Positions 1-64,000 of a stretch of DNA of 64,000 nt are shown one piece after another (the stretch's first letter is position 1; every line of letters starts with the position of its first letter). The DNA is taken from assembly GCF_008868005.1 (NCBI RefSeq), contig NZ_WAAO01000001.1, positions 868,001 through 932,000 on the forward strand, in the 5' to 3' direction. Position numbers and translations under genes: made by a program. The stretch is from Microbacterium algeriense. GTDB lineage: Bacteria; Actinomycetota; Actinomycetes; Actinomycetales; Microbacteriaceae. The notes under the pieces were generated by a model. It searched no databases. It was given only the letters and a program-made list of their open reading frames with translations, and was not told where the DNA came from.

Positions 1-836
1 GCGGAGACGTCGGGATCGAATCCCAAGCGCCGGAGGCCGTCCGCGTACAGTCGGCACGGGATCGACGACGTCATCTCGTAGGCCGCGAGGTGTCCGACGA
101 TGGCCCCCACGAGGCGCCGGTTGAGCCCGAACAGCGACATCATGGTGAACGAGGCGAGCGTGATCGCCGGCAGGTCGTCGATGTACGCGCCGTAGGTGGC
201 GTCCAGTCCGGCGGCCCGCATCGCCCGCGCGAACAGCTCCGCGTGCACGCGCTGGGGGCGCCCTCCGCCGTACTCGTCGGATTGGATCTCGACGAGCGCC
301 GCCTTGGCGCGTCCCTCCAGGCGAGGGATCGCCCACGAATGCGGGTCCGCCTCGCGCAGCGTATATGCCGAGCGCTGCATGAGCATCTCCCTGGCCTGAT
401 CCTCGGTCGCCTTCTTGGCGATGTACCGGGACAGGCTCGGCCCGGCGTCGGCGGCCGCGAGCTCGAACAGGGCGCGGCCGACCGCGTCCACCGTCGCCTC
501 GGGGGCGGCCGGCACGGGGACGGTCCGGCGCAGCGTGTCCTCGAACGCGCGCTCCAGGGTGCGCCGTGTCGCCAGCAGCGCCGGGTCCCACTCCAACTCG
601 GGATCCAGCTCGGGCAGCGATCCGTAGGCGGAGGCGTACAGGACGAACAGCGTGAGCTGGATGTCGTCGTCGCGCACGATGTCCGCGCTCGCCGCGACGG
701 CCGCCTCGGCCAGGCTGGTGTGATCGGTCCCGTCGTGCGCGCCGGTGAGATGCGCGAGGACGGCACGGCTCAGCGGTCCCCGGTCGCCGAAGGCCAGGGA
801 TGTGGCTCGGGCGGGTGCAGGGGCGGATGCGGTCAT
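1..836 (-). CDS. Iron-containing redox enzyme family protein (heme-oxygenase-like fold), 3' end cut
   Basis: The frame is open from an ATG at 836 to the window edge, so about 278 N-terminal residues are visible and the C-terminus is missing. A GGGAG ribosome site sits six bases before the ATG. The protein is soluble and largely helical. It has a Glu-rich first half, then a block of conserved look (EIQSDEYGGGR followed by HAELFARAMRAAGLD, about residues 180-205), which I recognise from the heme-oxygenase-like diiron (Haem_oxygenas_2) proteins common in actinobacteria. Members are usually 320-350 residues, so roughly 50 are missing. Substrate is unknown. It lies downstream of the lipoprotein gene in the same direction, about 100 bases apart, so it may be a separate unit. 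Confidence 0.75.
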   Translation of the reverse strand, partial: MTASAPAPARATSLAFGDRGPLSRAVLAHLTGAHDGTDHTSLAEAAVAASADIVRDDDIQLTLFVLYASAYGSLPELDPELEWDPALLATRRTLERAFEDTLRRTVPVPAAPEATVDAVGRALFELAAADAGPSLSRYIAKKATEDQAREMLMQRSAYTLREADPHSWAIPRLEGRAKAALVEIQSDEYGGGRPQRVHAELFARAMRAAGLDATYGAYIDDLPAITLASFTMMSLFGLNRRLVGAIVGHLAAYEMTSSIPCRLYADGLRRLGFDPDVS

Positions 837-934
837 GAGTGCTCCCATCGATGTCTTCTCCGGAATCCTCGCGCAGGCGACCCGCCGCTTCCAGGGACTT
901 GACGAGCGCACCGACCCTGGGCAAGGACGGCGCC

Positions 935-1807
935 TCAGCGAGGGCAGGTCTCGAACGCGTAGGCGGCGTCGCCGGGCGTGACCAGGTCGCGGTCGCGGAG
1001 CACCATCGACGAGGGCGAGTCGTCGTCCGCGCACATCTCCGCGAACGTCCGCGGCAGCTCGTCGGTGTACTCGATGTCGACGACGCGCTGCCCGTAGACC
1101 GCGGTGTACGACCCGCACTCCCGGTACGCGGCGCACTCCTCGGTGACCGCGAAGTCGAAACCGGCGCGCTCGTGGAGAGCGGCCGCGTCCTCGGCGGCGT
1201 TCTTCTGCCCCGCGGCGAGCCCCGACGCATGGGCCGCGTCCACGAGCACGGTCGCGAGGGCGACGTTGTCGTCGAAAGACAGCGCCCCGTCAGACCGGGT
1301 GTAGGAGTCGAGGTTGTCGAACTCGACCGCGTCGAAACCCGCCTCGGCGCATCCCTCGATCCAGGGCACCACCACGGCGGCGATGCGTTCCCGTCGCGGC
1401 GCGGAAGACGTGTCGAGGAGAGCCTCGTCCGGCCAGTCCGGGTCGAACACGGTCTCGCCGTCGCGCTGCAGCAGAAGGTCGTCCGGCCACGCCGCGAGCT
1501 CCCCTGGCTGCGTCTGGAATCCGTTGACGTAGCAGATCGAGTACACGCCGTCCGCCGGGGCGGCGGTGCGATCCCGGCCGACGATGCCGACGCCGGATGC
1601 CGGGTCGTAGGCGCCGCCGAGCTGATAATCGGGTTGTGCGCCGGAGGGCGGGAGGTCGGCTGCGGCCGGGTCCGCCGCCGGGGCGGCCGCACATCCGCCG
1701 AGCAGGAGCAGCAGCGCGGCGGCCGCGATGGCGGCGGCCGCGCGGCGCGGCCGGATCAGTGCGCGGGGCGATGCGTCCCGTCTGCGCGCGGGTTCCGACG
1801 CGGTCAA
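935..1807 (-). CDS. Secreted lipoprotein, GH114-like (endo-alpha-1,4-polygalactosaminidase family)
   Basis: 290 residues. A lipoprotein signal is clear: an Arg-rich start, an Ala/Leu core and the lipobox LLGGC, giving a lipid-anchored protein outside the membrane. The mature part has YSICYVNGFQTQPGE and GFDAVEFDNLDSY, typical of the TIM-barrel GH114/TM1410 family; the Glu and Asp in VEFDN are the likely catalytic acids. The only in-frame start that leaves the signal peptide intact is a TTG at 1807, overlapping the stop of the upstream exporter (TTGA), which implies translational coupling. Target polysaccharide is unknown; galactosaminogalactan hydrolysis is known for fungal members only. The TTG start is an inference. 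Confidence 0.75.
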   Translation of the reverse strand: MTASEPARRRDASPRALIRPRRAAAAIAAAALLLLLGGCAAAPAADPAAADLPPSGAQPDYQLGGAYDPASGVGIVGRDRTAAPADGVYSICYVNGFQTQPGELAAWPDDLLLQRDGETVFDPDWPDEALLDTSSAPRRERIAAVVVPWIEGCAEAGFDAVEFDNLDSYTRSDGALSFDDNVALATVLVDAAHASGLAAGQKNAAEDAAALHERAGFDFAVTEECAAYRECGSYTAVYGQRVVDIEYTDELPRTFAEMCADDDSPSSMVLRDRDLVTPGDAAYAFETCPR

Positions 1808-3201
1808 CGCGGTTCCGGTGCGACGGCGGCCGCATCCGCCGGTGTCGGCTCCGCCGGGTTGCGCCGGATCCCGATCCACGACACGACGCCGCCGAGCACC
1901 AGCAGCGCCGCTGTGACCCAGGCGGCGCTGTGGAATCCGTCGAGGTCGAGCGCTCCGCCGACGATGGTGGAGAGCATCGCGACGACGAGGAGGCCGGCGA
2001 CCCGGGAGACCGCGTTGTTCACGGCCGAGGCGATGCCGGAGTGCTTCTCGTCGATCGCCCCGAGGATCGCCGCCGTCAGAGGAGCGACGGTCAGCGAGAG
2101 GCCGAGGCCCATCACGATCATCGCGGGCAGCACCTGCCACCAGTAGTCGAAGTCGGCGCCGACCAGCAACAGCAGCAGGGCGCCGGCGGCCATGATCAGC
2201 GGACCGATCGTCATGAAGATGCGTGGTCCCCAGCGGCCGGCCCACAGTCCGGCGCGCGAGCTGATCAGGATCATGAGGATCGTCATCGGCAGGCTCGCCA
2301 GTCCGGCCGCGGTCGCGCTCAGTCCCGCGCCCTGCTGCAGGTACACCCCGACCACGAAGCCGTTCAGCGACAGCGCGGCATAGACGAACAGCGTCGCCAG
2401 GTTGCCCCAGCCGAAGTCGCGCACCCGGAACAGCCACAGCGGCATCAGCGGCGAGGCGGAGCGCTGCTGGCGGATCAGGAACAGCGCGAACAGGGCGGCT
2501 CCGGCGGCCAGGGGCACCCAGATCGCCGGGGACTGCCAGCCGAGGTTGGGCTGCTCGATGAGCGCGAACACGACCGCACCGAGGCCGAGCGCGCACAGCG
2601 CACCGCTCCACCAGTCGACCCGGACCCCGCGCGGGTGCTCCGGCAGGTGCAGCCGCGCCAGCAGCAGCAGGGTGATGCCGATCGGGATCACGTTGATGAG
2701 GAAGACGAAGCGCCAGGAGAGGTAGTCGACGAACAGCCCGCCCAGCAGGGGGCCGACCAGCTGCGCGCCCGTCGTGAACGCCGTCCAGACGCCGATGGCT
2801 CTGGACTGCACGTCGGCGCGCATGGTCGCCGTGATGAGGGCCAGGGAACTCGGCACCAGCAGGGCTCCGGCAGCGCCCTGCGCCGCCCTGGCGATGATGA
2901 GGGTCAGCGGGTCGAAGGCGGCAGCGACCGCGATCGAGGCGACGCCGAACGCGATGAGACCGATCCGCATCACGAGCACGCGGCCGTAGGCGTCGGACAC
3001 CGATCCGGCCAGCAGGATCAGGGCGCTCAGCGTGATCAGGTACGCGTCGACGACCCACTGCTGCGTCGTGATGCCGCCGCCCAGCTCGCGGCTGATCGCC
3101 GGCAGTGCCACGTTCACGACGGTGCCGTCGAGGAACGTCACGAAGGAGGCGAGCACCGCGATCGAGATCACGAGACGCTGGACAGGCGCGAAGGATGGCA
3201 C
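1804..3201 (-). CDS. MFS drug exporter, DHA2 (EmrB/QacA) family
   Basis: 465 residues with about 14 predicted membrane helices, as usual for DHA2 proton-driven exporters. The first helix carries FLDGTVVNVALPAI (motif D1 of the drug:H+ antiporter 14-TM group), and the helix 2-3 loop has GSVSDAYGR, matching MFS motif A. The start is GTG at 3201; a TAGGGT box ends six bases upstream and there is no Shine-Dalgarno sequence, so a leaderless mRNA is likely. The lipoprotein gene follows with overlapping stop/start. The substrate cannot be deduced; multidrug or antiseptic export is the family norm. Confidence 0.9.
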   Translation of the reverse strand: MPSFAPVQRLVISIAVLASFVTFLDGTVVNVALPAISRELGGGITTQQWVVDAYLITLSALILLAGSVSDAYGRVLVMRIGLIAFGVASIAVAAAFDPLTLIIARAAQGAAGALLVPSSLALITATMRADVQSRAIGVWTAFTTGAQLVGPLLGGLFVDYLSWRFVFLINVIPIGITLLLLARLHLPEHPRGVRVDWWSGALCALGLGAVVFALIEQPNLGWQSPAIWVPLAAGAALFALFLIRQQRSASPLMPLWLFRVRDFGWGNLATLFVYAALSLNGFVVGVYLQQGAGLSATAAGLASLPMTILMILISSRAGLWAGRWGPRIFMTIGPLIMAAGALLLLLVGADFDYWWQVLPAMIVMGLGLSLTVAPLTAAILGAIDEKHSGIASAVNNAVSRVAGLLVVAMLSTIVGGALDLDGFHSAAWVTAALLVLGGVVSWIGIRRNPAEPTPADAAAVAPEPR

Positions 3202-3207
3202 AGGCCG

Positions 3208-3213
3208 ACCCTA
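3208..3213 (-). promoter_or_regulatory. -10 box of leaderless promoter for the DHA2 exporter
   Basis: TAGGGT on the minus strand, with six bases (CGGCCT) before the GTG start at 3201. It fits the actinobacterial TANNNT -10 with transcription starting on the start codon. No clear -35 was found. Confidence 0.5.
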
Positions 3214-3239
3214 CTCCCGGTCGGGGACGTCGGGGCGGG

Positions 3240-4328
3240 TCAGTCGAGTGCGACTCCGGTACCGCTCGCCAGCAGAGCGGCGAGGGCAGGGGTGCCGCCC
3301 CTGGCGTAGGCCTCCCGCTGTCGCATCGACCCGGTGCCGTCGGCGCGGAGGCGCTCCAGCCCGGCGACCACCGCCTCGTGATCGCCGAGCTGCTGCAGTG
3401 CGGGGGCGATCTCGGCGAGCAGCCGGCGCGCCACCGCCCAGGCGTCGTCCACCTCGCCCGTCATCGGATCGACGATCCGCGCCTGCATGCCCGAGCGCGC
3501 CGCGGTCCACAGGGAGACGTCGATCGCGTCGATGTCGTCCGCAGCGAGTCGCAGGTCCGTCGACGCGACGATCCCGCGGAACAGCAGCGCGGTGAGCACG
3601 GAGTCCTCCGCCGTGAGCTGGGTGTCCGACACCCGCACCTCGACCGTGGGGTACCGCTCCGACAGGCGCACCGCCCAGGAGAGCGAGGTCGCCTCGCCGA
3701 TCGTGCCGAGCTCCAGCAGCTGCGCCACGTGGGCGCGGTAGTCGTCCGCATCCTGGAACCGGGGCGGGCACCACGACGACGGCAGCCGACGGATGAGCAT
3801 GCTCCGCCAGCTCGCGAATCCGGCGTCGAGGCCGTTCGCGAAGGGGCTGTTGGCACCGAGGGCGAGCAGCAGAGGCAGCCAGCCGCGCGTGCGGTTGAGC
3901 GCGCGGACCCGCTCCTCCTCGTCGTGCACCTCCACGTGCACGTGCAGGCCGTTCACCTCGTGCTCCCGCGTGAGGTGGGCGAGTCTGCGAGCCACGTCGT
4001 CATAATGCGGCGAGGGGGAGAGCGTAGGTGTGCGCAACGTGGCGAACGGGCTCCCGGTCGGCGCCGCGATCGCGCCCTGCTCCCGTGCGTGCGCGCCGAT
4101 CAGCGTCCGGAGACCATGCAGCTGATCCGCCGCGTCGGCGCCGGTCGTGACCGGTTCGGTGAGGGCCTCCAGCTGGGAGGAAAGGTACTCCGTGGTGACC
4201 CGTCCGTCCACACGGTCGGCGTCGCTCGGACGGATGATGCGCTCGCGGGAATCGGAGGACAGAGCGACAGGGATGAGGGAGTCCTCGTCGAGAAGGAGGA
4301 ACTCCTCCTCGATGCCGAAGCGCGCCAC
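3240..4328 (-). CDS. ybdK: Carboxylate-amine ligase, glutamate-cysteine ligase type 2 (YbdK) family
   Basis: 362 residues, normal for the family. Family hallmarks are the N-terminal GIEEEF (residues 5-10), the HVHVEV metal/ATP segment (129-134), a central PLLLALGANSPF and the late TVEVRVSDTQ. Known members catalyse ATP-dependent gamma-glutamyl-cysteine formation weakly, or ligate other amines; the physiological substrate in actinobacteria is not settled. The start is GTG at 4328, seven bases after the stop of the small upstream gene at 4336, so the two are probably one transcript. Nothing in the sequence identifies its substrate. Confidence 0.9.
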   Translation of the reverse strand: MARFGIEEEFLLLDEDSLIPVALSSDSRERIIRPSDADRVDGRVTTEYLSSQLEALTEPVTTGADAADQLHGLRTLIGAHAREQGAIAAPTGSPFATLRTPTLSPSPHYDDVARRLAHLTREHEVNGLHVHVEVHDEEERVRALNRTRGWLPLLLALGANSPFANGLDAGFASWRSMLIRRLPSSWCPPRFQDADDYRAHVAQLLELGTIGEATSLSWAVRLSERYPTVEVRVSDTQLTAEDSVLTALLFRGIVASTDLRLAADDIDAIDVSLWTAARSGMQARIVDPMTGEVDDAWAVARRLLAEIAPALQQLGDHEAVVAGLERLRADGTGSMRQREAYARGGTPALAALLASGTGVALD

Positions 4329-4335
4329 GCAGCCC

Positions 4336-4602
4336 TCAGTGGTTCCGCAGGGCGGAGATCAGCTCGGACTTCCGCTTGCCGCTGTAGCCCGTCAGTCCGA
4401 GTTCCTTCGCGCGTTTGCGCAGCTCGGGGACCGTCCAGTCCTCGTAGTCGCCGTGCTCGCCGCCGCGTCGACCGACCGTGCTCCGGCCCTCCTTCGCCGC
4501 GGCGTTCGAGATGCGCGCGGCCTTCTCCTTCGAGGCTCCGTCGTCCCGCAGCTCCTCGTAGAGCTTCGGGTCCTTCAGCGAGTTGTTGCGTCTTCCTGGC
4601 AT
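4336..4602 (-). CDS. Small basic Rho-N/SAP-like protein (DUF7218 type)
   Basis: 88 residues. The N-terminal half is charged (KDPKLYEELRDDGASKEKAARISNA, split over residues 10-35), and the C-terminal half WTVPELRKRAKELGL plus GKRKSELISALR is a SAP/Rho N-terminal-type helix-loop-helix that usually binds nucleic acid. A GAAGGAGC ribosome site precedes the ATG. The gene is separated from a divergent membrane-peptide gene by a spacer holding a GGGGGTTGAC motif seen near other stress-type genes in this window. A role in DNA protection during stress is inference only. Confidence 0.75.
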   Translation of the reverse strand: MPGRRNNSLKDPKLYEELRDDGASKEKAARISNAAAKEGRSTVGRRGGEHGDYEDWTVPELRKRAKELGLTGYSGKRKSELISALRNH

Positions 4603-4635
4603 GGCGGTGCTCCTTCGCGCACTCGGAGGGTCGAA

Positions 4636-4645
4636 GTCAACCCCC
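4636..4645 (-). promoter_or_regulatory. GGGGGTTGAC motif between divergent small genes
   Basis: Minus-strand GGGGGTTGAC ending 33 bases before the ATG at 4602. The same word, or GGGATTGAC, recurs at 5218, 31294, 31313, 32751, 35383 and 35421, always beside small stress-type genes. The spacing leaves no room for a normal -10 after it here, so it may be an activator site or part of an alternative sigma-factor promoter. Confidence 0.4.
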
Positions 4646-4723
4646 TCTGTCTGCGGGGTCCGCCCGGTCTACTGTGAGGACACCGCAGTCGGGCGCTTGC
4701 GCCCAGAGAGAAGGGAAAGACCG

Positions 4724-4888
4724 ATGAACATCCTCCTGATCATCGTCATCGTCGTCGCTGTGATCCTTGCGATCACCGGAGGTCTGGTGCAGTCGCTCCA
4801 GTTCCTGTTGTGGGTCGGACTCGTCCTCCTGGCAATCGCCGTGATCGCCTGGCTGATCCGAGCCATCAGCGGCAGCCGCAAGGTCTGA
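4724..4888 (+). CDS. Small membrane protein, two transmembrane helices
   Basis: 54 residues, essentially two hydrophobic helices (about 2-20 and 27-47) followed by a basic tail ISGSRKV. The reading frame extends upstream, but the ATG at 4724 is preceded by AGAAGGGA at good spacing and starts exactly at the hydrophobic part, so I chose it. No family recognised. It is transcribed away from the SAP-like gene and ends just before a perfect bidirectional terminator. Proteins of this size and form are often part of envelope or general stress regulons, which is inference here. Confidence 0.7.
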   Translation: MNILLIIVIVVAVILAITGGLVQSLQFLLWVGLVLLAIAVIAWLIRAISGSRKV

Positions 4889-4898
4889 CCGACCTGTC

Positions 4899-4935
4899 GA
4901 AGGGGAGGCCCGCCCATCCGGCGGGCCTCCCCTTC
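4899..4935. terminator. Bidirectional intrinsic terminator
   Basis: A perfect 16-base-pair stem (4899-4914 with 4920-4935) around a five-base loop CATCC. The ends GAAGG...CCTTC give A/T-rich flanks on both strands. It lies between the convergent small membrane gene (stop 4888) and csbD (stop 4944) and can serve both. Confidence 0.85.
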
Positions 4936-4943
4936 TTCATGGG

Positions 4944-5150
4944 TCAGCGGTCGAACGCGTCGCGGACGTTCTCACCGGTCTTCTCGGCGGCGTCCTTCAC
5001 GTTCTCGCCGGCCTGCTTGGCAGACGCCTTGACCTGGTCGCCCTTGCCCTCGGCTTCGAGCTTCTCGTTGTCGGTCAGCTTGCCGAAGCCTTCCTTGGCC
5101 TTGCCGGCCAGCTTCTCGGCGTTGTTCTTGATGTCATCTCCGGCACTCAT
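4944..5150 (-). CDS. csbD: CsbD-family stress-response protein
   Basis: 68 residues, very hydrophilic, alternating Lys, Glu, Gly and Ala. GKAKEGFGKLTDNEKLEAEGKGDQ (residues about 16-39) is the CsbD core; two further VKASAKQAGE/VKDAAEKTGE repeats follow, giving an unfolded, LEA-like character. The frame runs further upstream, but the ATG at 5150 has GAGAGGAGCAGCAC directly before it. In Bacillus csbD is under sigma-B control; here the upstream spacer carries a GGGATTGAC motif at 5218 that recurs near other stress genes. The exact biochemical role of CsbD is unknown. Confidence 0.88.
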   Translation of the reverse strand: MSAGDDIKNNAEKLAGKAKEGFGKLTDNEKLEAEGKGDQVKASAKQAGENVKDAAEKTGENVRDAFDR

Positions 5151-5217
5151 GTGCTGCTCCTCTCGTCGAAGGATCGATTGTCCTTCGACCCTCGCAGGGC
5201 CCCGGCGAACGGTCCAC

Positions 5218-5226
5218 GGGATTGAC
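5218..5226 (+). promoter_or_regulatory. GGGATTGAC motif in the csbD / copper-storage spacer
   Basis: GGGATTGAC, one member of the motif set described at 4636. It lies 70 bases upstream of csbD (transcribed away from it) and 118 bases upstream of the copper-storage gene; which gene it serves is not clear. Confidence 0.35.
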
Positions 5227-5284
5227 AATCGGGCGGTGCCGTGTCAGCCTCCTGCCCCCCATCGACGGCGGGCCGAGGAACGGC

Positions 5285-5290
5285 TAGCCT
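5285..5290 (+). promoter_or_regulatory. Candidate -10 box for the copper-storage gene
   Basis: TAGCCT with TCGACG 17 bases upstream (5262-5267) resembles a housekeeping promoter and would start a leader of about 47 bases before the ATG at 5344. It is followed by the palindrome CTGGCGCCAG, which could bind a regulator. Confidence 0.4.
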
Positions 5291-5343
5291 GGCGCCAGGC
5301 GGGTGGTCCTGCCCGCGGACCTCGACGAAGGAAGCGGTGTGCG

Positions 5344-5745
5344 ATGGACTCGATGATGATGGGCGCGATGTCGAAGAACATGGAGTCGATGCCCGACATG
5401 GCGATGATGGACATGTCCGTCCTGCAGGCGTGCATGGACGCCTGCGCGGCCTGCGAACAGGCCTGCACGGTGTGCTCGACGCAGATGATGGACTGTGCGC
5501 CGGCGTGCATGAACTGCGCCGACATGTGCCACACGATGATGCGGTCGATGCTGCGCATGCAGGGCATGACGCCCGCGTCGATGATGGCCATGCTCGACGC
5601 CTGCATCGCGATGTGCCAGATGTGCATGGACGAGTGCATGGAGCACGCCGACATGAGCGAGGTCTGCCGCCTCTGCGCTCAGGCGTGCCAGGCGTGCATG
5701 GACGCGTGCACGGCTGTCAAGGACATGATGATGGCGAGCGCCTGA
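5344..5745 (+). CDS. csp: Four-helix-bundle copper-storage protein (Csp/DUF326), extremely Met/Cys-rich
   Basis: 133 residues, of which I count 18 Cys and 33 Met, together 38 percent. Cysteines are spaced CxxxC and CxxC along four helices (ACMDACAACEQACTVC; CAPACMNCADMC; CIAMCQMCMDEC; CRLCAQACQACMDAC), the pattern of Csp proteins that hold many Cu(I) ions inside a four-helix bundle. There is no signal peptide, so it matches the cytosolic Csp3 type. The N-terminal Met cluster (11 Met in the first 24 residues) is unusual and may be an extra Cu(I)-loading site. A GAAGGAAG ribosome site precedes the ATG. The next gene is convergent. Confidence 0.9.
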   Translation: MDSMMMGAMSKNMESMPDMAMMDMSVLQACMDACAACEQACTVCSTQMMDCAPACMNCADMCHTMMRSMLRMQGMTPASMMAMLDACIAMCQMCMDECMEHADMSEVCRLCAQACQACMDACTAVKDMMMASA

Positions 5746-5766
5746 GCCTCGTCCCGTCCCGCGTCG

Positions 5767-6114
5767 TCAGAGCACGGCGACGTTGAACTGCGTGTGCCCG
5801 ACCGCGAGCACCGCATAGCGCGTGTGCAACGCGACCGGCGCGCCGGCTTCGGCCTCGAGCGCGGCGCCCGAGGCATTCCAGAGCACGTGCGTCTCCCCGT
5901 CGAGCGTGCGCACGACGAGGTCGCCCGATCCGGCGTCCGCGGTCTCGACGATCCCGTCCACCCATTCGGATGCCGTCGCTGCGGCGACGCGCGCCTGGAT
6001 CAGGTGGAGCGCGTGTCCCGGCGCGAACGAGGAGCAGCGACCGCCCGTGCTGCACATGCACGCCGCACGCTCCCGCACCGGGACGGGCGAAAGGCGGTTG
6101 AGCGGCGTGGACAC
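5767..6114 (-). CDS. Hypothetical protein, small beta-rich
   Basis: 115 residues from a GTG at 6114 with AAGGAG seven bases upstream. The visible features are a Cys-containing N-terminal segment (AACMCSTGGRCSSF, about 18-31) and a later part rich in Val, Ala and Thr that looks like beta strands. No family recognised. It converges on the copper-storage gene, 21 bases away. The clustered cysteines could bind metal, which is speculation. Coding status is supported by the ribosome site and coherent composition. Confidence 0.6.
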   Translation of the reverse strand: MSTPLNRLSPVPVRERAACMCSTGGRCSSFAPGHALHLIQARVAAATASEWVDGIVETADAGSGDLVVRTLDGETHVLWNASGAALEAEAGAPVALHTRYAVLAVGHTQFNVAVL

Positions 6115-6413
6115 GGGGGTCTCCTTCGGGTTCGACGTTCCCGGAAGACTACGTCGCCTCGCTCGCGGAGCCCAGGGCGCGGGACACGGAGCGAAACAAA
6201 CGGGTGTAGGCTCGCCGGGTGCTGTCGTCGATGAGCGCCCCTCGGGCGCGGAACGGAGCCGCAGGCGCTTTCCGCGCCGCGGACAGAGGCTGAGGACCCA
6301 CCGGAGGCGGAACCCCCGTCCCCGGTGCCGAGCCGTACCCGGCCTTCTCGCCCGGGCCTCCTCTCCTCATCCGACTCGCCGTCTCCGGCGACCACCCCGA
6401 AAGCACTCCGCTC
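6115..6413. other. Spacer with leader region of the FBP gene
   Basis: A 299-base gap between divergent genes. It holds a TAGGCT box at 6207-6212 (plus strand) with six bases to a GTG at 6219, opening a 24-codon frame that stops at 6293, then about 120 GC-rich bases before the FBP-domain gene. This could be a leaderless leader peptide followed by structured RNA. I could not match it to a known riboswitch class. Confidence 0.3.
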
Positions 6414-6899
6414 ATGCGTCCCATCGACGAGCGCGACATCCGCGCCTCCTTCCTCAACGCCTCCCGCAAGGAGGTCTCCGACCTGAACCTTCCGCCCGGC
6501 TTCGCCGACCTCGACTTCGACCGGCTGGACTTCCTCGGCTGGACCGACCCGAAGATGCCGCGGCGCGCCTATGTCGTCACCTGGGTCGACGATGCTCCCG
6601 TCGGCGTCTTCCTGCAGCGCGCCGAGCAGCGCGTCCTCGCCAGGGCGCAGTGCTCCTGGTGCGAAGACGTCACGCTCCGCAACGACGTGCAGCTGTTCGT
6701 CGCCCGCCGTGCCGGCGCCGCGGGGCGCAAGGGCGACTCGGTCGGCGTCCTCGCCTGCGCCGAGTTCGGCTGCAACCGGAACGTCCGCGTCCTGCCGCCG
6801 CTGGCCTACCAGGGCTTCGACCGGGAGTTCGCGCGCGACCTGCGCATCCTGCGACTGCAGGAGCATGTCGCCGGTTTCCTCGCGGAGGTCGCCGGCTGA
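6414..6899 (+). CDS. FBP-domain (EF-G-binding-type zinc finger) protein
   Basis: 161 residues. The C-terminal half has CSWCEDVTLRNDVQLFVARRAG, then GVLACAEFGCNRNVR, giving a Cys4 treble-clef zinc finger (CxxC...CxxxxC) as in the C-terminal domain of fibronectin-binding/FusB-like proteins. FusB-type proteins bind elongation factor G and can rescue it from fusidic acid, so a translation-factor role is plausible; this is family knowledge, not shown here. The N-terminal half (LPPGFADLDFDRLDFLGWTDPK) matches other actinobacterial members. No good Shine-Dalgarno sequence precedes the ATG; the start at 6414 is the first that keeps the domain whole. Confidence 0.8.
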   Translation: MRPIDERDIRASFLNASRKEVSDLNLPPGFADLDFDRLDFLGWTDPKMPRRAYVVTWVDDAPVGVFLQRAEQRVLARAQCSWCEDVTLRNDVQLFVARRAGAAGRKGDSVGVLACAEFGCNRNVRVLPPLAYQGFDREFARDLRILRLQEHVAGFLAEVAG

Positions 6900-6914
6900 T
6901 CCGCCCCGCGCTTC

Positions 6915-6975
6915 GCTCCCGTCGCACTTCCTGTCGCTCTCGATCCGCTCAGGCGACGAGAAGTGCGACGGGAGC
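6915..6975. terminator. Long inverted repeat between convergent genes
   Basis: 16-base perfect arms (6915-6930 and 6960-6975, GCTCCCGTCGCACTTC and its complement) around 29 bases that contain a further GTCGC/GCGAC pairing. It lies just after the FBP gene and before the stop of the PaaX gene. It may terminate both transcripts; there is no U-run. It resembles the composite hairpin at 13833-13912. Confidence 0.6.
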
Positions 6976-7000
6976 AGGTTCAGGGGCAGAAAGCTGGCGG

Positions 7001-7837
7001 CTAGGCGGGGTGCGCGGGAACGGTCACTCTGGCGCGGACGTGCTCCCAGGCGGGGGCTGACAGCTCGGCGGAGCGCCGCGCGAACTCGTCGAAGCTGCGC
7101 CGGCCCGGCCAGTCCGCCGGAAGCAGGGTCGGGGGAAGCCCGGGGTCGGTGTACGGCAGCACCCGCCAGCGGTCGATGAGCTGCACATGCGCTGCGAAGG
7201 GCTCAGCGGGCAGATCCGACAGCGAGTCCTGGAACGCGAGGTGCTCGGCCCGCAGCGCCTCGAGGTCCCACCACTGCGCCGCGGCGTCGGGGAGGGTGCC
7301 GGCGGGCGCGGGCGCGGAGGCCTGGAAGAGCGTGGCCCATCGGCGAGCGCCCAGTTCCGCGAGGATCTGCTCGATCTCTCCGCGGAGGTGGCCGGGGCAG
7401 ATCCACAGCGCGGGGGAGACCACGCCCGCGCCGATCCACTGCAGACGGCGCCGCAGCTGGTGTCGCACGCTTCTGGCGCTCTCCGGGATCGAGAACGACA
7501 CCAGACACCACGGGTCGTCGTCGGTCATCTCGCGCATCTGGAAGATCCGACGGTCGCCCCGCTCCAGCATCCCGCTCGCGGCCGGGTTCAACCGGTATCC
7601 GATCGCGTCGCCGCGCTCCGCCCGCAGGAGCCCCTTCTGCTTGATGCGGGTGATCCCGGTGCGTGCCTGGGCGGCCGGGATGCCGAGATCGCCGGCCAGG
7701 GTCACGAGGTCGGCGGCAGCGATCCAGCCGCCGAGCGGGCGCAGGTACAGGCCGATCAGCGTGCGCAGCAGCGAGGCGGCGCTGCCCGGCCGCGCATCGA
7801 GGTCGTCCAGCACCACGGCGGCCGGGTCAGCGGTCAT
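7001..7837 (-). CDS. PaaX-family transcriptional regulator of the kynurenine operon
   Basis: 278 residues. The N-terminal 75 residues form a winged helix (SLLRTLIGLYL, then AGDLGIPAAQARTGITRIKQKGLL), the middle has WCLVSFSIPESARSVRHQLRRRLQWIGAG, and the C-terminal region follows the PaaX plan of regulators that sense aryl-CoA or related aromatics. The ATG at 7837 overlaps the end of kynU by 11 bases, so it is the last gene of the kyn operon. A control target is offered by the 15-base inverted repeat at 11000-11043 over the kynA promoter. That PaaX senses a kynurenine-pathway metabolite is an inference from position. Confidence 0.85.
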   Translation of the reverse strand: MTADPAAVVLDDLDARPGSAASLLRTLIGLYLRPLGGWIAAADLVTLAGDLGIPAAQARTGITRIKQKGLLRAERGDAIGYRLNPAASGMLERGDRRIFQMREMTDDDPWCLVSFSIPESARSVRHQLRRRLQWIGAGVVSPALWICPGHLRGEIEQILAELGARRWATLFQASAPAPAGTLPDAAAQWWDLEALRAEHLAFQDSLSDLPAEPFAAHVQLIDRWRVLPYTDPGLPPTLLPADWPGRRSFDEFARRSAELSAPAWEHVRARVTVPAHPA

Positions 7838-9191
7838 CGGACTCCAGAGCGTCGCGGACGGCCAGGACGCCGGTGACGGTCTCCCGGTGAGAGGTGCTGA
7901 GCGGGGAGAGGCCGAGGCGGATGCCGTCGGGGAAGCGGAAGTCCGGGATGATGCCGTCGGCCCAGAGCCGCGCCGTGACCGCCCGGAAGGCGGGGTGGCC
8001 GATCGTGACGTGACCGCCGCGGAGCGCCGAGTCACGCGGGCTCAGGAGCCGGACGCCGATCGGCGCGAGCAGTTCGTCGTACGCGCGCACCGCGAGATCG
8101 GTCAGAGACTGCGACTTCGCGCGCACCGCCTCGATCGTGGACTGCTCGATCAGGTCGAGCATGCCCTGCATCGCCAGCATCGACGTCACCGGCGGCGTGC
8201 CGCTGAGGAGTTGGCGGATGTCGGACGACGGCTCGTACTCCGGTCCCATCGCGAAGATGTCGGCCGCGCTCCACCAGCCCTGGATCGGCTGCCGCAGCAC
8301 GCCCTGCAGGTCGCGGCGCAGGTACGCGAACGCCGGCGACCCCGGGCCGCCGTTGAGGTACTTGTAGGTGCACCCGACGGCCATGTCGACACCCCACTCG
8401 TCGAGCTGCATCGGGACGACGCCGACCGAGTGGCACAGATCCCACATCATGAGCGCGCCCGCGTCGTGGACGGCCGCGGTGATGGCCGGCATGTCGGCGA
8501 GGGCGCCCGAGCGGTAGTCGACGTGGCTCAGCGAGACGAGAGCCGTGCGGTCGGACACCACGGCCTCGACGTCGGCGACGGTGACACCCAGGACCGGGTC
8601 CGGTTCGATCCAGCGCAGCGTCATGCCGGTCTCGGCGGCGACCCCTTCGGCGAGGAACCGGTCGGTGGGGAAGTTCCCCGCCTCGATCACGATCTCCGTG
8701 CGCCGCCCCTGCCCTTCGTCCCTGTTGGGTCCCTGAGCCTTCGCCCCGTTGGGTCCCTGAGCCTTCGCCCCGTTGGGTCCCTGAGCCTTCGCCCCGTTGG
8801 GTCCCTGAGCCTTCGCCCCGTTGGGTCCCTGAGCCTGTCGAAGGGCAGCCCGCATGAGTTTGTAGATCAGCACGCTCGTCGAGTCCGCCACGACGGTCTG
8901 TCCCGCCGCCGCGCCGAGGGCCACGCGGCCGATGCGGTCTCCGAGTTCCATCGGCAGCGCCATCCACTGCTCGTCCCAGGACCGGATGAGTCGCGTCCCC
9001 CAGTCGTCGCGCACGAACGCCGCGAGCTTGTCCGGGATGTCGCGCAGCGGACGGCCGAGCGAGTTGCCGTCGAGGTACGCGGTCACACCCGGGGCGTCGG
9101 CGAAGGCGTCGAGGTGCCCTTGCAGCGGGTCGGCGGCGTCGAGCGTGCGCGCGGCGTCGAGCAGCGCGTCGTCGGAGGATCGATCGGTCAT
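7827..9191 (-). CDS. kynU: Kynureninase, with an in-frame repeat insertion
   Basis: PLP enzyme cleaving kynurenine to anthranilate and alanine. Typical segments are LDGNSLGRPL near the N-terminus, VVADSTSVLIYKLMRAA, EAGNFPTDRF, SLSHVDYRSG, MWDLCHSVG, GCTYKYLNGGPGSPAF (Lys of TYKY binds PLP) and late HVTIGHP. At 454 residues it is about 40 longer than usual: a stretch of five 24-base repeats (8724-8843) inserts (AQGPNGAK)n in the loop between the YKLMRA helix and the EIVIE strand. The insertion keeps frame and lies away from the catalytic residues, so activity is probably kept. Start follows the amidohydrolase stop by one base. Confidence 0.93.
   Translation of the reverse strand: MTDRSSDDALLDAARTLDAADPLQGHLDAFADAPGVTAYLDGNSLGRPLRDIPDKLAAFVRDDWGTRLIRSWDEQWMALPMELGDRIGRVALGAAAGQTVVADSTSVLIYKLMRAALRQAQGPNGAKAQGPNGAKAQGPNGAKAQGPNGAKAQGPNRDEGQGRRTEIVIEAGNFPTDRFLAEGVAAETGMTLRWIEPDPVLGVTVADVEAVVSDRTALVSLSHVDYRSGALADMPAITAAVHDAGALMMWDLCHSVGVVPMQLDEWGVDMAVGCTYKYLNGGPGSPAFAYLRRDLQGVLRQPIQGWWSAADIFAMGPEYEPSSDIRQLLSGTPPVTSMLAMQGMLDLIEQSTIEAVRAKSQSLTDLAVRAYDELLAPIGVRLLSPRDSALRGGHVTIGHPAFRAVTARLWADGIIPDFRFPDGIRLGLSPLSTSHRETVTGVLAVRDALESDDR
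8724..8843. repeat. Five 24-base tandem units inside kynU (CTGAGCCTGTCGAAG family)
   Basis: Units GTTGGGTCCCTGAGCC plus TTCGCCCC, repeated at 8724, 8748, 8772, 8796 and 8820. The last carries the family core CTGAGCCTGTCGAAG, the other four a truncated core. They are translated (minus strand) as repeats of AQGPNGAK. The same core occurs at five other loci in this window, all inside or at the edge of genes. Confidence 0.95.
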
Positions 9192-9192
9192 G

Positions 9193-10143
9193 TCACACCT
9201 TCAGGTCGGCGGCGGTCAGCGGTCGGGCGGAGAGCGGATCGGCGGTCGCGGGGGACCCGCCGGGGACGAGCAGCAGCGCCGCGGAGGGCGTGAGCGGGTC
9301 CACCGGGGCGAGGGCGCGCAGGAGAGCGCCGTCGTCGAGGCCGGCCTCGCGCAGAGCCGTGATCTCGGCGGGGTTCAGGTCGACGGGCGTGGGGCCGTTG
9401 CCCATGTCGGTGCCGTAGCGCACGGTCCCCCCGGCGGCGTGGAAGCGGCGCACGTTGTCGATGGCCACGGCGCGCTGGTCGTCGGCGTGGATCGCGAGGG
9501 TCGAGATCCACGAGGCGGCTGCGGCCTGGCGGGCGATCTCCTCGTCGTCGAGCCGCTGCGTGAAGGGGGCGTGCGCGAGCACGGCGGCGCCGGCACGGAC
9601 GACGCGCTCTGCTTCGCCCGCTCCCTCGGCGTGTGCGACGACGGCGAGGCCGTGGTCCGCCGCGAGCGCGACGATCGTGCGGAGGAGCTCGTCGGAGAAC
9701 ACCGGTCCCGCGGTGCTGTTGCTCGTGACCTTGATGCACGAGGCTCCGGCGTCGACCATCTCGGCGACGGCGTCGGCGGCGGAGGCGGCATCCGCGATCT
9801 CCCGCACCGATCCCTCCGGTGCCCAGTCGCGATCGGACGGGTATCCACCGGGCGCGGTGAGGAAGGCGCCCGCGACGTCGATCCGCACGCCGGGGAGTGC
9901 TGTCCGTCGGAGCTCGTCGGGGTTGCCGCCGAGGTCGACCACCCGGCCGAGGCGGGAGCCGGCCAGGCCGGCGGGATCCACGAGCTGGAGGTGCACATGG
10001 TGGTCGGTGAATCCGCCGAGGACGACTCCGTCGAGTCGCGGGAGTGCGGAGGGGCTCCCGGAGCGCAGCCGCACCCGTCCGTCGGCGAGCTCGACGACGC
10101 CCTCGCGCCATCCGGTGCCGTCGAAGAACGTCGCGGCGTGCAT
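9193..10143 (-). CDS. Amidohydrolase, candidate N-formylkynurenine formamidase
   Basis: 316 residues with the amidohydrolase metal signature: FTDHHVHLQ (HxH), VVAHAEG and LAHAPF (later His), and YGTDMGN (catalytic Asp). The ATG overlaps the kynA stop (TGATG), and the stop is one base before kynU, so the three are translationally coupled. No classical formamidase (KynB cyclase-type or alpha/beta hydrolase) is present between kynA and kynU, and this protein occupies that step. Assignment to formyl-kynurenine hydrolysis is inference; imidazolonepropionase- or dihydropyrimidinase-like substrates cannot be excluded from sequence alone. Confidence 0.8.
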   Translation of the reverse strand: MHAATFFDGTGWREGVVELADGRVRLRSGSPSALPRLDGVVLGGFTDHHVHLQLVDPAGLAGSRLGRVVDLGGNPDELRRTALPGVRIDVAGAFLTAPGGYPSDRDWAPEGSVREIADAASAADAVAEMVDAGASCIKVTSNSTAGPVFSDELLRTIVALAADHGLAVVAHAEGAGEAERVVRAGAAVLAHAPFTQRLDDEEIARQAAAASWISTLAIHADDQRAVAIDNVRRFHAAGGTVRYGTDMGNGPTPVDLNPAEITALREAGLDDGALLRALAPVDPLTPSAALLLVPGGSPATADPLSARPLTAADLKV

Positions 10144-10994
10144 CAGCGGCCGATCTCGGTGCGCACCGTGTAGAGCTCGGGGAAGAACGTCAGATCGAGA
10201 GCGCGCTGCAGGAAGCCGACGCCGCTGGAGCCGCCGGTGCCGACCTTCATGCCGATCGTGCGTGCGACCGTCTTGAGGTGCCGGAACCGCCAGAACTGGA
10301 AGTTGTCCTCGAGGTCGACCAGGTCTTCGCACGCCTCGTACAGGTCCCAGTACCGGCTCGGATCCTGGTAGATCTCGCGGATCGCCGGCACGAGCTCCGG
10401 GGTCTCCCGGTAGGGCTCCCGCACGTCGCGGTCGAGGATCTCCGTCGGCACCGGCAGTCCGCGCCGGGCGGCGAAGCGCAGGAACTCGTCGTACAGGGTG
10501 GGCTTCTCCCACTCGGCGGTGAGCAGGGCCAGGTTGGCGGGGTGGTCGGCGAACACCGTCAGCATTTTCTCGTTCTTGTTGCCGAGGGCGAACTCCACCG
10601 CCCGGTACTGCACGGACTGGAAGCCGGACGAGTTGCCCAGCGCCCCGCGGAACTGCGCGTACTCGGTGGGGGTGAGGGTGGCGAGCACCGACCACTGCTG
10701 CGTCATCACATCCTGGATGCGCTTGACGCGGGCGATGCGCTTGAGCGCTTCCCGCAGGTCGTCGCGGGCGAGCAGCTCCCGCGCGGAGGACAGCTCGTGC
10801 AGCAGCTGCTTGAGCCACAGCTCCGTGGTCTGGTGCTGGATGATGAACAGCATCTCGTCATGGTGCTCCGGCTCGCTCACCGGGTGCTGCGCCGTGAGCA
10901 GCTGGTCCAGCGCCAGGTACGAGCCGTACGTCATCCGCCCCGACAGATCGGTCACGATGCCGGACTCGAGGGCGCGCTCGTTCTCGCTGTGCAT
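10143..10994 (-). CDS. kynA: Tryptophan 2,3-dioxygenase
   Basis: 283 residues, the normal size. Heme dioxygenase that opens the indole ring of tryptophan to N-formylkynurenine, first step of the pathway. Seen: MTYGSYLALDQLL, HHDEMLFIIQHQTTELWLKQLLHEL (residues about 44-68), GFQSVQYR, and the C-terminal WRFRHLKTVARTIGMKVGTGGSSG, where the His of FRH is the heme ligand and the GTGG loop closes over substrate. First gene of the kyn operon. No Shine-Dalgarno is seen; TATGTT six bases before the ATG suggests a leaderless mRNA. Confidence 0.97.
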   Translation of the reverse strand: MHSENERALESGIVTDLSGRMTYGSYLALDQLLTAQHPVSEPEHHDEMLFIIQHQTTELWLKQLLHELSSARELLARDDLREALKRIARVKRIQDVMTQQWSVLATLTPTEYAQFRGALGNSSGFQSVQYRAVEFALGNKNEKMLTVFADHPANLALLTAEWEKPTLYDEFLRFAARRGLPVPTEILDRDVREPYRETPELVPAIREIYQDPSRYWDLYEACEDLVDLEDNFQFWRFRHLKTVARTIGMKVGTGGSSGVGFLQRALDLTFFPELYTVRTEIGR

Positions 10995-10999
10995 GCGCC

Positions 11000-11043
11000 G
11001 AACATATCACTTCTGTGCTGACCGTCATAGAAGTGAAATGTTC
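11000..11043. promoter_or_regulatory. Inverted-repeat operator over the kynA promoter
   Basis: Arms GAACATATCACTTCT (11000-11014) and AGAAGTGAAATGTTC (11029-11043) are complementary at 14 of 15 positions with a 14-base spacer. The proximal arm covers the predicted -10 (TATGTT, minus strand, 11001-11006), six bases before the kynA ATG. A dimeric repressor bound here would block transcription; the PaaX protein at the end of the operon is the obvious candidate. Confidence 0.75.
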
Positions 11044-11251
<208 letters not shown>

Positions 11252-12316
11252 TCAGGGGGTGTCGGGGGCGGTGTGCGCGTCGAGGAAGTCGATGGTCTTC
11301 TGCAGGGCGGTGCGCGCGTCCGGCATATCCAGATGGAACTGGTACTCGTGCGGAAGCGCGGGCTCGTGGGGTGCGGGCCAGAAGAGCGTCGTGACGTCGA
11401 CGCCGAGCTGGTCGAGGCGTTTCGCCAGGGGGATGGACTGCAGCCAGGTGAGGCCGTCGCCGTTGCCGCCGGAGATGTAGGTGGCGGGGAAGTCCGCCGT
11501 GACCCAGTCGATCGTCGACATCGTCGCGCCGGTCGAGTCCTCCGCCCACGTCTTGGTGCCCGAGTACGCCCACATCGCCGACTTGAACCCCCATCCGGGG
11601 ATGCCGTCGAGCTCGGCGAGCGCCGCCAGGTCGTAGACGCCGCAGTTGAGGACGGTCGCCACGAGCTGATCGGACTTCAGTGACGGTGCGATGCCCATGA
11701 TGTCGGCGTAGTCGGGACTCGTGATGAGCGTCGCCATCTGGCTCGCGAGCTGCGCACCCGCGGAGTCGCCGGCCAGCACGATCCGGCTCGCGTCGACGCC
11801 CAGCTCTGCTGCGTGCTCGTCGATGTACGCGAGGGCCGCGTCGAGCTGATGCACGGCGAGCGGGTAGACGCCTTCCGGCCCGATCGTGTAGTTCACGGCG
11901 ATGGTCGTGTAACCCTCGGCGGCGAGGATCCGCATGTACGGGTCGACGTTCTCCTTGGCCCCGGAGATCCAGGCACCGCCGTGGATCCAGACCACCGTCG
12001 GCAGGGGACCGGACGCGGAGGCCGGGCGGAAGACGTCCATCGTGGTGTCCGCGCCGCTGTCGCCGTATGCGACGTCCTTCCGCACGTCGAGCTTCGTCGC
12101 GGGCACGTGCTTGTCCATCTCGGCGGCGGTCTCGTCGCCGCCCTTGGTGAACACGGCACGGATCACCATCGCGGAGGGCCACGGCGTGAGCGAGCCGATG
12201 ATCGCGACCACCGCGACGACGGCGACGATGACGCCGAGCACGATCTTCGTCCGGTGCCACGGCGTGCGCGTCCGTTTCGGGCGGGTGGATGCTGTGGACT
12301 GCGCCTGGCTGCTCAT
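11252..12316 (-). CDS. Membrane-anchored alpha/beta hydrolase (HSL-like esterase)
   Basis: 354 residues. A basic N-terminus is followed by one membrane helix (about 25-45), so the catalytic domain is probably outside. The domain has the oxyanion signature WIHGGAW, the nucleophile elbow GDSAG (Ser nucleophile) and a C-terminal PHEPALPHEYQFHLD with the likely catalytic His. The ATG at 12316 has GGAGAGGGG upstream; longer in-frame starts would add an unlikely Arg-rich segment. The family includes lipases, feruloyl esterases and kynurenine formamidases; it sits next to the kyn operon but is a separate unit, and its export makes a formamidase role unlikely. Confidence 0.85.
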   Translation of the reverse strand: MSSQAQSTASTRPKRTRTPWHRTKIVLGVIVAVVAVVAIIGSLTPWPSAMVIRAVFTKGGDETAAEMDKHVPATKLDVRKDVAYGDSGADTTMDVFRPASASGPLPTVVWIHGGAWISGAKENVDPYMRILAAEGYTTIAVNYTIGPEGVYPLAVHQLDAALAYIDEHAAELGVDASRIVLAGDSAGAQLASQMATLITSPDYADIMGIAPSLKSDQLVATVLNCGVYDLAALAELDGIPGWGFKSAMWAYSGTKTWAEDSTGATMSTIDWVTADFPATYISGGNGDGLTWLQSIPLAKRLDQLGVDVTTLFWPAPHEPALPHEYQFHLDMPDARTALQKTIDFLDAHTAPDTP

Positions 12317-12399
12317 GGACCCCTCTCCAGGCAACAGTGTGCCAGTATTCCGGGGCGCCGCGGTGAACCTCGCGCCGGGCCTGCCTGTGAGGCGCGCGC

Positions 12400-12924
12400 C
12401 TAGGCGGCGAGGGACGCCGTGAGACGACGGAGACCGTACTCGAACGCGCGGTCGACATCGCCGCCGAGGCGGAACGCGCCGGAGAGCTCCATCTGCAGGA
12501 AGCCGTTGGCCCACGCGGTGACGAGCCGGGCGGCGTCGAGCGCATCGTCCTCGCCGACCTGTGCGGCGGCGGCGCGGATCAACGGTGCCGCCGAGCGCTC
12601 CAGGGCGTCGTGCGGTGCCGCGCTCGTGAACATGATCCGGAAGCCCTCAGGATGGTCGCGGGCGAAGTCGCGGTAGGCGTGCGCGATCGCCTCCAGATCG
12701 TCGCCGGCCGCTTCGAGGCGGGCGGTGAGCGCGTCGATGGTCGCCGCGGCGACCGCGGCGAACAGAGCATCCCGATCGCGCAGGCGCTTGTAGAGCGAGG
12801 GGGCGCGGACGCCCACGCGTGTCGCGACCGCCTGCATCGTGAGACCGCCGGCGCCGCTCGCCTCGAGGATCTCCCTGCCGGCGGCCACGATCTCCTCGAC
12901 GGATGTGCGCTCCGGTGTCGGCAT
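12400..12924 (-). CDS. TetR-family repressor, divergent from a metallo-hydrolase
   Basis: 174 residues. N-terminal HTH (GGLTMQAVATRVGVRAPSLYKRL, about 30-53) and a helical C-terminal domain of the WHG/TetR_C_33 type (AHAYRDFARDHPEGFRIMF). The ATG at 12924 has a strong GAGGAGGG site; an upstream start would run through the operator. It is divergent from the metallo-hydrolase gene at 13008, with two operator-like palindromes between them. It probably represses itself and the hydrolase and is relieved by that enzyme's substrate or a related compound. Confidence 0.88.
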   Translation of the reverse strand: MPTPERTSVEEIVAAGREILEASGAGGLTMQAVATRVGVRAPSLYKRLRDRDALFAAVAAATIDALTARLEAAGDDLEAIAHAYRDFARDHPEGFRIMFTSAAPHDALERSAAPLIRAAAAQVGEDDALDAARLVTAWANGFLQMELSGAFRLGGDVDRAFEYGLRRLTASLAA

Positions 12925-12939
12925 GTCGGTCCCTCCTCG

Positions 12940-12960
12940 ATGGCTATTGACAATAGCCAT
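12940..12960. promoter_or_regulatory. TetR operator 1
   Basis: A perfect 21-base palindrome: ATGGCTATTG, one central base, CAATAGCCAT. It lies 16 bases upstream of the TetR start codon. Centre at 12950. Confidence 0.8.
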
Positions 12961-12961
12961 G

Positions 12962-12982
12962 ATAGCTACGTAACGTAGCCAT
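12962..12982. promoter_or_regulatory. TetR operator 2
   Basis: A second 21-base near-palindrome read on the minus strand as ATGGCTACG...CGTAGCTAT. Its centre at 12972 is 22 bases from operator 1, two helical turns, so two dimers could bind on one face. It ends 25 bases before the metallo-hydrolase ATG. Confidence 0.75.
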
Positions 12983-13007
12983 CGCAATCTCTCGAAGAGG
13001 ATCCCCC

Positions 13008-13718
13008 ATGAAGCTCGCCCCGCACCTGCACCGGATCGGCAACGACATCGTCGCCGCCTATCTCGTCGACCTCCCGGAAGGCATCACGCTGATCGACGCG
13101 GGCCTGCCCGGTCACTGGCACGATCTGCAGCGCGAGCTCGCAGAGATCGGGCGTCCGCTGTCCGACGTCCGCGGCCTCGTCCTGACCCACGGCGACAGCG
13201 ACCACATCGGCTTCGCGGAGCGGCTACGGCGGGAGGCGGGCGTCCCCGTGTTCATCCATGCCGCTGATGCGCACCGGGTGCGCACGGGGGAGAAGCCGAA
13301 GACCGCGATGGGGCCGGCTCGTCTGGGGCCGACGCTGGGCTTCTTCGCCTACGGCCTCCGCAAGAACGCGCTGCGCACGCCCCACGTCTCCGAGGTGACG
13401 GAGGTGTCGGACGGGCAGGTGCTCGATCTGCCCGGCGCGCCGGTGGTGATCGGGATGCCGGGGCATTCGCCGGGCAGCATCGCGGTGCATGTGCCGGCAG
13501 CGGACGCCATGTTCGTGGGCGACGCTCTGACGACCCGCCACGTCCTGACCGGCCGGACGGGCGCGCAGCCGGCTCCGTTCACAGATGAGCCGGCGGAGGC
13601 CCTCGCCTCGCTCGACCGGCTGTCCGCGATCCCCGCGTCGTGGGTGCTCCCCGGTCACGGCGCTCCCTGGCACGGCTCTCCCTCCGCCATCGCCGCCGCG
13701 GTCCGCGCCTCCGCCTGA
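13008..13718 (+). CDS. Metallo-beta-lactamase-fold hydrolase
   Basis: 236 residues. Metal ligands are in LTHGDSDH (about 60-67), PGHSPGS, FVGDAL and the terminal LPGHGAPW. The first motif is HxDxDH, with Asp where most family members have the second His of HxHxDH; this variant occurs in some actinobacterial proteins. Between motifs lies FFAYGLRKNALRTPHV, a lid region. AGAGGATC precedes the ATG. Probably an inducible hydrolase controlled by the adjacent TetR protein; its substrate (thioester, lactone or other ester) is unknown. Confidence 0.85.
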   Translation: MKLAPHLHRIGNDIVAAYLVDLPEGITLIDAGLPGHWHDLQRELAEIGRPLSDVRGLVLTHGDSDHIGFAERLRREAGVPVFIHAADAHRVRTGEKPKTAMGPARLGPTLGFFAYGLRKNALRTPHVSEVTEVSDGQVLDLPGAPVVIGMPGHSPGSIAVHVPAADAMFVGDALTTRHVLTGRTGAQPAPFTDEPAEALASLDRLSAIPASWVLPGHGAPWHGSPSAIAAAVRASA

Positions 13719-14021
13719 GTCCCGCCGCACCCGCCGGACACGCCCGTCGCCCGCACACGCCCGGACACGCCCGCCGCACCCGCCCGTCGCCCGCCCGCAC
13801 CCGCCCGGCCGCCCGCACCCGCCCGTCGCCCGCACAACTTCGGAGATCCGACCCGACACGCCGCAGGGAGCGCGCGAGCACCGGCGTGTCGTCGCGCATC
13901 TCCGAAGTTGTGTAGGGCGCAGGGCGTGGGGCAGGGCGGGGGCGTGGGGGCAGGGCGGGGGCGTGGGGGCAGGGCGTGAGGGCAGGGCGTGGGGGCAGGG
14001 CGCAGGGCAGGGTGCGGGGCG
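13719..14021. other. Skewed GC-rich spacer around a composite hairpin
   Basis: No gene. The left part is C-rich (CCCGCACCCGCC-type words), the right part G-rich (GGGCAGGGCGGGGGCGTGG-like words), mirrored around the hairpin at 13833-13912. The two flanks could pair with each other and make one very long structure between the convergent genes. Confidence 0.6.
13833..13912. terminator. Composite hairpin between convergent genes
   Basis: Outer arms CACAACTTCGGAGAT (13833-13847) and its exact complement (13898-13912), 15 bases; inner arms CGACACGCCG (13854-13863) and complement (13882-13891), 10 bases; apical loop of 18 bases. It may act as a bidirectional terminator or be a REP-like element. Confidence 0.65.
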
Positions 14022-14696
14022 TCAGAGTGCGGAGAGGATGGCGGCGGTGTCGCTGATCGTGAGCTGCGGGGGATAGAGGCTCATCACGTGCAGGGCGGCG
14101 GCGTGGTTCTCGGCGGTCGAGCCGGCGCAGGCATCGGCGGCGACGATGACGTGGGCGCCGGCGTCCGCTGCGGCCAGGGCGGTGGAGATCACGCAGCAGT
14201 CCGTGGAGACTCCGGCGAGCACGACATGCGCCCCGCGTCCGACGACCGCCTCGATCTCGGGTCCCCACTTGCCGAAGGTCGGCAGATCGATGGACGGATG
14301 CGGGGTCAGGGCGGTGGCTTCCGGCACCAGGTCGTAGAGCGGGTGGTTCGGCGGCTGATCGGCGAACGGCCAGGCGGCGAAGTAGTCGCCCCAGGACGTG
14401 GAGCGGTCGGCGGTCGGCATCCACCGCGTCACCAGCACCCGGTCGCCGAACGCGTCGGCGAGGGCCCGGATGTGCGGCATCGCCTCACCGAAGAACGGTG
14501 AGCCCCACGCGGACTCCGCCGAGGCGAAGATCGCCTGGGGATCGATCACCACCAGCCAGCTCGCCGCCCCCTGGGCCCCTGAGATCGCCGCCCCCTGGGT
14601 TCCTGCGCCCGGTTCCCCCTGGGTCCCTGCGTCCGGTTCCCCCTGGGTCCCTGGGCCCGGTTCCCCCTGGGTCCCTGATCCTGTCGAAGGGATCAC
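14022..14696 (-). CDS. Isochorismatase-family cysteine hydrolase with repeat-encoded N-terminus
   Basis: The enzyme proper starts at about residue 47 (SWLVVIDPQAIF; Asp of the triad), then FGKWG (Lys) and GVSTDCCVISTALAA (Cys nucleophile), the complete Asp-Lys-Cys triad of nicotinamidase/isochorismatase-like hydrolases. The frame stays open upstream through 24-base repeats to a GTG at 14696 that overlaps the permease stop (GTGA); the first 46 residues are Gly/Pro/Thr/Gln-rich (GTQGEP units). No ribosome site lies closer to the domain, so the repeat array is probably translated. With a purine/cytosine-type permease upstream, hydrolysis of an imported N-heterocycle or its ring-opened amide is likely. 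Confidence 0.82.
   Translation of the reverse strand: MIPSTGSGTQGEPGPGTQGEPDAGTQGEPGAGTQGAAISGAQGAASWLVVIDPQAIFASAESAWGSPFFGEAMPHIRALADAFGDRVLVTRWMPTADRSTSWGDYFAAWPFADQPPNHPLYDLVPEATALTPHPSIDLPTFGKWGPEIEAVVGRGAHVVLAGVSTDCCVISTALAAADAGAHVIVAADACAGSTAENHAAALHVMSLYPPQLTISDTAAILSAL
14563..14692. repeat. Repeat array at the permease/hydrolase junction
   Basis: About five imperfect 24-base units of GGTTCCCCCTGGGTCCCTG type, ending at the permease side with the family core variant CTGATCCTGTCGAAGG. Translated in the hydrolase frame as repeats of GTQGEP(G/D)(P/A). Confidence 0.9.
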
Positions 14697-16135
14697 GCGT
14701 TCTCCTGACGACGGATCTTCCCCGCTCTGGCGAAGTACGTCACGAGGAACGACAGCACGAGCGCGACGAAGACGCCGAGGTTCGCGTAGGCCCAGTCGCC
14801 GTCGGTCCCGCCGACGAGGAACAGCAGGTAGCCCTGCCAGTTGTTCCACGGCGCCGCTTCCGCGAATCCGTTCAGGACCAGGCCCCAGCCGATCACGCTC
14901 GCGACGACCAGGGTGCCGATCGAGGTCCAGTCCCACGCGCCGTAGCGGCCGCGGCTGTCGAACAGCGCTTCCTCGTCGTAGTCCTTTCGACGGCGAAGGA
15001 TGTCGGCGATCAGGATGCCGGCCCACGAGGCGAGCGGAACGCCGAGCGTGATCAGGAAGCTCTGGAACGGGCCGAGGAAGTCCGTCGCGAAGAACACCAC
15101 GAAGACCGTGCCGATCGTCAGGATCACGCCGTCGATCGCCGCCGCGGAGGGGCGCGGGATGCGGATCCCGAGGCTGAGCAGGGTCAGTCCGGAGGAGTAG
15201 ATGCCCAGCACTGCCCCCGAGACGAGCGCGAGCACCGCGGTCAGTAGGAACGGCACGAGCACCCATACGGGCAAGATCGAGGCGAGAGCACCGATCGGGT
15301 CGGCGGCGATCGCGTCCATGAGGTCTTCGTCGGAGCCGCCCAGCAACAGACCGAAGACCACGAGGATGACGGGGGCCACCGAGCCGCCGATCGTGTTCCA
15401 GGCGACGATCGCGCCATCGGATGCCGTGCGCTTCTGGTAGCGCGACCAGTCCGCCGCGATGTTGATCCAGCCGAGACCGAATCCGGTCATGACCATCACG
15501 AGCGCACCGATGACCTGTCCGATGCCGCCGTCGGGGCGCGCCATGACGGCGGCGAGCTCGATGCTCGGTGCCGCCAGGATGATGTAGAGCACTGTGACGA
15601 CGCCCGTGATCCAGGTCAGCACCGACTGCAGCTTCATGATCGTGTGGTAGCCGAGCACGGAGGCCGTGACGATCAGGGCGGCGACGATCACGGTCGCGAC
15701 GATCTTCAGCGCGATGCTGTCGCCGTCGCCGCCGAGCTGGGTGATCACGGTCGCCGTGGCGAGCACCGCCATGATCGCGAGGAACGTCTCCCAGCCGATC
15801 GAGGTGAGCCACGAGACGATGCCGGGAACCTTCTGGCCCTGCACGCCGAACGCTGCGCGTGAGAGCACCATGGTCGGCGCCGATCCGCGCTTTCCCGCGA
15901 TCGCGATGAGCCCGCACAGCAGGAACGACACCACGATGCCGATGATCGAGACGATCGTCGCCTGCCAGAACGAGATGCCGAAGCCGAGCACGAAGGAGCC
16001 GTACGACATCCCGAACACGGACACGTTCGCGGCGAACCACGGCCAGAAGAGGTCGCGCGGCTTCGCGGTGCGCTCGGACTCGGGGATGATCTCGATGCCC
16101 GCGCGCTCGATGAGGCCGGGTGCGTTCTGCGTCAT
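14693..16135 (-). CDS. Cytosine/purine/thiamine/allantoin-type permease (NCS1 family)
   Basis: 480 residues with about 12 membrane helices. The N-terminus IIPESERTAKPRDLFWPWFAANVSVFGMSYGSFVLGFGISFWQA has the NCS1 look, with the WPWF motif and helix 1 Gly-rich segment; DWSRYQKR follows helix 6 as in codB/pucI-like carriers. These are sodium- or proton-driven importers of nucleobases, hydantoins or related compounds. The coupled cysteine hydrolase (14022-14696) is expected to act on the imported compound. The start at 16135 has no convincing ribosome site, but a longer N-terminus would not fit the family. Confidence 0.85.
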   Translation of the reverse strand: MTQNAPGLIERAGIEIIPESERTAKPRDLFWPWFAANVSVFGMSYGSFVLGFGISFWQATIVSIIGIVVSFLLCGLIAIAGKRGSAPTMVLSRAAFGVQGQKVPGIVSWLTSIGWETFLAIMAVLATATVITQLGGDGDSIALKIVATVIVAALIVTASVLGYHTIMKLQSVLTWITGVVTVLYIILAAPSIELAAVMARPDGGIGQVIGALVMVMTGFGLGWINIAADWSRYQKRTASDGAIVAWNTIGGSVAPVILVVFGLLLGGSDEDLMDAIAADPIGALASILPVWVLVPFLLTAVLALVSGAVLGIYSSGLTLLSLGIRIPRPSAAAIDGVILTIGTVFVVFFATDFLGPFQSFLITLGVPLASWAGILIADILRRRKDYDEEALFDSRGRYGAWDWTSIGTLVVASVIGWGLVLNGFAEAAPWNNWQGYLLFLVGGTDGDWAYANLGVFVALVLSFLVTYFARAGKIRRQENA

Positions 16136-16170
16136 GTGCTCATGATGGCACTGACCGGGGGTGGCGGGGA

Positions 16171-17454
16171 TCAGCCGGCGAAGAACGCCTCCGCGACGCG
16201 GGCGAGGTCGTGCAGGTCGGAGACGCCGGCGAGCTCTCGAGCGGAGTGCATGGACAGGATCGGGATGCCGACGTCGACCGTGCGGATGCCGAGCCTGGTC
16301 GCGGTGATCGGGCCGATCGTCGAGCCGCAGGGCACGCTGTTGTTCGACACGAACTCCTGCGTCACGACCCCGGCCGTGTCGCACCAGGTGCGCCAGGACG
16401 CGGTTCCGACGGCATCCGTGGCATACCGCTGGTTCGCGTTGAGCTTCAGGATCGGGCCGGAGCCGAGGACCGGCTGCACGACGGGGTCGTGCTTGGCGGC
16501 GTAGTTGGGGTGCACCGAGTGGCCCACATCGCTCGACAGGCACCAGGAGGAGGCGTAGGCCTGCCGTCGGGCGGAGCCGTCGGCGCCCAGGCCCGCGTAG
16601 AGCCGCTCGAGCACGTCCTCCAGGAAGGGGCCTGCGGCGCCGGAGCGCGATTTGGAGCCGAGCTCCTCGTGGTCGAAGGCGGCGAGCACCGCGATCGGTC
16701 CTCCGTCCTGCGGCTCGTGCGCTGCGAGCGCGACCACGCCGGCGTGCACGGAGGCGAGGTCGTCGAGGCGGCCGGAGGCGAAGAACGCGTCGTCCTTGCC
16801 GAACACGGCGCCGCGCGCGGAGTCGGCCAGCACCACGTCGTAACCGCGGATCTCGGTCGCCGAGACGCCGGCGGACGAGGCGAGTTCGCCGAGGACGTCG
16901 GCCTCGGTCGGATCGCCGAGGCCCCACACGGGCTGCGTCTCGGTCTGCTTGTCGAGGGCGAGCCCGTTGTTCACGCCGCGGTCGAGGTGGATCGCCAGCT
17001 GCGGCAGGCGCAGGAGCGCCCCGGTGTCCGCGAGCACGACGCGGCCGTCGGCCAGGGCGAGTCGTCCGGCCAGGCGCAGTTCGCGGTCGAGCCAGGAGTT
17101 GAGCAGCGGTCCGCCGTACACCTCGACGGCGGCCTGCAGCCAGCCGCGCGAGCCGGTGGTCGGCTGAGGCTTGAGCTTGAAGCCGGGGGAGTCGGTGTGC
17201 GCGCCGAAGATCTGCACGGGCGTCGTCGCGGTGGCATCCGCCGGTACGCTCCAGGCGATCGCGGCGCCGTCGCGCACGACGACGTATCGTCCTCCGGTGA
17301 GCGCGGGCCAGGCGTCCTCCTCGTGCAGGCGGGTGAAGCCGGCGGATTCGAGGCGTCGGGCGACTTCCGCCGCGGCGTGGTAGCTCGAGGGGGAGGCGGC
17401 GATGAAGTCCGCGAGGTCCTCGGCGTGGGAGAGGGCGACCGGGGTGACGGGCAT
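16171..17454 (-). CDS. M18-family aminopeptidase (aspartyl aminopeptidase type)
   Basis: 427 residues, full length. Zn ligands and catalytic residues are visible in order: IFGAHTDSPGFKLKP (His, Asp), FFASGRLDDLAS (Asp), AAFDHEELGSKSRSGAAGP (Glu-Glu), DVGHSVHPNYAAKHDP, and the C-terminal GIPILSMHSARELAG (His). It releases N-terminal acidic or neutral residues from peptides in the cytoplasm. AGGAAGG lies upstream of the ATG. The permease gene begins 35 bases after its stop; a common transcript is possible. It is divergent from the riboswitch-EamA unit. Confidence 0.95.
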   Translation of the reverse strand: MPVTPVALSHAEDLADFIAASPSSYHAAAEVARRLESAGFTRLHEEDAWPALTGGRYVVVRDGAAIAWSVPADATATTPVQIFGAHTDSPGFKLKPQPTTGSRGWLQAAVEVYGGPLLNSWLDRELRLAGRLALADGRVVLADTGALLRLPQLAIHLDRGVNNGLALDKQTETQPVWGLGDPTEADVLGELASSAGVSATEIRGYDVVLADSARGAVFGKDDAFFASGRLDDLASVHAGVVALAAHEPQDGGPIAVLAAFDHEELGSKSRSGAAGPFLEDVLERLYAGLGADGSARRQAYASSWCLSSDVGHSVHPNYAAKHDPVVQPVLGSGPILKLNANQRYATDAVGTASWRTWCDTAGVVTQEFVSNNSVPCGSTIGPITATRLGIRTVDVGIPILSMHSARELAGVSDLHDLARVAEAFFAG

Positions 17455-17553
17455 GGTGTGCCTTCCTGAAGACGGGCGTGCTTCGAGCGTAGTCGCGGTC
17501 GCGGGCGCTCCTGGCGCGCCCTGCTCGTTTGCCGCCCGTTCATCGTCGCGGGT

Positions 17554-17559
17554 TAGGGT
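17554..17559 (+). promoter_or_regulatory. -10 box upstream of the ykkC-type leader
   Basis: TAGGGT, which would start transcription at about 17566, a few bases before the conserved CTAGGGTTCCG of the aptamer. No strong -35. Confidence 0.4.
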
Positions 17560-17570
17560 GGTCCTGATAG

Positions 17571-17680
17571 CGCCTAGGGTTCCGGGGTTCGCGCCCGACT
17601 GGTCCGAGCGGCGCCACGGCCCTCCTCCGCAGGAGGGGCGTCATCTGACAGGACAAAAGCCCGGAGGACCCTGTTCGTCG
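17571..17680 (+). ncRNA. ykkC-class riboswitch (guanidine-I or a ykkC subtype 2)
   Basis: The conserved blocks of the ykkC consensus occur in order: CCTAGGGTTCCGG (17573-17585), GACTGGTCCGAG (17597-17609), a CCACGG segment, the stem CCCTCCTccgcAGGAGGG (about 17620-17638), then GACAAAAGCCCGGAGGA (about 17652-17668). This AAAAGCCCGG signature near the 3' end is diagnostic. It lies in the 5' leader of an EamA transporter gene that begins 29 bases later. Subtype 1 binds guanidine; subtype 2 RNAs bind ppGpp, PRPP or (d)ADP. The exporter context favours guanidine, but I cannot decide the ligand by eye. Confidence 0.85.
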
Positions 17681-17708
17681 CGCCCGCGTCGGACGGAAGG
17701 GTCTCGAC

Positions 17709-18572
17709 GTGTCTCCTCTCGCCTTCGTCCTCGTCTTCGGCGCAGCGATCGCGCATGCGTCGTGGAACATCGTCGCCCACGGCATCAGCCGGGCCGGTGC
17801 TCCCTTCCTCTGGTGGGGTGCCGTGGCCAGCACGGCGGTGTGGATCGGGGTCGTGCCGTTCACGGGCGGCCTCGGCACCGAAGACCTCGCGTCCTTCGCG
17901 CTCGGGGTCGTGGTGTCGGCGGTGCTGCACGTCGGCTACATGGCGGTGCTGCAGCGCGGATACCGCGAGGGGAATCTCTCGACCGTGTATGCGACCGCGC
18001 GCGGCACGGGTCCGTTCCTGTCGGTGATCGTGGCCGTGCTGTTCCTGGGCGAACGGCCGTCGATCGTCGCGTTGATCGGGGTCGCCGCCGTGATCGCCGG
18101 CGTCGTCGCGATCGGACTCGTCGACCGGAGCAGCGGAGGCGGCGCTCGCCGCCTCGACCCCGGCATCGTGTTCGGTCTGCTCACGGGGGTCGCGATCGCC
18201 GTGTACACGATCTGGGACGCGCACGCGGTGCGGACGTGGAGCCTCGCGCCTGTGGCGTTCATGGTCGGGACGACCCTGCTGCAGGTGCCGTTCTACTCGT
18301 TCGCGGTGCGGCGTCGGTGGAGAGCCGTCTGGGCGCTCGGCCGCACGCAGTGGCGCCGCATCCTCGTCTTCGGGGTGCTGTCGCCGTTGTCCTACATCCT
18401 GGTGCTGACGGCCATCCAGATCGCGCCGGTCGCGCTGGTCGCGCCCTTGCGGGAGGTGAGCGTCGTGCTGGTCAGCCTGTTCGGGGTGGTCATCCTCCGG
18501 GAATCGCGCCCCGGCTGGCGGATCGGGGCCTCGTTCGTCGTCGTGGTGGGGATCGTGCTGCTGGCGCTCTGA
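17709..18572 (+). CDS. EamA-family (DMT superfamily) transporter under riboswitch control
   Basis: 287 residues, about 10 membrane helices in two EamA repeats (helix pairs around AHASWNIVAHG near the start and around residue 150, LDPGIVFGLLTGVAIAVYT). GTG start at 17709 with GAAGGG upstream. The leader is a ykkC-class riboswitch, so it is probably an exporter of guanidine or of a metabolite tied to the RNA's ligand. The usual guanidine exporters are small SMR proteins; a 10-helix EamA protein in this place is less common. Transport direction and substrate are inferred. Confidence 0.88.
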   Translation: MSPLAFVLVFGAAIAHASWNIVAHGISRAGAPFLWWGAVASTAVWIGVVPFTGGLGTEDLASFALGVVVSAVLHVGYMAVLQRGYREGNLSTVYATARGTGPFLSVIVAVLFLGERPSIVALIGVAAVIAGVVAIGLVDRSSGGGARRLDPGIVFGLLTGVAIAVYTIWDAHAVRTWSLAPVAFMVGTTLLQVPFYSFAVRRRWRAVWALGRTQWRRILVFGVLSPLSYILVLTAIQIAPVALVAPLREVSVVLVSLFGVVILRESRPGWRIGASFVVVVGIVLLAL

Positions 18573-18679
18573 CCGTCGGCGACACGGCCGCCGAAGTGCA
18601 TTCCGGAATGCTGCAAAAAGCGGCCTGAACAGGTCTGTTTCGGAGCTCTGATGTCGGTGGTCCGGTGTGGGATGGACGT

Positions 18680-20201
18680 ATGAACCCCCTCGCAGAAACC
18701 ATGGATCGGGCCGTCGCCGACCTCGATGCCGTGCTGTCCGCCGAACAGCTCGCCGGACTCGACGACGCCGCCCGACGGGATGTCCTCCGGGCCGCCGGAG
18801 AGGCGCTTCGTCGCGTGGAGGCCGTCGTCGTGGAGGCGGTCGCCTCCGCCGAGCCGTCCTTCCCTGATACGACCGGCTGCCGATCGATGAACGAGCTCCT
18901 GCAGCGGGTGCTCCGTGTGGATGCGCCCGGGGCGTCGCGGGTGACGAAGGCGGCAGCGGCGGTTCGACGCGAGGTGGCGCTGACGACGGGGGAGCGACTC
19001 CCGGCGCGGTTCCCGGCGATCCGCGAGGCGATGCTCGATGGCGTGGTCGGAGTGGCCGGCGTCCTCGCGGCGACAGGGCCGATCCTGCAGGCCGGCGATC
19101 GGATCGGGGTGGAGGATCGGCTCGCCGCCGATGTGGCCCTGGCCGAGCTGGCCCGCGGCATCCCCGACGCCGATGGCGGCGAGCCGGATGGCGAAGGCGC
19201 CGAGTCCGACGGCGCGCCGTCCGCAGCGCCGCCGGCCACTCCCGAAGACATCCGGCAGTACGCCCTGCTGCTCGCGCAGTTGCTCGATCCGGATGGTGCC
19301 GAGCCTACGGACGGCAAAGCGCGGAACCAGCGATTCGTCACCATCGGGCGGCTGCGCAACGGCGTGCACCCGCTCCGCGGGAACCTGCTGCCGGAAGTGG
19401 CCGCTCAGCTGCAGCTCATCATCGACGCGCAGTGCAATCCGAAGACGGAGGGGCCGCCCGAACCGGGCGTGATGTTCCGTGCGGAGAGCGAGCCGGCCGG
19501 GCGCGGCCCCGAGGCCGGTGCAGCCTCTGCCGGTGCCGGTGCCGGTGCCGGTGCCGACGCAGACTCGGGCGGCACGGACCCTGCCGACTCCGACCGCTGG
19601 AACTCCGACCCGCGCAACGTGATCGATCAGCGCACCGCCGCGCAGAAGCGGCACGACGCGCTGGCGGCCGCGCTCGGGATCGCCGCGCGTCATGACGACA
19701 TGCCCCGGCTGGCCGGGGCGTCGCCGACGCTCGTGGTGCACGCCGATGCGAACGACCTCGCTTCCGGCACCGGGTGGGCGACCGTGGCGGGCTCCCAGGT
19801 GCCGGTGCCGATCGGGGTCGCGACCCAGGCCGCGTGCACGGGGGCGATCCAGCGGGTGCTGTTCGACGAAGGCCGCATCGTCGGCACGACCGTCATCGAT
19901 CGGGTGTTCACGGTGCACCAGCGCCGCGCGATCATCGCCCGAGATGGAGAATGCCTGATCCCCGGCTGCCATGTGCCGGCGTCCTGGTGCGAGATCCACC
20001 ATGTCGTCGAGCACGCCAGAGGAGGGCCGACCGACACCGACAACGGCGTTCCCCCTGTGCTGGTGGCATCACCGCTCCCTGGACCGATCGGGGTGGGAGA
20101 TCCGGATGGATGGCGGGATTCCGCAGATCCGCGGACCGGCATGGTGGGACCCCGAACGTCGCTGGCGTGTCCCGCGGACGCGGCTGACCGCCGCTGCGTG
20201 A
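18680..20201 (+). pseudogene. DUF222/HNH endonuclease gene with a +1 frameshift
   Basis: The N-terminal 330 residues follow the DUF222 (13E12 repeat) plan, then the HNH motif begins: CLIPGCHVPASWCEIHHVVEHARGG. After DTDNGV the frame diverges at a run of five C (20051-20055). Removing one C restores LCWWHHRSLDRSGW and a normal C-terminus RGPAWWDPERRW ending at 20201. The HNH is therefore split: either a true disabling indel, a phase-variable tract, or an assembly error. The ATG at 18680 is chosen as it matches the family's NPLAETMDRAV start. An Ala/Gly-rich linker (GAGAGAGADAD, about 290-300) is low complexity. These genes are multi-copy in actinobacteria and of unclear function. Confidence 0.85.
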
Positions 20202-20207
20202 AGGCGG

Positions 20208-20326
20208 GTCACCGGAGGCTTGGCCCGGAAGCGGCGGCCGGGTGCGGGCTGCGCGAGCCGGGGTGTGTCACCGGAGGCATGGTCCGGAAGCGGCGGCCGG
20301 GGCCGGCGATGCGCGGGCCGGGGCGT
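20208..20326. repeat. Tandem duplication of about 60 bases
   Basis: GTCACCGGAGGCTTGGCCCG... (20208) is repeated with a few changes from 20267, and a third copy begins at 20327 (GTCAGCGGAAGG), running into the response-regulator stop. It separates the HNH gene from the convergent regulator gene. Confidence 0.8.
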
Positions 20327-20327
20327 G

Positions 20328-20984
20328 TCAGCGGAAGGAGACGAGTCCGGCGTGTGCGGCCGTCACCAGGATCTGCACCCGGTCGCGCAGATGCCACTTG
20401 GCCATCATGCGCCCGAGGTGGGCTTTGACGGTTCCCTCCGAGACGATCAGCGTCTTCGCGATCTCGGCGTTCGACATGCCCTGCGCCAGGCACTGGAGCA
20501 CCTCGGCCTCGCGCTCCGTGAGCGGCTCGAGGGACTCGGCCTCGGTGGCGGCCGGCGTGGAGTCGCGGACGTGCCGGATGAGCATGGAGGCGATGCGGGG
20601 TGAGAGCGAGCTGGCCCCGCTGTACACCTCCCGCACACCCGTCACGATCTCCTCAGCGCTCGAGTCCTTGAGCAGGTAGCCGGAGGCCCCGGCGCTGAGC
20701 ATGGGCAGCACGGTGTCGCTGCCATCGAGCGTCGTCACCGCGAGCACCCGCACATGAGGCCAGCGTTCCGCGATCACCCCGGTCGCCTCGATGCCATCCA
20801 TCTCCGGCATCTGGACGTCCATCATCACGACATCCGGCTGCTCGCGCTCGACCGTGCTGATCGCCTCCACACCGTCCTCCGCCTGCGCGATGACGGTGAT
20901 CTCCGGGTCGCGCGACACGAAGTGCGACAGCGCCGAACGGACGAGGGGATCGTCGTCGACGATCACGACACGGATTTCCTGCAT
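20328..20984 (-). CDS. NarL/LuxR-type response regulator, partner of the divergent kinase
   Basis: 218 residues. Receiver domain with acidic pair DDD at 10-12, phosphoacceptor Asp56 (VVMMDVQMP) and Lys106 (GYLLKDSS); C-terminal LuxR HTH from about 152 (LTEREAEVLQCLAQGMSNAEIAKTL, then SEGTVKAHLGRMMAKW). It is divergent from the peptide-kinase pair at 21134-22342. A short inverted repeat at 21026-21047 in the spacer may be its binding site. Expected to be phosphorylated by the HisKA_3 kinase and to control the locus and perhaps distant genes. Confidence 0.93.
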   Translation of the reverse strand: MQEIRVVIVDDDPLVRSALSHFVSRDPEITVIAQAEDGVEAISTVEREQPDVVMMDVQMPEMDGIEATGVIAERWPHVRVLAVTTLDGSDTVLPMLSAGASGYLLKDSSAEEIVTGVREVYSGASSLSPRIASMLIRHVRDSTPAATEAESLEPLTEREAEVLQCLAQGMSNAEIAKTLIVSEGTVKAHLGRMMAKWHLRDRVQILVTAAHAGLVSFR

Positions 20985-21025
20985 GGAGGAAGCCTAACGG
21001 CGTGGGAGCTTCACCGAAGGCATGT

Positions 21026-21047
21026 AGACCTTTGGCTAGCGAGGTCT
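21026..21047. promoter_or_regulatory. Inverted repeat AGACCT-N10-AGGTCT, candidate response-regulator site
   Basis: Six-base arms separated by ten bases, in the spacer between the regulator and the peptide-kinase genes. The half-site spacing (about 1.5 turns) is plausible for a LuxR-type dimer. It is only a candidate. Confidence 0.4.
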
Positions 21048-21133
21048 GGACTTGAGACAGATGTGCGCCCGCAAGTTCGCCGAGAAGATGAATACAGACA
21101 TCAACGAACGGCTACATAATGGAGGTGAATGTA

Positions 21134-21181
21134 ATGACTTTCTGGCAGCAGGTTGGCAAGTTTTTCGGTCTCGTCCGCTAG
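21134..21181 (+). CDS. 15-residue amphipathic peptide, candidate signal or leader for the adjacent kinase
   Basis: Reads MTFWQQVGKFFGLVR. The start is set by GGAGGTGA at 21121-21128, an almost perfect Shine-Dalgarno with eight bases between GGAGG and the ATG, among the strongest in the window. The peptide has one Lys and one Arg, no acid, and aromatic residues at 3, 4, 10 and 11 that fall on one face of a helix. No export signal or processing site is seen. It ends 30 bases before the kinase ATG, so both should share an mRNA. It could be a secreted autoinducer, a membrane-active peptide sensed by the kinase, or a translated leader controlling kinase expression. No family recognised. Confidence 0.6.
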   Translation: MTFWQQVGKFFGLVR

Positions 21182-21211
21182 CGTACCTGGCGAATAGGAG
21201 ATAGTGAACCC

Positions 21212-22342
21212 ATGGCCTTCGACCAATCACTCCGGCGATCTGCGGATTCGTTCCGGTTGGGTCGAGGCGAGAAGCTCAGCGCGATCGAGCGGATCGTCGT
21301 CCTGGTCATCATCGCCATCACCATCGCCGCAGACGTCATCGGCTTCTTCACCACGCCGGGTGTGAATCCGGCCGCACTCCTCGTGAGCGTCGCATGCACC
21401 GCAGCGTTCGCTCTCTACCTCTGGAACACCCTCATCGCGACATGCGCCCTCGGCGTCGTGTTCGCAACCTCTTTCCTCGTCGGGACCGAGTCTCAGGTCT
21501 TGACCGCCGCCGCTGTCGCGGCCGGCCTGGTCATGCGCCTGGGGTGGACGTCTCTGATCCTGTCGTACACCGGTGCGTTCCTGATCGCCGCAGCCGTCGT
21601 CGCCAACGGCGACGCTGACGCCGAAGTGAACGTCGGACTGTTCCTCGTCTTCGCCACGGTGGCCGGAGCCGTCGGGTTCGCCCTGCGGCTCGCCTTCGCT
21701 CGGGGCAGTCGCCTCGAGCGCGAACTCGCGGAACGCGCCGAACAGGAACGGCAGGCCGTCCTCGCCGAGCGACGTTGGATCGCCGGCGAGCTGCACGACA
21801 GCATCGCGCACCACCTCACGGTGGTCGCCTTGCACGTGCAGATGCTCGAAGACCCCGAGACCAGCACCGACTCGCAGGAGGCCATCCGTGTCGCGGCCCG
21901 CAAGGCCATGACCGACCTCCGCTTCGTGATCGAACTCGCCGACGACGGACCGCAGACCGCGGTCCAGACCGGCGACCTCGCCGCAGCGATCGACGAAGCA
22001 CAGGGAGAGTTCGAAGCCGCTGGTCACTCCGTGGACAGACAGGGCGACCCCCGCGACGAGCGCATCCCGCGCGCCGTCGAGATCGTCCTGGCCCGCATCG
22101 TGCGGGAGTCCGCCACGAACATCCTCAAATACGCCGGCCCCGGCGAGGTGCAGATCCACCTCGACGTGGACGACGAGATCGCCCTCCGCAGCCCCCTGCC
22201 CACCACGCCGCGTCGCGAGCTCTCGTCCAGCCGCACAGGCCTCGGGCGGATGGCGGAACGGGTCATGGGGGCGAGCGGCGAGTTCAGCGCCGGCGAAGTG
22301 GAAGGATCCTGGGTCGTGTCGGCCCGCCTCCCCGTCGTCTGA
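21212..22342 (+). CDS. NarL-type sensor histidine kinase (HisKA_3) with six-helix membrane domain
   Basis: 376 residues. Residues 28-161 contain five or six membrane helices with very short loops, so the signal is probably sensed in or at the membrane. A coiled linker (RLERELAERAEQERQ) leads to the H-box RWIAGELHDSIAHHLTVV (His195). The ATPase domain has an N-box (RESATNILKYAG, about 298-309) and TGLGRMAER (342-350), but the usual DNGxG of the G1 box is replaced by EIALRSPLP, a degenerate form. AGGAGA precedes the ATG. Directly downstream of the 15-residue peptide gene; partner regulator is divergent. Confidence 0.9.
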   Translation: MAFDQSLRRSADSFRLGRGEKLSAIERIVVLVIIAITIAADVIGFFTTPGVNPAALLVSVACTAAFALYLWNTLIATCALGVVFATSFLVGTESQVLTAAAVAAGLVMRLGWTSLILSYTGAFLIAAAVVANGDADAEVNVGLFLVFATVAGAVGFALRLAFARGSRLERELAERAEQERQAVLAERRWIAGELHDSIAHHLTVVALHVQMLEDPETSTDSQEAIRVAARKAMTDLRFVIELADDGPQTAVQTGDLAAAIDEAQGEFEAAGHSVDRQGDPRDERIPRAVEIVLARIVRESATNILKYAGPGEVQIHLDVDDEIALRSPLPTTPRRELSSSRTGLGRMAERVMGASGEFSAGEVEGSWVVSARLPVV

Positions 22343-22607
22343 TGGCTTAGAGTGTGTGAGCAGCCGTTTTCGGATCCGCGAGAACCTAGACGAAAGTCTA
22401 GAAGAGTCTCGACGTTCGACCCTTCAGAACGGCTTGCGGCCGGGCATAATCTGAAGGCTCCCCAGATAAAGCGTCCCCAGCGCTGCGATCGCGGGCGCGA
22501 TCTTTCTGGCTTCTGAAATACTTCACGCGCTCGCGATCGCCTTCTGCGTTAACGGCGCGTTTTCTGCGTCGACGGGAGAGGATCGCCCGGATCCGGCGAT
22601 CCGCCGG
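22343..22607. other. AT-richer spacer with hairpins, no gene seen
   Basis: Contains CTAGAC-GAAA-GTCTAG (22387-22402), a small tetraloop hairpin, a CATAAT box at 22445 that could be a -10, and the terminator-like hairpin at 22487-22507. A short RNA of about 50 bases between the last two is conceivable but unsupported. It separates the kinase from the convergent GntR gene. Confidence 0.5.
22487..22507 (+). terminator. Intrinsic-type terminator after the kinase
   Basis: GATCGCG-GG-CGCGATC followed by TTTCT. Seven-base stem with a short U-run, 145 bases after the kinase stop. Confidence 0.5.
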
Positions 22608-23351
22608 CTACGCCCCGACAGCTCGCATGTAGTGTCCGTCCGTCGAGATCCCGGATGCGGCGACCGTGAACCGCACGACCTCGCTCAGGTAGCGGTCCTC
22701 CGACGCCTCGAAGATCCGGCCGTCCGCGTCGCGCGACGTCCGGGTGAGGCGCAGGATGGGCGTCCCGCGGGGGACGCGCAGCAACGCGGCGTCCTGCTCG
22801 TCGGCCGCCACCGCGTCGATCACGTGCTGCAGCGCCGCGATCGGATGCCCGACAGAGGCCAGGTGCTCCGTGATCGACACCTGGTCGAGATCGACATCGA
22901 ACAGGCGCCGCCCCGGGACCTCCGTATAGGAGAGGCGCTCGAGCATCGTCGGTCGGCCGTCGAGCAGCCGCAGCCGCACGACGCTGACGATCGTGTCATC
23001 CACGCCGACGCCTAGCGCCGCCGCCATGTCCCCGGCTCTGCGCAGACTCAGCTCCTGCGTCTGCGCACCGGGGGTGACGCCCAGCTCCCTCGCCCAGCGC
23101 GTGAACGGCACCGAGACGTCCACGGCCTGATTGGCCTTCCGCGAGACGACGCGCGCGGGGCGCCCCCGGGTCGTCTCGATCAGGCCCTCGCCGCGGAGAG
23201 CGGCCAGGGCGTTGCGGATCGGGCCGCGCGACGTGTGCCACCTCTCGGCCAGTTCGGCTTCCGTCGGCACGTCGTCACCAGGGCGCAGCGTGCCCGCAGC
23301 GATCTGCGCGCGGAGGTCCTCGGCGATCTGGGTGTACACAGCTTCAGCCAC
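22608..23351 (-). CDS. GntR-family regulator (PhnF/UTRA type) of the phosphonate cluster
   Basis: 247 residues. N-terminal winged helix (YTQIAEDLRAQIAAGTLRPGDDVPTEAEL, HTH with TSRGPIRNALAALRGEGLI) and a C-terminal UTRA ligand domain (LDGRPTMLERLSYTEVPG, then GTPILRLTRTSRDADGR). Divergent from phnD, as PhnF-type regulators usually are. The start is GTG at 23351; TAATGT six bases upstream suggests a leaderless mRNA, and a TAGGTACAT box overlaps it. The same box lies in front of phnD. It probably represses both and responds to a phosphonate or phosphate-related ligand. Confidence 0.9.
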   Translation of the reverse strand: MAEAVYTQIAEDLRAQIAAGTLRPGDDVPTEAELAERWHTSRGPIRNALAALRGEGLIETTRGRPARVVSRKANQAVDVSVPFTRWARELGVTPGAQTQELSLRRAGDMAAALGVGVDDTIVSVVRLRLLDGRPTMLERLSYTEVPGRRLFDVDLDQVSITEHLASVGHPIAALQHVIDAVAADEQDAALLRVPRGTPILRLTRTSRDADGRIFEASEDRYLSEVVRFTVAASGISTDGHYMRAVGA

Positions 23352-23352
23352 A

Positions 23353-23361
23353 TAGGTACAT
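23353..23361. promoter_or_regulatory. TAGGTACAT box 1 over the gntR promoter
   Basis: Overlaps the predicted leaderless -10 (TAATGT, minus strand, 23358-23363) of the GntR gene. An identical nine-base word is at 23450-23458. Confidence 0.6.
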
Positions 23362-23449
23362 TACTTGGTCACCGCGGCGGCCGTCGTCGCGTTCGAGGAG
23401 TGTTCATCCAGGCGAATGCTCGGTAAACGAGCCCTGAACTCTTTCGAGT

Positions 23450-23458
23450 TAGGTACAT
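23450..23458. promoter_or_regulatory. TAGGTACAT box 2 over the phnD promoter
   Basis: Lies 62 bases before the phnD ATG within TTAGGTACATAT, where TACATA could be the -10. With box 1 it suggests that one GntR repressor controls both divergent transcripts. Confidence 0.6.
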
Positions 23459-23520
23459 ATCTCGGGAGGACACCTGCGAGAGTCTTCCGTGGATCACCCC
23501 TCACACCCTGAAAGGTCCTC

Positions 23521-24450
23521 ATGAAGCTTCGCGCTCTCCCCGCCCTCGCCGGCGCGGCGATCCTCGCACTCGGTCTCGCCGCCTGTTCCGGCTCCGCCGA
23601 GGCCACCGGCACCCCCGGCTCCGACGACACGTCGTCCACCAGCGGGTTCGCGGTCGACGAGAACACCCTGGTCTTCGGTGTCGTGCCCGACTCGGTCGAC
23701 ACCGAGACGAACTACCAGCCGCTCATGGACTACATCGCCCAGCTCACGGGCAAGACCGTCGAGTACCACGAGTCGACGGACTACGCGGCCCTGATCGAGG
23801 CGGCCGTGGCCGGCAAGGTCGACGTCGCATCCTTCTCCGGCTTCACCTACGTGACCGCCACCAACAACGGCGCCCAGCTCACCCCGATCTCCTCGATCGT
23901 GACCGCCGAGGGCCAGGAGCCCGGCTACTACTCGCAGGCGATCGTCCCCGCCGGCAGCGACATCAAGAGCATCGAGGACTTCAAGGGCAAGAAGGTCTGC
24001 TTCGTCGACCCGTCCTCGACCTCCGGCTACCTCTTCCCGTCGTACAACCTGCTCAAGGCCGGCATCGACCCCAAGACCGACATCACCCCCGTGTTCGCGG
24101 GCAAGCACGACGTGAGCGTGCAGAAGGTCGGCGAGGGTGCGGAGTGCGAGGCCGGCTTCGCGGAGGACTCGGAGGTCGCGAAGTCCGACAAGGTGGAGGT
24201 CATCGACGAGACGATGGTGCCCGGTGCCCCGCTCGTGTACTCGTCGACGCTTCCCGACGACGTCTCGCAGAAGCTCATCGACGGCCTCTCCGAGATCACG
24301 ATCGACGACATCATCGCGGCCGGCATCGACAGCGCCGACACCGACGCCTTCCGCAGCGTGTTCTACGCCACGAAGCCCGTGGACGACGCGTACTACGACC
24401 TGATCCGCGACATCTGCAAGGAGACCGAAGCGGAGCAGTGCCAGGGCTGA
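23521..24450 (+). CDS. phnD: Phosphonate/phosphite ABC transporter substrate-binding lipoprotein
   Basis: 309 residues. Lipoprotein signal with lipobox LAAC (Cys about 22), then a disordered Ser/Thr/Gly linker. The binding domain has LVFGVVPDSVDTETNYQPLMDYI, VDVASFSGFTYV, GYYSQAIVPAGSDI and VCFVDPSSTSGYLFPSYNL, where the Ser/Thr cluster binds the phosphonate in PhnD/PtxB-type proteins. Captures substrate outside and delivers it to the fused permease. GAAAGG precedes the ATG. First gene of the cluster. Confidence 0.93.
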   Translation: MKLRALPALAGAAILALGLAACSGSAEATGTPGSDDTSSTSGFAVDENTLVFGVVPDSVDTETNYQPLMDYIAQLTGKTVEYHESTDYAALIEAAVAGKVDVASFSGFTYVTATNNGAQLTPISSIVTAEGQEPGYYSQAIVPAGSDIKSIEDFKGKKVCFVDPSSTSGYLFPSYNLLKAGIDPKTDITPVFAGKHDVSVQKVGEGAECEAGFAEDSEVAKSDKVEVIDETMVPGAPLVYSSTLPDDVSQKLIDGLSEITIDDIIAAGIDSADTDAFRSVFYATKPVDDAYYDLIRDICKETEAEQCQG

Positions 24451-24595
24451 CCCCGCCCGGCGCCCTTCGTCTCGTCGGCTCGTGAGCGAGCGGAGCGGGA
24501 CGGAGGGCGCTGCTCGCTCGGGAACCCGCCCCCGGAATCTGGGCGAACGCAGCGAGACGAACGACGCCCGCGACACCGATGACAAGGAAGAAGAC
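24451..24595. other. phnD-phnC spacer with inverted repeats
   Basis: TTCGTCTCG (24465-24473) pairs with CGAGACGAA (24553-24561), and the middle has GCTCGTGAGCGAGC-type palindromes. Such hairpins after a binding-protein gene often stabilise its mRNA and lower expression of the permease genes; that role is inferred. Confidence 0.5.
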
Positions 24596-25422
<827 letters not shown>

Positions 25423-25426
<4 letters not shown>

Positions 25427-27348
25427 CGTCGCTCGACGCTTCGACAGGCTCAGCGACCCACTCGGGGGGTGGCTCAGCGACCCACTCGGGGGGTGGCTCA
25501 GCGACCCAGGGTGGTGGCGCTTCGACAGGCTCAGCGACCCACTCGGGGGGTGGCTCAGTGACCCAGGGGGGTGGCGCTTCGACAGGCTCAGCGACCCATC
25601 CGGGGGGTGGCTCAGCGACCCAGGGTGGTGGCTCAGCGAGCAAGCCGGGTGGGGGCGGCGCGGGCGTTGCGGAGCGCGCGCCGAAGCGACCGGTGTCGCC
25701 CGAGCGCATCGCGGCCTCGCTCACGCTGGTGGCGCTCGTCGTGCTCGGCATCCTCGCGGTGCGCGACGTCGACATCTCCATCCCGGCGATGGTGCAGAGC
25801 TGGGGCAACGCGGAGAACTTCATGGCGCGCGTGGGGGGACTGTCGTTCCCCGAGCCGGGCGACCTCGTCTGGCTGATCGCGCTCACCGTCGGGCTCGTCC
25901 TCGTCGGCACGCTGCTCGCGGCGGTGCTGTCGGTGCCGATCGCCTACCTCGCCGCGTCCAACACGACACCGGGGAACGGCTGGCGGGCCGCGGCGCGGTT
26001 CATCGGCGTCCTCACCCGTGCGCTGCCCGACGTCGTCCTCGCGATGGCCTTCGTGCTGATGTTCTCGCTCGGCACGCTGCCGGGCATCCTCGCCATCGGC
26101 ATCCACTCGATCGGAATGATCTCGAAGATGTTCGCCGACGCGATCGAGCAGATCGACGAAGGGCCGCGCCTCGCCATCCGAGCCGCCGGAGGATCGAGGA
26201 TGCAGGAGTTCGCGTCCGGCATCCTCCCGCAGGTGCTCCCCAGCTGGGTGGCCACCGTGCTGCACCGCAACGACATCAACCTGCGCGGCAGCGTCGTGCT
26301 CGGCTACGTCGGTGTCGCCGGTCTCGGTCTCGAGATGTCGTACGCGTTCAAGGCGCTCAACTACGGCAAGGGCCTCGGGATCGCCCTCGTCATCTTCATC
26401 CTCTGCATCGTGATGGAGATCGTCTCCAGCATGGTGCGCGGCGCGATGCTCGGCGAGCAGCAGCAGACCCGCTCGTGGATCGATCGCCTCCTGCATCCGC
26501 GCCTCGGCGCGCGCACCGCCCCGACGTCGACCGCGCGTCCCGCGTGGGCGTCCAGCCCACGGACGGCGGTGCGTCGCCCCTGGACCGGGCAGCGCGTGCG
26601 CCACACGATCGCCGGTGTCATCGCCGTGCTCGTGGTGATCGGCAGCGTCGTCGTCAGCCAGATCAACTGGATGGACCTCTTCACGTTCTGGGCCAAGCTG
26701 CCCGAGGTCGCCGCGCGGTTCTGGCCGCCGTCGTTCGGGAACTACGACGCGAGTGCCATGGTCGAGGCGATGCGCGAGACGGTCGCGATCGCGCTCGCCG
26801 CCACCGTGCTCACGCTGCTCCCTTCGCTCCTGCTCGGATCCCTCGCCGCCCGCAACGTCGCTCCGAGCTCGGGAGCCCGTGGCACAGCGCGGCTGCTGCT
26901 CGTCGGCATCCGCGGCATCCCGGAGCTGATCCTCGCGATCGTGCTCGTCGTCATCACCGGGCTCGGCGCCCAGGCGGGCGTGATCGCGCTCGCGATCGGC
27001 GGCATCGGGCTGCTCGGCAAGCTCATCGCCGACTCGTTCGAAGAGGTGGACCGCGGACCGGAACGGGCCCTCCGCGCGGTCGGCGCGACCCGGCTGCAGA
27101 CCTACACGGCCGCCACGGTGCCGCAGGGGATGCAGGCGCTGATCGGGCACAGCTTCTACATGCTGGACACGAACATCCGCGCGGCGACGATCCTCGGCAT
27201 CGTCGGCGGAGGCGGCGTCGGGTACTACCTGCTCAACGCCAGCCAGGGCTCGCGCTACGAGACCGTGACGGCGATCGTGTTGATGATCCTCGCCACCGTG
27301 CTCGTGGTCGAAGGACTCGCGATGTGGATGCGGAAGGTGTTCCGATGA
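25423..27348 (+). CDS. phnE: Fused double PhnE permease with repeat-encoded N-terminus
   Basis: 641 residues holding two PhnE domains that are separate proteins in many bacteria. Domain 1 (about 105-350) has the coupling segment GGSRMQEFASGILPQVLPSW; domain 2 (about 390-640) has GATRLQTYTAATVPQGMQ. Each has about six helices. The first 80 residues are THSGGGSATQGGG-type, encoded by the repeat array at 25439-25637, and are followed by KRPVSPERI, where ordinary permeases begin. The ATG overlaps the phnC stop, so the repeat part must be translated unless an internal start is used. The tail would lie in the cytoplasm. Confidence 0.9.
25439..25637. repeat. Repeat array encoding the PhnE N-terminal extension
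   Basis: Three copies of the family core (here CTTCGACAGGCTCAG, at 25439, 25520 and 25577) with intervening GGGGGTGGCTCAGCGACCCA units. Translated as STGSATHSGGG/STGSATQGGG with no stop. Confidence 0.95.
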
Positions 27349-28481
27349 CCGGTCCTGTCGACACGGCCGATGTGGTCGTGGTGGGCTCCGGCATCGTCGG
27401 ACTCGGCGCGGCCTACGCGGCCGTCCGTCGCGGGCTGCGCGTGATCGTCGTCGATCGCACGGACGCTCCGGTGGGCGCGACGATCCGCAACTTCGGCCAC
27501 CTGTGCATCGGAGCGCAGGGCGGGGAGGCACGACGCTACGCCGATCTCTCGCGCGACCTGTGGCTGCGGCTCTCGCGCGACGCGGGATTCTGGCTCCGGG
27601 AGTCGGGCACCCTGGTCGCCGCGCGCCATGACGACGAGCTCGCGGTGCTGGAGGCCGCCGCCCACGAGGGCGGGATCCGGATGCTGGACGCCGCCGAGCT
27701 GCTCCGCCTGGCGCCGCTGCGCGCCGGGGGCCTGGTCGGCGGGGCGCACATCGAGAGCGACCTGCAGACCGATCCGCGCACCGCCGCCACCGCGATCGTC
27801 CGACACCTCACGGCGCTGGGCGTCGAGTTCCGCTTCCGCACCGCCGTCACCGCGGTGGGAGCCGGCCGGGTCGAGACGACCCGCGGATCGATCGACGGCG
27901 GAGAGGTCGTGGTCGCCGTCAATCACGACATCGACCAGCTTCTGCCCGACGTCGCCGAGCGACACGGCATCGCCCGCTGCGCGCTGGACATGGTGCGCGC
28001 CGCGGTGTCGTTCCCGCAGCCGCTCGCCGCGCCGCTGCTCACCGGCTGGTCCCTCGTGCGCTACGGGCGCTTCGCCGGTTCGGCCGAAGCCTCGGCGCTC
28101 CGCGAGCGCCTGCACACCGAGCGCCCGGACCTCGCCGCCCTCGACCTCAACCAGATGTACACGCAGCTCCCCGACGGCACGCTCATCATCGGGGACTCCC
28201 ATGCGACCTCGGCCGCACCGGCACCGTTCCAGCCCGAGGCGGCCTTCGCCGCGTTCCTCGCCGAGGCGGAGGCGCTGTTCGACGCGCCGCCGCCGCGGGT
28301 GATCGAGCGCTGGCAGGGCGTCTACGCCAAGGGGCCGCAGGAGTTCCTGATCGAGCGTGGCGACGACGGCGTGCTCGTGCTCGCCGCGACGACCGGCATC
28401 GGGATGACGACGGGTCTGGGTCTGGCCGAAGACAATCTCACCGCCGCCTTCGGGTGGGCAGCAATGGAAGGAACACCATGA
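27345..28481 (+). CDS. FAD-dependent oxidoreductase of phosphonate catabolism (HpnW/TIGR03364 type)
   Basis: 378 residues. N-terminal Rossmann dinucleotide motif VVVVGSGIVGLGAAYAA, followed by NFGHLCIGAQGG and an amine-oxidase/DAAO-like fold; late GVYAKGPQEFLIE and TTGIGMTTGLGLAEDN bind FAD. ATGA overlap with phnE. This type is found next to the phosphonatase-like HAD and HpnZ dehydrogenase seen here. I expect oxidative deamination of a 2-aminoethylphosphonate-type substrate (possibly N-methylated) to phosphonoacetaldehyde, replacing the PhnW transaminase, which is absent from this cluster. The reaction is inferred. Confidence 0.85.
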   Translation: MTGPVDTADVVVVGSGIVGLGAAYAAVRRGLRVIVVDRTDAPVGATIRNFGHLCIGAQGGEARRYADLSRDLWLRLSRDAGFWLRESGTLVAARHDDELAVLEAAAHEGGIRMLDAAELLRLAPLRAGGLVGGAHIESDLQTDPRTAATAIVRHLTALGVEFRFRTAVTAVGAGRVETTRGSIDGGEVVVAVNHDIDQLLPDVAERHGIARCALDMVRAAVSFPQPLAAPLLTGWSLVRYGRFAGSAEASALRERLHTERPDLAALDLNQMYTQLPDGTLIIGDSHATSAAPAPFQPEAAFAAFLAEAEALFDAPPPRVIERWQGVYAKGPQEFLIERGDDGVLVLAATTGIGMTTGLGLAEDNLTAAFGWAAMEGTP

Positions 28482-29185
28482 CCACTTCTCTCGAACTCGT
28501 CGTGCTCGACATGGCAGGGACGACCGTCCGCGATGACGGCGTCGTGGAACAGGCGTTCCAGCGGGCGGCCGAGCGCACCGGCGTCGCGGACCGGATGCCG
28601 TGGGACGAAGCGCTCGACTACGTGCGCGTGACCATGGGGCAGTCGAAGATCGACGTCTTCACGCACCTCGCGGGAGGAGACCGCGAGGCGGCGGCCCGCG
28701 CGACCGCCGCATTCGAGGATGCGTACGCCGAGATCGTGGCCGAGCAGGGCGTCTCGGAGATCCCCGGCGCGGCCGACGCGATCCAGGGACTCAAGGACGC
28801 GGGCCTCGCGGTGGTGCTCACGACCGGGTTCGCCCCGGTGACGCGGGATGCGCTGATCGCCGGCCTCGGCTGGGAGGAGCTCATCGACCTCGCGCTGTCG
28901 CCCGTGGACGCGGGGCGCGGTCGCCCGGCGCCCGACCTCGTGCTCACCGCGCTGCTGCGCACGCGGACGTCGTCGGTCGCCGCGGTGGCCGTCGCGGGAG
29001 ACACCGTCAGCGACGTCGAGTCGGGGCGCCGGGCCGGTGCCGGGTTCGTCGCCGGTGTGCTCACGGGTGCGCACGGCAGGGCAGCGCTGAGCACGGCAGG
29101 CGCTCACGCGGTGCTCGGCGACGTCACCGCGCTGCGCGGTGCGCTCGCCCAGCGTGCGCTCCTCCCGCTCGTCGCGGCCTCCTGA
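28478..29185 (+). CDS. Phosphonatase-like HAD hydrolase (TIGR03351 type)
   Basis: 235 residues. HAD motif I is LDMAGTTVRDDG (Asp11 nucleophile, with Ala at the +2 position as in PhnX rather than the usual Asp), motif II TTGF, and late AVAGDTVSDVESGRRAG. The cap has TMGQSKIDVF; its Lys57 aligns by eye with the Schiff-base Lys of true phosphonatase (GLxKIDH), supporting C-P cleavage of phosphonoacetaldehyde to acetaldehyde and phosphate. GGAAGG precedes the ATG, which overlaps the oxidoreductase stop. Confidence 0.88.
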   Translation: MTTSLELVVLDMAGTTVRDDGVVEQAFQRAAERTGVADRMPWDEALDYVRVTMGQSKIDVFTHLAGGDREAAARATAAFEDAYAEIVAEQGVSEIPGAADAIQGLKDAGLAVVLTTGFAPVTRDALIAGLGWEELIDLALSPVDAGRGRPAPDLVLTALLRTRTSSVAAVAVAGDTVSDVESGRRAGAGFVAGVLTGAHGRAALSTAGAHAVLGDVTALRGALAQRALLPLVAAS

Positions 29186-29196
29186 GGACGCGGCCC

Positions 29197-30285
29197 ATGG
29201 GAACGGTCCTGATCCGCCCGCCCGGTCACCGGAGGGACGTCGCGCTGCGCCCTTCGGCGACTGCGATGGTGTGGATCGGCGAGGGCCATCCGCACGAGAC
29301 CATCGCGGTGCCCGGCGTCTCTCTCGCCGACGGCGACGTGCTGGTCGCTGTCGAGATGTCCACCATCTGCGGATCCGACGTCCACACCGTGCAGGGACGC
29401 CGCACCGCGCCCGTCCCGCTCGTCCTGGGACACGAGAGCGTCGGCCGGGTGATCGCGACCGGCGACGCCGGGGCGTGTGCCGTCGACGGCTCCCCGCTGC
29501 GGATCGGCGACCGCGTGGTGTGGTCGGTGACGATCTCGTGCCGGGCGTGCGACCGCTGTCTCCAGGGCATGCCGCAGAAGTGCCGCACCCTGGGCAAGTA
29601 CGGCCACGATCGCGTCGGCGCGCACGGCGACCTCACGGGCGCCTTCGGCAGCCATGTGCAGCTGCGCGAGGGCACCGCGATCGTGCGCGTCCCCGAGGCG
29701 CTGCCCGCGGCCGTGCTCGCGCCGGCCTCGTGCGCCACGGCGACCGCGTGGGCGGCCGTGGCGCGGGCCGCGCGCGACCGCGACCTCGACGGCGCCGCCG
29801 TGCGCATCCACGGGGCGGGGCTGGTGGGACTGTCCGCCGCGGCCATCGCAGCCGAGCAGGGAGCGACCGTCGAGGTGCTCGACCCCGACCGCGAGAGGCG
29901 CGCGCTCGCCGCGCGCTTCGGAGCCGGCGCCCTCGACCGCGATCCCGATGTCGTCATCGAGGCCTCCGGGCACGCGGTCGGTGACGCGTTGGCCGGCGTG
30001 GCCGTCGGGGGCACGGTCGTCCTCGTGGGCAGCGTCTTCCCGGCCGACCCGGTCCCGTTCGACGCCGAGAGCATCGTGCGGCGACTGGTGACGGTCACCG
30101 GCGTCCACAACTACACGGGCGCCGAACTCGCCGAGGCCGTCGCGTTCCTCAGCGGCCGCGGTCGGGCCTACCCGTTCGCGGACGCGGTCGGATCGGTGCG
30201 CTCACTGCTCGACATCGATGCCGCGCTGGTCGAAGCGGCAGCGCCCGGGGCGCCGCTGCGGGTCGGACTGGTCCCCGGTCACTGA
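29197..30285 (+). CDS. Zinc-dependent alcohol dehydrogenase of phosphonate catabolism (HpnZ/TIGR03366 type)
   Basis: 362 residues. Catalytic zinc region STICGSDVHTVQGRR and GHESVGRV; structural zinc cysteines in SCRACDRCLQGMPQKC; cofactor fold HGAGLVGLSAAAIA. MDR-family enzyme converting an alcohol and aldehyde with NAD(P). In this cluster it may handle the aldehyde released by the HAD enzyme, which is inferred. The start codon lies 11 bases after the HAD stop. The 3' end overlaps the convergent cinA end by seven bases. Confidence 0.87.
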   Translation: MGTVLIRPPGHRRDVALRPSATAMVWIGEGHPHETIAVPGVSLADGDVLVAVEMSTICGSDVHTVQGRRTAPVPLVLGHESVGRVIATGDAGACAVDGSPLRIGDRVVWSVTISCRACDRCLQGMPQKCRTLGKYGHDRVGAHGDLTGAFGSHVQLREGTAIVRVPEALPAAVLAPASCATATAWAAVARAARDRDLDGAAVRIHGAGLVGLSAAAIAAEQGATVEVLDPDRERRALAARFGAGALDRDPDVVIEASGHAVGDALAGVAVGGTVVLVGSVFPADPVPFDAESIVRRLVTVTGVHNYTGAELAEAVAFLSGRGRAYPFADAVGSVRSLLDIDAALVEAAAPGAPLRVGLVPGH

Positions 30286-30806
30286 GACGCTGAGTCCTCC
30301 GACTGCTCCGCTCCGCGGCGCGGTCCCGCCGGACGCAGCCCCTCCGCGTGGAAGGCGAGCAGTCGGACGGCCGCCTCGACGCTCGCGTCCAGTACCTCCT
30401 CCGGGCCTCCGGTGAGCGCCAGCCGACGGTGCCCGGCGCCCTCGGCCGTCGCCCAGCCGAGGTACACCGTCCCCGGGGGATGACCGCCCTGCGGGTCGGG
30501 ACCGCCGACGCCCGTGGTGGACACGGCGATGTCGGCGTCGAACAGCCGCAGGGCGCCGGTGGCGAGCTGCTCGGCGCACTCCGCAGAGGTGGGATCGGTG
30601 CCCGGCGTCAGGCCGAGGACGCGCTCCTTCACCTCGGTGAAGTAGGCGACGATCCCTCCGGCGAACCACTCGGAGGCGTTCTCCCCCGCGCCGACCGTGC
30701 TCGCGAGGCCTCCGGAGGTCAGCGATTCCGCCACGCACATGCGCAGTCCGCGATCGCGGGCGAGTTCGCTCAGGCGCTCGAGGTCGGTGTCTTCGCTCGC
30801 GCTCAC
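30279..30806 (-). CDS. cinA: CinA C-terminal-domain protein (NMN deamidase type)
   Basis: 175 residues, a stand-alone CinA/PncC domain: MCVAESLTSGGLAS (catalytic Ser region), VAYFTEVKERVLGL and VSTTGVGGPDPQGG. Such enzymes hydrolyse nicotinamide mononucleotide to nicotinate mononucleotide in NAD recycling. The C-terminal 20 residues are polar and overlap the convergent dehydrogenase gene. GTG start overlaps the stop of the CBS gene (GTGA), so they are co-translated. Confidence 0.9.
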   Translation of the reverse strand: MSASEDTDLERLSELARDRGLRMCVAESLTSGGLASTVGAGENASEWFAGGIVAYFTEVKERVLGLTPGTDPTSAECAEQLATGALRLFDADIAVSTTGVGGPDPQGGHPPGTVYLGWATAEGAGHRRLALTGGPEEVLDASVEAAVRLLAFHAEGLRPAGPRRGAEQSEDSASQ

Positions 30807-31216
30807 TTGGAGATCTCCTCCACGGTCTTCCCTGTCGTCGCCGCGGACAGCGAGCGGGCGATGTCGGCCTGGCTGATGATGCCGACGAGTCGGTGGTCGG
30901 CGATGACGGGGAGCCGGCGCACCTGGTTCTCCTGCATCAGGCCGAGCGCGACCCGCACGTCATCGTCGGCGCCGACCGTGATGGGGGTTCCCTGCGCCAG
31001 CGCCGAGGTGGGGGTGGTCTCCGGGTCCAGCCCTCGGGCGATCGCGTTCACCACGATGTCGCGGTCGGTGAGCATGCCCTTGAGCCTGCTGTCCTCGCCG
31101 CAGATGGGCAGGGCGCCGACGTCCAGGTCCGCCATGAGCGACGCCGCGATGCTCAGGGAGTCGTTCACCCCGATGCACCGAGGACTCGTGGTCATGATGT
31201 CGCGCGTCGTTGTCAT
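30803..31216 (-). CDS. CBS-domain pair protein
   Basis: 137 residues, two CBS motifs only: TTSPRCIGVNDSLSIAASLMADLDVGALPI (about 9-38) with LTDRDIVVNAIARG, and TPITVGADDDVRVALGLMQENQVRRLPVI with GIISQADIARSL. Such proteins bind adenine nucleotides and are often dormancy/stress induced in actinobacteria (Hrp1-like). It heads the cinA pair and is divergent from small membrane genes; its upstream spacer holds two copies of the GGGRTTGAC motif. Confidence 0.9.
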   Translation of the reverse strand: MTTTRDIMTTSPRCIGVNDSLSIAASLMADLDVGALPICGEDSRLKGMLTDRDIVVNAIARGLDPETTPTSALAQGTPITVGADDDVRVALGLMQENQVRRLPVIADHRLVGIISQADIARSLSAATTGKTVEEISK

Positions 31217-31293
31217 CGTCTTCCCCTGTCGTCCCTGCTCTCGTGCGCGGTGTCGTGGGACGACGATATTCGCCGCTCCGGGCGGCGAGCAGG

Positions 31294-31322
31294 GGGATTG
31301 ACAAACCCTGCCGTCAAGCCCC
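31294..31322. promoter_or_regulatory. Divergent pair of GGGRTTGAC-type motifs
   Basis: GGGATTGAC on plus (31294-31302) and GGGGCTTGAC on minus (31313-31322), between the CBS gene and the small membrane genes. The same divergent pair arrangement appears at 35383-35430. Confidence 0.45.
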
Positions 31323-31424
31323 TCGCGGCTCGTCTGCGTTCGCACCATGATCCTGAGCGGATGGACGCCGCGAGCACCCGGAGGTCGGGCGCGCTCGGTC
31401 GCACGGGACAGGAGGGAGACGGTC

Positions 31425-31535
31425 ATGGCACAAGGGGGAGAGACCGCGGGAATGCGGGTCATGTTCTGGGTCTGGGCGGGGATCCTCGCGGTCGGCCTCG
31501 CCGTCATGATCGCGATCCCCCTCCTGGGACGCTGA
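31425..31535 (+). CDS. Single-helix small membrane protein
   Basis: 36 residues, MAQGGETAGMRV followed by one hydrophobic helix (about 13-33) and GR. GAGGGAG stands six bases before the ATG at 31425, which justifies this start over longer ones. It ends two bases before the DUF6766 gene, so both are co-transcribed. No family recognised. Confidence 0.65.
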   Translation: MAQGGETAGMRVMFWVWAGILAVGLAVMIAIPLLGR

Positions 31536-31537
31536 TC

Positions 31538-32215
31538 ATGCGCGATCGCATCCGCGACAACGGACTCAGCCTGTTCTTCCTGGCGATCTTCGTGCTGGCC
31601 CTGGTCGGCCAGTCGATCGCCGGCTACCAGATGAACAACGAGGAACTCCTCGATCACGGGCGCCCGCCGATCGATTTCTGGTCGTTCGTCTGGTCATCCG
31701 ATTTCCTGGTGGATGTGGCGGAGAACTGGCAGTCGGAGTTCCTGCAGTTCTTCCTGTTCATCGCCGCGACCATCTGGTTCATCCAGCGGGGCTCCCCGGA
31801 GTCGAAGAAGCCGGGGGATGAGGGACCGGGCAGCGACGCCGACCAGCTCGTCGGCCGTCACGCTCGTCCGGACTCCCCGCTGTGGGCGCGCATCGGAGGA
31901 TGGCGGAGCGCCCTCTACGGCAACTCGCTCCTGATCGTGATGGGCACGGTGTTCCTGCTGTCGTGGCTCGCGCAGTCGCTCGGCGGCCTCGTCGTCATGA
32001 ACGAGGAGAACGCGATGCACGCCGCACCCGCTCTCACCTGGCTCGAGTACATCGGCTCAGCCGACTTCTGGAACCGCACACTGCAGAACTGGCAGTCCGA
32101 GTTCCTCGCGGTCGGCACGATGGTCGCCTTCTCCATCTACCTCCGCCAGCGCGGCTCATCCGAGTCGAAACCGGTGGGCGCGCCCCATCACGAATCGTCG
32201 GTCGAATCCGACTGA
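31538..32215 (+). CDS. DUF6766-type membrane protein, internally duplicated
   Basis: 225 residues, about four membrane helices in two similar halves. The first half has SFVWSSDFLVDVAENWQSEFLQFFLF (about 49-74), the second EYIGSADFWNRTLQNWQSEFLAVGTM (about 172-197), a clear repeat of (S)DF...NWQSEFL. Each half begins with a hydrophobic helix followed by GYQMNNEE or VVMNEENA. Function unknown. The end overlaps the convergent FHA gene by 28 bases. Confidence 0.8.
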   Translation: MRDRIRDNGLSLFFLAIFVLALVGQSIAGYQMNNEELLDHGRPPIDFWSFVWSSDFLVDVAENWQSEFLQFFLFIAATIWFIQRGSPESKKPGDEGPGSDADQLVGRHARPDSPLWARIGGWRSALYGNSLLIVMGTVFLLSWLAQSLGGLVVMNEENAMHAAPALTWLEYIGSADFWNRTLQNWQSEFLAVGTMVAFSIYLRQRGSSESKPVGAPHHESSVESD

Positions 32216-32691
32216 GCAGCGGCGTCGTCGGCGTAGTCGGGGCGCGGCGGCTGCAGGGGCTGGTCGGAGAACTCGCCACCGAGGCGGCCGCCATAGGGGC
32301 GCCCGTGGTCGGCGAACTCGTCGCGGGCGAACACGAACTCCCACGGGCCCGCGGTGAAGCGCGATCCGGTGCGCAGCGTCTCGGTGCGCTCGCCGGGATG
32401 CGTGGCGTCGGCGCCGGGGTTCGAGTTCATCTCACCCTCGCCGTGCAGGGTCACCACGTACTCGTCACGCTCGTCATGGACGATCTCGGCGTGCACCGGA
32501 TCGATCCCGGCGATGCGCAGTTCGTTGCCCTCGGCGGACCCGATGCGGACCGACTCGGTCTCGATCGCGAACTCGGTGCGGTCCTCGCCGTTCGTGATGC
32601 GCAGCCGGGGGTTGCCCGCACCGTACTCGGCGTGCGTGGTTCCCGGCGTGTAGCCCTCGTCGGGGCGGTCGTCGATGTTTCGTTCGGTCAT
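32188..32691 (-). CDS. FHA-domain protein
   Basis: 167 residues. The centre (about 45-115) reads VRIGSAEGNELRI, IDPVHAEIVHDERDEYVVTLHGEGEMNSNPG and RTETLRTGSRFTAGPWEFVFARDE, the FHA fold that binds phosphothreonine peptides; the usual GR-S-H-N pattern appears as IGSAEGN, HAE and NSNP. Both ends are polar and acidic. A GAGGAGGGC site precedes the ATG. It may read Ser/Thr kinase signals, partner unknown. Confidence 0.85.
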   Translation of the reverse strand: MTERNIDDRPDEGYTPGTTHAEYGAGNPRLRITNGEDRTEFAIETESVRIGSAEGNELRIAGIDPVHAEIVHDERDEYVVTLHGEGEMNSNPGADATHPGERTETLRTGSRFTAGPWEFVFARDEFADHGRPYGGRLGGEFSDQPLQPPRPDYADDAAAQSDSTDDS

Positions 32692-32750
32692 GGCAGTGCC
32701 CTCCTCGGAGTCGGGGTTCCCACTCTAGAGGCGGCCCCGAGGGGCCCCGA

Positions 32751-32760
32751 GGGGGTTGAC
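32751..32760 (+). promoter_or_regulatory. GGGGGTTGAC motif upstream of the FHA gene
   Basis: On the plus strand between two minus-strand genes, so oriented away from the FHA gene as in the other copies. On the minus strand, GTCAACCCCC is followed about 30 bases on by CTCTAGAGT, a spacing similar to that seen at 4636. Confidence 0.35.
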
Positions 32761-32761
32761 T

Positions 32762-33118
32762 TCAGGCGCCCGTGCCGTCCTGCTCCGTGCTGTGCCCCTC
32801 GTGGTACTCGCCGCTGCCGATCATGTCGGCGGTGAGCAGCGTGATGCCGCCGCTGGAGTTCGCGGAGTTGGCCATCGCGTTGATCCACTCCGGCCGCAGC
32901 TCCGGCACGACCGGGTCCTCGAACACGAAGCGGAGCGGGATCGAGGGATGCAGCCAGATCGTGGACCGACCGACCGGGTCTCCCTCCGGGTGTCGCCAGG
33001 ATAAAGTGAAACTCTCGTTCCTCCGCAGCTTGGTCGCGATGACCACCTTGAGGTGGGCCAGAGTCAGATCCTCGATCTGGATCGGGTTCTCCGAATTGTG
33101 GTAGTAGAGCATGCCCAT
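32762..33118 (-). CDS. Small DUF7882-type protein, copy 1
   Basis: 118 residues. MGMLYYHN...IQIEDLTLAHLKVVIATKLRRNESFTLSW then STIWLHPSIPLRFVF and PEWINAMANSANSSGG. It is paralogous to the divergent neighbour (33200-33544): both share ED..L.HL..VI..KLRR.E.F..SWR and WI.A...AN. Such proteins are sometimes annotated as DNA ligase in Microbacterium, but no ligase motif is present. TAGCGT six bases before the ATG suggests a leaderless mRNA. Function unknown. Confidence 0.82.
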   Translation of the reverse strand: MGMLYYHNSENPIQIEDLTLAHLKVVIATKLRRNESFTLSWRHPEGDPVGRSTIWLHPSIPLRFVFEDPVVPELRPEWINAMANSANSSGGITLLTADMIGSGEYHEGHSTEQDGTGA

Positions 33119-33124
33119 GGGCCT

Positions 33125-33130
33125 ACGCTA
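33125..33130 (-). promoter_or_regulatory. -10 box of leaderless promoter (DUF7882 copy 1)
   Basis: TAGCGT on the minus strand, six bases (AGGCCC) from the ATG at 33118. Confidence 0.5.
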
Positions 33131-33146
33131 CGCACAGAGGGACGAT

Positions 33147-33165
33147 TCCGACAGACCGCGTCGGA
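33147..33165. promoter_or_regulatory. Inverted repeat TCCGAC-N7-GTCGGA
   Basis: A six-base-arm palindrome in the spacer of the divergent paralogous pair; could bind a shared regulator. Short, so chance is possible. Confidence 0.3.
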
Positions 33166-33199
33166 GTGGTGCAGGACTGAACAAGGAGACACTTTCGCG

Positions 33200-33544
33200 A
33201 TGGGCAAGTTCATCTACGAGGGCGGCGTGAAGACCGAGATCGAGGACCGCGCTCTCACGCACCTCCAGCTCGTGATCACTGCGAAGCTGCGACGTGGAGA
33301 GCCGTTCCCGTTCAGCTGGCGCGAGGACGCGAGCGTCGGGGGCGGGCGCACCACCGTCTGGATCCAGCCGGGCAGCTCGCTCGTGTTCAAGTACTTCGGC
33401 AGCCGCCAGCCCTCGATCAACCGCGCCTGGATCGAGGCTCTCGCGTTCACCGCCAACGCGCCCAGCGGCCTCTACGTCGTGCCGGAGCCGGCGGAGGCGG
33501 GGGAGGAGCCGGGCGGAGACGTCCCGGTCACCCCGCCGCTCTAG
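33200..33544 (+). CDS. Small DUF7882-type protein, copy 2
   Basis: 114 residues. MGKFIYEGGVKTEIEDRALTHLQLVITAKLRRGEPFPFSW, then RTTVWIQPGSSLVFKYFG and NRAWIEALAFTANAPSG, followed by an acidic, Pro/Gly-rich tail. The ATG at 33200 has AAGGAG upstream; a longer frame exists but starts inside the divergent paralogue. Stop overlaps the surE stop as CTAG. Function unknown. Confidence 0.82.
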   Translation: MGKFIYEGGVKTEIEDRALTHLQLVITAKLRRGEPFPFSWREDASVGGGRTTVWIQPGSSLVFKYFGSRQPSINRAWIEALAFTANAPSGLYVVPEPAEAGEEPGGDVPVTPPL

Positions 33545-34299
33545 TCCGCGTCCGCGGTCTCCCCGACCGGGAACGGGCGCGCCGTGATCGAGTCGATGCC
33601 GGTCACCGTGACCCAGCCCTCGGCGAGGAGAGCCGCGTCGCTGCCCGCCTCCGGAGTGTTCGGGAGCTCCTCGACCGCGAGCCGGATGTAGTGCTCCTCG
33701 GCTTCGGCCATCGTGGTCTGGACGATCCCGAACGGAGCCAGGGTCGCCTCCCTGATGCCTCGCACCACGGCGACGTTGGGGACGTTCACGTTGATCACCG
33801 TGCCCTCCGCCGATTCCCGGAGCGCCGGCAGCAGGCGCATCGCGGCCTCGGCCGCGGCGTCCCACTCGAAGACCTCGGGGTGCATGCCCACGTCGAGCGA
33901 CACCGCCATCCCGCGCGCGCCGTTGAGACCACCCGTCAGGGCGGCGCCCACTGTGCCGGAATGCAGGATCGCGCGCCCGACGTTCGCGCCGTGGTTCACG
34001 CCGGAGAGGACGAGATCCACTGCGCCCCCGAACGCACCGCGGGCGGCGATGAGCGCGATCAGCCCGGGGCCGCCGTGCACGGCGTAGGCCGCCACGTCCT
34101 CCAGACCAGGCAGCGTCCGGGTGTCGACGGCCACCCGGCCGCCCTCCTCCGCCGCGATGATCGAGGCGCTCGCCCCGCTCGACTGCCGCACCGGGGCGGC
34201 GATCACGATGTCGAGGCCGGCGGCGACGGCGGATCGAGCCAGAGCGGCGAGCCCGGGGGCGTCGATGCCATCGTCGTTCGTGATGAGTGCGCGCGTCAT
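33541..34299 (-). CDS. surE: 5'/3'-nucleotidase SurE
   Basis: 252 residues. Metal-binding TNDDGIDAPGL (Asp9, Asp10), the SASIIA region, LVLSGVNHGANVG and HSGTVGAALTGGL (phosphate loop) are all intact. Removes phosphate from nucleoside monophosphates, with a survival role in stationary phase or stress in other bacteria. ATGA overlap with the upstream PfkB-type kinase gene. Confidence 0.94.
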   Translation of the reverse strand: MTRALITNDDGIDAPGLAALARSAVAAGLDIVIAAPVRQSSGASASIIAAEEGGRVAVDTRTLPGLEDVAAYAVHGGPGLIALIAARGAFGGAVDLVLSGVNHGANVGRAILHSGTVGAALTGGLNGARGMAVSLDVGMHPEVFEWDAAAEAAMRLLPALRESAEGTVINVNVPNVAVVRGIREATLAPFGIVQTTMAEAEEHYIRLAVEELPNTPEAGSDAALLAEGWVTVTGIDSITARPFPVGETADAD

Positions 34300-35330
34300 C
34301 GGGTCTCCTCTTCGTCTGCCGGTTCCTTCTCGGTCGGCACCTCGTCCGCCGGTTCGGCGAGCGCGGCCAGGCCGTCCGGGCTGACGCGTCCCGCCGGTCG
34401 GCTCCCCGCGTCGTCGAGCTCGCGCACGGCGACGCCTTCCCGGAGGCGCAGGATCGCATCGGGGTCGCCGGTGCCCAGACCGTGCCGGGTGACGTTGACC
34501 GCGCCCGCCGCTGCGCCGAGAGTGATGGCCTCGCGGGCCGTGTCGCCCCGGGCCAGGCCCGCCACGACGCCGGCCGTCAGCGAGTCGCCCGCCCCGCGGT
34601 GCTCCTTCTCCTCGAGCCGGGGAAGGGAGACCTCGACCAGTCCCTCGTCGTCGAGCAGGAGCAGGGATTCCCCGGCCCTGGTCACGATCACCGTGCGAGC
34701 TCCGCGGTCGCGCAGCTCCCGCATCGCCTGTGCGAGCGCCTCGACCGAGGAGTCGGCGGCCAGGCCGTCGGCGATCAGCTCCTCGTGGCTGACCTTGATG
34801 ACGTCGGCGTGGCCCTCCAGCACGGCGGCGAGCCGTTCGCCCGACAGATCGGCGACGACGATCCGGTCATCGCCGCGCAGGTCGAGGGCGAGGCGACGGT
34901 ATATGTCGGCGGGAAGGGCGTCGTCGCCGGCCGGCCCGCTCAGGATGACGACGCGAGAGTCGGTCCCGGTGCGCAGCACGGCTCCGTAGAGGTCGTCGAG
35001 CACGTGCCGTCCGAGAGCATCGCCCTCCTCCTCGGCGACGGCGACCCTGCGCCCCTCGCGGCGGTCGTGCACATACGCCGAGCCCCGGCCGTCGCGCTCC
35101 ACGGCCACGACCGTGAGGCCTTCGTCGTCCTCGAGCAGGTGCCGCAGCACGCGGCCCACCTCGCCGGTCAGCACGCAGCACATGGTCACCGTGACGCCGA
35201 GTCGGCGCAGCATCCGCGCCTGCCAGACGCCCTGGCCGCCCGCGTGGACATGGATCTCCGCACCCTGCGGGTGATCCTCTACGGTGACCGTCAGCGTCGG
35301 CGACGGTGCGAAGATCGTGACATCGCTCAT
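34296..35330 (-). CDS. PfkB-family sugar kinase (1-phosphofructokinase-like)
   Basis: 344 residues. N-terminal APSPTLTVTVEDHPQGAEIHVHAGGQGVWQARMLRRLG is the substrate-binding part, with GGQGVWQ in place of the usual GGKGxN; catalytic GAGDS at 246-250 followed by LTAGVVAGLARG. The last 45 residues are acidic and dispensable-looking. It phosphorylates a hexose or hexose phosphate; the changed N-motif argues against ordinary FruK. Co-translated with surE. The upstream spacer carries a GGGRTTGAC motif pair. Confidence 0.85.
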   Translation of the reverse strand: MSDVTIFAPSPTLTVTVEDHPQGAEIHVHAGGQGVWQARMLRRLGVTVTMCCVLTGEVGRVLRHLLEDDEGLTVVAVERDGRGSAYVHDRREGRRVAVAEEEGDALGRHVLDDLYGAVLRTGTDSRVVILSGPAGDDALPADIYRRLALDLRGDDRIVVADLSGERLAAVLEGHADVIKVSHEELIADGLAADSSVEALAQAMRELRDRGARTVIVTRAGESLLLLDDEGLVEVSLPRLEEKEHRGAGDSLTAGVVAGLARGDTAREAITLGAAAGAVNVTRHGLGTGDPDAILRLREGVAVRELDDAGSRPAGRVSPDGLAALAEPADEVPTEKEPADEEETR

Positions 35331-35382
35331 GGTCTCCTCCTGTCGTCCCCTCCACGCTACGACCGGGCCGCCGGCGTCCAGA

Positions 35383-35430
35383 GGGGATTGACCCGACGGG
35401 GCGGTCTCGCCTACGGGGCTGTCAACCCCC
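35383..35430. promoter_or_regulatory. Divergent pair of GGGRTTGAC motifs
   Basis: GGGGATTGAC on plus (35383-35392) and GGGGGTTGAC on minus (35421-35430), facing each other between the PfkB kinase and the SDR gene. On plus, CCTACG follows TTGACC after 16 bases, a possible -10. Confidence 0.45.
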
Positions 35431-35522
35431 TGCCGACGCTCGACGACGGCGGGCATGCTCGAACACACGCGGCGCATCGGTGCATCCGACCGACGGCGCA
35501 CACATCGAGACGAGGAGCGGAA

Positions 35523-36443
35523 ATGACGGACACCACCCCCGGCCCCGAGAACACCCAGGCCTCCCCGGACACCTCCGACCCGCGACACGCGCACCGGGAG
35601 GACGGCTTCCCCGCGCAGCACCAGGACCAGCCGGGACTGACCGAGCAGACGACGCCGGAGCCCGACCACGGGGAATCCTCGTACGTCGGGCACGGTCGCC
35701 TGGAAGGGCGACGCGCGCTCATCACGGGCGGCGACTCCGGCATCGGCAGAGCGGTGGCGATCGCCTTCGCGCGCGAGGGAGCGGATGTCGCGATCGCGCA
35801 CATGCCGGAGGAGCAGGACGACGCCGAAGACACCCTGGCCCTGGTCCGCGAGGCCGGACGGACGGGCGTGAGCATCGCCGGGGACCTCCGCGAGGAGGCC
35901 TTCGCCACGGACGCCGTCTTCGAAGCGCGTCGGGTGCTGGGCGGGCTGGACGTGCTCGTGCTCAACGCCGCCTATCAGCACGACATCGACGGCTTCGAGA
36001 ACCTCTCGACCGAGAAGATGCGTCGCGTGTTCGACACGAACCTCGCGGGACTGCTGTTCTCGGCGCGGGCGGCGTACCCCGACCTCGAACCGGGTTCGAG
36101 CATCATCGTCACCTCGTCCATCCAGTCATCGCAGCCCTCGCCGGGGCTCATCGACTACGCCATGACCAAGGCAGCGCAGATCGCGTTCGTGAAGGCCCTC
36201 GCGGAGGAGGCCGGCCCGCGTGGCATCCGGGTCAACGCCGTCGCCCCCGGACCGATCTGGACGCCTCTCATCCCGGCGACCGGGTGGGGACCGGAGCGGC
36301 TCGCGACCTTCGGACAGGACACCCCGCTGGGCCGCGCGGGCCAGCCGGCCGAGCTCGCGGGCGCGTACGTCTACCTCGCCTCCGCCGAGTCCTCCTACGT
36401 ATCCGGTACGGTGATCGCCGTCACGGGTGGCAAGGCCCTCTGA
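35523..36443 (+). CDS. SDR-family oxidoreductase (general-stress YhdF/YghA type)
   Basis: 306 residues. A polar N-terminal extension of about 60 residues (many Asp, Pro, His) precedes the Rossmann fold: ALITGGDSGIGRAVAIAFAREGADVAI, LVLNAAYQ, TSSIQSSQPSPGLIDYAMTK (Ser, Tyr, Lys of the catalytic triad), NAVAPGPIWTPL. This extended form is typical of stress-induced SDRs in Gram-positive bacteria. GAGGAG lies upstream of the ATG. Substrate unknown. Confidence 0.9.
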   Translation: MTDTTPGPENTQASPDTSDPRHAHREDGFPAQHQDQPGLTEQTTPEPDHGESSYVGHGRLEGRRALITGGDSGIGRAVAIAFAREGADVAIAHMPEEQDDAEDTLALVREAGRTGVSIAGDLREEAFATDAVFEARRVLGGLDVLVLNAAYQHDIDGFENLSTEKMRRVFDTNLAGLLFSARAAYPDLEPGSSIIVTSSIQSSQPSPGLIDYAMTKAAQIAFVKALAEEAGPRGIRVNAVAPGPIWTPLIPATGWGPERLATFGQDTPLGRAGQPAELAGAYVYLASAESSYVSGTVIAVTGGKAL

Positions 36444-36480
36444 GCCCCGGCGCGCGCTCCGCCGACCCGGAGCGCGCGCC

Positions 36481-36486
36481 TAAGCT
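36481..36486 (+). promoter_or_regulatory. -10 box of leaderless promoter (EamA gene)
   Basis: TAAGCT, six bases before the GTG at 36493; no ribosome site. Confidence 0.55.
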
Positions 36487-36492
36487 TGTCTG

Positions 36493-37407
36493 GTGCACAG
36501 ACCCGCGGCATCCGGCACCCTCGTCGGGGTGGCGCTCGTCGTCGGGTCGTGCCTGTCGCTTCCGTTCGGAGCGGCCGTGGCGGCGCAGCTGTTCCCCGTG
36601 CTCGGGCCCTGGGGTGTGACGTCGCTGCGTGTCGCGATCGCGGCCATGCTGCTGGTGCTGATCGTGCGTCCGCGGCCCCGACGATGGACCCGCCCGCAGT
36701 GGATCGCCGCCGTGCTGTTCGGCGTCTCGCTCGCCGCGATGAACGGGTTCTTCTACGCCGCGATCGACCGCATCCCGCTCGGCCCGGCCGTGGCGATCGA
36801 GTTCCTCGGCCCGCTCGTGCTCGCCGCCGTGCTCACCCGCCGGCTCGCGGATGCCGCCTGGGTGGGCGTCGCGCTCCTCGGAATGGTCGTCCTCGGCGTC
36901 GACGGCCTGATCGGGGCGGAGCCGCTCGACCCCCTCGGGGTGGTCTTCATCCTCGTCGCCGCCGGGTTCTGGGTCATGTACATCCGGATGAGCGCGCGCG
37001 TCGGAGCGCTGATCCCCGGCAGCGGCGGCCTGGCGATGGGGCTCCTCGTCGCCGCCGTGCTGCTCATCCCGGTCGGGATCCCCGCCGCGGCGACCGTCGC
37101 GGCGGATCCGCAGCTCCTGCTCCTCGCGGCGATCACGGCCGTGCTGTCGTCCGTCATCCCCTACAGCTTCGAGCTCGCGGCGCTGCGCCGGCTTCCGCAG
37201 CGCGTGTTCGGCGTGCTGCTGAGCCTCGAGCCCGCGTTCGCCACCCTCGCCGGGTGGCTCATCCTCGGGCAGGACGCGACCCCGCTGCGGATGCTGGCCG
37301 TCGCCCTCGTGATCGCCGCGAGCGTGGGAACCACGCTGGGTGTCCGGCGGGACCGCCGTGACGGTCCCGCCGGACCCTTCACCGCCCCGATCCCGCTCCC
37401 CGACTGA
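36493..37407 (+). CDS. EamA-family transporter (RhtA-like)
   Basis: 304 residues with ten predicted helices, two EamA repeats. LPFGAAVAAQLFPVLGPWGVTSLRVAIAA and FFYAAIDRIPLGPAVAIEFLGPL match RhtA-type exporters of threonine/homoserine; the second repeat has YSFELAALRRLPQRVFGVLLSLEPAFATLAGWL. Probably exports amino acids or related metabolites. GTG start, leaderless-type promoter. Confidence 0.9.
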   Translation: MHRPAASGTLVGVALVVGSCLSLPFGAAVAAQLFPVLGPWGVTSLRVAIAAMLLVLIVRPRPRRWTRPQWIAAVLFGVSLAAMNGFFYAAIDRIPLGPAVAIEFLGPLVLAAVLTRRLADAAWVGVALLGMVVLGVDGLIGAEPLDPLGVVFILVAAGFWVMYIRMSARVGALIPGSGGLAMGLLVAAVLLIPVGIPAAATVAADPQLLLLAAITAVLSSVIPYSFELAALRRLPQRVFGVLLSLEPAFATLAGWLILGQDATPLRMLAVALVIAASVGTTLGVRRDRRDGPAGPFTAPIPLPD

Positions 37408-37457
37408 ACCGTCGCCCTGGGGCGGCTCCTCGGCGCGCGGATCGAATCGCCCCACGC

Positions 37458-38222
37458 TCAGACCCGGACCGCGGCGGGCACGGGGAGCGGGTACCGACGT
37501 CGCAGGATCACGCGCTGCACGAGCGTCCACACGACCGTCACCGTCAGGTACAGCGCCGCGGCCAGCGGCACGAACGCGGCGAACACCGCCGTGAGGTAGT
37601 GCAGGGCCGAGGCCACTCGCAGCATCGCCGGCGAGTTCATCGGAGAGTCGTCGCCCTCCACCGGCACGGGACGGAACACGCGGCGGGTGACCTCGGCCGC
37701 GGCGATCATCACGGCCAGCAGCGCGCCGAACACCACGAAGGTGGCCGGCGTCGCCGTGCCGCCGAACAGCGCGGAGACGAGGCTCGTCCCGAGCGGCGCG
37801 CCGAACAGGTCGTGCGTGAGCAGCTCGTTGGGATGTCCGGCGATCTCCGGGCGCAGGAACAGCGTGTACAGGATGCCGACCACGGGCGCCTGCGCGAGCA
37901 CGGGCAGCATCCCCGCGAACGGCGACGTGTTCTCGCTGCGGTACAGCTCGAGCATCTCCTTCTGCAGGCGCTCGGGGTTCTTCTTGTGACGGCGCTGCAG
38001 CTCGCGCAGCCTCGGCGCGAGGCGCGCCCTGGTCTGCTCTGCCCTGGCCTGGGAGATGCCGACCGGGATGAGCAGCGCGCGCACCAGCAGTGTGACGAGG
38101 ACGACGGCGAGGGCCGCGGCGGATGCGCCGGCCAGGGGAGTGAGGAGGTCGGAGAGGCCGGCGAGCGCGCCGTAGGCGGCGTTCAGGAGCGCGGCGAGAG
38201 GAGGGAAGGCGAAGATGTCCAA
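37458..38222 (-). CDS. YidC/Oxa1-family membrane insertase-like protein
   Basis: 254 residues, five or six helices. After the first helices, RALLIPVGISQARAEQTRARLAPRLRELQRRHKKNPERLQKEMLELYRSENTSPFAGMLPVLAQAPVV (about 48-115) is the YidC core with the Arg in the membrane groove and the coiled C1 loop. It is shorter and more divergent than housekeeping YidC and sits with a DUF6412 gene, an association I recall from other actinobacteria, so it is probably a secondary paralogue. It may insert or chaperone a specific membrane protein. Confidence 0.88.
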   Translation of the reverse strand: MDIFAFPPLAALLNAAYGALAGLSDLLTPLAGASAAALAVVLVTLLVRALLIPVGISQARAEQTRARLAPRLRELQRRHKKNPERLQKEMLELYRSENTSPFAGMLPVLAQAPVVGILYTLFLRPEIAGHPNELLTHDLFGAPLGTSLVSALFGGTATPATFVVFGALLAVMIAAAEVTRRVFRPVPVEGDDSPMNSPAMLRVASALHYLTAVFAAFVPLAAALYLTVTVVWTLVQRVILRRRYPLPVPAAVRV

Positions 38223-38285
38223 GAGAGGGTCCGTTCGTAGCGGCGGGAAGGGTCGGCGAAAGCCGCGCGATCCCGTGCGAACGGA

Positions 38286-38558
38286 CTACGCGGCGGTCGC
38301 GACTCCCGGGGCTCGCGGACGGGGGTGCCCCGCCGCATCCGGATCGCTCTGCGTGAGGAGCACCCCGACATCGATCGCCCGCAGCGGGTGCGGCGAGTCG
38401 GAGGACGACCCCGGGGTCACGCTCAGCACGATGGCGAGCGTGAGGGCCGTGACGGCGAGCAGCGCGATCGCGAGACCGAGCGCTGCGGCGTCGGGCATCG
38501 ACACCAGGCCGAGCGCGGTCGCGACGAAGCTCAGCATCTGCCCGAACCACTCGCTCAT
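38286..38558 (-). CDS. DUF6412-type small membrane protein
   Basis: 90 residues, two hydrophobic helices (about 7-25 and 27-47) then a polar C-terminus containing SDSPHPLRAIDVGVLLTQSDPDAAGHPRPRAPG. The tail SDPDAAGHPRPRAP is a conserved feature of this family near YidC paralogues. GGAGGAG stands just before the ATG at 38558. Co-transcribed with the YidC-like gene 63 bases on. Function unknown. Confidence 0.85.
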   Translation of the reverse strand: MSEWFGQMLSFVATALGLVSMPDAAALGLAIALLAVTALTLAIVLSVTPGSSSDSPHPLRAIDVGVLLTQSDPDAAGHPRPRAPGVATAA

Positions 38559-38641
38559 GCGCGCTCCTCCCTGCTGCGAGAGTAGCACCGTGGTCAGGGG
38601 AGTCCGCCCGCCCGATCGGCCCCGATGGTACGCCGCGGGCG

Positions 38642-38647
38642 TAACGT
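38642..38647 (+). promoter_or_regulatory. -10 box of leaderless promoter (nitronate monooxygenase gene)
   Basis: TAACGT, six bases (CGAGGC) before the ATG at 38654. Confidence 0.55.
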
Positions 38648-38653
38648 CGAGGC

Positions 38654-39697
38654 ATGAGCGACCTCCGCACCCTGCTCGGGATCGAGCATCCGATCATCCT
38701 CGGCCCGTTCGGCGGGCTGTCCTCCATCGCCCTCACCGCGGCGGTGAGCGAGTCGGGCGGGCTCGGCTCCTTCGGGCTGTACGGCTGCGACGGGGACCGC
38801 ATCCGCGAGATCGGGGCCGAACTGCGCGCCGCGACCGACCGCCCGTTCGCCGTGAACATCTGGCTGCCCCGCGGCGACGAGGTCGCGCCGAACCCGCAGC
38901 ACTCCGTGTTCGCGCAGGCGCTGCAGCCGTTCTACGAAGCGGTGGGCGTCGGCGTCCCCGCGAGACCTGAGCGGTACATCCCTCCGCTCGACGAGCAGCT
39001 CGACGCGATCTGGGAGGTCGCCCCCGCGGTGCTCAGCGTCGTGTTCGGCGTGCCCTCCGCCGAGGTGGTGGACGAGGCGCGCCGTCGCGGCATCCGGATC
39101 GTCGGGACAGCCACCACGGTGGCGGAGGCGATCGCGCTCGCCGAGGCCGGCGTCGATGCGGTCGTCGCGACCGGCGCCGAAGCCGGAGGGCACCGGGTCT
39201 CCTTCCTGCGTCCGGCCGAGGAATCGCTGGTCGGCACCTTCGCGCTCATCCCGCAGGTGGCCGATGCGGTCGACGTGCCCGTCATCGCCGCAGGAGGCAT
39301 CGGCGACCGGCGAGGAGTGTCCGCCGCGTTCGCCCTGGGAGCATCCGGAGTGCAGGTCGGGACGGCCTTCCTCGCCGCCGCGGAATCCGCTGCGAACGAC
39401 GCGCACCGTGAGGCGATCCGGTCGACCGCCGCCGACGAGACCGTGCTCACACGCGCCCTGAGCGGACGCCTGGCCCGCGGCGCACGCAACCGCGTCGTCC
39501 GGGCGATCGAGGCGAGCGGCACGATCGCGCCGTTCCCGATGCAGAACTGGCTCACCGGACGCTTCCGCACCCCCGCGGGGCAGCAGAACCTCGGGGAGCT
39601 GCAGTCGCTGTGGATGGGACAGGCCGCCCCGCTCGCCCGCCACGACACCGCCGCCGCGGTCTTCGCCGAGCTCTCCCGCGGCCTCCCGCACCCCTGA
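38654..39697 (+). CDS. Nitronate monooxygenase-family flavoprotein
   Basis: 347 residues, FMN TIM barrel. HPIILGPFGGLSSIALTAAVSESGGLGSFG at the N-terminus, VVATGAEAGGHRVS (catalytic His region), IAAGGIGDRRGVSAAFALGASGVQVGTAFL (phosphate-binding). Such enzymes oxidise alkyl nitronates such as propionate-3-nitronate; others are reductases of the FabK type, which the GGHR motif argues against. Monocistronic, convergent with purU. Confidence 0.9.
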   Translation: MSDLRTLLGIEHPIILGPFGGLSSIALTAAVSESGGLGSFGLYGCDGDRIREIGAELRAATDRPFAVNIWLPRGDEVAPNPQHSVFAQALQPFYEAVGVGVPARPERYIPPLDEQLDAIWEVAPAVLSVVFGVPSAEVVDEARRRGIRIVGTATTVAEAIALAEAGVDAVVATGAEAGGHRVSFLRPAEESLVGTFALIPQVADAVDVPVIAAGGIGDRRGVSAAFALGASGVQVGTAFLAAAESAANDAHREAIRSTAADETVLTRALSGRLARGARNRVVRAIEASGTIAPFPMQNWLTGRFRTPAGQQNLGELQSLWMGQAAPLARHDTAAAVFAELSRGLPHP

Positions 39698-39705
39698 CCG
39701 GGGGG

Positions 39706-40557
<852 letters not shown>

Positions 40558-40630
40558 GGGTGCTCCTCCAGGGTGTGCATCGATTCTGCCGTGGATGCGG
40601 CGGACGGGCGAATCGCGGGCGCCGAGTCGC

Positions 40631-40636
40631 TACCCT
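40631..40636 (+). promoter_or_regulatory. -10 box of leaderless promoter (antiporter gene)
   Basis: TACCCT, six bases (GAGACG) before the GTG at 40643. Confidence 0.55.
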
Positions 40637-40642
40637 GAGACG

Positions 40643-41857
40643 GTGGAAGCGAGCGACCTCGGACTGGTGCTGATCCCGCTGCTGGCGGTCGCGGCCCCTC
40701 TGCTCGCGCGCGGGGTCCGCCCGGTGGTGCGGGTGCCGATCGTCGTGTTCGAGCTGGTGCTCGGGATCCTCGTCGGGCCGGCGGTGCTCGGCTGGGTCGA
40801 GCCGGGTCCGCTGCTGGAGAAGCTGAGCGACTTCGGACTGGCACTGCTGTTCTTCGTCGCCGGCACCGAGATCGACTTCCGGCAGGTGTCGGGGAAGCCC
40901 CTCGCCCGCGCATCGCTGGGCTGGCTGCTGAGCGTCCTGCTGGGCATCGGGCTCGGCTTCTTCTTCGCGCCAGGCGAGGGGATGGTCGTGATCGGGATCG
41001 CGCTCAGCTCCACCGCGCTGGGCACCCTGATGCCGATCCTGCGCGACGCGCGGGAGCTGGACACGCCCTTCGGCCGGGCGATCAGCACGATCGGGGCGGT
41101 GGGGGAGTTCCTGCCTCTGATCGCGATCTCGATCTTCCTCAGCACGCGGACCACGCCGATCGCCACGGCCGTCCTGCTGACCTTCGTGGTCCTGGCCGGG
41201 CTCGCGATCCTGCTCGCGCACCGCGTGCCGCACGGCCGGCTGCATCGGATCGTCCAGGCGACGCTGCACACCTCCGACCAGTTCGGGGTGCGCTTCGTGA
41301 TCCTCTTGATCGCCGCGCTCGTGGGTCTGAGCGTCATGCTCGACCTCGACATGCTGCTGGGCGCCTTCGTCGCCGGGGCGATCTGGCGCATCATCATGGC
41401 CCGTGCGCCGCAGAAGGACGCGGAGGAGGTCGAAAGCAAGATCGAGGCGATCGCTTTCGGCTTCCTCGTGCCGATCTTCTTCCTGTACACGGGCGTCACC
41501 TTCGACCTGCAGGCGCTCCTGGCGTCGCCGGTGGCGATGGCGCTGGTGCCGGTCTTCCTGATCGCGCTGCTGGTGATCCGCGGCTCCGCGGCGCAGCTGT
41601 CCGCACCCGCCGGGGCGAGCGTCCGTGAGCGGGCGGCGCTGGGGCTGCTCGCTGCGACGGGTCTGCCGATCATCGTGGCCGTCACCGCGATCGGCGTCGA
41701 TCAGGACATGCTCGACACCGGCACGGCGGCTGCCCTGGTGGGGGCCGGGATGCTGTCGGTGCTGCTGTATCCGCTGATCGGCATGACGCTGCGCGGCGAT
41801 CGCGCCGAGGTCGCCGGGCCGCCACGGGCGTCCGCATCGACGCAGGGAGAGCTGTGA
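40643..41857 (+). CDS. CPA2-family cation:proton antiporter
   Basis: 404 residues, about 12-13 helices (Na_H_Exchanger domain). VPIVVFELVLGILVGPAVLGW and GLALLFFVAGTEIDF in the first part, ALSSTALGTLMPIL and a conserved GAVGEFLPLI region, then SVMLDLDMLLGAFVAGAIW. No C-terminal RCK domain, so shorter than KefB. Exchanges K+ or Na+ for protons. GTG start with leaderless-type promoter; the next gene overlaps its stop (GTGA). Confidence 0.9.
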   Translation: MEASDLGLVLIPLLAVAAPLLARGVRPVVRVPIVVFELVLGILVGPAVLGWVEPGPLLEKLSDFGLALLFFVAGTEIDFRQVSGKPLARASLGWLLSVLLGIGLGFFFAPGEGMVVIGIALSSTALGTLMPILRDARELDTPFGRAISTIGAVGEFLPLIAISIFLSTRTTPIATAVLLTFVVLAGLAILLAHRVPHGRLHRIVQATLHTSDQFGVRFVILLIAALVGLSVMLDLDMLLGAFVAGAIWRIIMARAPQKDAEEVESKIEAIAFGFLVPIFFLYTGVTFDLQALLASPVAMALVPVFLIALLVIRGSAAQLSAPAGASVRERAALGLLAATGLPIIVAVTAIGVDQDMLDTGTAAALVGAGMLSVLLYPLIGMTLRGDRAEVAGPPRASASTQGEL

Positions 41858-42324
41858 CGACGGCGTCGGCACTGCTCACCGGCGCCGTCCGGGAACTCGC
41901 CGACGCCCCGAAGGAGGGCCTCGGCGAGCAGCGGGACTCGCGCTGGCGCGGCCGCCGCATCGTCCGTGTCGGCGAGGCCTGGCACCTCGGGGTGCTCCTG
42001 CTCACCCCGACGCACGCCCTGGCCACGGCGGAGGTGCTGCGCGCCGCCGACCCCGGACGCCGCGGCTACACCGCCGAATCCGCGCGGGAGCGCGCCGAGC
42101 GCCGCGCGGAGGCTCTGCGGGGAGGCTTCGACGCCGGCGAGGTGGTGCACGTGGGGTGGAGCGTCATCGATGTGGACGCCGTGGACGCCGGTGGCTCCTC
42201 CGGCCCGCTCGCGGTCGTCGACGGCGTGCCGTCCGTGCGCTGGAGCAGCGCAGGCGGGTTCATGCCCCTGGAGGCCTACCTGCGCGAGCGCGTGTCGCTG
42301 CTGCTCGACTCCGCCGCGGGCTGA
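41854..42324 (+). CDS. Hypothetical protein coupled to the antiporter gene
   Basis: 156 residues, soluble, Arg- and Ala-rich. It contains SRWRGRRIVRVGEAWHLGVLLLTPTHALATAEVLRAADPGRRGY and a later VVHVGWSVIDVDAVDAG, with an N-terminal helical part. GTG start overlapping the antiporter stop implies coupled synthesis. No family recognised; similar genes are sometimes labelled glutaminase without visible active-site motif, which I do not adopt. 3' end overlaps the convergent amidotransferase by 49 bases. Confidence 0.7.
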   Translation: MTTASALLTGAVRELADAPKEGLGEQRDSRWRGRRIVRVGEAWHLGVLLLTPTHALATAEVLRAADPGRRGYTAESARERAERRAEALRGGFDAGEVVHVGWSVIDVDAVDAGGSSGPLAVVDGVPSVRWSSAGGFMPLEAYLRERVSLLLDSAAG

Positions 42325-43043
42325 GCGCCGGCGAAGGTCTCCGCGAACCGGCGGAGCAGCGCGGCGCCCTCGGTCACGGATGCCGCGAGCACCTGCTGCT
42401 GCACCGCGTCGAACTCGTCCGGGTCGAAGTAGCCGGTGGTGCGGTAGAACGTCATCCGGTCGGCGAAGTCCCGAGGCGTGGGCTCGGGGTGGAACTGCGC
42501 GGCGTACAGGTGGGTCCCCACGCGGTAGGCCTGCACGGGGCAGGCGGTGTTCGTCGCGAGCAGCACCGCGCCGGGCGGGACCGCTGCCGCGCTCTCCTTG
42601 TGGGCCGTGAACACCGTCAGCGCCGGGCCGCTGGGGCCGAAGACGGGGTCCGTGGCCGCCGCGGGGGTGGCGTCGATGACGGTGGCGCTCGCGGCCTCGG
42701 GGGTGTCGGTCACGACCTCGCCGCCGAGCATGCGGGTCACGACGCCGATGCTGAAGCAGGTGAAGAACACCGCCACGTCGCCGGCGATCGCCGCGCGGGC
42801 GAGGTCTGCGAGGTCGGCCTCCACGCGGAGCTGCTCGGCGGACTTCACCGCGTCGGACACGTTGAACGGCGAACCGCCGACCACGACACCGCGGTAGCCC
42901 TGCAGGCGTGCGACGTCGAGCGGCTCCTCGAGCAGGTTCAGCCGGTCGACCACGTCCGCGCCGAGCGCTCGCCGGAACGAGGCGTGCTCGGCATCCGCCG
43001 CCCCGATCTCGGGTCGCACGCAGACGTAGAGAAGCGAGGCCAT
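42276..43043 (-). CDS. Class-I glutamine amidotransferase-like protein
   Basis: 255 residues. VVVGGSPFNVSD (substrate loop), FFTCFSIGVVTRML (Cys nucleophile in the elbow, with CFSIG for the usual CxGxQ), and LYAAQFHPEPTPRDF (His, Glu of the triad). It therefore has a full Cys-His-Glu set but no synthetase domain, as in GuaA-like stand-alone proteins and gamma-glutamyl hydrolases. Acceptor unknown. TAGAAT lies six bases before the ATG, an excellent leaderless promoter. Confidence 0.85.
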   Translation of the reverse strand: MASLLYVCVRPEIGAADAEHASFRRALGADVVDRLNLLEEPLDVARLQGYRGVVVGGSPFNVSDAVKSAEQLRVEADLADLARAAIAGDVAVFFTCFSIGVVTRMLGGEVVTDTPEAASATVIDATPAAATDPVFGPSGPALTVFTAHKESAAAVPPGAVLLATNTACPVQAYRVGTHLYAAQFHPEPTPRDFADRMTFYRTTGYFDPDEFDAVQQQVLAASVTEGAALLRRFAETFAGAQPAAESSSSDTRSRR

Positions 43044-43049
43044 CAGGAG

Positions 43050-43055
43050 ATTCTA
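43050..43055 (-). promoter_or_regulatory. -10 box of leaderless promoter (amidotransferase)
   Basis: TAGAAT, minus strand, six bases (CTCCTG) before the ATG at 43043; the closest to consensus in the set. Confidence 0.6.
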
Positions 43056-43083
43056 ACGAGCGCGACCGCCCTCGCCCGCGCGG

Positions 43084-43824
43084 TCACCGGGAGGAGTTCG
43101 CGGTGCGCCCGCGCACGATGCCCACGAACGTCTCCACATCCGGCGTGGTGCGCTCACGTGGCCAGGCGAGGGCGACGGTCGACACGGGGCCGCCGGCGAG
43201 GACGCGGTGGTCGGCATCCTTGCGGTGATGCAGCCGGGCGAGGGACATCGGGACGATCACGATCCCGGTCCCCGAGGCGGCCGTCGCGATCGCGTCCTCG
43301 GTGGCGAGCGGGGCGAAGCGCGCTGCCGTGGTCCCCGGCAGGTCGAGCGGGCCGAGCACGTCGTCCGTCAGCCCGATCAGCACCTCGCCCTCCAGATCCG
43401 CGGCGGTGAGCTCCTCGGCGGTCATCAGATGCGAATCGGCCGCCGCCACGACGACCGGGACCTCGTCGTACAGCGGGATGATGTGGAGGGAGTCGTCGGC
43501 GAGCGGCAGTCGCACGAGCGCCGCATCGACCTCGTCGAGGGCGGAGCGCTGCGTCGCGGGATCGACCGGGACGAGATCGAGCGGCACGTGCGGCATCCGC
43601 TGCTTCCAGGCGTCGATCCATCGGCCCGGCGTCGCGCCCGGAACCGCACCGAGACGGAAGGTGCGCGGTGCCGCCGGCTCGGGCTGCGGGGCGTCGAACA
43701 CGACGGAGCCGGTCTTCTTCTTCGGCTTCTGCGGCGGATACCTCTCGGCGGGAGCGGCCTTGTTCCGGCGCACGGGCGATCCCCTGCCTGAACGCTTCGC
43801 GGGCCGTCTTCCCTGATTCGCCAT
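43084..43824 (-). CDS. LysR-type substrate-binding domain protein without HTH
   Basis: 246 residues. The first 45 are very basic (KRSGRGSPVRRNKAAPAERYPPQKPKKK region), then a periplasmic-binding-like LysR effector domain: FRLGAVPGATPGRWIDAWKQRMP, DAALVRLPLADDSLHIIPLYDEVPVVVAA, ATAASGTGIVIVPMSLARL. The DNA-binding helix-turn-helix of LysR regulators is absent. The basic tail may bind nucleic acid or a membrane. Widespread in this genus to my recollection; role unknown. TAGCCT seven bases before the ATG. Confidence 0.83.
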   Translation of the reverse strand: MANQGRRPAKRSGRGSPVRRNKAAPAERYPPQKPKKKTGSVVFDAPQPEPAAPRTFRLGAVPGATPGRWIDAWKQRMPHVPLDLVPVDPATQRSALDEVDAALVRLPLADDSLHIIPLYDEVPVVVAAADSHLMTAEELTAADLEGEVLIGLTDDVLGPLDLPGTTAARFAPLATEDAIATAASGTGIVIVPMSLARLHHRKDADHRVLAGGPVSTVALAWPRERTTPDVETFVGIVRGRTANSSR

Positions 43825-43831
43825 GCGATCA

Positions 43832-43837
43832 AGGCTA
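43832..43837 (-). promoter_or_regulatory. -10 box of leaderless promoter (LysR-like domain gene)
   Basis: TAGCCT, minus strand, seven bases before the ATG at 43824. Confidence 0.45.
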
Positions 43838-44158
43838 CTCGGCGAGGGGGACGGAAGCCTCGGGGTGCGTGGCGGTCGCGGATTCCGCGAGCTTCCGCTG
43901 CTCCCGGCGCACGAGTCCGGCCGCGCCGCTGACGAGCAGCAGCACGCCGACGCTCAGCAGCACGATCGTCACGACGGTCGCGGGTGTCAGCCCCAGCATC
44001 CCGTCCGCGACGGCCTCACGCCGTTCGGTGTCGGAGAGGACCCAGAGGGCCGTGCCGGCGACGGCGGCGAACAGGAGCCCCCAGATGATGGCGGCCCAGC
44101 GGGTGCGGGGCGGGGTGATCGTCTCGGTGGCGGTCCCGGTGATCGTCGGAGCGCTCAT
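43835..44158 (-). CDS. Two-helix membrane protein of the PspC module
   Basis: 107 residues, helices at about 22-41 and 60-85 with a Thr/Pro-rich N-terminus and a basic juxtamembrane segment RREQRKLAE. ATG overlaps the stop of the PspC gene (ATGA), so they are co-translated. No family name; probably an accessory subunit of the same envelope module. The predicted promoter of the next gene lies inside its last codons. Confidence 0.75.
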   Translation of the reverse strand: MSAPTITGTATETITPPRTRWAAIIWGLLFAAVAGTALWVLSDTERREAVADGMLGLTPATVVTIVLLSVGVLLLVSGAAGLVRREQRKLAESATATHPEASVPLAE

Positions 44159-45720
44159 CGCTGCTCCTCCTTCTCGGTCTCGTAGATGGTGACGGAGATC
44201 GTCCCGCTGCCCTGGTCGATCGTGACGGGCTGCACCGTCGCGGGAGAGCCGCCCTCCGCGGCGATCCGCTTCCGGACGACCGTCCCGTCCCCGGTCTCGG
44301 CGGGCGACCAGATGCCGTGATCGCGGATCTCGCCGGTCTCGGGATCCGTGAGGTTCCAGGTGACGATGGTCGTGCGCACGGTGGCGCGCAGATCGAGCTC
44401 GACGCCCGGCAGCACGGCGATGAAGGTGTTGCCTGAGCCCTTGTCGATGACGATCGGCCGCGGGTCGCCCTCATACGGGTTGAGGGTGAGGTACGCGTCT
44501 CCGAAGGGCTGGCGGACGTGCGCCGGGGTCTCGTTCCCCATCACGACGGAGTTCGCCAGGGTGAGCCCGGGGAAGGCCGCGAACCCTCCGGCCACGAGCC
44601 CTCCGATCAACGTGACCACCGTGACGAAGGCCAGATACCCGCTCCGTCGACGGAACGCCCCGGCGACGATCATCCCCAGCGCGAGGATCAGGGCGGCGGA
44701 GAACAGACCCAGGGCTCCGCCGAGCGTGTCGCCCCCGGTGGCGAGACCGACGGCGGACCCCGTGATGATCGCGAGCCCGAGGAACGTGGCCACGAAGGCG
44801 AATCCTGCGCGCGGGTTCGACGCGCGGCGGATGCGTCGGCGCTCGGCCGCTTCGGCGGCGAAGACGGCGGCTTCGGCCTGACGCTCGCGGCGCAGCTGTT
44901 CCCGCGCGGCACGCTCCGCGTCCTGCTGCTGCCGCCGCCACGCCTGATCCTGCTCCTTCCAGGCGGCGTGCTGGGCGCGCCAGGCTTCGAGTGCCGCAGG
45001 GTCCTGCGACCCGGGCGGCAGCGGTGCGGGCGGGGCAGGGGGAAGGAAGGCGGTCTCGGCCTCGGGCGAGACGGCGGTCTCGTCGAGGAGCGCGGCATCG
45101 GGGAGAGTGGCGTCCGCCCTCTCGACGCCCGAATCGTCGAGAGGGGCGGACGCGGCCGGGGCCGCCTGATCTGCGGAAGCCATCGGCAGATCCGGCGCGG
45201 AAGCACCCGGCGTGCGGCTGGCAGCACGCACGATCAGGAAGAGCAGGGAGGCGACGAGCACGAGTCCGACGATCCAGCCGAGCAGCGCCAGGCTCGACCA
45301 CCCGTCGTAGCCGAGGCCGAAGAGACGTCCGGTGAGCGGAGCGGTCGGGAACAGGCCGATCACGGCCATCGCGAGGATGCCCCACTGCACCGGCTGGTAG
45401 TCGCGCCGCAGCAGGTCGCGGAGGTGGACCCGTCCGTCGAGATCCGGGAGCAGGGCCCAGGCCGCGGCGTAGAGGAAGATGACGGGCAGTCCGAAGAGCG
45501 CGGCGACGACGAGCACGCCGCGCACGATCAGGGGGTCGATGCGCAGACGCGCGGCGATGCCGGCGGCCACGCCGCCCAGCCACCCCTCGGAACGGGCGAC
45601 GCCGAGGCCGGCGACCCAGAGGAGGAAGCGATCCGCACCGCGCGGGATGGGCCGCCCCGTGGTGCCGGGAGCCGCGTCGGCATGATCGGCGGGAGGCGGG
45701 GGCGCAGTGGGAATCGTCAT
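44155..45720 (-). CDS. PspC-domain membrane protein
   Basis: 521 residues. PspC domain at about 30-95 (RFLLWVAGLGVARSEGWLGGVAAGIAARLRIDPLIVRGVLVVAALFG, split over 32-78), a second pair of helices (113-165), a long Pro/Ala linker with a coiled segment (ERAAREQLRRERQAEAAVFAAEAAERRR, about 268-295), three more helices and a C-terminal beta-rich domain, probably outside (LDLRATVRTTIVTWNLTD). Divergent from a PspC-kinase gene, forming an envelope-stress system like LiaF/VraT types. ATG at 45720. Confidence 0.88.
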   Translation of the reverse strand: MTIPTAPPPPADHADAAPGTTGRPIPRGADRFLLWVAGLGVARSEGWLGGVAAGIAARLRIDPLIVRGVLVVAALFGLPVIFLYAAAWALLPDLDGRVHLRDLLRRDYQPVQWGILAMAVIGLFPTAPLTGRLFGLGYDGWSSLALLGWIVGLVLVASLLFLIVRAASRTPGASAPDLPMASADQAAPAASAPLDDSGVERADATLPDAALLDETAVSPEAETAFLPPAPPAPLPPGSQDPAALEAWRAQHAAWKEQDQAWRRQQQDAERAAREQLRRERQAEAAVFAAEAAERRRIRRASNPRAGFAFVATFLGLAIITGSAVGLATGGDTLGGALGLFSAALILALGMIVAGAFRRRSGYLAFVTVVTLIGGLVAGGFAAFPGLTLANSVVMGNETPAHVRQPFGDAYLTLNPYEGDPRPIVIDKGSGNTFIAVLPGVELDLRATVRTTIVTWNLTDPETGEIRDHGIWSPAETGDGTVVRKRIAAEGGSPATVQPVTIDQGSGTISVTIYETEKEEQR

Positions 45721-45834
45721 GCTTCGATCCTGGCCGTCGCCCTCGGTGCGCGGCCATGGGGGAAACCCCTGAGCGCCCCCTGATTCCGGGCAGGGGAGCA
45801 CCCGGAGCGGACGTGCGGATGATTGGATGGCGAC

Positions 45835-47082
45835 ATGTCCTCTTCGGTGCACGCTCCGGCGCGACCTCCGCGCGTGGCAGCGCCCCCGCGCCCGCCGCTG
45901 ACCCGCGATCGGGCGTGCCTGGTCGCCGGGGTCGCTGCGGGGCTCGCCCGTCACCTCGGCGCTCCGGTGTGGATGGTGCGGGCGCTGTTCCTCGCTCTGA
46001 CGCTGTGCGGGGGAGCCGGCGTGCTCCTGTACGCGTGGTGCTGGGCCTTCACGCCCTGGACGGACGGGGAGTCGGCTCCGACACGAAGGATGCCGGTCGC
46101 GTGGCTGCTTCTGGTGCCCGCCGCGCTCGGGACGCTGGTCGTGCTGGTCTGGCGCGGCGGCAGCGACTGGCTGAGCGGCACGATCCCCGCAGGACCCGCC
46201 GCCGTGGTCGTGGGCGGCACGGTCGCCTTCGCGACAGGCGCCGGTCTCTGGGCGACGCTCATCGATCGCACCGACACCGCACGCGGTCCGCGGCACACCC
46301 TCACGGTCCGCATCCTCGCGGTCGGGCTGCTCGCCCTGCTGTTCGCGGTGCTGCTGTCGTGGCCCGTCGCCCGTTCCGGTGTGGCGCTCGTGCTGGTTCC
46401 GCTGGTCGGACTCGCTGCCGTCCTGGCGTCGACGCTGATCCCGCGCTGGCGCGAACTGTCCGGAGAGAGGATCCGCCGCATCCGCGAGGAGCAGCGCAGC
46501 CAGATGGCCGCCCACCTGCACGACTCGGTGCTGCAGACCCTGGCGCTGATCCAGAACAGGGCCGGCGCCTCCAGCGAGGCCGCGCGACTGGCCAGGGCGC
46601 AGGAGCGCGAGCTGCGCGCGTGGCTCTACGACGGCGATGCTCCCGCCGACAGCGACCTGCCGACGGATCTGCGCGACTACGCCGGGGCGCTGGAGCTCGA
46701 CTATCCGGTGCGGATCGACGTGGTCTCGGCCGGACTCTCCGCCGAGCGCGCCAGCGGCGAGCTCGCGGCGGCGGCGCGCGAGGCGATCCTGAACGCGGCA
46801 CGGCACGCGGGTGGCGAGATCTCCGTCTACATCGAGGGCAGCGCCGCCGGGGTGGACGTGTTCATCCGCGACCGAGGAGCCGGGTTCGAGCTCGACGACG
46901 TGCCGAGCGACCGTCTCGGGGTGCGGGAGTCGATCATCGGACGCATGCGGCGCGCCGGCGGGACCGGCTCCGTCCGCAGCGACGAGCACGGCACCGAGGT
47001 GCATCTGAGCATCACGGCGGGAACGCCGCACGACAGGCCTGCACCGCGGCCGGCCAGTGTGCGGGAGGAGAGTCGTGGCTGA
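45835..47082 (+). CDS. PspC-fused sensor histidine kinase
   Basis: 415 residues. PspC domain at 22-76 (RDRACLVAGVAAGLARHLGAPVWMVRALFLALTLCGG region), two more helix pairs (88-106, 118-142, 158-200), H-box MAAHLHDSVLQTLALI (His229), N-box REAILNAARHAG (Asn320) and G1 box DRGAG (346-350). It lacks a separate extracellular sensor, so PspC probably senses. Start ATG at 45835; a TTG four codons upstream is also possible. Partner response regulator gene overlaps its 3' end. Confidence 0.9.
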   Translation: MSSSVHAPARPPRVAAPPRPPLTRDRACLVAGVAAGLARHLGAPVWMVRALFLALTLCGGAGVLLYAWCWAFTPWTDGESAPTRRMPVAWLLLVPAALGTLVVLVWRGGSDWLSGTIPAGPAAVVVGGTVAFATGAGLWATLIDRTDTARGPRHTLTVRILAVGLLALLFAVLLSWPVARSGVALVLVPLVGLAAVLASTLIPRWRELSGERIRRIREEQRSQMAAHLHDSVLQTLALIQNRAGASSEAARLARAQERELRAWLYDGDAPADSDLPTDLRDYAGALELDYPVRIDVVSAGLSAERASGELAAAAREAILNAARHAGGEISVYIEGSAAGVDVFIRDRGAGFELDDVPSDRLGVRESIIGRMRRAGGTGSVRSDEHGTEVHLSITAGTPHDRPAPRPASVREESRG

Positions 47083-47734
47083 CAGCATCCGGGTCGTGAT
47101 CGTCGACGACCACTCCATCTTCCGCTCGGGGCTGCGCGCCGACCTCGATGCGAGCGTCGACGTGGTGGGCGAGGCGGCGGACGTGCCGTCGGCGATCGCC
47201 GTGATCGGCGAGACGCAGCCCGACGTCGTGCTGCTCGACGTGCACCTGCCCGGCGGCAGCGGCGACGACGCCGCGGGCGGGGAGAGCGTGATCCGCGGCT
47301 GTCAGCCCTCGGCGACGCGGTTCCTCGCGCTGAGCGTGTCGGACGCCGCGGCGGATGTCGTCCGGGTCATCCGCGCCGGCGCGCGGGGCTACATCACGAA
47401 GGGCTCGTCGGGCGCCGAGGTGAGCAGAGCCGTGCACGCCGTCGCCGACGGAGACGCCGTCTTCTCGCCGCGGCTCGCCGGTTTCGTGCTCGACGCGTTC
47501 GGAGCCGTCGCGGGCGAGACCGCGACCGCCACCGACGAGCTCGATCGTCTGTCCGCGCGCGAGCAGGAGGTCATGCGCCTCATCGCGCGCGGTTACGCGT
47601 ACAAGGAGGTCGCTGCGGAGCTGTTCATCTCGATCAAGACGGTCGAGACGCACGTGTCGTCCGTCCTGCGCAAGCTGCAGCTGTCCTCACGCCATGAGCT
47701 CACGGCGTGGGCCTCGGAACGGCGACTGCTCTAG
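47075..47734 (+). CDS. LuxR/NarL-type response regulator of the PspC module
   Basis: 219 residues. Receiver with DD at 11-12, phospho-Asp55 (VVLLDVHLPG), Lys in GYITKGSSG; LuxR HTH from about 160 (LSAREQEVMRLIARGYAYKEVAAELFI, KTVETHVSSVLRKL). The loop after Asp55 is longer than usual (GGSGDDAAGGESVIRG). GTG at 47075 overlaps the kinase gene by eight bases and has GGAGGAG upstream. Probably activates both PspC operons. Confidence 0.93.
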   Translation: MADSIRVVIVDDHSIFRSGLRADLDASVDVVGEAADVPSAIAVIGETQPDVVLLDVHLPGGSGDDAAGGESVIRGCQPSATRFLALSVSDAAADVVRVIRAGARGYITKGSSGAEVSRAVHAVADGDAVFSPRLAGFVLDAFGAVAGETATATDELDRLSAREQEVMRLIARGYAYKEVAAELFISIKTVETHVSSVLRKLQLSSRHELTAWASERRLL

Positions 47735-47752
47735 CCCTTCGAGGGGCGGACG

Positions 47753-48160
47753 TCAGGCCGCGAGCCAGAGGCCCTTTTGGTTGGTCGCGACCGTGAGTCC
47801 GGCGGCGACGGTCTCGTCGTCGCCGATCCGTGCGCCGCGGACGATGCGCGCTCCCGCGCCGATGTCGGTGCGGACTCCGACGTAGGCGTGGTCTCCGACG
47901 GCGGCACCCTGGCCGATGTGTGCGTGGGCGTCGACGAACGCGCCCTCGCCGACCACGGCGTCCTCGTCGATCCACGCGCCGCGTGCGATGGTCGCACCGG
48001 CGCCGACGCGCGCGCCCGGTTCGATATAGGCACCCGCCTCGATGTGCGCCTTCGGGTGCACCTTCGCGCCATGCGCGACGAGACCCCGGCCGTTCGCGTG
48101 CTTGCGGTACCGCAGCGTCGCGCCCTGGTCGTTCTCGATGTCGACGTAGTTCTTGCCCAC
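47753..48160 (-). CDS. Left-handed beta-helix (hexapeptide-repeat) protein
   Basis: 135 residues, almost wholly imperfect hexapeptide repeats ([V/I/A]-G-x-[G/D/H]-[A]-x): AHGAKVHPKAHIEAGAYIEPGARVGAGATIARGAWIDEDAVVGEGAFVDAHAHIGQGA (about 40-97). Such folds form trimers in acyltransferases and gamma-carbonic anhydrases; no catalytic His set is obvious. The GTG at 48160 has GGGAGGAAT before it, better than the longer frame. Monocistronic; function unknown. Confidence 0.8.
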   Translation of the reverse strand: MGKNYVDIENDQGATLRYRKHANGRGLVAHGAKVHPKAHIEAGAYIEPGARVGAGATIARGAWIDEDAVVGEGAFVDAHAHIGQGAAVGDHAYVGVRTDIGAGARIVRGARIGDDETVAAGLTVATNQKGLWLAA

Positions 48161-48240
48161 GATTCCTCCCGTGTTCCGGAGTTCTCCGGATATATCAACA
48201 ACCACGGGAGGGGGAGATTCATTCCCTCGGATGAATGCGG

Positions 48241-49014
48241 TCAGCGCTGGCAGACCGGACACCAGAACGTGATGCGCTCGCGCGTCGGATCGGCGCCCTG
48301 CTCTCCGCGGCGGATGAGCGTGCCGCAGCGGCGGCAGGGGCGCCCGGCGCGACCGTACACCCAGGTGCCCTGACCAGGGCGGTCGACGCCGGTGAAGGTG
48401 CGGTGACGGCGGTCGCGGTTGGCGCGGATCGTGCGGACGCCGAGATCGAGCAGGGCGGCCACGTCGACCTGTGGCGCCGGCGTGGTGGGCAGGATCCCGC
48501 GGAGGAACAAGAGCTCAGCCGCGTACTCGTTGCCGAAGCCGGCCACGTTGCGCTGGTCCAGGAGGGCGACGTGGATGCTGCGGGTGTCGGCGCTGACGCG
48601 TCGCGCCGCCTCCGCGGGATCCCAGTCCGCCGCGAGCGGGTCAGGGCCGAGGTATCCGACGAGCTGGTCCTCCTCCCGGGTGGGGACGACCTCGACCTCG
48701 GCGATGTCGACGCCGACCGCCTCCCGGTCGGCCGTGCCGATGATGGCACGGACCTTGAACGCGGGGTGCTTCCATCTCTCACCTGCGCGGTAGACGAACC
48801 ACGCCCCGTCCATGCGCAGATGCGAATGAACGGTGCTCTCGCCGATCCGCATCAGCAGGTGCTTGCCGCGCGGGATGACTCCGTGCACGGTCTGCCCGGT
48901 CAGATCGAGTGTCGCGAAGCGGGGCACCCGCAGGTCGAAGCGGGTGACCTCGGCGCCCGTCAGAGCCTCGTCGAGCCGCCGTGCGGTGCGGAAGACGGTA
49001 TCGCCCTCAGGCAC
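48241..49014 (-). CDS. nei: DNA glycosylase/AP lyase, Nei2 (endonuclease VIII-like)
   Basis: 257 residues. N-terminal MPEGDTVFRTARRL (catalytic Pro2, Glu3), MDGAWFVYR, helix-two-turn-helix RNVAGFGNEYAAELLFLRG and a C-terminal zinc finger CRRCGTLIRRG...CPVCQR. Excises oxidised pyrimidines during base-excision repair and nicks the abasic site. The ATG overlaps the end of the EI24 gene by eight bases. Confidence 0.95.
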   Translation of the reverse strand: MPEGDTVFRTARRLDEALTGAEVTRFDLRVPRFATLDLTGQTVHGVIPRGKHLLMRIGESTVHSHLRMDGAWFVYRAGERWKHPAFKVRAIIGTADREAVGVDIAEVEVVPTREEDQLVGYLGPDPLAADWDPAEAARRVSADTRSIHVALLDQRNVAGFGNEYAAELLFLRGILPTTPAPQVDVAALLDLGVRTIRANRDRRHRTFTGVDRPGQGTWVYGRAGRPCRRCGTLIRRGEQGADPTRERITFWCPVCQR

Positions 49015-49957
49015 CGGCGCCGCCCCGCTGGGTCCCTGAGCCGCCGACCTGGGTCCCTGAGCTTGTCGAAGAGTCGCCTACCCGGGTCCCTGAGCCGCCT
49101 ACCTGGGTCCCTGAGCCGCCTGCCTGGGTCCCTGAGCTTGTCGAAGGGCCGCCTACCCGGGTCCCTGAGCCGCCTACCTGGGTCCCTGAGCTTGTCGAAG
49201 GGCCGCCTACCTGGGTCCCTGAGCTTGTCGAAGGGCCGAGCATGTGGCGAGCGAGCATCGTGCTGCCCGCGACGGCGACGGGCATGATCGCGACCGCCCC
49301 GCCGGGGATCAGGAAGCACAGCTGCGTCGCGACGCCGAAGCCGAGCACCCGGGCGCGATTCCCCGCGAACAGGGCGGCGCGGTCGGCCGGGCTGAGGTCG
49401 CGGGCGTCGAAGGCGCGACCGGTGAGCTCGCGCGCCAGCAGTCGACCGGTGAGCACGACACCGGCGATCGGCCCGAGGAAGCCGCCCACGGCCGGGATGA
49501 GTCCGATCAGCAGCACCAGGACCGCGATCAGCAGACCCAGCAGCACCAGCCGCAGACCCTCGCCCAGCGTCGTCCAGAAGCTGCCGCCGTCGCCGGAGGG
49601 CGGGTCGCCGAGGTCGACTTCAATCGCATGCCAGATGCGCTGGTAGAACGGGTCGCCGATGGTGAGGGTCAGCGCGCTGAAGACGACCGCCGCGAGGGCC
49701 AGGGCGGCGGCCACGACCACGAAGCCGACGGCCGCGCGCAGCAGCCCGCGCCACGGCTCGATCCACCCCTCGGCGAAGGGGGTGAGCCAGGCCGAGACCG
49801 ACGGCATCCCCCACACCAGCGGCACGATCGCGGCGGCGAGCAGGAGGAACGCGATGATCGCGGGGACGAGTCCGAGCGCCATGAGCCCGGGGCGCGTGCG
49901 CCACAGGCCGAATCCGCGCGGCAGGGTGCGGACGCCGGCCGCGAACTCTCGGATCAT
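49007..49957 (-). CDS. EI24/CysZ-like membrane protein with repeat-encoded C-terminus
   Basis: 316 residues. Four to six helices; LVPAIIAFLLLAAAIVPLVW, TLTIGDPFYQRIWHAIEVDLGDPPSG, GLIPAVGGFLGPIAGVVLTGRLLARELTGRAFDARDLSP and ARVLGFGVATQLCFLIPGGAVAIMPVAVAGSTMLARHML match the EI24 family, linked in CysZ to sulfate uptake. The last 75 residues (GPSTSSGTQVGG repeats) come from the repeat array and replace a normal tail; the stop lies within nei. TACGCT with seven bases to the ATG is a possible leaderless promoter. Confidence 0.87.
   Translation of the reverse strand: MIREFAAGVRTLPRGFGLWRTRPGLMALGLVPAIIAFLLLAAAIVPLVWGMPSVSAWLTPFAEGWIEPWRGLLRAAVGFVVVAAALALAAVVFSALTLTIGDPFYQRIWHAIEVDLGDPPSGDGGSFWTTLGEGLRLVLLGLLIAVLVLLIGLIPAVGGFLGPIAGVVLTGRLLARELTGRAFDARDLSPADRAALFAGNRARVLGFGVATQLCFLIPGGAVAIMPVAVAGSTMLARHMLGPSTSSGTQVGGPSTSSGTQVGGSGTRVGGPSTSSGTQAGGSGTQVGGSGTRVGDSSTSSGTQVGGSGTQRGGAGA
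49028..49237. repeat. Repeat array in the EI24 C-terminus
   Basis: Four core copies CTGAGCTTGTCGAAG (49057, about 49132, 49186, 49219) alternating with GGGTCCCTGAGCCGCCTACCT units of 21 bases. Translated as GPSTSSGTQVGG and GSGTQVGG. Confidence 0.95.
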
Positions 49958-49964
49958 GGTCTCC

Positions 49965-49970
49965 AGCGTA
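49965..49970 (-). promoter_or_regulatory. Candidate -10 box for the EI24 gene
   Basis: TACGCT, minus strand, seven bases (GGAGACC) before the ATG; GGAGA may alternatively be a ribosome site. Confidence 0.35.
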
Positions 49971-49979
49971 GGCGCACGC

Positions 49980-52900
49980 TCAGACCGCCTTGCGGAGCGT
50001 GAAGCCGCGGGGTGTCTGCACGAATCCGGCCTCCTGCAGCGCGAGCGCGAGCTCCGTGCCGTACACGCCCTCGCCGTTGACCTTCTCGACGGTCAGGGTG
50101 TCGAGGCGTCGGCTGCGGGCGGTCGCCGCGAGGTCGGCGGCTGCGGCGCGGAGCACCTCCCCGTCGTCGCTGAACGACAGCACCGTGCGGCCACCGCGCT
50201 CGAGCGAGAGCACGAGCGCGCCGTCGACGAGCACGACGAGGGCACCGGCCTTGCGCCCAGGGCGGTGCGACACCCCCTCGAGCTTGGGCCAGCCGAGTGC
50301 GGCACCGTACGGGTTCGCGGGATCGGTCGCCGCAAGCGTCACGGCCGTGCGCGGCGGCGGGTCGGCGAGGCCGGCGTAGGTGCGCAGCCGGTCGACCGTG
50401 CCCGAGGCGGCGAACTGGGCCGCGCCGAGCTTCTCGATCACGTAGCCGCGGCGGCAGTGGCCGGCCTCCTCGAATCCGGCCAGCACACGGTACGCCTGGG
50501 CGAAGCCGCCTGGCACGCCCTCGGCCTGCACCGCGCCCCGTGTGACGACGCCGTAGCGATCGAGCAGGAGCCCCGCGGTGACGGTCGCGCGGCGCGAGGC
50601 GTCCTTCTCGGTCTCGGGCAGCAGCGACCAGCGTCCGCCGATCGAGGTGGGGCGGGGAGCGGTGCGGGTGAGGGACATCCCGCGATAGGTACGGGCCCGC
50701 GGAGCCTTCCGCTTCACCTTGTGCGCCTGCGACCCGCCGGCGAGCAGCGAGCGGATCGGTGCGAAGGTGTCGTTCGTCACGTGCCCCGACCAGGTGAGCG
50801 ACCACAGCGCCTCCAGCACGGACTGCTCGTTCTCCGCCGCGGTCATCTCCTTGAGCTGGGCGGCGAAGTACGCGCCGCCGATCTGCAGAGACTGGAGGAT
50901 CCGCGCCTCGAGGGAGTCGACCGCGATTTCGGCCTCGGGCTCGGGCAGCGTGAACGGGGCGAGGTCGGCGGGGTGCAGCGACACCCATCCGTCGCGCCCG
51001 GGGAGAGTCCCGTGTCCGGACCAGATCACCTCGCCCGCCGAGGTCAGCTCGTCCAGCATCGCGGGGGAGTAGTCGCGCACCCGGGACGGCAGGACGAGCG
51101 ACTCCCACGCGCTCGCCGGGATCGGCACTCCGGCGAACTGCTCGATCACGGTGAGCACACCGTCGACGCCTTCCAGCGGCCGCCCGAGGTGCTGCCAGTC
51201 CGGCAGGAACCGCGCGTACGCCTCCGGCGACACCGGCTCCACGGACCCGCGGATCGCCGCGAGCGAGCGCATCCGGAGGCGGCGCAGCACCTCGCTGTCG
51301 CACCACTCGAGGTCGTCGCCGCTGCCGGCAGCCGTCGGCAGGAAGTAGCCGCTCGTGAGGCGGCCGGCGGTCTCGAGTCTCTGCAGCGTGTGTCGGGCGA
51401 CAGCGGCGCCGAGGCCGAAGCGGGCCGCGACGGCATCGGTCGTGAACGGGCCGTGGGTGCGCGCGTGACGCGCGACCAGGTCGCCGAGCGGATCCGCGAC
51501 GGGTTCGAGGAAGGCGACGGGGATGCCGGTGGGGAGGGCTGCGCCCAGCGCGTCCCGCAGCCGACCCGCGTCTTCGATCGCGGCCACACGGCCCGCGCCG
51601 GCGACCGTCACCGGGATGGCTCTGCGCGCCGCGATGAGCTGGTCGAGCAGCGCAGCGGCCGTCGCCCCGTCGGTCGAATCGGGGTCGAGGCGGGCCGCGA
51701 CCTCCTCGGCGTCGAGCGGGCCGAGCATCCGCAGCAGGTCCGCCACGCCCTCGAGTCCGCGCGCGCGACGGTCGGGATCGAGGCGCTGCGCCTCGCGCTC
51801 GAACTGTGCGATGACGTCGGGGTCGAGCAGTTCGCGCAGCTCGACCGTGCCGAGCAGCTCGCCCAGCAGGGCGGGGTCGACGGACAGCGCCGCCGCCCGG
51901 CGTTCGGCGAGCGGCGAGTCGCCCTCGTACATGAACGCGCCGACGTAGCCGAAGAGCAGATCGCGCGCGTAGGGCGAGGGCTGGCCCGGTTCGGTCTCGA
52001 TCAGGCGGATGCGGCGGTCCGCGATCGAGGTGGCGAGCGTGCGGAGGGAGGGGAGGTCGTAGACGTCCTGCAGCACCTCGCGCAGCGTCTCCAGGATCAC
52101 CGGGAAGGTGGGATGGCGCCGCGCGACCTCGAGCAGCTGCGCCGATCGCTGACGCTGCTGCCACAGCGGCGTGCGCTTGTTCGGATTCATGCGCGGCATC
52201 AGCAGGGCGCGAGCGGCGCACTCCCGGAAGCGCGAGGCGAACAGCGCAGACCCGCCCACCTCCTGCGTGACGAGGACCTCGAGCTCGTCCGGATCGAACA
52301 CGAACAGCTCGGCACCCGGAGGCTCGGCTTCGGCATCGGGGATGCGCACGATGATGCCGTCGTCGCTCGCGACCGCGGAGCCCTCGACCCCGAGGCGCTC
52401 CCTGACGCGGGCGTTGATCGCCAGTGCCCACGGCGCGTGCACCTTCATGCCGTACGGGGAATGCAGGATGACGCGCCAGTCGCCGACCTCGTCGCGGCCG
52501 CGCTCGACGGTGAGGGTGCGGTCGGTGGGCAGGGTGCCCGTCGCCTCGCGCTGCTCGGTCAGATGGGCCATCAGGTTCGCGCGCGCCTGCTCGTCGAGAC
52601 CGGCGTCGATCAGCCGCTGCTGCGCCTTCTCGGGGGCGGCGGACGACACCTCGCGGGAGAACGCGCCCAGCGCTTCGCCGAGCTCGAACGGTCGGCCGAT
52701 GCCGTCGCCGTGCCAGAACGGCACCTTGCCCGGCTGTCCGTAGGCGGGGATCACGTTGACGCGATCGTGCGTGATCTCCGCGATCCGCCAGCTCGTGGTG
52801 CCGAGCGTGAACACGTCGCCGACCCGCGACTCGTAGACCATCTCCTCGTCGAGCTCGCCAACGCGGGCTCCGGTGGACTCCCCGGCCACGAACACCCCGA

Positions 52901-54671
52901 ACAGGCCGCGGTCGGGGATCGTGCCGCCGCTGGTGACCGCGATCCGCTGGGCGCCCGGTCGTCCCGTCAGCGTCCCGGCGTCGCGGTCCCACACGAGTCG
53001 AGGGCGCAGTTCCGCGAACTCGTCGGAGGGGAAGCGTCCGGCCAGCAGGTCGAGCGTCGCCTCGTACGCCGAACGGGGGAGCGCCTGGAAGGGGGCGGAG
53101 CGGCGGACCGTCTCGAACCACTCCTCGACGCTGATCGCGCCGAGCGCGCTCGCCGCGACGGTCTGCTGCGCGAGGATGTCGAGCGGATTGCGCGGCACCT
53201 GGATGGCCTCGATCTTGCCGGCCAGCATCCGCTCGGTGACGATCGCGGTGTGCAGCACGTCGCCGCGATGCTTCGGGAAGAGAGCCGCACGGCTGATCTC
53301 GCCCACCTGGTGACCGGCGCGGCCCACACGCTGCAGACCCGAGGCCGCCGAGGGCGGGGCCTCGACCTGGATGACCAGATCCACCGCGCCCATGTCGATG
53401 CCGAGCTCGAGGCTGCTGGTCGCGACGACGCAGCGCAGCACACCCGACTTCAGCTCCTCCTCCACCTGGGCACGCTGCTCCTTGGAGACCGAGCCGTGGT
53501 GGGCCTTCGCGAGCACCGGGTCCGCACCGGCGGTCGCTCCGGCCTGCGCCATCATGGCCGCCGGCACGGTCGCCTCCGGCAGGGCCACGCCGATCCGCTC
53601 GGAGTAGATCTCGTTCAGTCGTCCGGTCAGCCTCTCGGCGAGCCGGCGGGAGTTGGCGAACACGATCGTCGAGTTGTTCTGCAGGATGCGGTCGACGATC
53701 GCCTCCTCCACGTGCGGCCACACGGATCCGGTGACCTCGGTGTACTCCGCATCCTCCGCACGGAGCTCGGCCCCCGCGCCGGACGCGGCACCGGGAGGCG
53801 GCGGGGGGTTGGTCATGTCGTCCATCGGCACGACGACGCCGAGCTCGAACGTCTTGGACGCCGGCGGTGCGACGATCTCCACGGGAGCCGCGCCGCCGAG
53901 GAACCGGGCCACCTCGTCGATCGGACGCACGGTGGCCGAGAGCCCGATGCGCTGCGCGGGCGGGACCGCACCGGACCCGTCAGCCCGTCCAACGGTGGGT
54001 CCCTGAGCCTGTCGAAGGGTGGGTCCCTGCGCCCGTCGTTCGCTGGGTCCCTGAGCCTGTCGAAGGGCGTGTGCGGAGCGCAGCGCGTCGAGCCGTTCCA
54101 GGCTGACCGCGAGGTGCGCTCCGCGCTTGGTGGCTGCGACGGCGTGCACCTCGTCGATGATCACGGTGTGCACGTCGCGCAGGGTCTCGCCCGCGCGGCT
54201 CGTGAGCATGAGGTAGAGCGACTCGGGCGTCGTGATCAGGATGTCGGGCGGATCCGAGACGAGCTTGCGGCGATCGCTGGAGGTGGTGTCGCCGGAGCGG
54301 ACCCCCACGGTGACGGCGGGGGCGTCGACGCCCAGCCGGCGCGCCGACTGCCCGATGCCGACCAGAGGCGAGCGGAGGTTGCGCTCCACGTCGACGCCGA
54401 GCGCCTTGAGCGGCGAGATGTAGAGGATGCGGGTGCGGGCGGCATCCTTCTTCGGCTCCTCGGGTGCGGCCATGCGCTCGCGGAAGACGCTGTCGATCGC
54501 CCACAGGAACGCGGACAGCGTCTTGCCCGAGCCGGTGGGCGCGACGACGAGCGCGTGCTTGCCTGCGGAGATCGCCTCCCAGGCTCCGGTCTGGGCGGGC
54601 GTGGGCGCGCTGAAGGCACCACGGAACCAGTCCTGCGTTGCCGGGGTGAAACGGTCGAGCACATCGCTCAT
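49980..54671 (-). CDS. lhr: Lhr-type ATP-dependent helicase
   Basis: 1563 residues, full-size for long Lhr. Motif I APTGSGKT, motif II IIDEVHAV, motif III GLSATVRP, motif IV IVFANSRRLAERL, motif VI GLQRVGRAGHQVGE; then the winged-helix and Lhr-core domains and the large C-terminal domain ending near ALQEAGFVQTPRGFTLRK. A 3'-5' helicase acting on DNA or RNA:DNA hybrids, with a repair role in mycobacteria. Between motifs II and III about 30 residues (ALRQAQGPSERRAQGP) derive from repeats at 53996-54068. GGAGGG before the ATG. Confidence 0.96.
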   Translation of the reverse strand: MSDVLDRFTPATQDWFRGAFSAPTPAQTGAWEAISAGKHALVVAPTGSGKTLSAFLWAIDSVFRERMAAPEEPKKDAARTRILYISPLKALGVDVERNLRSPLVGIGQSARRLGVDAPAVTVGVRSGDTTSSDRRKLVSDPPDILITTPESLYLMLTSRAGETLRDVHTVIIDEVHAVAATKRGAHLAVSLERLDALRSAHALRQAQGPSERRAQGPTLRQAQGPTVGRADGSGAVPPAQRIGLSATVRPIDEVARFLGGAAPVEIVAPPASKTFELGVVVPMDDMTNPPPPPGAASGAGAELRAEDAEYTEVTGSVWPHVEEAIVDRILQNNSTIVFANSRRLAERLTGRLNEIYSERIGVALPEATVPAAMMAQAGATAGADPVLAKAHHGSVSKEQRAQVEEELKSGVLRCVVATSSLELGIDMGAVDLVIQVEAPPSAASGLQRVGRAGHQVGEISRAALFPKHRGDVLHTAIVTERMLAGKIEAIQVPRNPLDILAQQTVAASALGAISVEEWFETVRRSAPFQALPRSAYEATLDLLAGRFPSDEFAELRPRLVWDRDAGTLTGRPGAQRIAVTSGGTIPDRGLFGVFVAGESTGARVGELDEEMVYESRVGDVFTLGTTSWRIAEITHDRVNVIPAYGQPGKVPFWHGDGIGRPFELGEALGAFSREVSSAAPEKAQQRLIDAGLDEQARANLMAHLTEQREATGTLPTDRTLTVERGRDEVGDWRVILHSPYGMKVHAPWALAINARVRERLGVEGSAVASDDGIIVRIPDAEAEPPGAELFVFDPDELEVLVTQEVGGSALFASRFRECAARALLMPRMNPNKRTPLWQQRQRSAQLLEVARRHPTFPVILETLREVLQDVYDLPSLRTLATSIADRRIRLIETEPGQPSPYARDLLFGYVGAFMYEGDSPLAERRAAALSVDPALLGELLGTVELRELLDPDVIAQFEREAQRLDPDRRARGLEGVADLLRMLGPLDAEEVAARLDPDSTDGATAAALLDQLIAARRAIPVTVAGAGRVAAIEDAGRLRDALGAALPTGIPVAFLEPVADPLGDLVARHARTHGPFTTDAVAARFGLGAAVARHTLQRLETAGRLTSGYFLPTAAGSGDDLEWCDSEVLRRLRMRSLAAIRGSVEPVSPEAYARFLPDWQHLGRPLEGVDGVLTVIEQFAGVPIPASAWESLVLPSRVRDYSPAMLDELTSAGEVIWSGHGTLPGRDGWVSLHPADLAPFTLPEPEAEIAVDSLEARILQSLQIGGAYFAAQLKEMTAAENEQSVLEALWSLTWSGHVTNDTFAPIRSLLAGGSQAHKVKRKAPRARTYRGMSLTRTAPRPTSIGGRWSLLPETEKDASRRATVTAGLLLDRYGVVTRGAVQAEGVPGGFAQAYRVLAGFEEAGHCRRGYVIEKLGAAQFAASGTVDRLRTYAGLADPPPRTAVTLAATDPANPYGAALGWPKLEGVSHRPGRKAGALVVLVDGALVLSLERGGRTVLSFSDDGEVLRAAAADLAATARSRRLDTLTVEKVNGEGVYGTELALALQEAGFVQTPRGFTLRKAV
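53996..54068. repeat. Repeat element inside lhr
   Basis: Two core copies CTGAGCCTGTCGAAG and two GGGTCCCTG units. In frame on the minus strand, encoding ALRQAQGP words just before helicase motif III. Confidence 0.9.
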
Positions 54672-54765
54672 CCCTCCATCATGCGTGCTGCCACCGACAT
54701 CGGGGTCGTGACGCCGGACCTCGGGGCGGATGCTCCCGAGGCCCGGCGTCGTCGAAGCGGCTGAT

Positions 54766-56382
54766 TCAGGAGCCGAGCGAGACCTCCTGAAGTCTCCCGT
54801 CGCCGTCGATCTCGAGTGTCAGGTCGAGGTCGAGCCGGCGCAGGAACGCGTCGTCATGGCTCACGACCAGCACAGCGCCCCGGTAGGCGCGCAGCGCCTC
54901 GACGAGCTGGTCGACCGTGTCGAGGTCGAGGTTGTTCGTCGGCTCGTCGAGCATCACGAGGTGCGGAGCGGGGTCGGCGAGCAACAGCTTCGCCAGCGCC
55001 ACGCGGAAGCGCTCGCCGCCGGAGAGCGCTGCGACCGGGCGCTCCGCCGTGGCGCCGCGGATCAGGAACCGCGCGAGCCGGTTCCGGAGCTCTTTCTCGG
55101 GAACGTGCGGAGCCGCCGCGGCGATGTTCTCGAAGACGGAGCGATGCTCGTCGAGACCGTCCACCCGCTGCGGGAGGTACCCGATCAGGTCGGTGTGGGC
55201 CTCGGCGTGCAGGCCGCCCTCGAACGGGCGCGCATCCGCGACCAGCCGCTCCAGCAGGGTGGTCTTCCCGGCGCCGTTGCGCCCGATCAGGGCCACGCGC
55301 TCCGGGCCCTGGATCACCCAGGCCCGCTCCTCTTCCGCGATCGTCGCGATGCGTCGGCTGCGGGAGACCTGCGGGTCGGGCAGCTCGATCTTCATCGACG
55401 CGTCGGAGCGCACGCGGCGCCCCGCTTCGTCGAGGACGGACCGCGCCGCCTCCTCCTTGGCCCCGACCTCGGTGCGCAGCTTGCCTGCCGAGACCTCCGC
55501 GGCCATCTTCCGGCCATGGGCGACGATCTTCGGCACGCGCTTCTCGATCTCGGCCTTCTTGGCCGTCCGCGCACGGTGCGCGAGCTTGACCTCGGCCTCG
55601 ATCCGCTGGCGCTTCTCCTTGCGGAGCGTCTGAGCGGCCGTGGCCTCGGCCTGCCTCGCGGCATCCTGCTCCGCATCCAGCCAGGTGCGCCACTCGGAGT
55701 AGGGGCCGCCGAACACGCTCAGCGTGCGGCCGTACAGCTCGGCGGTCTCGTCCATCAGCTCGAGCAGCGACAGGTCGTGGCTGACGACGATGAGCGTGCC
55801 CTTCCAGGCCTGCACCATCGCCGCGAGCTTCGCTCTGGCGTCGCGGTCGAGGTTGTTGGTCGGCTCGTCGAGGAGCGTGATCGGCGCGCGACGGAGCCGG
55901 ATCCCGGCGATCGCGACGAGCACGGCCTCTCCTCCGGAGAGCTCGCCGACACGGCGATCGAGGAACTCCGGCGCGAGGCCGGCCTCGGCCAGGGCGGCCT
56001 CGGCGCGCGCCTCGATGTCCCAGTCGTCGCCGACGGCATCGAAGTGCGCGGGATCGACGTCGCCGGCCGTGATGGCCCGGACGGCGTCGAGCGCCGCGGA
56101 CACCCCGAGCAGCTCGGCGACCCGACGATCGACGTCGAGCGTGAGCTGCTGCGGCAGGTACGCGACCTCGCCCGAGGCGGTGACGAACCCGGATGTGGGT
56201 GCGAGCTCTCCGGCCATCAGCCGCAGCAGTGTGGACTTGCCTGCGCCGTTGCGTCCGACGAGGCCGGTGCGTCCGGAGCCGAACGCTCCGGACACCGCGT
56301 CGATGGCGGTCGTCCCGTCCGGCCAGGTGAAGGTGAGTCGGTCGAGGATGACCGACGCGTGAAGGGGTGCGGGGTGTGACAT
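54766..56382 (-). CDS. ABC-F family ATPase
   Basis: 538 residues, two ATPase domains and no membrane part. Domain 1: GRNGAGKSTLL, LSGGEAVLVAIA, ITLLDEPTNNLD; domain 2: GRNGAGKTTLL, LSGGERFRVALAK, LVMLDEPTNNLD. A long charged linker (about 235-345) contains the P-site tRNA-interaction motif region. ABC-F proteins act on stalled ribosomes; some protect against antibiotics, others (Uup/EttA types) are housekeeping. ATG at 56382 with AGGAGA before it. A possible hairpin (GTGTC...GACAC) around the ribosome site could control it. Confidence 0.92.
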   Translation of the reverse strand: MSHPAPLHASVILDRLTFTWPDGTTAIDAVSGAFGSGRTGLVGRNGAGKSTLLRLMAGELAPTSGFVTASGEVAYLPQQLTLDVDRRVAELLGVSAALDAVRAITAGDVDPAHFDAVGDDWDIEARAEAALAEAGLAPEFLDRRVGELSGGEAVLVAIAGIRLRRAPITLLDEPTNNLDRDARAKLAAMVQAWKGTLIVVSHDLSLLELMDETAELYGRTLSVFGGPYSEWRTWLDAEQDAARQAEATAAQTLRKEKRQRIEAEVKLAHRARTAKKAEIEKRVPKIVAHGRKMAAEVSAGKLRTEVGAKEEAARSVLDEAGRRVRSDASMKIELPDPQVSRSRRIATIAEEERAWVIQGPERVALIGRNGAGKTTLLERLVADARPFEGGLHAEAHTDLIGYLPQRVDGLDEHRSVFENIAAAAPHVPEKELRNRLARFLIRGATAERPVAALSGGERFRVALAKLLLADPAPHLVMLDEPTNNLDLDTVDQLVEALRAYRGAVLVVSHDDAFLRRLDLDLTLEIDGDGRLQEVSLGS

Positions 56383-56657
56383 GAGTGTCTCCTGTCGAGT
56401 GCGAGGGTGCACTGACACCGAGCCCCAGGCGGTCCGTGAGGAGTCACAGGACGCGGGCGAGAGGGTCTGCCGTGGAGTCGGCGATCGTCGGGTCAGCGCG
56501 CGGAAAGAGGAGCGCGGAGGCGACGGATCAGATCAAAGGACTTCCAGACACGGCGGACAGGACTCCCCGACGATACCCGGGCGTGTCGGCGTTCCGCAAC
56601 CCCGGGCGTGTCGCGCGCTCATCGCCGCGAAGGGCTCGCGCCCGCGGAGCACGATCC
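56383..56657. other. 275-base spacer upstream of the ABC-F gene
   Basis: Between two minus-strand genes. It holds the ABC-F leader with small inverted repeats (GTGTC/GACAC, AGTGC/GCACT) and, farther up, a direct repeat of CCCGGGCGTGTCG (about 56577 and 56602). No gene recognised. Confidence 0.5.
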
Positions 56658-57338
56658 TCAGGCGGAGCGCGGGCCCTCTTCCTGATCCGCGCCGATCCCC
56701 TCGATCCACTTGGTGAGGAAGCGGTGCACGTCGGCGAGCTCCTCCTCGGAGATGCTGTGCGTGAGCCCGGTGTAGACCCGGCCGGAGAGGTCGGCGTGCC
56801 CGGGCAGCCACTGCGCGGTGTGGTCGACGAGTGCGGGCGGGATGACGTCGTCGTGCGTGCCGCGACCCCAGAAGACCGGAGGGCGCAGCTCGGTCAGCGT
56901 CTCGTCGCCGGGGAGGTCGCCCGGAGCCGCGTATCCGCTCAGGGCGACGACCGCGCCGAAACGCTCCGGGGCGAGGCGCAGCGCCTGCAGCGACACGGCC
57001 GCACCCTGCGAGAAGCCGAGCAGCGCGACCGAGGGGGAATCGCCCGCCGCGGCATCGAGCCAGCGGAGGAACGCCTCGGCGGCGACCGTGACGGCCTCGG
57101 GGCTGCGGCCGTCGAGCCCGTCGATGGCGTACCAGGAGCGCCCGGGCATGGGCCACGGCGGGGCGAGGGGAGCGGCGACAGAGGCGACCGCGATGCCGGA
57201 GGGCAGATACGGGACGAGTCCGAACAGGTCGTGCTCGTCGGCGCCGTAGCCGTGCAGCAGCACGAGCAGCGGCATCCCTCCGCGGTCGGGGGAAGACCAT
57301 CTGGTCGCGGTGTCGTCGATCGTCAGGTTCTCTGTCAC
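56658..57338 (-). CDS. Alpha/beta hydrolase, phospholipase/carboxylesterase type
   Basis: 226 residues. LLVLLHGYGADEHDLFGLVPYL (oxyanion loop), LLGFSQGAAVSLQ (Ser nucleophile in GFSQG), WGRGTHDDVIPPALVDH (Asp) and GLTHSISEEEL (His). An esterase for short acyl or carboxyl esters, cytoplasmic. The GTG at 57338 with AGGATG upstream is preferred to an earlier ATG that adds 30 residues with no family match and would overlap the divergent gene. Confidence 0.87.
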   Translation of the reverse strand: MTENLTIDDTATRWSSPDRGGMPLLVLLHGYGADEHDLFGLVPYLPSGIAVASVAAPLAPPWPMPGRSWYAIDGLDGRSPEAVTVAAEAFLRWLDAAAGDSPSVALLGFSQGAAVSLQALRLAPERFGAVVALSGYAAPGDLPGDETLTELRPPVFWGRGTHDDVIPPALVDHTAQWLPGHADLSGRVYTGLTHSISEEELADVHRFLTKWIEGIGADQEEGPRSA

Positions 57339-57414
57339 ACCGTCATCCTGCCAGCAGGCACGGACGTCGGAGCCGCCGGTGTCGGTGCGGAGGGACGGCT
57401 GGTAGAAAGGACAC

Positions 57415-58020
57415 ATGGCGGTGCGCACACCTGATCCCGATCCGGAGCCCGAAGACGAAGGTCTCGGAGCCTTCCCGGATGCGAACCCGCCCGCGCCGGG
57501 TGCGAACCCCGGCTGGCTGAGCGAGTTCGAGCTCGCCGAGGCGCGTCGCCGCCTGCCGATGCTCTACGTCGAGGCGATCCCCGTGCGCACGGACGGCTCA
57601 GGGCAGGTGACCGAGATCGGCATCCTGCTGCGCTCCACGCCGCTGGGCGAGATGACCCGCACGATCGTGTCCGGGCGGGTCCGCTTCGGCGAGACCATCC
57701 GCGACGCGCTGTTCCGGCACGTCGAGAACGACCTCGGCCCGATGGCCTTCCCGCTGCTGCCGCCGCAGCCGCTGCCCTTCACGGTCGCCGAGTACTTCCC
57801 GATCCCCGGGGTCAGCGCCTTCCACGACGACCGGCAGCACGCCGTGTCCCTGGCGTTCGTCGTGCCGGTGACCGGCACGTGCGAGCCGCGTCAGGACGCC
57901 CTCGAGGTCACCTGGTTCTCGCCGGAGGCCGCGGCATCGGATGCGGTCGCCGCCGAGATGGAGAGCGGTCGCGGCACCCTGGTCCGTCAGGCTCTGGCAT
58001 ACCTGGGGCTCCTGCGCTGA
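57415..58020 (+). CDS. NUDIX hydrolase family protein (DUF4916 type)
   Basis: 201 residues. A Pro/Asp-rich N-terminus of 30 residues, then the Nudix fold with box GRVRFGETIRDALFRHVENDLG (about 83-104), where RHVEND stands for the usual REUxEE, so metal binding may be weaker. LAFVVPVTGTCEPRQDALEVTWF follows. Actinobacterial DUF4916 proteins of this form are common but uncharacterised. Start ATG with AAAGGA directly before, or leaderless from TAGAAA. Confidence 0.83.
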   Translation: MAVRTPDPDPEPEDEGLGAFPDANPPAPGANPGWLSEFELAEARRRLPMLYVEAIPVRTDGSGQVTEIGILLRSTPLGEMTRTIVSGRVRFGETIRDALFRHVENDLGPMAFPLLPPQPLPFTVAEYFPIPGVSAFHDDRQHAVSLAFVVPVTGTCEPRQDALEVTWFSPEAAASDAVAAEMESGRGTLVRQALAYLGLLR

Positions 58021-58022
58021 CG

Positions 58023-58044
58023 CCGCGCCCGCGGGCGGGCGCGG
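58023..58044. terminator. GC hairpin between convergent genes
   Basis: Ten-base perfect stem CCGCGCCCGC/GCGGGCGCGG with a two-base loop, exactly filling the gap between the NUDIX stop and the aldolase stop. No U-run. Confidence 0.55.
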
Positions 58045-59121
58045 TCAGGCCGAGGCGTCGCGCGTGAGCGGGGCCAGGGCGGCCACGAAGGCGTCGACGT
58101 CCGACTCCTCGGTGTCGAAACCGCACATCCAGCGGACCTCCTTGCGCGCCGCATCCCAGTCGTAGAAGCGGAACACGTCGCGGAGGCGATCGGCCACGCC
58201 CTCGGGGAGAGTGGCGAACACACCGTTGGCCTGCGTCGGCTGCGTGAACTCGACGCCGCGGATCGAGCCGTCGGCGATGCCGGCCTCGACCGCCGAGCGC
58301 AGGCGTGCGGCCATGGCGTTCGCGTGGCGGGCGTTGCGCAGCCACAGGTCGCCGTCCAGCAGCGCGATCAGCTGGGCCGAGACGAAGCGCATCTTCGACG
58401 AGAGCTGCATGTTGAACTTGCGGGCGTACTGCAGGCCGTCCGCGGCGTCCGGGTTCAGGACCACGATGGCCTCGCCGAGCATGGCGCCGTTCTTGGTGCC
58501 GCCGAAGGTGAGCACGTCCACCCCGGCGTCCCGCGTGAACGCGCGTAGCGGCAGGTCGAGCGCTGCCGCCGCGTTCGACAGTCGCGCGCCGTCGACGTGC
58601 AGCTTCATCCCGCGGGAGTGCGCGTGGTCGGCGATCGTGCGGATCTCGTCCGCGGTGTACAGGGTGCCGAGCTCGGTCGACTGCGTGATCGAGACGACCA
58701 GCGGCTGCGCCCGGTGCTCGTCGCCCCAGCCCCAGGCCTCGCGGTCGATGAGCTCCGGGGTGAGCTTGCCGTCATCGGTCGGCACCGTGAGGAGCTTGAA
58801 ACCGCCGATCTTCTCGGGAGCCCCGCCCTCGTCGACGTTGATGTGCGCGGTCGATGCGGCGATCACGGCGCCCCAGCGCGGGAGCATGGACTGGAGACCG
58901 GTGACGTTCGCGCCGGTGCCGTTGAACACCGGGTAGGCCTGCGTGCCCTCGCCGAAGTGCTCCTGGAAGACCTCCTGGAGCCGCGCGGTGTACGCGTCCT
59001 CGCCGTAGGCGACCTGGTGGCCGCCGTTCGCCGCCGCCATGGCCGCCAGGACCTCGGGGTGGATGCCGGAGTAGTTGTCGCTGGCGAAGCCCCGGATCGC
59101 GGGGTCATGCTGGATGCTCAC
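58045..59121 (-). CDS. ltaE: Low-specificity L-threonine aldolase (beta-eliminating lyase fold)
   Basis: 358 residues. PLP enzyme: FASDNYSGIHPEVLAAM, YGEDAYTARL, HINVDEGGAPEKIGG, LHVDGARLSNAAAAL, and TFGGTKNGAMLGEAIV, whose Lys binds PLP. Cleaves L-threonine to glycine and acetaldehyde. GTG start at 59121; TAGGCT lies six bases before it. Divergent from the MFS gene, whose -10 box overlaps the same short spacer. Confidence 0.92.
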   Translation of the reverse strand: MSIQHDPAIRGFASDNYSGIHPEVLAAMAAANGGHQVAYGEDAYTARLQEVFQEHFGEGTQAYPVFNGTGANVTGLQSMLPRWGAVIAASTAHINVDEGGAPEKIGGFKLLTVPTDDGKLTPELIDREAWGWGDEHRAQPLVVSITQSTELGTLYTADEIRTIADHAHSRGMKLHVDGARLSNAAAALDLPLRAFTRDAGVDVLTFGGTKNGAMLGEAIVVLNPDAADGLQYARKFNMQLSSKMRFVSAQLIALLDGDLWLRNARHANAMAARLRSAVEAGIADGSIRGVEFTQPTQANGVFATLPEGVADRLRDVFRFYDWDAARKEVRWMCGFDTEESDVDAFVAALAPLTRDASA

Positions 59122-59127
59122 CGCTCA

Positions 59128-59133
59128 AGCCTA
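59128..59133 (-). promoter_or_regulatory. -10 box of leaderless promoter (threonine aldolase)
   Basis: TAGGCT, minus strand, six bases (TGAGCG) before the GTG at 59121. Confidence 0.55.
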
Positions 59134-59163
59134 ATCGCCCTACCGGATGTCCCCGGCCCGCTC

Positions 59164-59169
59164 TACCCT
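59164..59169 (+). promoter_or_regulatory. -10 box of leaderless promoter (MFS gene)
   Basis: TACCCT, seven bases before the ATG at 59177. Confidence 0.45.
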
Positions 59170-59176
59170 CGAAGCC

Positions 59177-60622
59177 ATGGAGCGCACCGCAGCGAAGACG
59201 GCCTTCGCCAACGTCCTCGTCAACACGCTGATCGCCAACGTGACGACGAGCTTCCTCTGGTTCGCCCTCACGTTCTGGGTGTACATCGAGACGCAGTCGG
59301 TGCTGGCCACCGGCATCATCGGCGGCGCTTACATGCTGCTCGTGGCGTTCTTCGCGATGGTGTTCGGCACGATCGTCGACCGGCACCGCAAGCACCGCGT
59401 GATGCTGCTGTCGAGCGTGATCTCCGCCGCCGCCTTCCTGATCGCCGGGGTGCTGTACCTCTGGCAGCCGGAATCCGCGCTGCTGGACCTCGGTGGGCCG
59501 TGGTTCTGGCTGTTCGCCGGCGTGATCCTGTTCGGCGGTGTCATCGAGCAGCTGCGCAACATCGCGCTCTCCACCACGGTGACGCTGCTCGTCCCGGAGG
59601 AGAAGCGCGCGAACGCCAACGGTCTGGTCGGCACGGTGCAGGGACTGGCGTTCCTCGTCACGAGCGTGTTCTCCGGGCTGTCGATCGGCTTCCTCGGGAT
59701 GGGCTGGACGCTGGGGATCGCGATCGTCGCGATGGCCCTCACGTTCGCGCACCTGCTGTTCATCCGCATCCCGGAGGAGGAGCCGGAGGCCGACCCCGAG
59801 GCCAAGAGCGCGATCGACTTCCGCGGCAGCGTGCGGGCCATCCGCCTCGCGCCCGGCCTCTTCGCGCTGATCGTGTTCTCGACCTTCAACAACCTCATCG
59901 GCGGCGTCTACATGGCGCTCATGGACCCGTACGGCCTGACGCTGTTCGACGCGCAGATGTGGGGGTTCGCTCTCGCTTTCGCCTCCACGGGTTTCCTGAT
60001 CGGCGGCGGACTCGTGGCGAAGTTCGGCCTCGGTGCGAAACCGGTGCGCACGATGCTGCTCGTCGTGATCGCGATGGGCCTGCTCGGCTCGGTGTTCATG
60101 CTGCGCGAGTGGTGGCCGCTGTACGTGGTCGGCATGTGGATCTACATGGCGCTGGTGCCGCCCGTCGAAGCGGCGGAGCAGACCGTGATCCAGAAGGTCG
60201 TCCCCTTCGCCCGACAGGGCCGGGTGTTCGGCACCGCGGCGGCCATGGAGGCTGCGGCCGCACCGGTCACGGCCTTCCTGATCGCCCCGATCGCCGAGTT
60301 CCTCGTGATCCCGTACATGAAGACGGCCGAGGGTCAGCGGCAATGGGGGTGGCTGCTCGGGGAGGGAGAGGCGAGGGGCATCGCCCTGATCTGCCTGTTC
60401 GCCGGACTCATCATGGTCGTCGCGGCGACGCTGGCGTTCTTCACCCGGTCCTATCGCAGGCTCACCGAGCTGTACGCCGAGGCGCCGGAGCAGGAGGTCG
60501 GGCCGGACGGTGACGCCGACGGTGATGCCGGTTCCGACGTCGCGGGGGAAGCGCCGTCGGACCGAGACCCGCGCCGGGAGGCCCCGCCGGTCGTGCCCGG
60601 AATGCCGCCCGAGTCCCGGTGA
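59177..60622 (+). CDS. MFS transporter (MFS_3/enterobactin-exporter-like)
   Basis: 481 residues, 12 helices. FANVLVNTLIANVTTSFLWFALTFWVYIETQS begins helix 1; FGTIVDRHRKHRVMLLSS is motif A between helices 2 and 3. The C-terminal 55 residues are acidic and disordered (GDADGDAGSD). Distant from the DHA exporters; substrate unknown. Confidence 0.88.
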   Translation: MERTAAKTAFANVLVNTLIANVTTSFLWFALTFWVYIETQSVLATGIIGGAYMLLVAFFAMVFGTIVDRHRKHRVMLLSSVISAAAFLIAGVLYLWQPESALLDLGGPWFWLFAGVILFGGVIEQLRNIALSTTVTLLVPEEKRANANGLVGTVQGLAFLVTSVFSGLSIGFLGMGWTLGIAIVAMALTFAHLLFIRIPEEEPEADPEAKSAIDFRGSVRAIRLAPGLFALIVFSTFNNLIGGVYMALMDPYGLTLFDAQMWGFALAFASTGFLIGGGLVAKFGLGAKPVRTMLLVVIAMGLLGSVFMLREWWPLYVVGMWIYMALVPPVEAAEQTVIQKVVPFARQGRVFGTAAAMEAAAAPVTAFLIAPIAEFLVIPYMKTAEGQRQWGWLLGEGEARGIALICLFAGLIMVVAATLAFFTRSYRRLTELYAEAPEQEVGPDGDADGDAGSDVAGEAPSDRDPRREAPPVVPGMPPESR

Positions 60623-60756
60623 GCCCAGACGATTCCCCGAGCCCCGGACGATTCCCGGACGCTTCAGTGGAGAATCCTCCGCAGATCGTCGCTCCGTCGC
60701 CGGAACGTCACCGCCCGTCCGAGCCGGACTGGCCAGACCGACCGTCCGCCCGTCCG

Positions 60757-61425
60757 TCAGTCGAGGTCGAACACCCGGTCGTTGAGGTCGACGGCGTCTG
60801 CATCCCAGAGCGTGACCACCCGTGCGGCCAAGACCTCGGGATCGAGCGCCTTGGCCCGGAACACGACGGATGCCGCGCGCAGCGGCTCGGCGGCCTCGCG
60901 GGCCGCCTTGGCGTACCCGTGTGCGACCGCGCGCGCCCAGGCCTCGCTCGCGGCCTTCACCGCGGCATAGTTCGCCCCGCCCGCGAGCGGCCTTGCGACC
61001 GCCGTCGACGACACGATCGCGAACCGGCCCGCTCCGGACGCGCGCAGCGCCGCATCGAACGCCCGACTCGTCGCTCGCACGGCATCGAGCGCCGGCAGCA
61101 GGTCGGCGAAGTCATCGTCCGACTGCCCGGCGAGCCCACCTCCACCGCGCCAGCCTCCGACCAGCGGGATCACTCCGTCCACACCGCCGATCTGCCCGGC
61201 CAGGGCCGTCATCTCGTCGAGCGAGGTCGCATCCGCGAGGAACACCTGCGCACCCGCACCTGCTAACGGCTCCAGTCGTGCGGCCGAACGGCCGGTTGCG
61301 ATCACGTGTGCGCCCGCCGCGTGCAGGGCCTGTGTCATGGCGAGTCCCGCTGCACTGGTCGCCCCGGCGAGCACCACGGTACGTCCGTCCAGTCTCGCAT
61401 CGATGGCTTCATCCATGTCGCTCAC
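60757..61425 (-). CDS. Short-chain dehydrogenase-like protein
   Basis: 222 residues. Cofactor loop VVLAGATSAAGLAMTQAL, a variant of TGxxxGxG; VSSTAVARPLAGGANYAAVKAA gives Ser, Tyr and Lys of the active site. Late RAKALDPEVLAARVVTLWDADAVDLNDRVFDL. GTG at 61425 or the ATG at 61416 could start it. Downstream of the DUF6421 gene and its terminator hairpin. Confidence 0.85.
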   Translation of the reverse strand: MSDMDEAIDARLDGRTVVLAGATSAAGLAMTQALHAAGAHVIATGRSAARLEPLAGAGAQVFLADATSLDEMTALAGQIGGVDGVIPLVGGWRGGGGLAGQSDDDFADLLPALDAVRATSRAFDAALRASGAGRFAIVSSTAVARPLAGGANYAAVKAASEAWARAVAHGYAKAAREAAEPLRAASVVFRAKALDPEVLAARVVTLWDADAVDLNDRVFDLD

Positions 61426-61445
61426 TCTTCCGGTCAGGAGTGCTT

Positions 61446-61492
61446 CTGCGGCCGGAACCCGCGGAGATCCGCAGAACAGGTTCCGGCCGCAG
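61446..61492 (-). terminator. Hairpin after the DUF6421 gene
   Basis: 14-base perfect stem (CTGCGGCCGGAACC and complement, 61446-61459 and 61479-61492) with an inner GCGGA/TCCGC pairing. It lies 53 bases beyond the DUF6421 stop and ahead of the SDR gene. Confidence 0.65.
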
Positions 61493-61544
61493 CGCGGTGC
61501 GCCCCAGCGTCACATCGGTCGCGCGCTCTCGGCGCGCGAAGTCG

Positions 61545-63017
61545 TCAGTCGTCCGTTCCTCGGATGCCGACCGTCGACTCGATGACGGGCTTCATCTTCT
61601 TGTCGAGGGTCTCGAAGAACATCGACAGCGGGAACTCGTCGTCCAGGACCGCGTCCGTGTAGCCCTTCGGTGCCCCGGCGAGGATCTCGTCCGACAGTCC
61701 GCGGGCCCACTGCGACGCGGGGTGCGGCGTCAGCGTGCTGCGGACCAGCTCGTAGGCGGCGAGCCAGTGCGCGACCTTGGGGCGGTCGATCGAGTGCCAG
61801 TACAGGTCGTCGATCGCGTCGCCGAGGGCCACGACGGCGTCCGGCACGTTCTCCCAGTCGAAGGCGAGCGCCGTGTCGGTCCAGTGCAGCACGCCGCGCT
61901 GGTGCAGCCACGCGAACAGGAGCTGGCCGCCCACCGCGTCGTAGTTGCGCACGCGCGTACCGGTGATGGCGAAGCGGAAGATGCGGTCGAAGATCACGGC
62001 GTACTGCACCAGGTGCGCGTACTCGTGCATCTCCCGCTCGGTCTCCGTGAGCTCCTCGCCCGCGGCGACCCTGGCGTCCAGCGCCCGCTCGATCTTCACC
62101 GACTCGCGGAACGCCGTCATGTCGCACCGCATCTCCTCCAGCGAGTAGAGGAAGAACGGCATCCGCTGCTTGATCATGAACGGGTCGAAGGGCAGGTCCC
62201 CGCGCATGTGAGTGCGGTCGTGGATGATGTCCCACATCACGAAGGTCTTCTCGGCGACCTCCTGATCCTCCAGCATCGCCGCAGCGCGCTCCGGGAGGTC
62301 GAGGTTGGTGATCTCCGAGGCCGCACGGACCACGCGGCGGTAGCGGGCGGCCTCCCGGTCCTGGAAGATCGCGCCCCAGGTGAAGGTCGGGATCTCGCGC
62401 ATGGCGACGGTCTCCGGGAACAGCACCGCGGAGTTCGTGTCGTAGCCGGGCGTGAAGTCGACGAGCCGCAGCGAGACGAAGAGCTTGTTGCCGTAGTCGC
62501 CGGCCTCGAGCGCGGCGATGAACTCCGGCCAGATGGTCTCGACGATGAGCGCCTCGACCAGGCGGTCGCTCGAGCCGTTCTGGGTGTACATCGGGAAGAC
62601 GACGAGGTGGCGGATGCCGTCGACGCGGTGCTGCTGCGGCTGGAACGCCACCAGCGAGTCGAGGAAGTCCGGCACACCGAAGTCCTCCGCCGCCCAGCGC
62701 TCGAAGTCGGCGACGGACGCGGCGAGGTACTCGGCGTCGTGCGGGAATGCGGGGGCGAGCGCGCGGATCGCGGCGGTGATCTCCCCGACGAGCGCGGTCG
62801 CCTGGTCCTTGGTCGCCGAGCTTGTCGAAGCGCCAGGGATCGAACCGTCCTTGATCTGCAGCTCACGGATGGCGATCGCCGCCTGCTTGAGCTGCGCCCA
62901 GGCGGCGGAGTTCTCCACGTCCTGCGCCTGCCCTGAGCCTGTCGAAGCGTCCTCGACGACCTCGGGTTCGCCGACGACGGCCTGGACAGCGGAACTGTTG
63001 GCGGAAACGAGGGACAT
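61545..63017 (-). CDS. DUF6421-family protein
   Basis: 490 residues, soluble. Conserved-looking blocks: GIRHLVVFPMYTQNGSSDR, VFVSLRLVDFTPGYDTNSAVLFPETVA, FVMWDIIHDRTHMRGDLPFDPFMIKQRMPFFLYSLEEMRCD (about 270-315, rich in His, Asp, Glu and metal-enzyme like) and LLFAWLHQRGVLHWTDTALAFDW. Function unknown. Two repeat-core copies near the N-terminus encode DASTGSGQAQD and GASTSSATKD. ATG at 63017; divergent from an Lrp-type regulator, likely its controller. Confidence 0.85.
   Translation of the reverse strand: MSLVSANSSAVQAVVGEPEVVEDASTGSGQAQDVENSAAWAQLKQAAIAIRELQIKDGSIPGASTSSATKDQATALVGEITAAIRALAPAFPHDAEYLAASVADFERWAAEDFGVPDFLDSLVAFQPQQHRVDGIRHLVVFPMYTQNGSSDRLVEALIVETIWPEFIAALEAGDYGNKLFVSLRLVDFTPGYDTNSAVLFPETVAMREIPTFTWGAIFQDREAARYRRVVRAASEITNLDLPERAAAMLEDQEVAEKTFVMWDIIHDRTHMRGDLPFDPFMIKQRMPFFLYSLEEMRCDMTAFRESVKIERALDARVAAGEELTETEREMHEYAHLVQYAVIFDRIFRFAITGTRVRNYDAVGGQLLFAWLHQRGVLHWTDTALAFDWENVPDAVVALGDAIDDLYWHSIDRPKVAHWLAAYELVRSTLTPHPASQWARGLSDEILAGAPKGYTDAVLDDEFPLSMFFETLDKKMKPVIESTVGIRGTDD
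62818..62947. repeat. Two repeat-core copies inside the DUF6421 gene
   Basis: GAGCTTGTCGAAG at 62818-62830 and CTGAGCCTGTCGAAG at 62933-62947, both in frame, in the variable N-terminal region of the protein. Confidence 0.85.
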
Positions 63018-63048
63018 CGGAACCTCCGATCGCGGGAAATGACGGAAA

Positions 63049-63069
63049 GATTCCGGCAATAACGGAATC
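63049..63069. promoter_or_regulatory. Inverted repeat GATTCCG-N7-CGGAATC
   Basis: Seven-base perfect arms in the DUF6421/Lrp spacer, with related GACGGAA and AACGGAA words on either side, as expected for a multi-site Lrp operator. Confidence 0.6.
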
Positions 63070-63076
63070 CTGACGA

Positions 63077-63082
63077 TAATCT
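63077..63082 (+). promoter_or_regulatory. -10 box of leaderless promoter (Lrp gene)
   Basis: TAATCT, seven bases before the ATG at 63090; next to the GATTCCG operator. Confidence 0.45.
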
Positions 63083-63089
63083 TACAGCT

Positions 63090-63545
63090 ATGGATGATTC
63101 TGTCGACCGCGCGATCCTGGCCGCGATCTCCCGAGACGGCCGCGCCACGCTCTCCCAGCTGTCCGATGCGGTGGGCCTGTCGGTGTCGGCCGTGCAGTCA
63201 CGGCTGCGGCGCCTGGAGACGCGCGGTGTGATCAGCGGCTACCGGGCGATCCTCGACCCGGAGCAGGTGGGCACACCCCTGTCCGCCTTCATCGAGATCA
63301 CCCCGCTCGACCCGGCGCAGCCGGACAACGCCCCCGAGCTCCTGGAGCACCTCGATGCGATCGAGGCCTGCCACTCCATCGCGGGAGACGCGAGCTACAT
63401 GCTGTTCGTCCGCGTGCCGACGCCGCGGGCGCTCGAGGAGCTCGTCCGAGACGTGCGTCTGGCCGCCAATGTGAGCACGCGCACCACCGTGGTGCTGCAG
63501 ACCTACTACGAGCACCGGCCGATCATCCCCGTCGCCGCCGAATAG
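63090..63545 (+). CDS. Lrp/AsnC-family regulator
   Basis: 151 residues. HTH in the first 50 (AILAAISRDGRATLSQLSDAVGLSVSAVQSRLRRLETRGVI) and the RAM/AsnC ligand domain (AFIEITPLDPAQPD, IEACHSIAGDASYMLFVRVPT). Amino-acid-responsive oligomer; probable autoregulator and controller of the divergent DUF6421 gene. Confidence 0.93.
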   Translation: MDDSVDRAILAAISRDGRATLSQLSDAVGLSVSAVQSRLRRLETRGVISGYRAILDPEQVGTPLSAFIEITPLDPAQPDNAPELLEHLDAIEACHSIAGDASYMLFVRVPTPRALEELVRDVRLAANVSTRTTVVLQTYYEHRPIIPVAAE

Positions 63546-63552
63546 TCGAGGC

Positions 63553-64000
63553 TCAGAGCACCGCGCCCACCATCGCCTCGCCGAGCGGTGTCCGCAGGTG
63601 GAGCATGCGTGCCCCGTCGCGTTCGCTGGTGACGAGCCCCGCGCCGCGGAGGACGGCGAGGTGGTGCGAGGCGGTCGAGACGGCGATGCCGGCGTCGACG
63701 GCCACTTGCGACGTGGTGCGCGCCGTGCCGGCCGCCAGGAGGATGCCGCCGCGGACCGCGCCCAGCAGCGCACCCAGCGCGGCGGCGATGTCGGCGCTGT
63801 CGCGGGCCCACCCGGCTGTGACGCCGCGCGCCGGATAGAAGAGCGTCGGCTGCGCCGGTGGCTCGGTGAGGACCATGCATCCCCACGACGACATGACCGA
63901 CGGCACCAGCACCAGCCCGCCGCCGCGGCAGTCGACCTGCTCGCTGTGGCGGCGCAACGCGACCCGCACCGCCCCTCCGCCCCACGACACCTGCGGATGC
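63553..64000 (-). CDS. ArsR-type winged-helix regulator (DUF5937 type), 5' end cut
   Basis: The frame runs open to the window end, so the N-terminus is missing (149 codons visible). The C-terminal part has an ArsR HTH: TSQVAVDAGIAVSTASHHLAVLRGAGLVTSERDGARMLHLRTPLG. Before it, VRVALRRHSEQVDCRGGGLVLVPSVM and PTLFYPARGV resemble DUF5937-ArsR proteins of about 330 residues. Convergent with the Lrp gene. Ligand unknown. Confidence 0.8.
   Translation of the reverse strand, partial: HPQVSWGGGAVRVALRRHSEQVDCRGGGLVLVPSVMSSWGCMVLTEPPAQPTLFYPARGVTAGWARDSADIAAALGALLGAVRGGILLAAGTARTTSQVAVDAGIAVSTASHHLAVLRGAGLVTSERDGARMLHLRTPLGEAMVGAVL

What the first reader, a model, noticed from the sequence alone, without database searches (positions are those of the whole stretch)
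20328..22342. Candidate peptide-kinase-response regulator signalling cassette
A 15-codon gene (21134-21181, peptide MTFWQQVGKFFGLVR) has a near-perfect Shine-Dalgarno GGAGGTGA with ideal spacing and lies 30 bases before a multi-helix HisKA_3 kinase whose LuxR-type partner is divergent. The peptide is cationic, aromatic and amphipathic. The arrangement resembles peptide-pheromone systems of Firmicutes, but I know of no described actinobacterial system of this form. It could be an autoinducer, a membrane-active toxin-like peptide sensed by the kinase, or a leader peptide.
Basis: partly seen in the sequence, partly recalled or inferred. Interest (0 to 1): 0.75.

Follow-up and report, generated by a model that had tools for sequence, protein, structure and literature searches.

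The report
Tiny-peptide kinase circuit controlling small RNA
A 15-amino-acid peptide gene beside a membrane sensor kinase in Microbacterium is real, evolves together with the sensor part of that kinase, and sits with its regulator and a predicted small regulatory RNA in one conserved cassette that looks like an unreported peptide-signalling circuit.

Summary
The 15-codon frame (21134-21181) is present in 66 of 66 intact orthologous kinase loci found in 295 Microbacterium genomes, under coding selection (114 synonymous changes, 62.9 expected). In one further genome kinase and peptide are both frameshifted. Peptide divergence tracks the kinase's six-helix membrane sensor (partial r 0.53), not its catalytic half; the spacer between peptide and kinase shows none of this (0.01). 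In one species the peptide's 3' half and the sensor domain have been replaced as a single block. Outside the finding's coordinates I found what looks like the output: 3' of the kinase, behind a palindrome of the same operator type, is a conserved, covarying small-RNA gene (about 22457-22545) with CCCCA-loop hairpins. It matches no Rfam family and scores at least 42 bits in 66 of 67 genomes with this kinase and 0 of 228 without. Most distant kinases examined with a divergent regulator carry related peptides, often W..LC..LG.CS. Best reading: a self-sensed peptide acts on kinase and regulator, which drives the peptide and a C-rich-loop sRNA. The logic resembles staphylococcal agr/RNAIII, but no tested part is homologous. 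Peptide export, sensing, RNA expression and targets are inferred, not shown.

The parts
20328..20984 (-). response regulator, NarL/LuxR type, divergent from peptide and kinase
   Evidence: Pfam Response_reg + GerE; 218 aa ORF; divergent in the orthologous loci that were visible
21025..21051 (.). 5' operator-like inverted repeat TAGACCTTTGGCTA gcg AGGTCTGGAC between the regulator and peptide genes
   Evidence: TAGACCTTTGGC[CT]A within 3 mismatches in 64 of 66 loci, 108-111 nt before the peptide ATG; the other two have the 3' operator's form at that place. Binding by the regulator is inferred
21060..21089 (+). possible peptide promoter (GATGTG-18-GAAGAT); start of transcription near 21096 inferred
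   Evidence: conserved block read by eye; not found by the sigma-70 scan. Inference only
21121..21128 (+). Shine-Dalgarno GGAGGTGA
   Evidence: required at least 5 of 6 matches to GGAGGT and printed the frame for every intact orthologous locus shown
21134..21181 (+). peptide gene, MTFWQQVGKFFGLVR
21212..22342 (+). HisKA_3 histidine kinase, 376 aa
   Evidence: catalytic half resembles DesK
21281..21706 (+). sensor part of the kinase, six predicted membrane-type helices (residues 24-165), the part that coevolves with the peptide
   Evidence: AlphaFold2 model, mean pLDDT 78, helices called membrane helices by me from their hydrophobic sequence
22386..22401 (.). 3' operator, perfect palindrome CTAGACGAAAGTCTAG
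   Evidence: a relaxed form within 2 mismatches in 60 of 66 orthologous loci
22423..22450 (+). promoter-like TTCAGA-16-CATAAT for the small RNA
   Evidence: only sigma-70-like site found in 20900-22700, 0.1 expected
22457..22545 (+). predicted small RNA: C-rich 5' end, CCCCA-pentaloop hairpin 22470-22484, long closing stem 22485-22499 / 22526-22540. Both ends inferred; a terminator-like site at 22545-22559 may extend it
   Evidence: no Rfam match; terminator-like site, 0.7 expected by chance

Best explanation
The cassette is a self-contained peptide-sensing circuit. The peptide gene makes a very short product with no leader, which acts, most likely after reaching the outer face of the membrane, on the six-helix sensor of the kinase encoded next to it. 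The kinase passes phosphate to the divergent LuxR-type regulator, which binds TAGAC(CTTTGG/GAAAGT)-type inverted repeats at two promoters: one drives the peptide (feedback) and one, 3' of the kinase, drives a small RNA. The RNA exposes UCCCCAG in hairpin loops and at its 5' end and would block ribosome-binding sites of target mRNAs. Shown here: a selected peptide gene, peptide-sensor coevolution, related operator-like repeats before peptide and RNA, and a conserved, covarying RNA structure tied to the cassette. Inferred: export, direct binding, regulator-operator contact, sign of regulation, RNA expression and targets.
For: 66 of 66 intact loci keep the frame, purifying selection in that frame only. 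Partial Mantel, 64 loci: peptide~sensor given kinase half, leader, spacer and regulator 0.533 (p 0.001), against 0.170 for the leader, 0.012 for the spacer that lies between peptide and kinase, and -0.079 for peptide~kinase half. In G208 the regulator, promoter and peptide codons 1-9, and the kinase domain, are 84-100% identical to G229 per 100-nt window (most windows 92% or more), while codons 10-15 plus the sensor are 56-73%: a block swap (codon limit read). G033: kinase and peptide both frameshifted. Related operators before peptide and RNA; in 47 of 59 loci the 3' operator starts 73-75 nt before the first CCCC. RNA model R1: at least 42 bits in 66 of 295 genomes, all beside this kinase; 66 of 67 genomes with it, 0 of 228 without (30 of these loci built the model). 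G250, the exception, has CCCCA loops on other stems. RNA pairs covary beyond shuffled and slid controls (19 cells changed on both sides, 6.0 in shuffles).
Against: No expression, peptidomic or binding data. No exporter, protease or modification gene was recognised beside the cassette: the neighbours examined are a DUF222 gene, a GntR regulator and a phosphonate transporter. Clade-A peptides have no visible signal sequence. Nine loci share the identical peptide although their kinases differ. The correlation cannot separate direct binding from other joint constraint, and Mantel p-values are optimistic for related sequences. The sigma-70 scan found no promoter before the peptide. CTGGGGA, the complement of the loop, is not enriched in the window (7 found, 9.0 expected), and operator-like sites are not enriched in the genome (5, reversed control 34). 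The kinase was not found in 228 of 295 Microbacterium genomes (six best candidates scored per genome), so the circuit is an accessory one. The window RNA alone folds only moderately better than shuffles (z -2.6).
Confidence: 0.57

Rival explanations
1. The peptide is not a secreted signal but a small membrane-bound subunit that sits against the kinase's helices and sets its activity from inside the cell, as small membrane proteins do for some kinases (recalled).
For: No leader and no recognised exporter beside it; hydrophobic, cationic, mildly amphipathic; coevolution with the membrane sensor fits equally well.
Against: Relatives carry variable N-terminal hydrophobic stretches and paired cysteines near the end, more like processed or oxidised exported peptides; the L146 cassette, in another family, has an ORF with a signal-peptide-like start (read by eye). 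Neither is decisive for this clade.
Confidence: 0.25
2. The peptide is a membrane-active bacteriocin-like or toxin-like product and the kinase is its detector, controlling a protective response through the sRNA.
For: Aromatic, cationic, about 15 residues.
Against: No immunity or export gene recognised near it; sequence conserved with purifying selection and paired with the sensor; hydrophobic moment not exceptional.
Confidence: 0.1
3. A leader peptide whose translation controls expression of the kinase.
For: It precedes the kinase by 30 nt, and the spacer is well conserved (mean distance 0.25).
Against: Amino-acid sequence, not just the ribosome site, is selected and coevolves with the sensor. 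In several distant relatives a G+C-rich hairpin follows the peptide stop and a GATAAT-like box lies just before the kinase start (read by eye, not scored), so kinase expression looks separate there.
Confidence: 0.04
4. A type I toxin-antitoxin pair, the RNA being antisense to the peptide mRNA.
For: A tiny hydrophobic peptide and a small RNA in one locus.
Against: Predicted duplex with the peptide start region is no better than with shuffled sequence (76% of 300 shuffles bind as well or better); the RNA lies 3' of the kinase with its own operator and promoter-like site.
Confidence: 0.02

Closest known systems
agr / RNAIII of Staphylococcus aureus
   Same: Peptide, multi-helix kinase, regulator and sRNA in one locus (recalled); RNAIII carries UCCC motifs in loops H7, H13 and H14 that interact with Shine-Dalgarno sequences (passages of PMC3861533); matched peptide and sensor types (recalled).
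   Different: Kinase is HisKA_3/DesK-like and regulator NarL/LuxR-like, not the AgrC and LytTR types (recalled). No AgrB match in the whole own genome; the peptide has no cysteine; RNA is about 90 nt and matches no Rfam family.
RgaSR-SpoZ of Clostridioides difficile
   Same: A two-component system that directly activates a regulatory sRNA and a peptide operon (passages of PMC10602386).
   Different: There the peptide does not activate that kinase-regulator pair (same passages); Firmicutes; no comparison of parts was made here.
Leaderless communication peptides (LCP/SIP) with RopB
   Same: Very short peptide without leader, transcribed divergently from its receptor's gene (passages of PMC10518010).
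   Different: Receptor there is the regulator RopB; here the coevolving partner is a membrane kinase; the title and passages speak of Firmicutes only.
DesK/DesR (Bacillus)
   Same: Closest solved structure for the catalytic half (E 5e-4 by sequence; best Foldseek hits).
   Different: The aligned chains are the cytoplasmic part of DesK; the membrane sensor found no match among the rows shown. DesK is a membrane-fluidity sensor without peptide or sRNA (recalled).
LhrC of Listeria monocytogenes
   Same: sRNA with repeated UCCC motifs in two loops and a single-stranded stretch, dependent on a two-component system (passages of PMC4132741).
   Different: Five-copy RNA (passages); no peptide gene mentioned in the passages seen; ours matches no Rfam family.

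Membership tests
agr quorum-sensing system | AgrC-type kinase and LytTR-type regulator | tested here: not met
   Pfam gives HisKA_3 and Response_reg + GerE
agr quorum-sensing system | AgrB processing protease beside a cyclised cysteine peptide | tested here: not met
   AgrB PF04647: no match in the own genome (0 of 1; of 14 control genomes one matched, below cut-off, so the control is weak); peptide has no cysteine
agr quorum-sensing system | sRNA effector with UCCC loops under the regulator | tested here: inconclusive
   Conserved RNA with CCCCA loops behind a related operator; expression and control untested
agr quorum-sensing system | peptide and sensor vary together in matched types | tested here: met
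   Partial Mantel 0.533 and block swap in G208
secreted peptide pheromone | peptide released and sensed from outside | not testable with these tools
   No culture or peptidomic data
6C RNA and other Rfam sRNA families | match to the family's covariance model | tested here: not met
   Window 20900-23400: two chance-level matches at E 0.26 and 2, neither in the RNA region. Ten related loci: two sub-threshold matches, one far from the RNA, one on the opposite strand of L103's RNA (27.8 of 39 bits, E 0.77)
type I toxin-antitoxin | RNA antisense to the toxin mRNA | tested here: not met
   Duplex no better than shuffles
leader peptide / attenuator | peptide translation switches the downstream gene through RNA structure | not tested
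   Only indirect arguments
HisKA_3 (DesK/NarX-like) histidine kinases | Pfam HisKA_3 above cut-off | tested here: met
   39.9 bits, cut-off 24

The most novel reading that the evidence does not exclude
Microbacteriaceae possess a large family of leaderless or short-leader peptide pheromone systems, each a divergent regulator, a 12-30 residue peptide and a multi-helix kinase. Two lineages of it (LVR-type and WYWLGQ-type peptides) arrived at an agr-like output, a C-rich-loop small RNA built on two differing scaffolds but with the same CCCCA pentaloop. Peptide and sensor move between species as swappable specificity blocks.
Probability: 0.45. Interest if true: 0.93.

Novelty: new variant of a known kind. 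Interest (0 to 1): 0.86.

Why it matters
[quoted passage not shown] If the reading holds, the genus has a peptide-signalling circuit with its own regulatory RNA, unrelated to agr in every part tested, which would be a second natural solution of the agr kind. It gives exact, cheap tests (a 15-mer that can be synthesised, a 90-nt RNA that can be probed, two operators), natural swap alleles for mapping specificity, and a case showing that genes of 13-15 codons can be found by partner coevolution.

Tried and rejected
Chance ORF: rejected. Linkage as the cause of the coevolution: tested with the leader and the peptide-kinase spacer and rejected as the main cause. Antisense toxin-antitoxin: rejected. 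Known RNA family: none found; of two sub-threshold riboswitch matches in related loci one is far from the RNA and one overlaps L103's RNA gene on the opposite strand. AgrB in the own genome: none. Operator regulon in the own genome: CTAGACGAAAGTCTAG with up to 3 mismatches gave 5 places, the reversed control 34, so no regulon could be drawn; the second place, read, told nothing. Loop complement in the window: not enriched. Relatives of the membrane sensor by fold: the rows shown match the catalytic half. Papers: ten searches (two of them asked about RNAs only) listed no report of this cassette; I saw listings, and passages of PMC10602386, PMC3861533, PMC4132741, PMC10518010 and PMC4748050. The library lacks most subscription journals and holds no preprints.

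Dropped before counts: L066 and L088 from the Mantel tests (start misplaced by the script; 64 of 66 kept); five peptides shorter than 15 codons and those two from the tree test (59 kept); 27 of 57 distinct RNA sequences were not put in alignment A3 (tandem hairpins, near-duplicates or wrongly cut ends), three of the 30 used were trimmed by hand; L071's RNA was not extracted by the script (no stem found) though the hairpin is there. L111, L112, L119 and L136 had no regulator class and L128, L133 no kinase match. Match rows without a returned locus were mostly not examined.

Full report
1. The observation. The kinase matches HisKA_3 and the divergent regulator Response_reg plus GerE. The window belongs to a 3.6-Mb genome. 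Of 19 named loci encoding a kinase relative, 18 are Microbacterium (77-93% identity) and one is a 27% match elsewhere.

2. Conservation. In 295 Microbacterium genomes 66 have an intact kinase orthologue (about 62-100% identity; G250 was matched only over residues 121-375) and one, G033, a broken one in two frames. All 66 carry the small frame, 13 (4), 14 (1) or 15 (61) codons long; M1, W4 and G12 are invariant, F3 in 61 of 66, R15 in 53 of 61; 44 different peptides occur. On the kinase tree the 59 full-length frames used show 114 synonymous and 121 nonsynonymous changes, 62.9 synonymous expected, changes per codon position 75/35/125; shifted frames show no excess. In G033 the peptide frame is shifted as well (read by eye).

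3. Partner. Distances among 64 loci: the peptide correlates with the sensor at 0.76 and with the kinase half at 0.60. With the kinase half held constant, peptide~sensor is 0.58 (p 0.0005); with the sensor held constant, peptide~kinase is 0.08 (p 0.07) and peptide~regulator a weaker but significant 0.17 (p 0.002). Linkage control: with kinase half, leader, spacer and regulator held constant the peptide keeps 0.533 (p 0.001), the leader has 0.170 and the spacer between peptide and kinase 0.012. The spacer is only about 29 nt, so its distances are noisy, and permutation tests on related sequences are optimistic. In G208 the stretch from about peptide codon 10 to about kinase codon 175 is foreign while both flanks match G229. 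The model of the kinase has six helices before the kinase core, the sixth running into the phosphorylation helix (mean pLDDT 78, pTM 0.45); its catalytic half resembles DesK.

4. Specific to this arrangement. Of 14 HisKA_3 matches in the own genome this is the only one for which a divergent regulator was found; 11 have a co-directional one and two none in the stretch searched. Six of the other 13 have some small ORF passing the ribosome-site rule, none resembling this peptide. Among more distant kinases an automatic rule (12-36 codons, ribosome site at least 5 of 6, core pattern) finds a peptide in 37 of 58 with divergent regulators and 0 of 37 with co-directional ones; shuffled spacers would give 0.16 of 58. 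The core pattern was drawn from some of these same loci, and some loci are near-identical, so the 37 is not an independent count; the co-directional and shuffle controls are. Of the 21 misses I see a peptide by eye in 14, several without a clear ribosome site; a core without its stop in L209; a longer ORF with a signal-peptide-like start in L146; and nothing in L113, L145, L220, L230 and L231. Typical relatives are MFASSIWTALCKLLRACS, MYSTNGLWTALCRLFGVCN, MFSGTKIIAPLQLSFFEWLCQMFGICS (another genus) and the cysteine-free MWYWLGQLIGIWK. In a scan of 394 genomes of the class, the 29 new loci returned were examined: peptides of this kind appeared only in Microbacterium, and 21 loci with co-directional regulators had none. 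Three further genera of the family carry one: L097/L098, L099 and L124.

5. Operators. TAGACCTTTGGC[CT]A lies 108-111 nt before the peptide start in 64 of 66 loci; the two others have at that place the form seen 3' of the kinase, which ties the two motifs together. In the window the second site is a perfect palindrome at 22386-22401. The relaxed 3' form is found in 60 of 66; of the six misses, four show a diverged relative of it to the eye or have it overlapped by the end of the kinase gene, and L064 and L088 are unclear. That the regulator binds them is inference from position and from the general behaviour of LuxR-type regulators.

6. The small RNA. Behind the 3' operator is the only sigma-70-like promoter of the stretch scanned (0.1 expected), then a conserved C-rich segment, a hairpin with a CCCCA loop and a long G+C-rich stem. 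Alignment of 30 of 57 distinct sequences gives 19 pairs, 6 with changes on both sides. 99.3% of cells pair; 19 cells are changed on both sides against 6.0 in shuffles (0 of 500 as high) and at most 1 in slid controls; the number of further pair types is not above shuffles (16 against 15.4). Some species have two or three such hairpins in tandem and fold far better than shuffles (z -5.7, -5.1, -7.0 for three chosen ones; the window's own -2.6). Over 66 loci a strict pentaloop rule finds none in 16, one in 41, two in 8, three in 1, against 0.045 per locus in shuffles, on eight different stems; 15 of the 16 misses have GCGCATCCCCAGCGC, two extra loop bases, and L080 a shifted loop. Model R1 over 295 genomes: 71 genomes at E up to 0.01; 66 of them score at least 42 bits, all beside this kinase (coordinates compared by eye), and 5 genomes without the kinase score at most 30 bits. 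Thirty of the 66 loci built the model; the scan used strict filters that lose weak matches. G250, which has the kinase but no R1 match, has CCCCA loops on other stems. G033, with broken kinase and peptide, still has the RNA (67.6 bits). It is not in Rfam.

7. A second RNA lineage. The 15 distant loci with cysteine-free peptides (L103, L122, L205 and others) have a longer RNA 3' of the kinase; the 14 printed show an operator like TAGACGAAAGTCG before it, some with a few changes. Alignment A5 gives 37 pairs, 13 with changes on both sides, 39 such cells against 13.2 in shuffles (0 of 500 as high) and at most 9 in slid controls; CCCCA or CCCCCC sits in two loops. With stems of at least 5 pairs the pentaloop search found 11 of these 15 and no other of the distant loci scanned. 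Cysteine-type loci L109 and L110 have operator-like sites there, but I did not resolve their product.

8. Mechanism and its limits. The parts fit a loop: peptide acts on sensor, kinase on regulator, regulator on peptide and RNA promoters, and RNA on ribosome sites of unknown mRNAs. In Firmicutes, UCCC loops that pair with Shine-Dalgarno sequences are established (passages of PMC3861533 and PMC4132741). For an organism of this kind that step is by analogy. Nothing here shows that the peptide leaves the cell, that it activates rather than inhibits, or that the RNA is made. The loop complement is not enriched in the window.

9. Known or new. None of ten paper searches listed this cassette. A 2016 review states that Microbacterium had no evidence of quorum sensing, though it also says in general terms that actinobacterial signalling uses cyclic or modified peptides and butyrolactones (passages). 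Agr membership fails on kinase, regulator and processing gene; the likeness is one of logic. I therefore file it as a new variant of peptide-sensing two-component systems, with a high score because three kinds of signal (codon selection, sensor coevolution, an RNA tied to the cassette) agree and each is directly testable.

Noticed in passing
window 18665-20428: DUF222 gene (an HNH motif near its end read by eye) upstream of the regulator whose reading frame appears shifted after that motif; broken gene or assembly error.
   Followed up: partly
window 22611-27348: GntR/UTRA regulator next to a phosphonate-type ABC transporter (substrate-binding protein at 23521), opposite the sRNA gene; the same GntR end seems to follow the RNA in many orthologous loci.
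   Followed up: no
L146 / L242 (G839, another family of the class): Divergent regulator and HisKA_3 kinase with a 69-codon ORF between them that starts like a Sec signal peptide and ends in a segment with two cysteines; a possible exported version of the same arrangement.
   Followed up: partly
L109, L110, 3' of the kinase: Operator-like palindromes followed by about 150 nt without obvious gene and a strong terminator-like stem; maybe another regulator-controlled RNA in a cysteine-type cassette.
   Followed up: no
L209: Peptide core (FGMDLCKMLGLRH) present but the frame has no stop before the kinase; a decaying or fused peptide.
   Followed up: no
L076:3542-3661: Guanidine-I riboswitch match below the curated score (41.5 of 63 bits) near the cassette of one species.
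   Followed up: no
L103, L122, L205 and 12 others, 3' RNA: The longer RNA holds an invariant TCGGGGA segment that could pair with its own C-rich loops, suggesting an internal switch.
   Followed up: no
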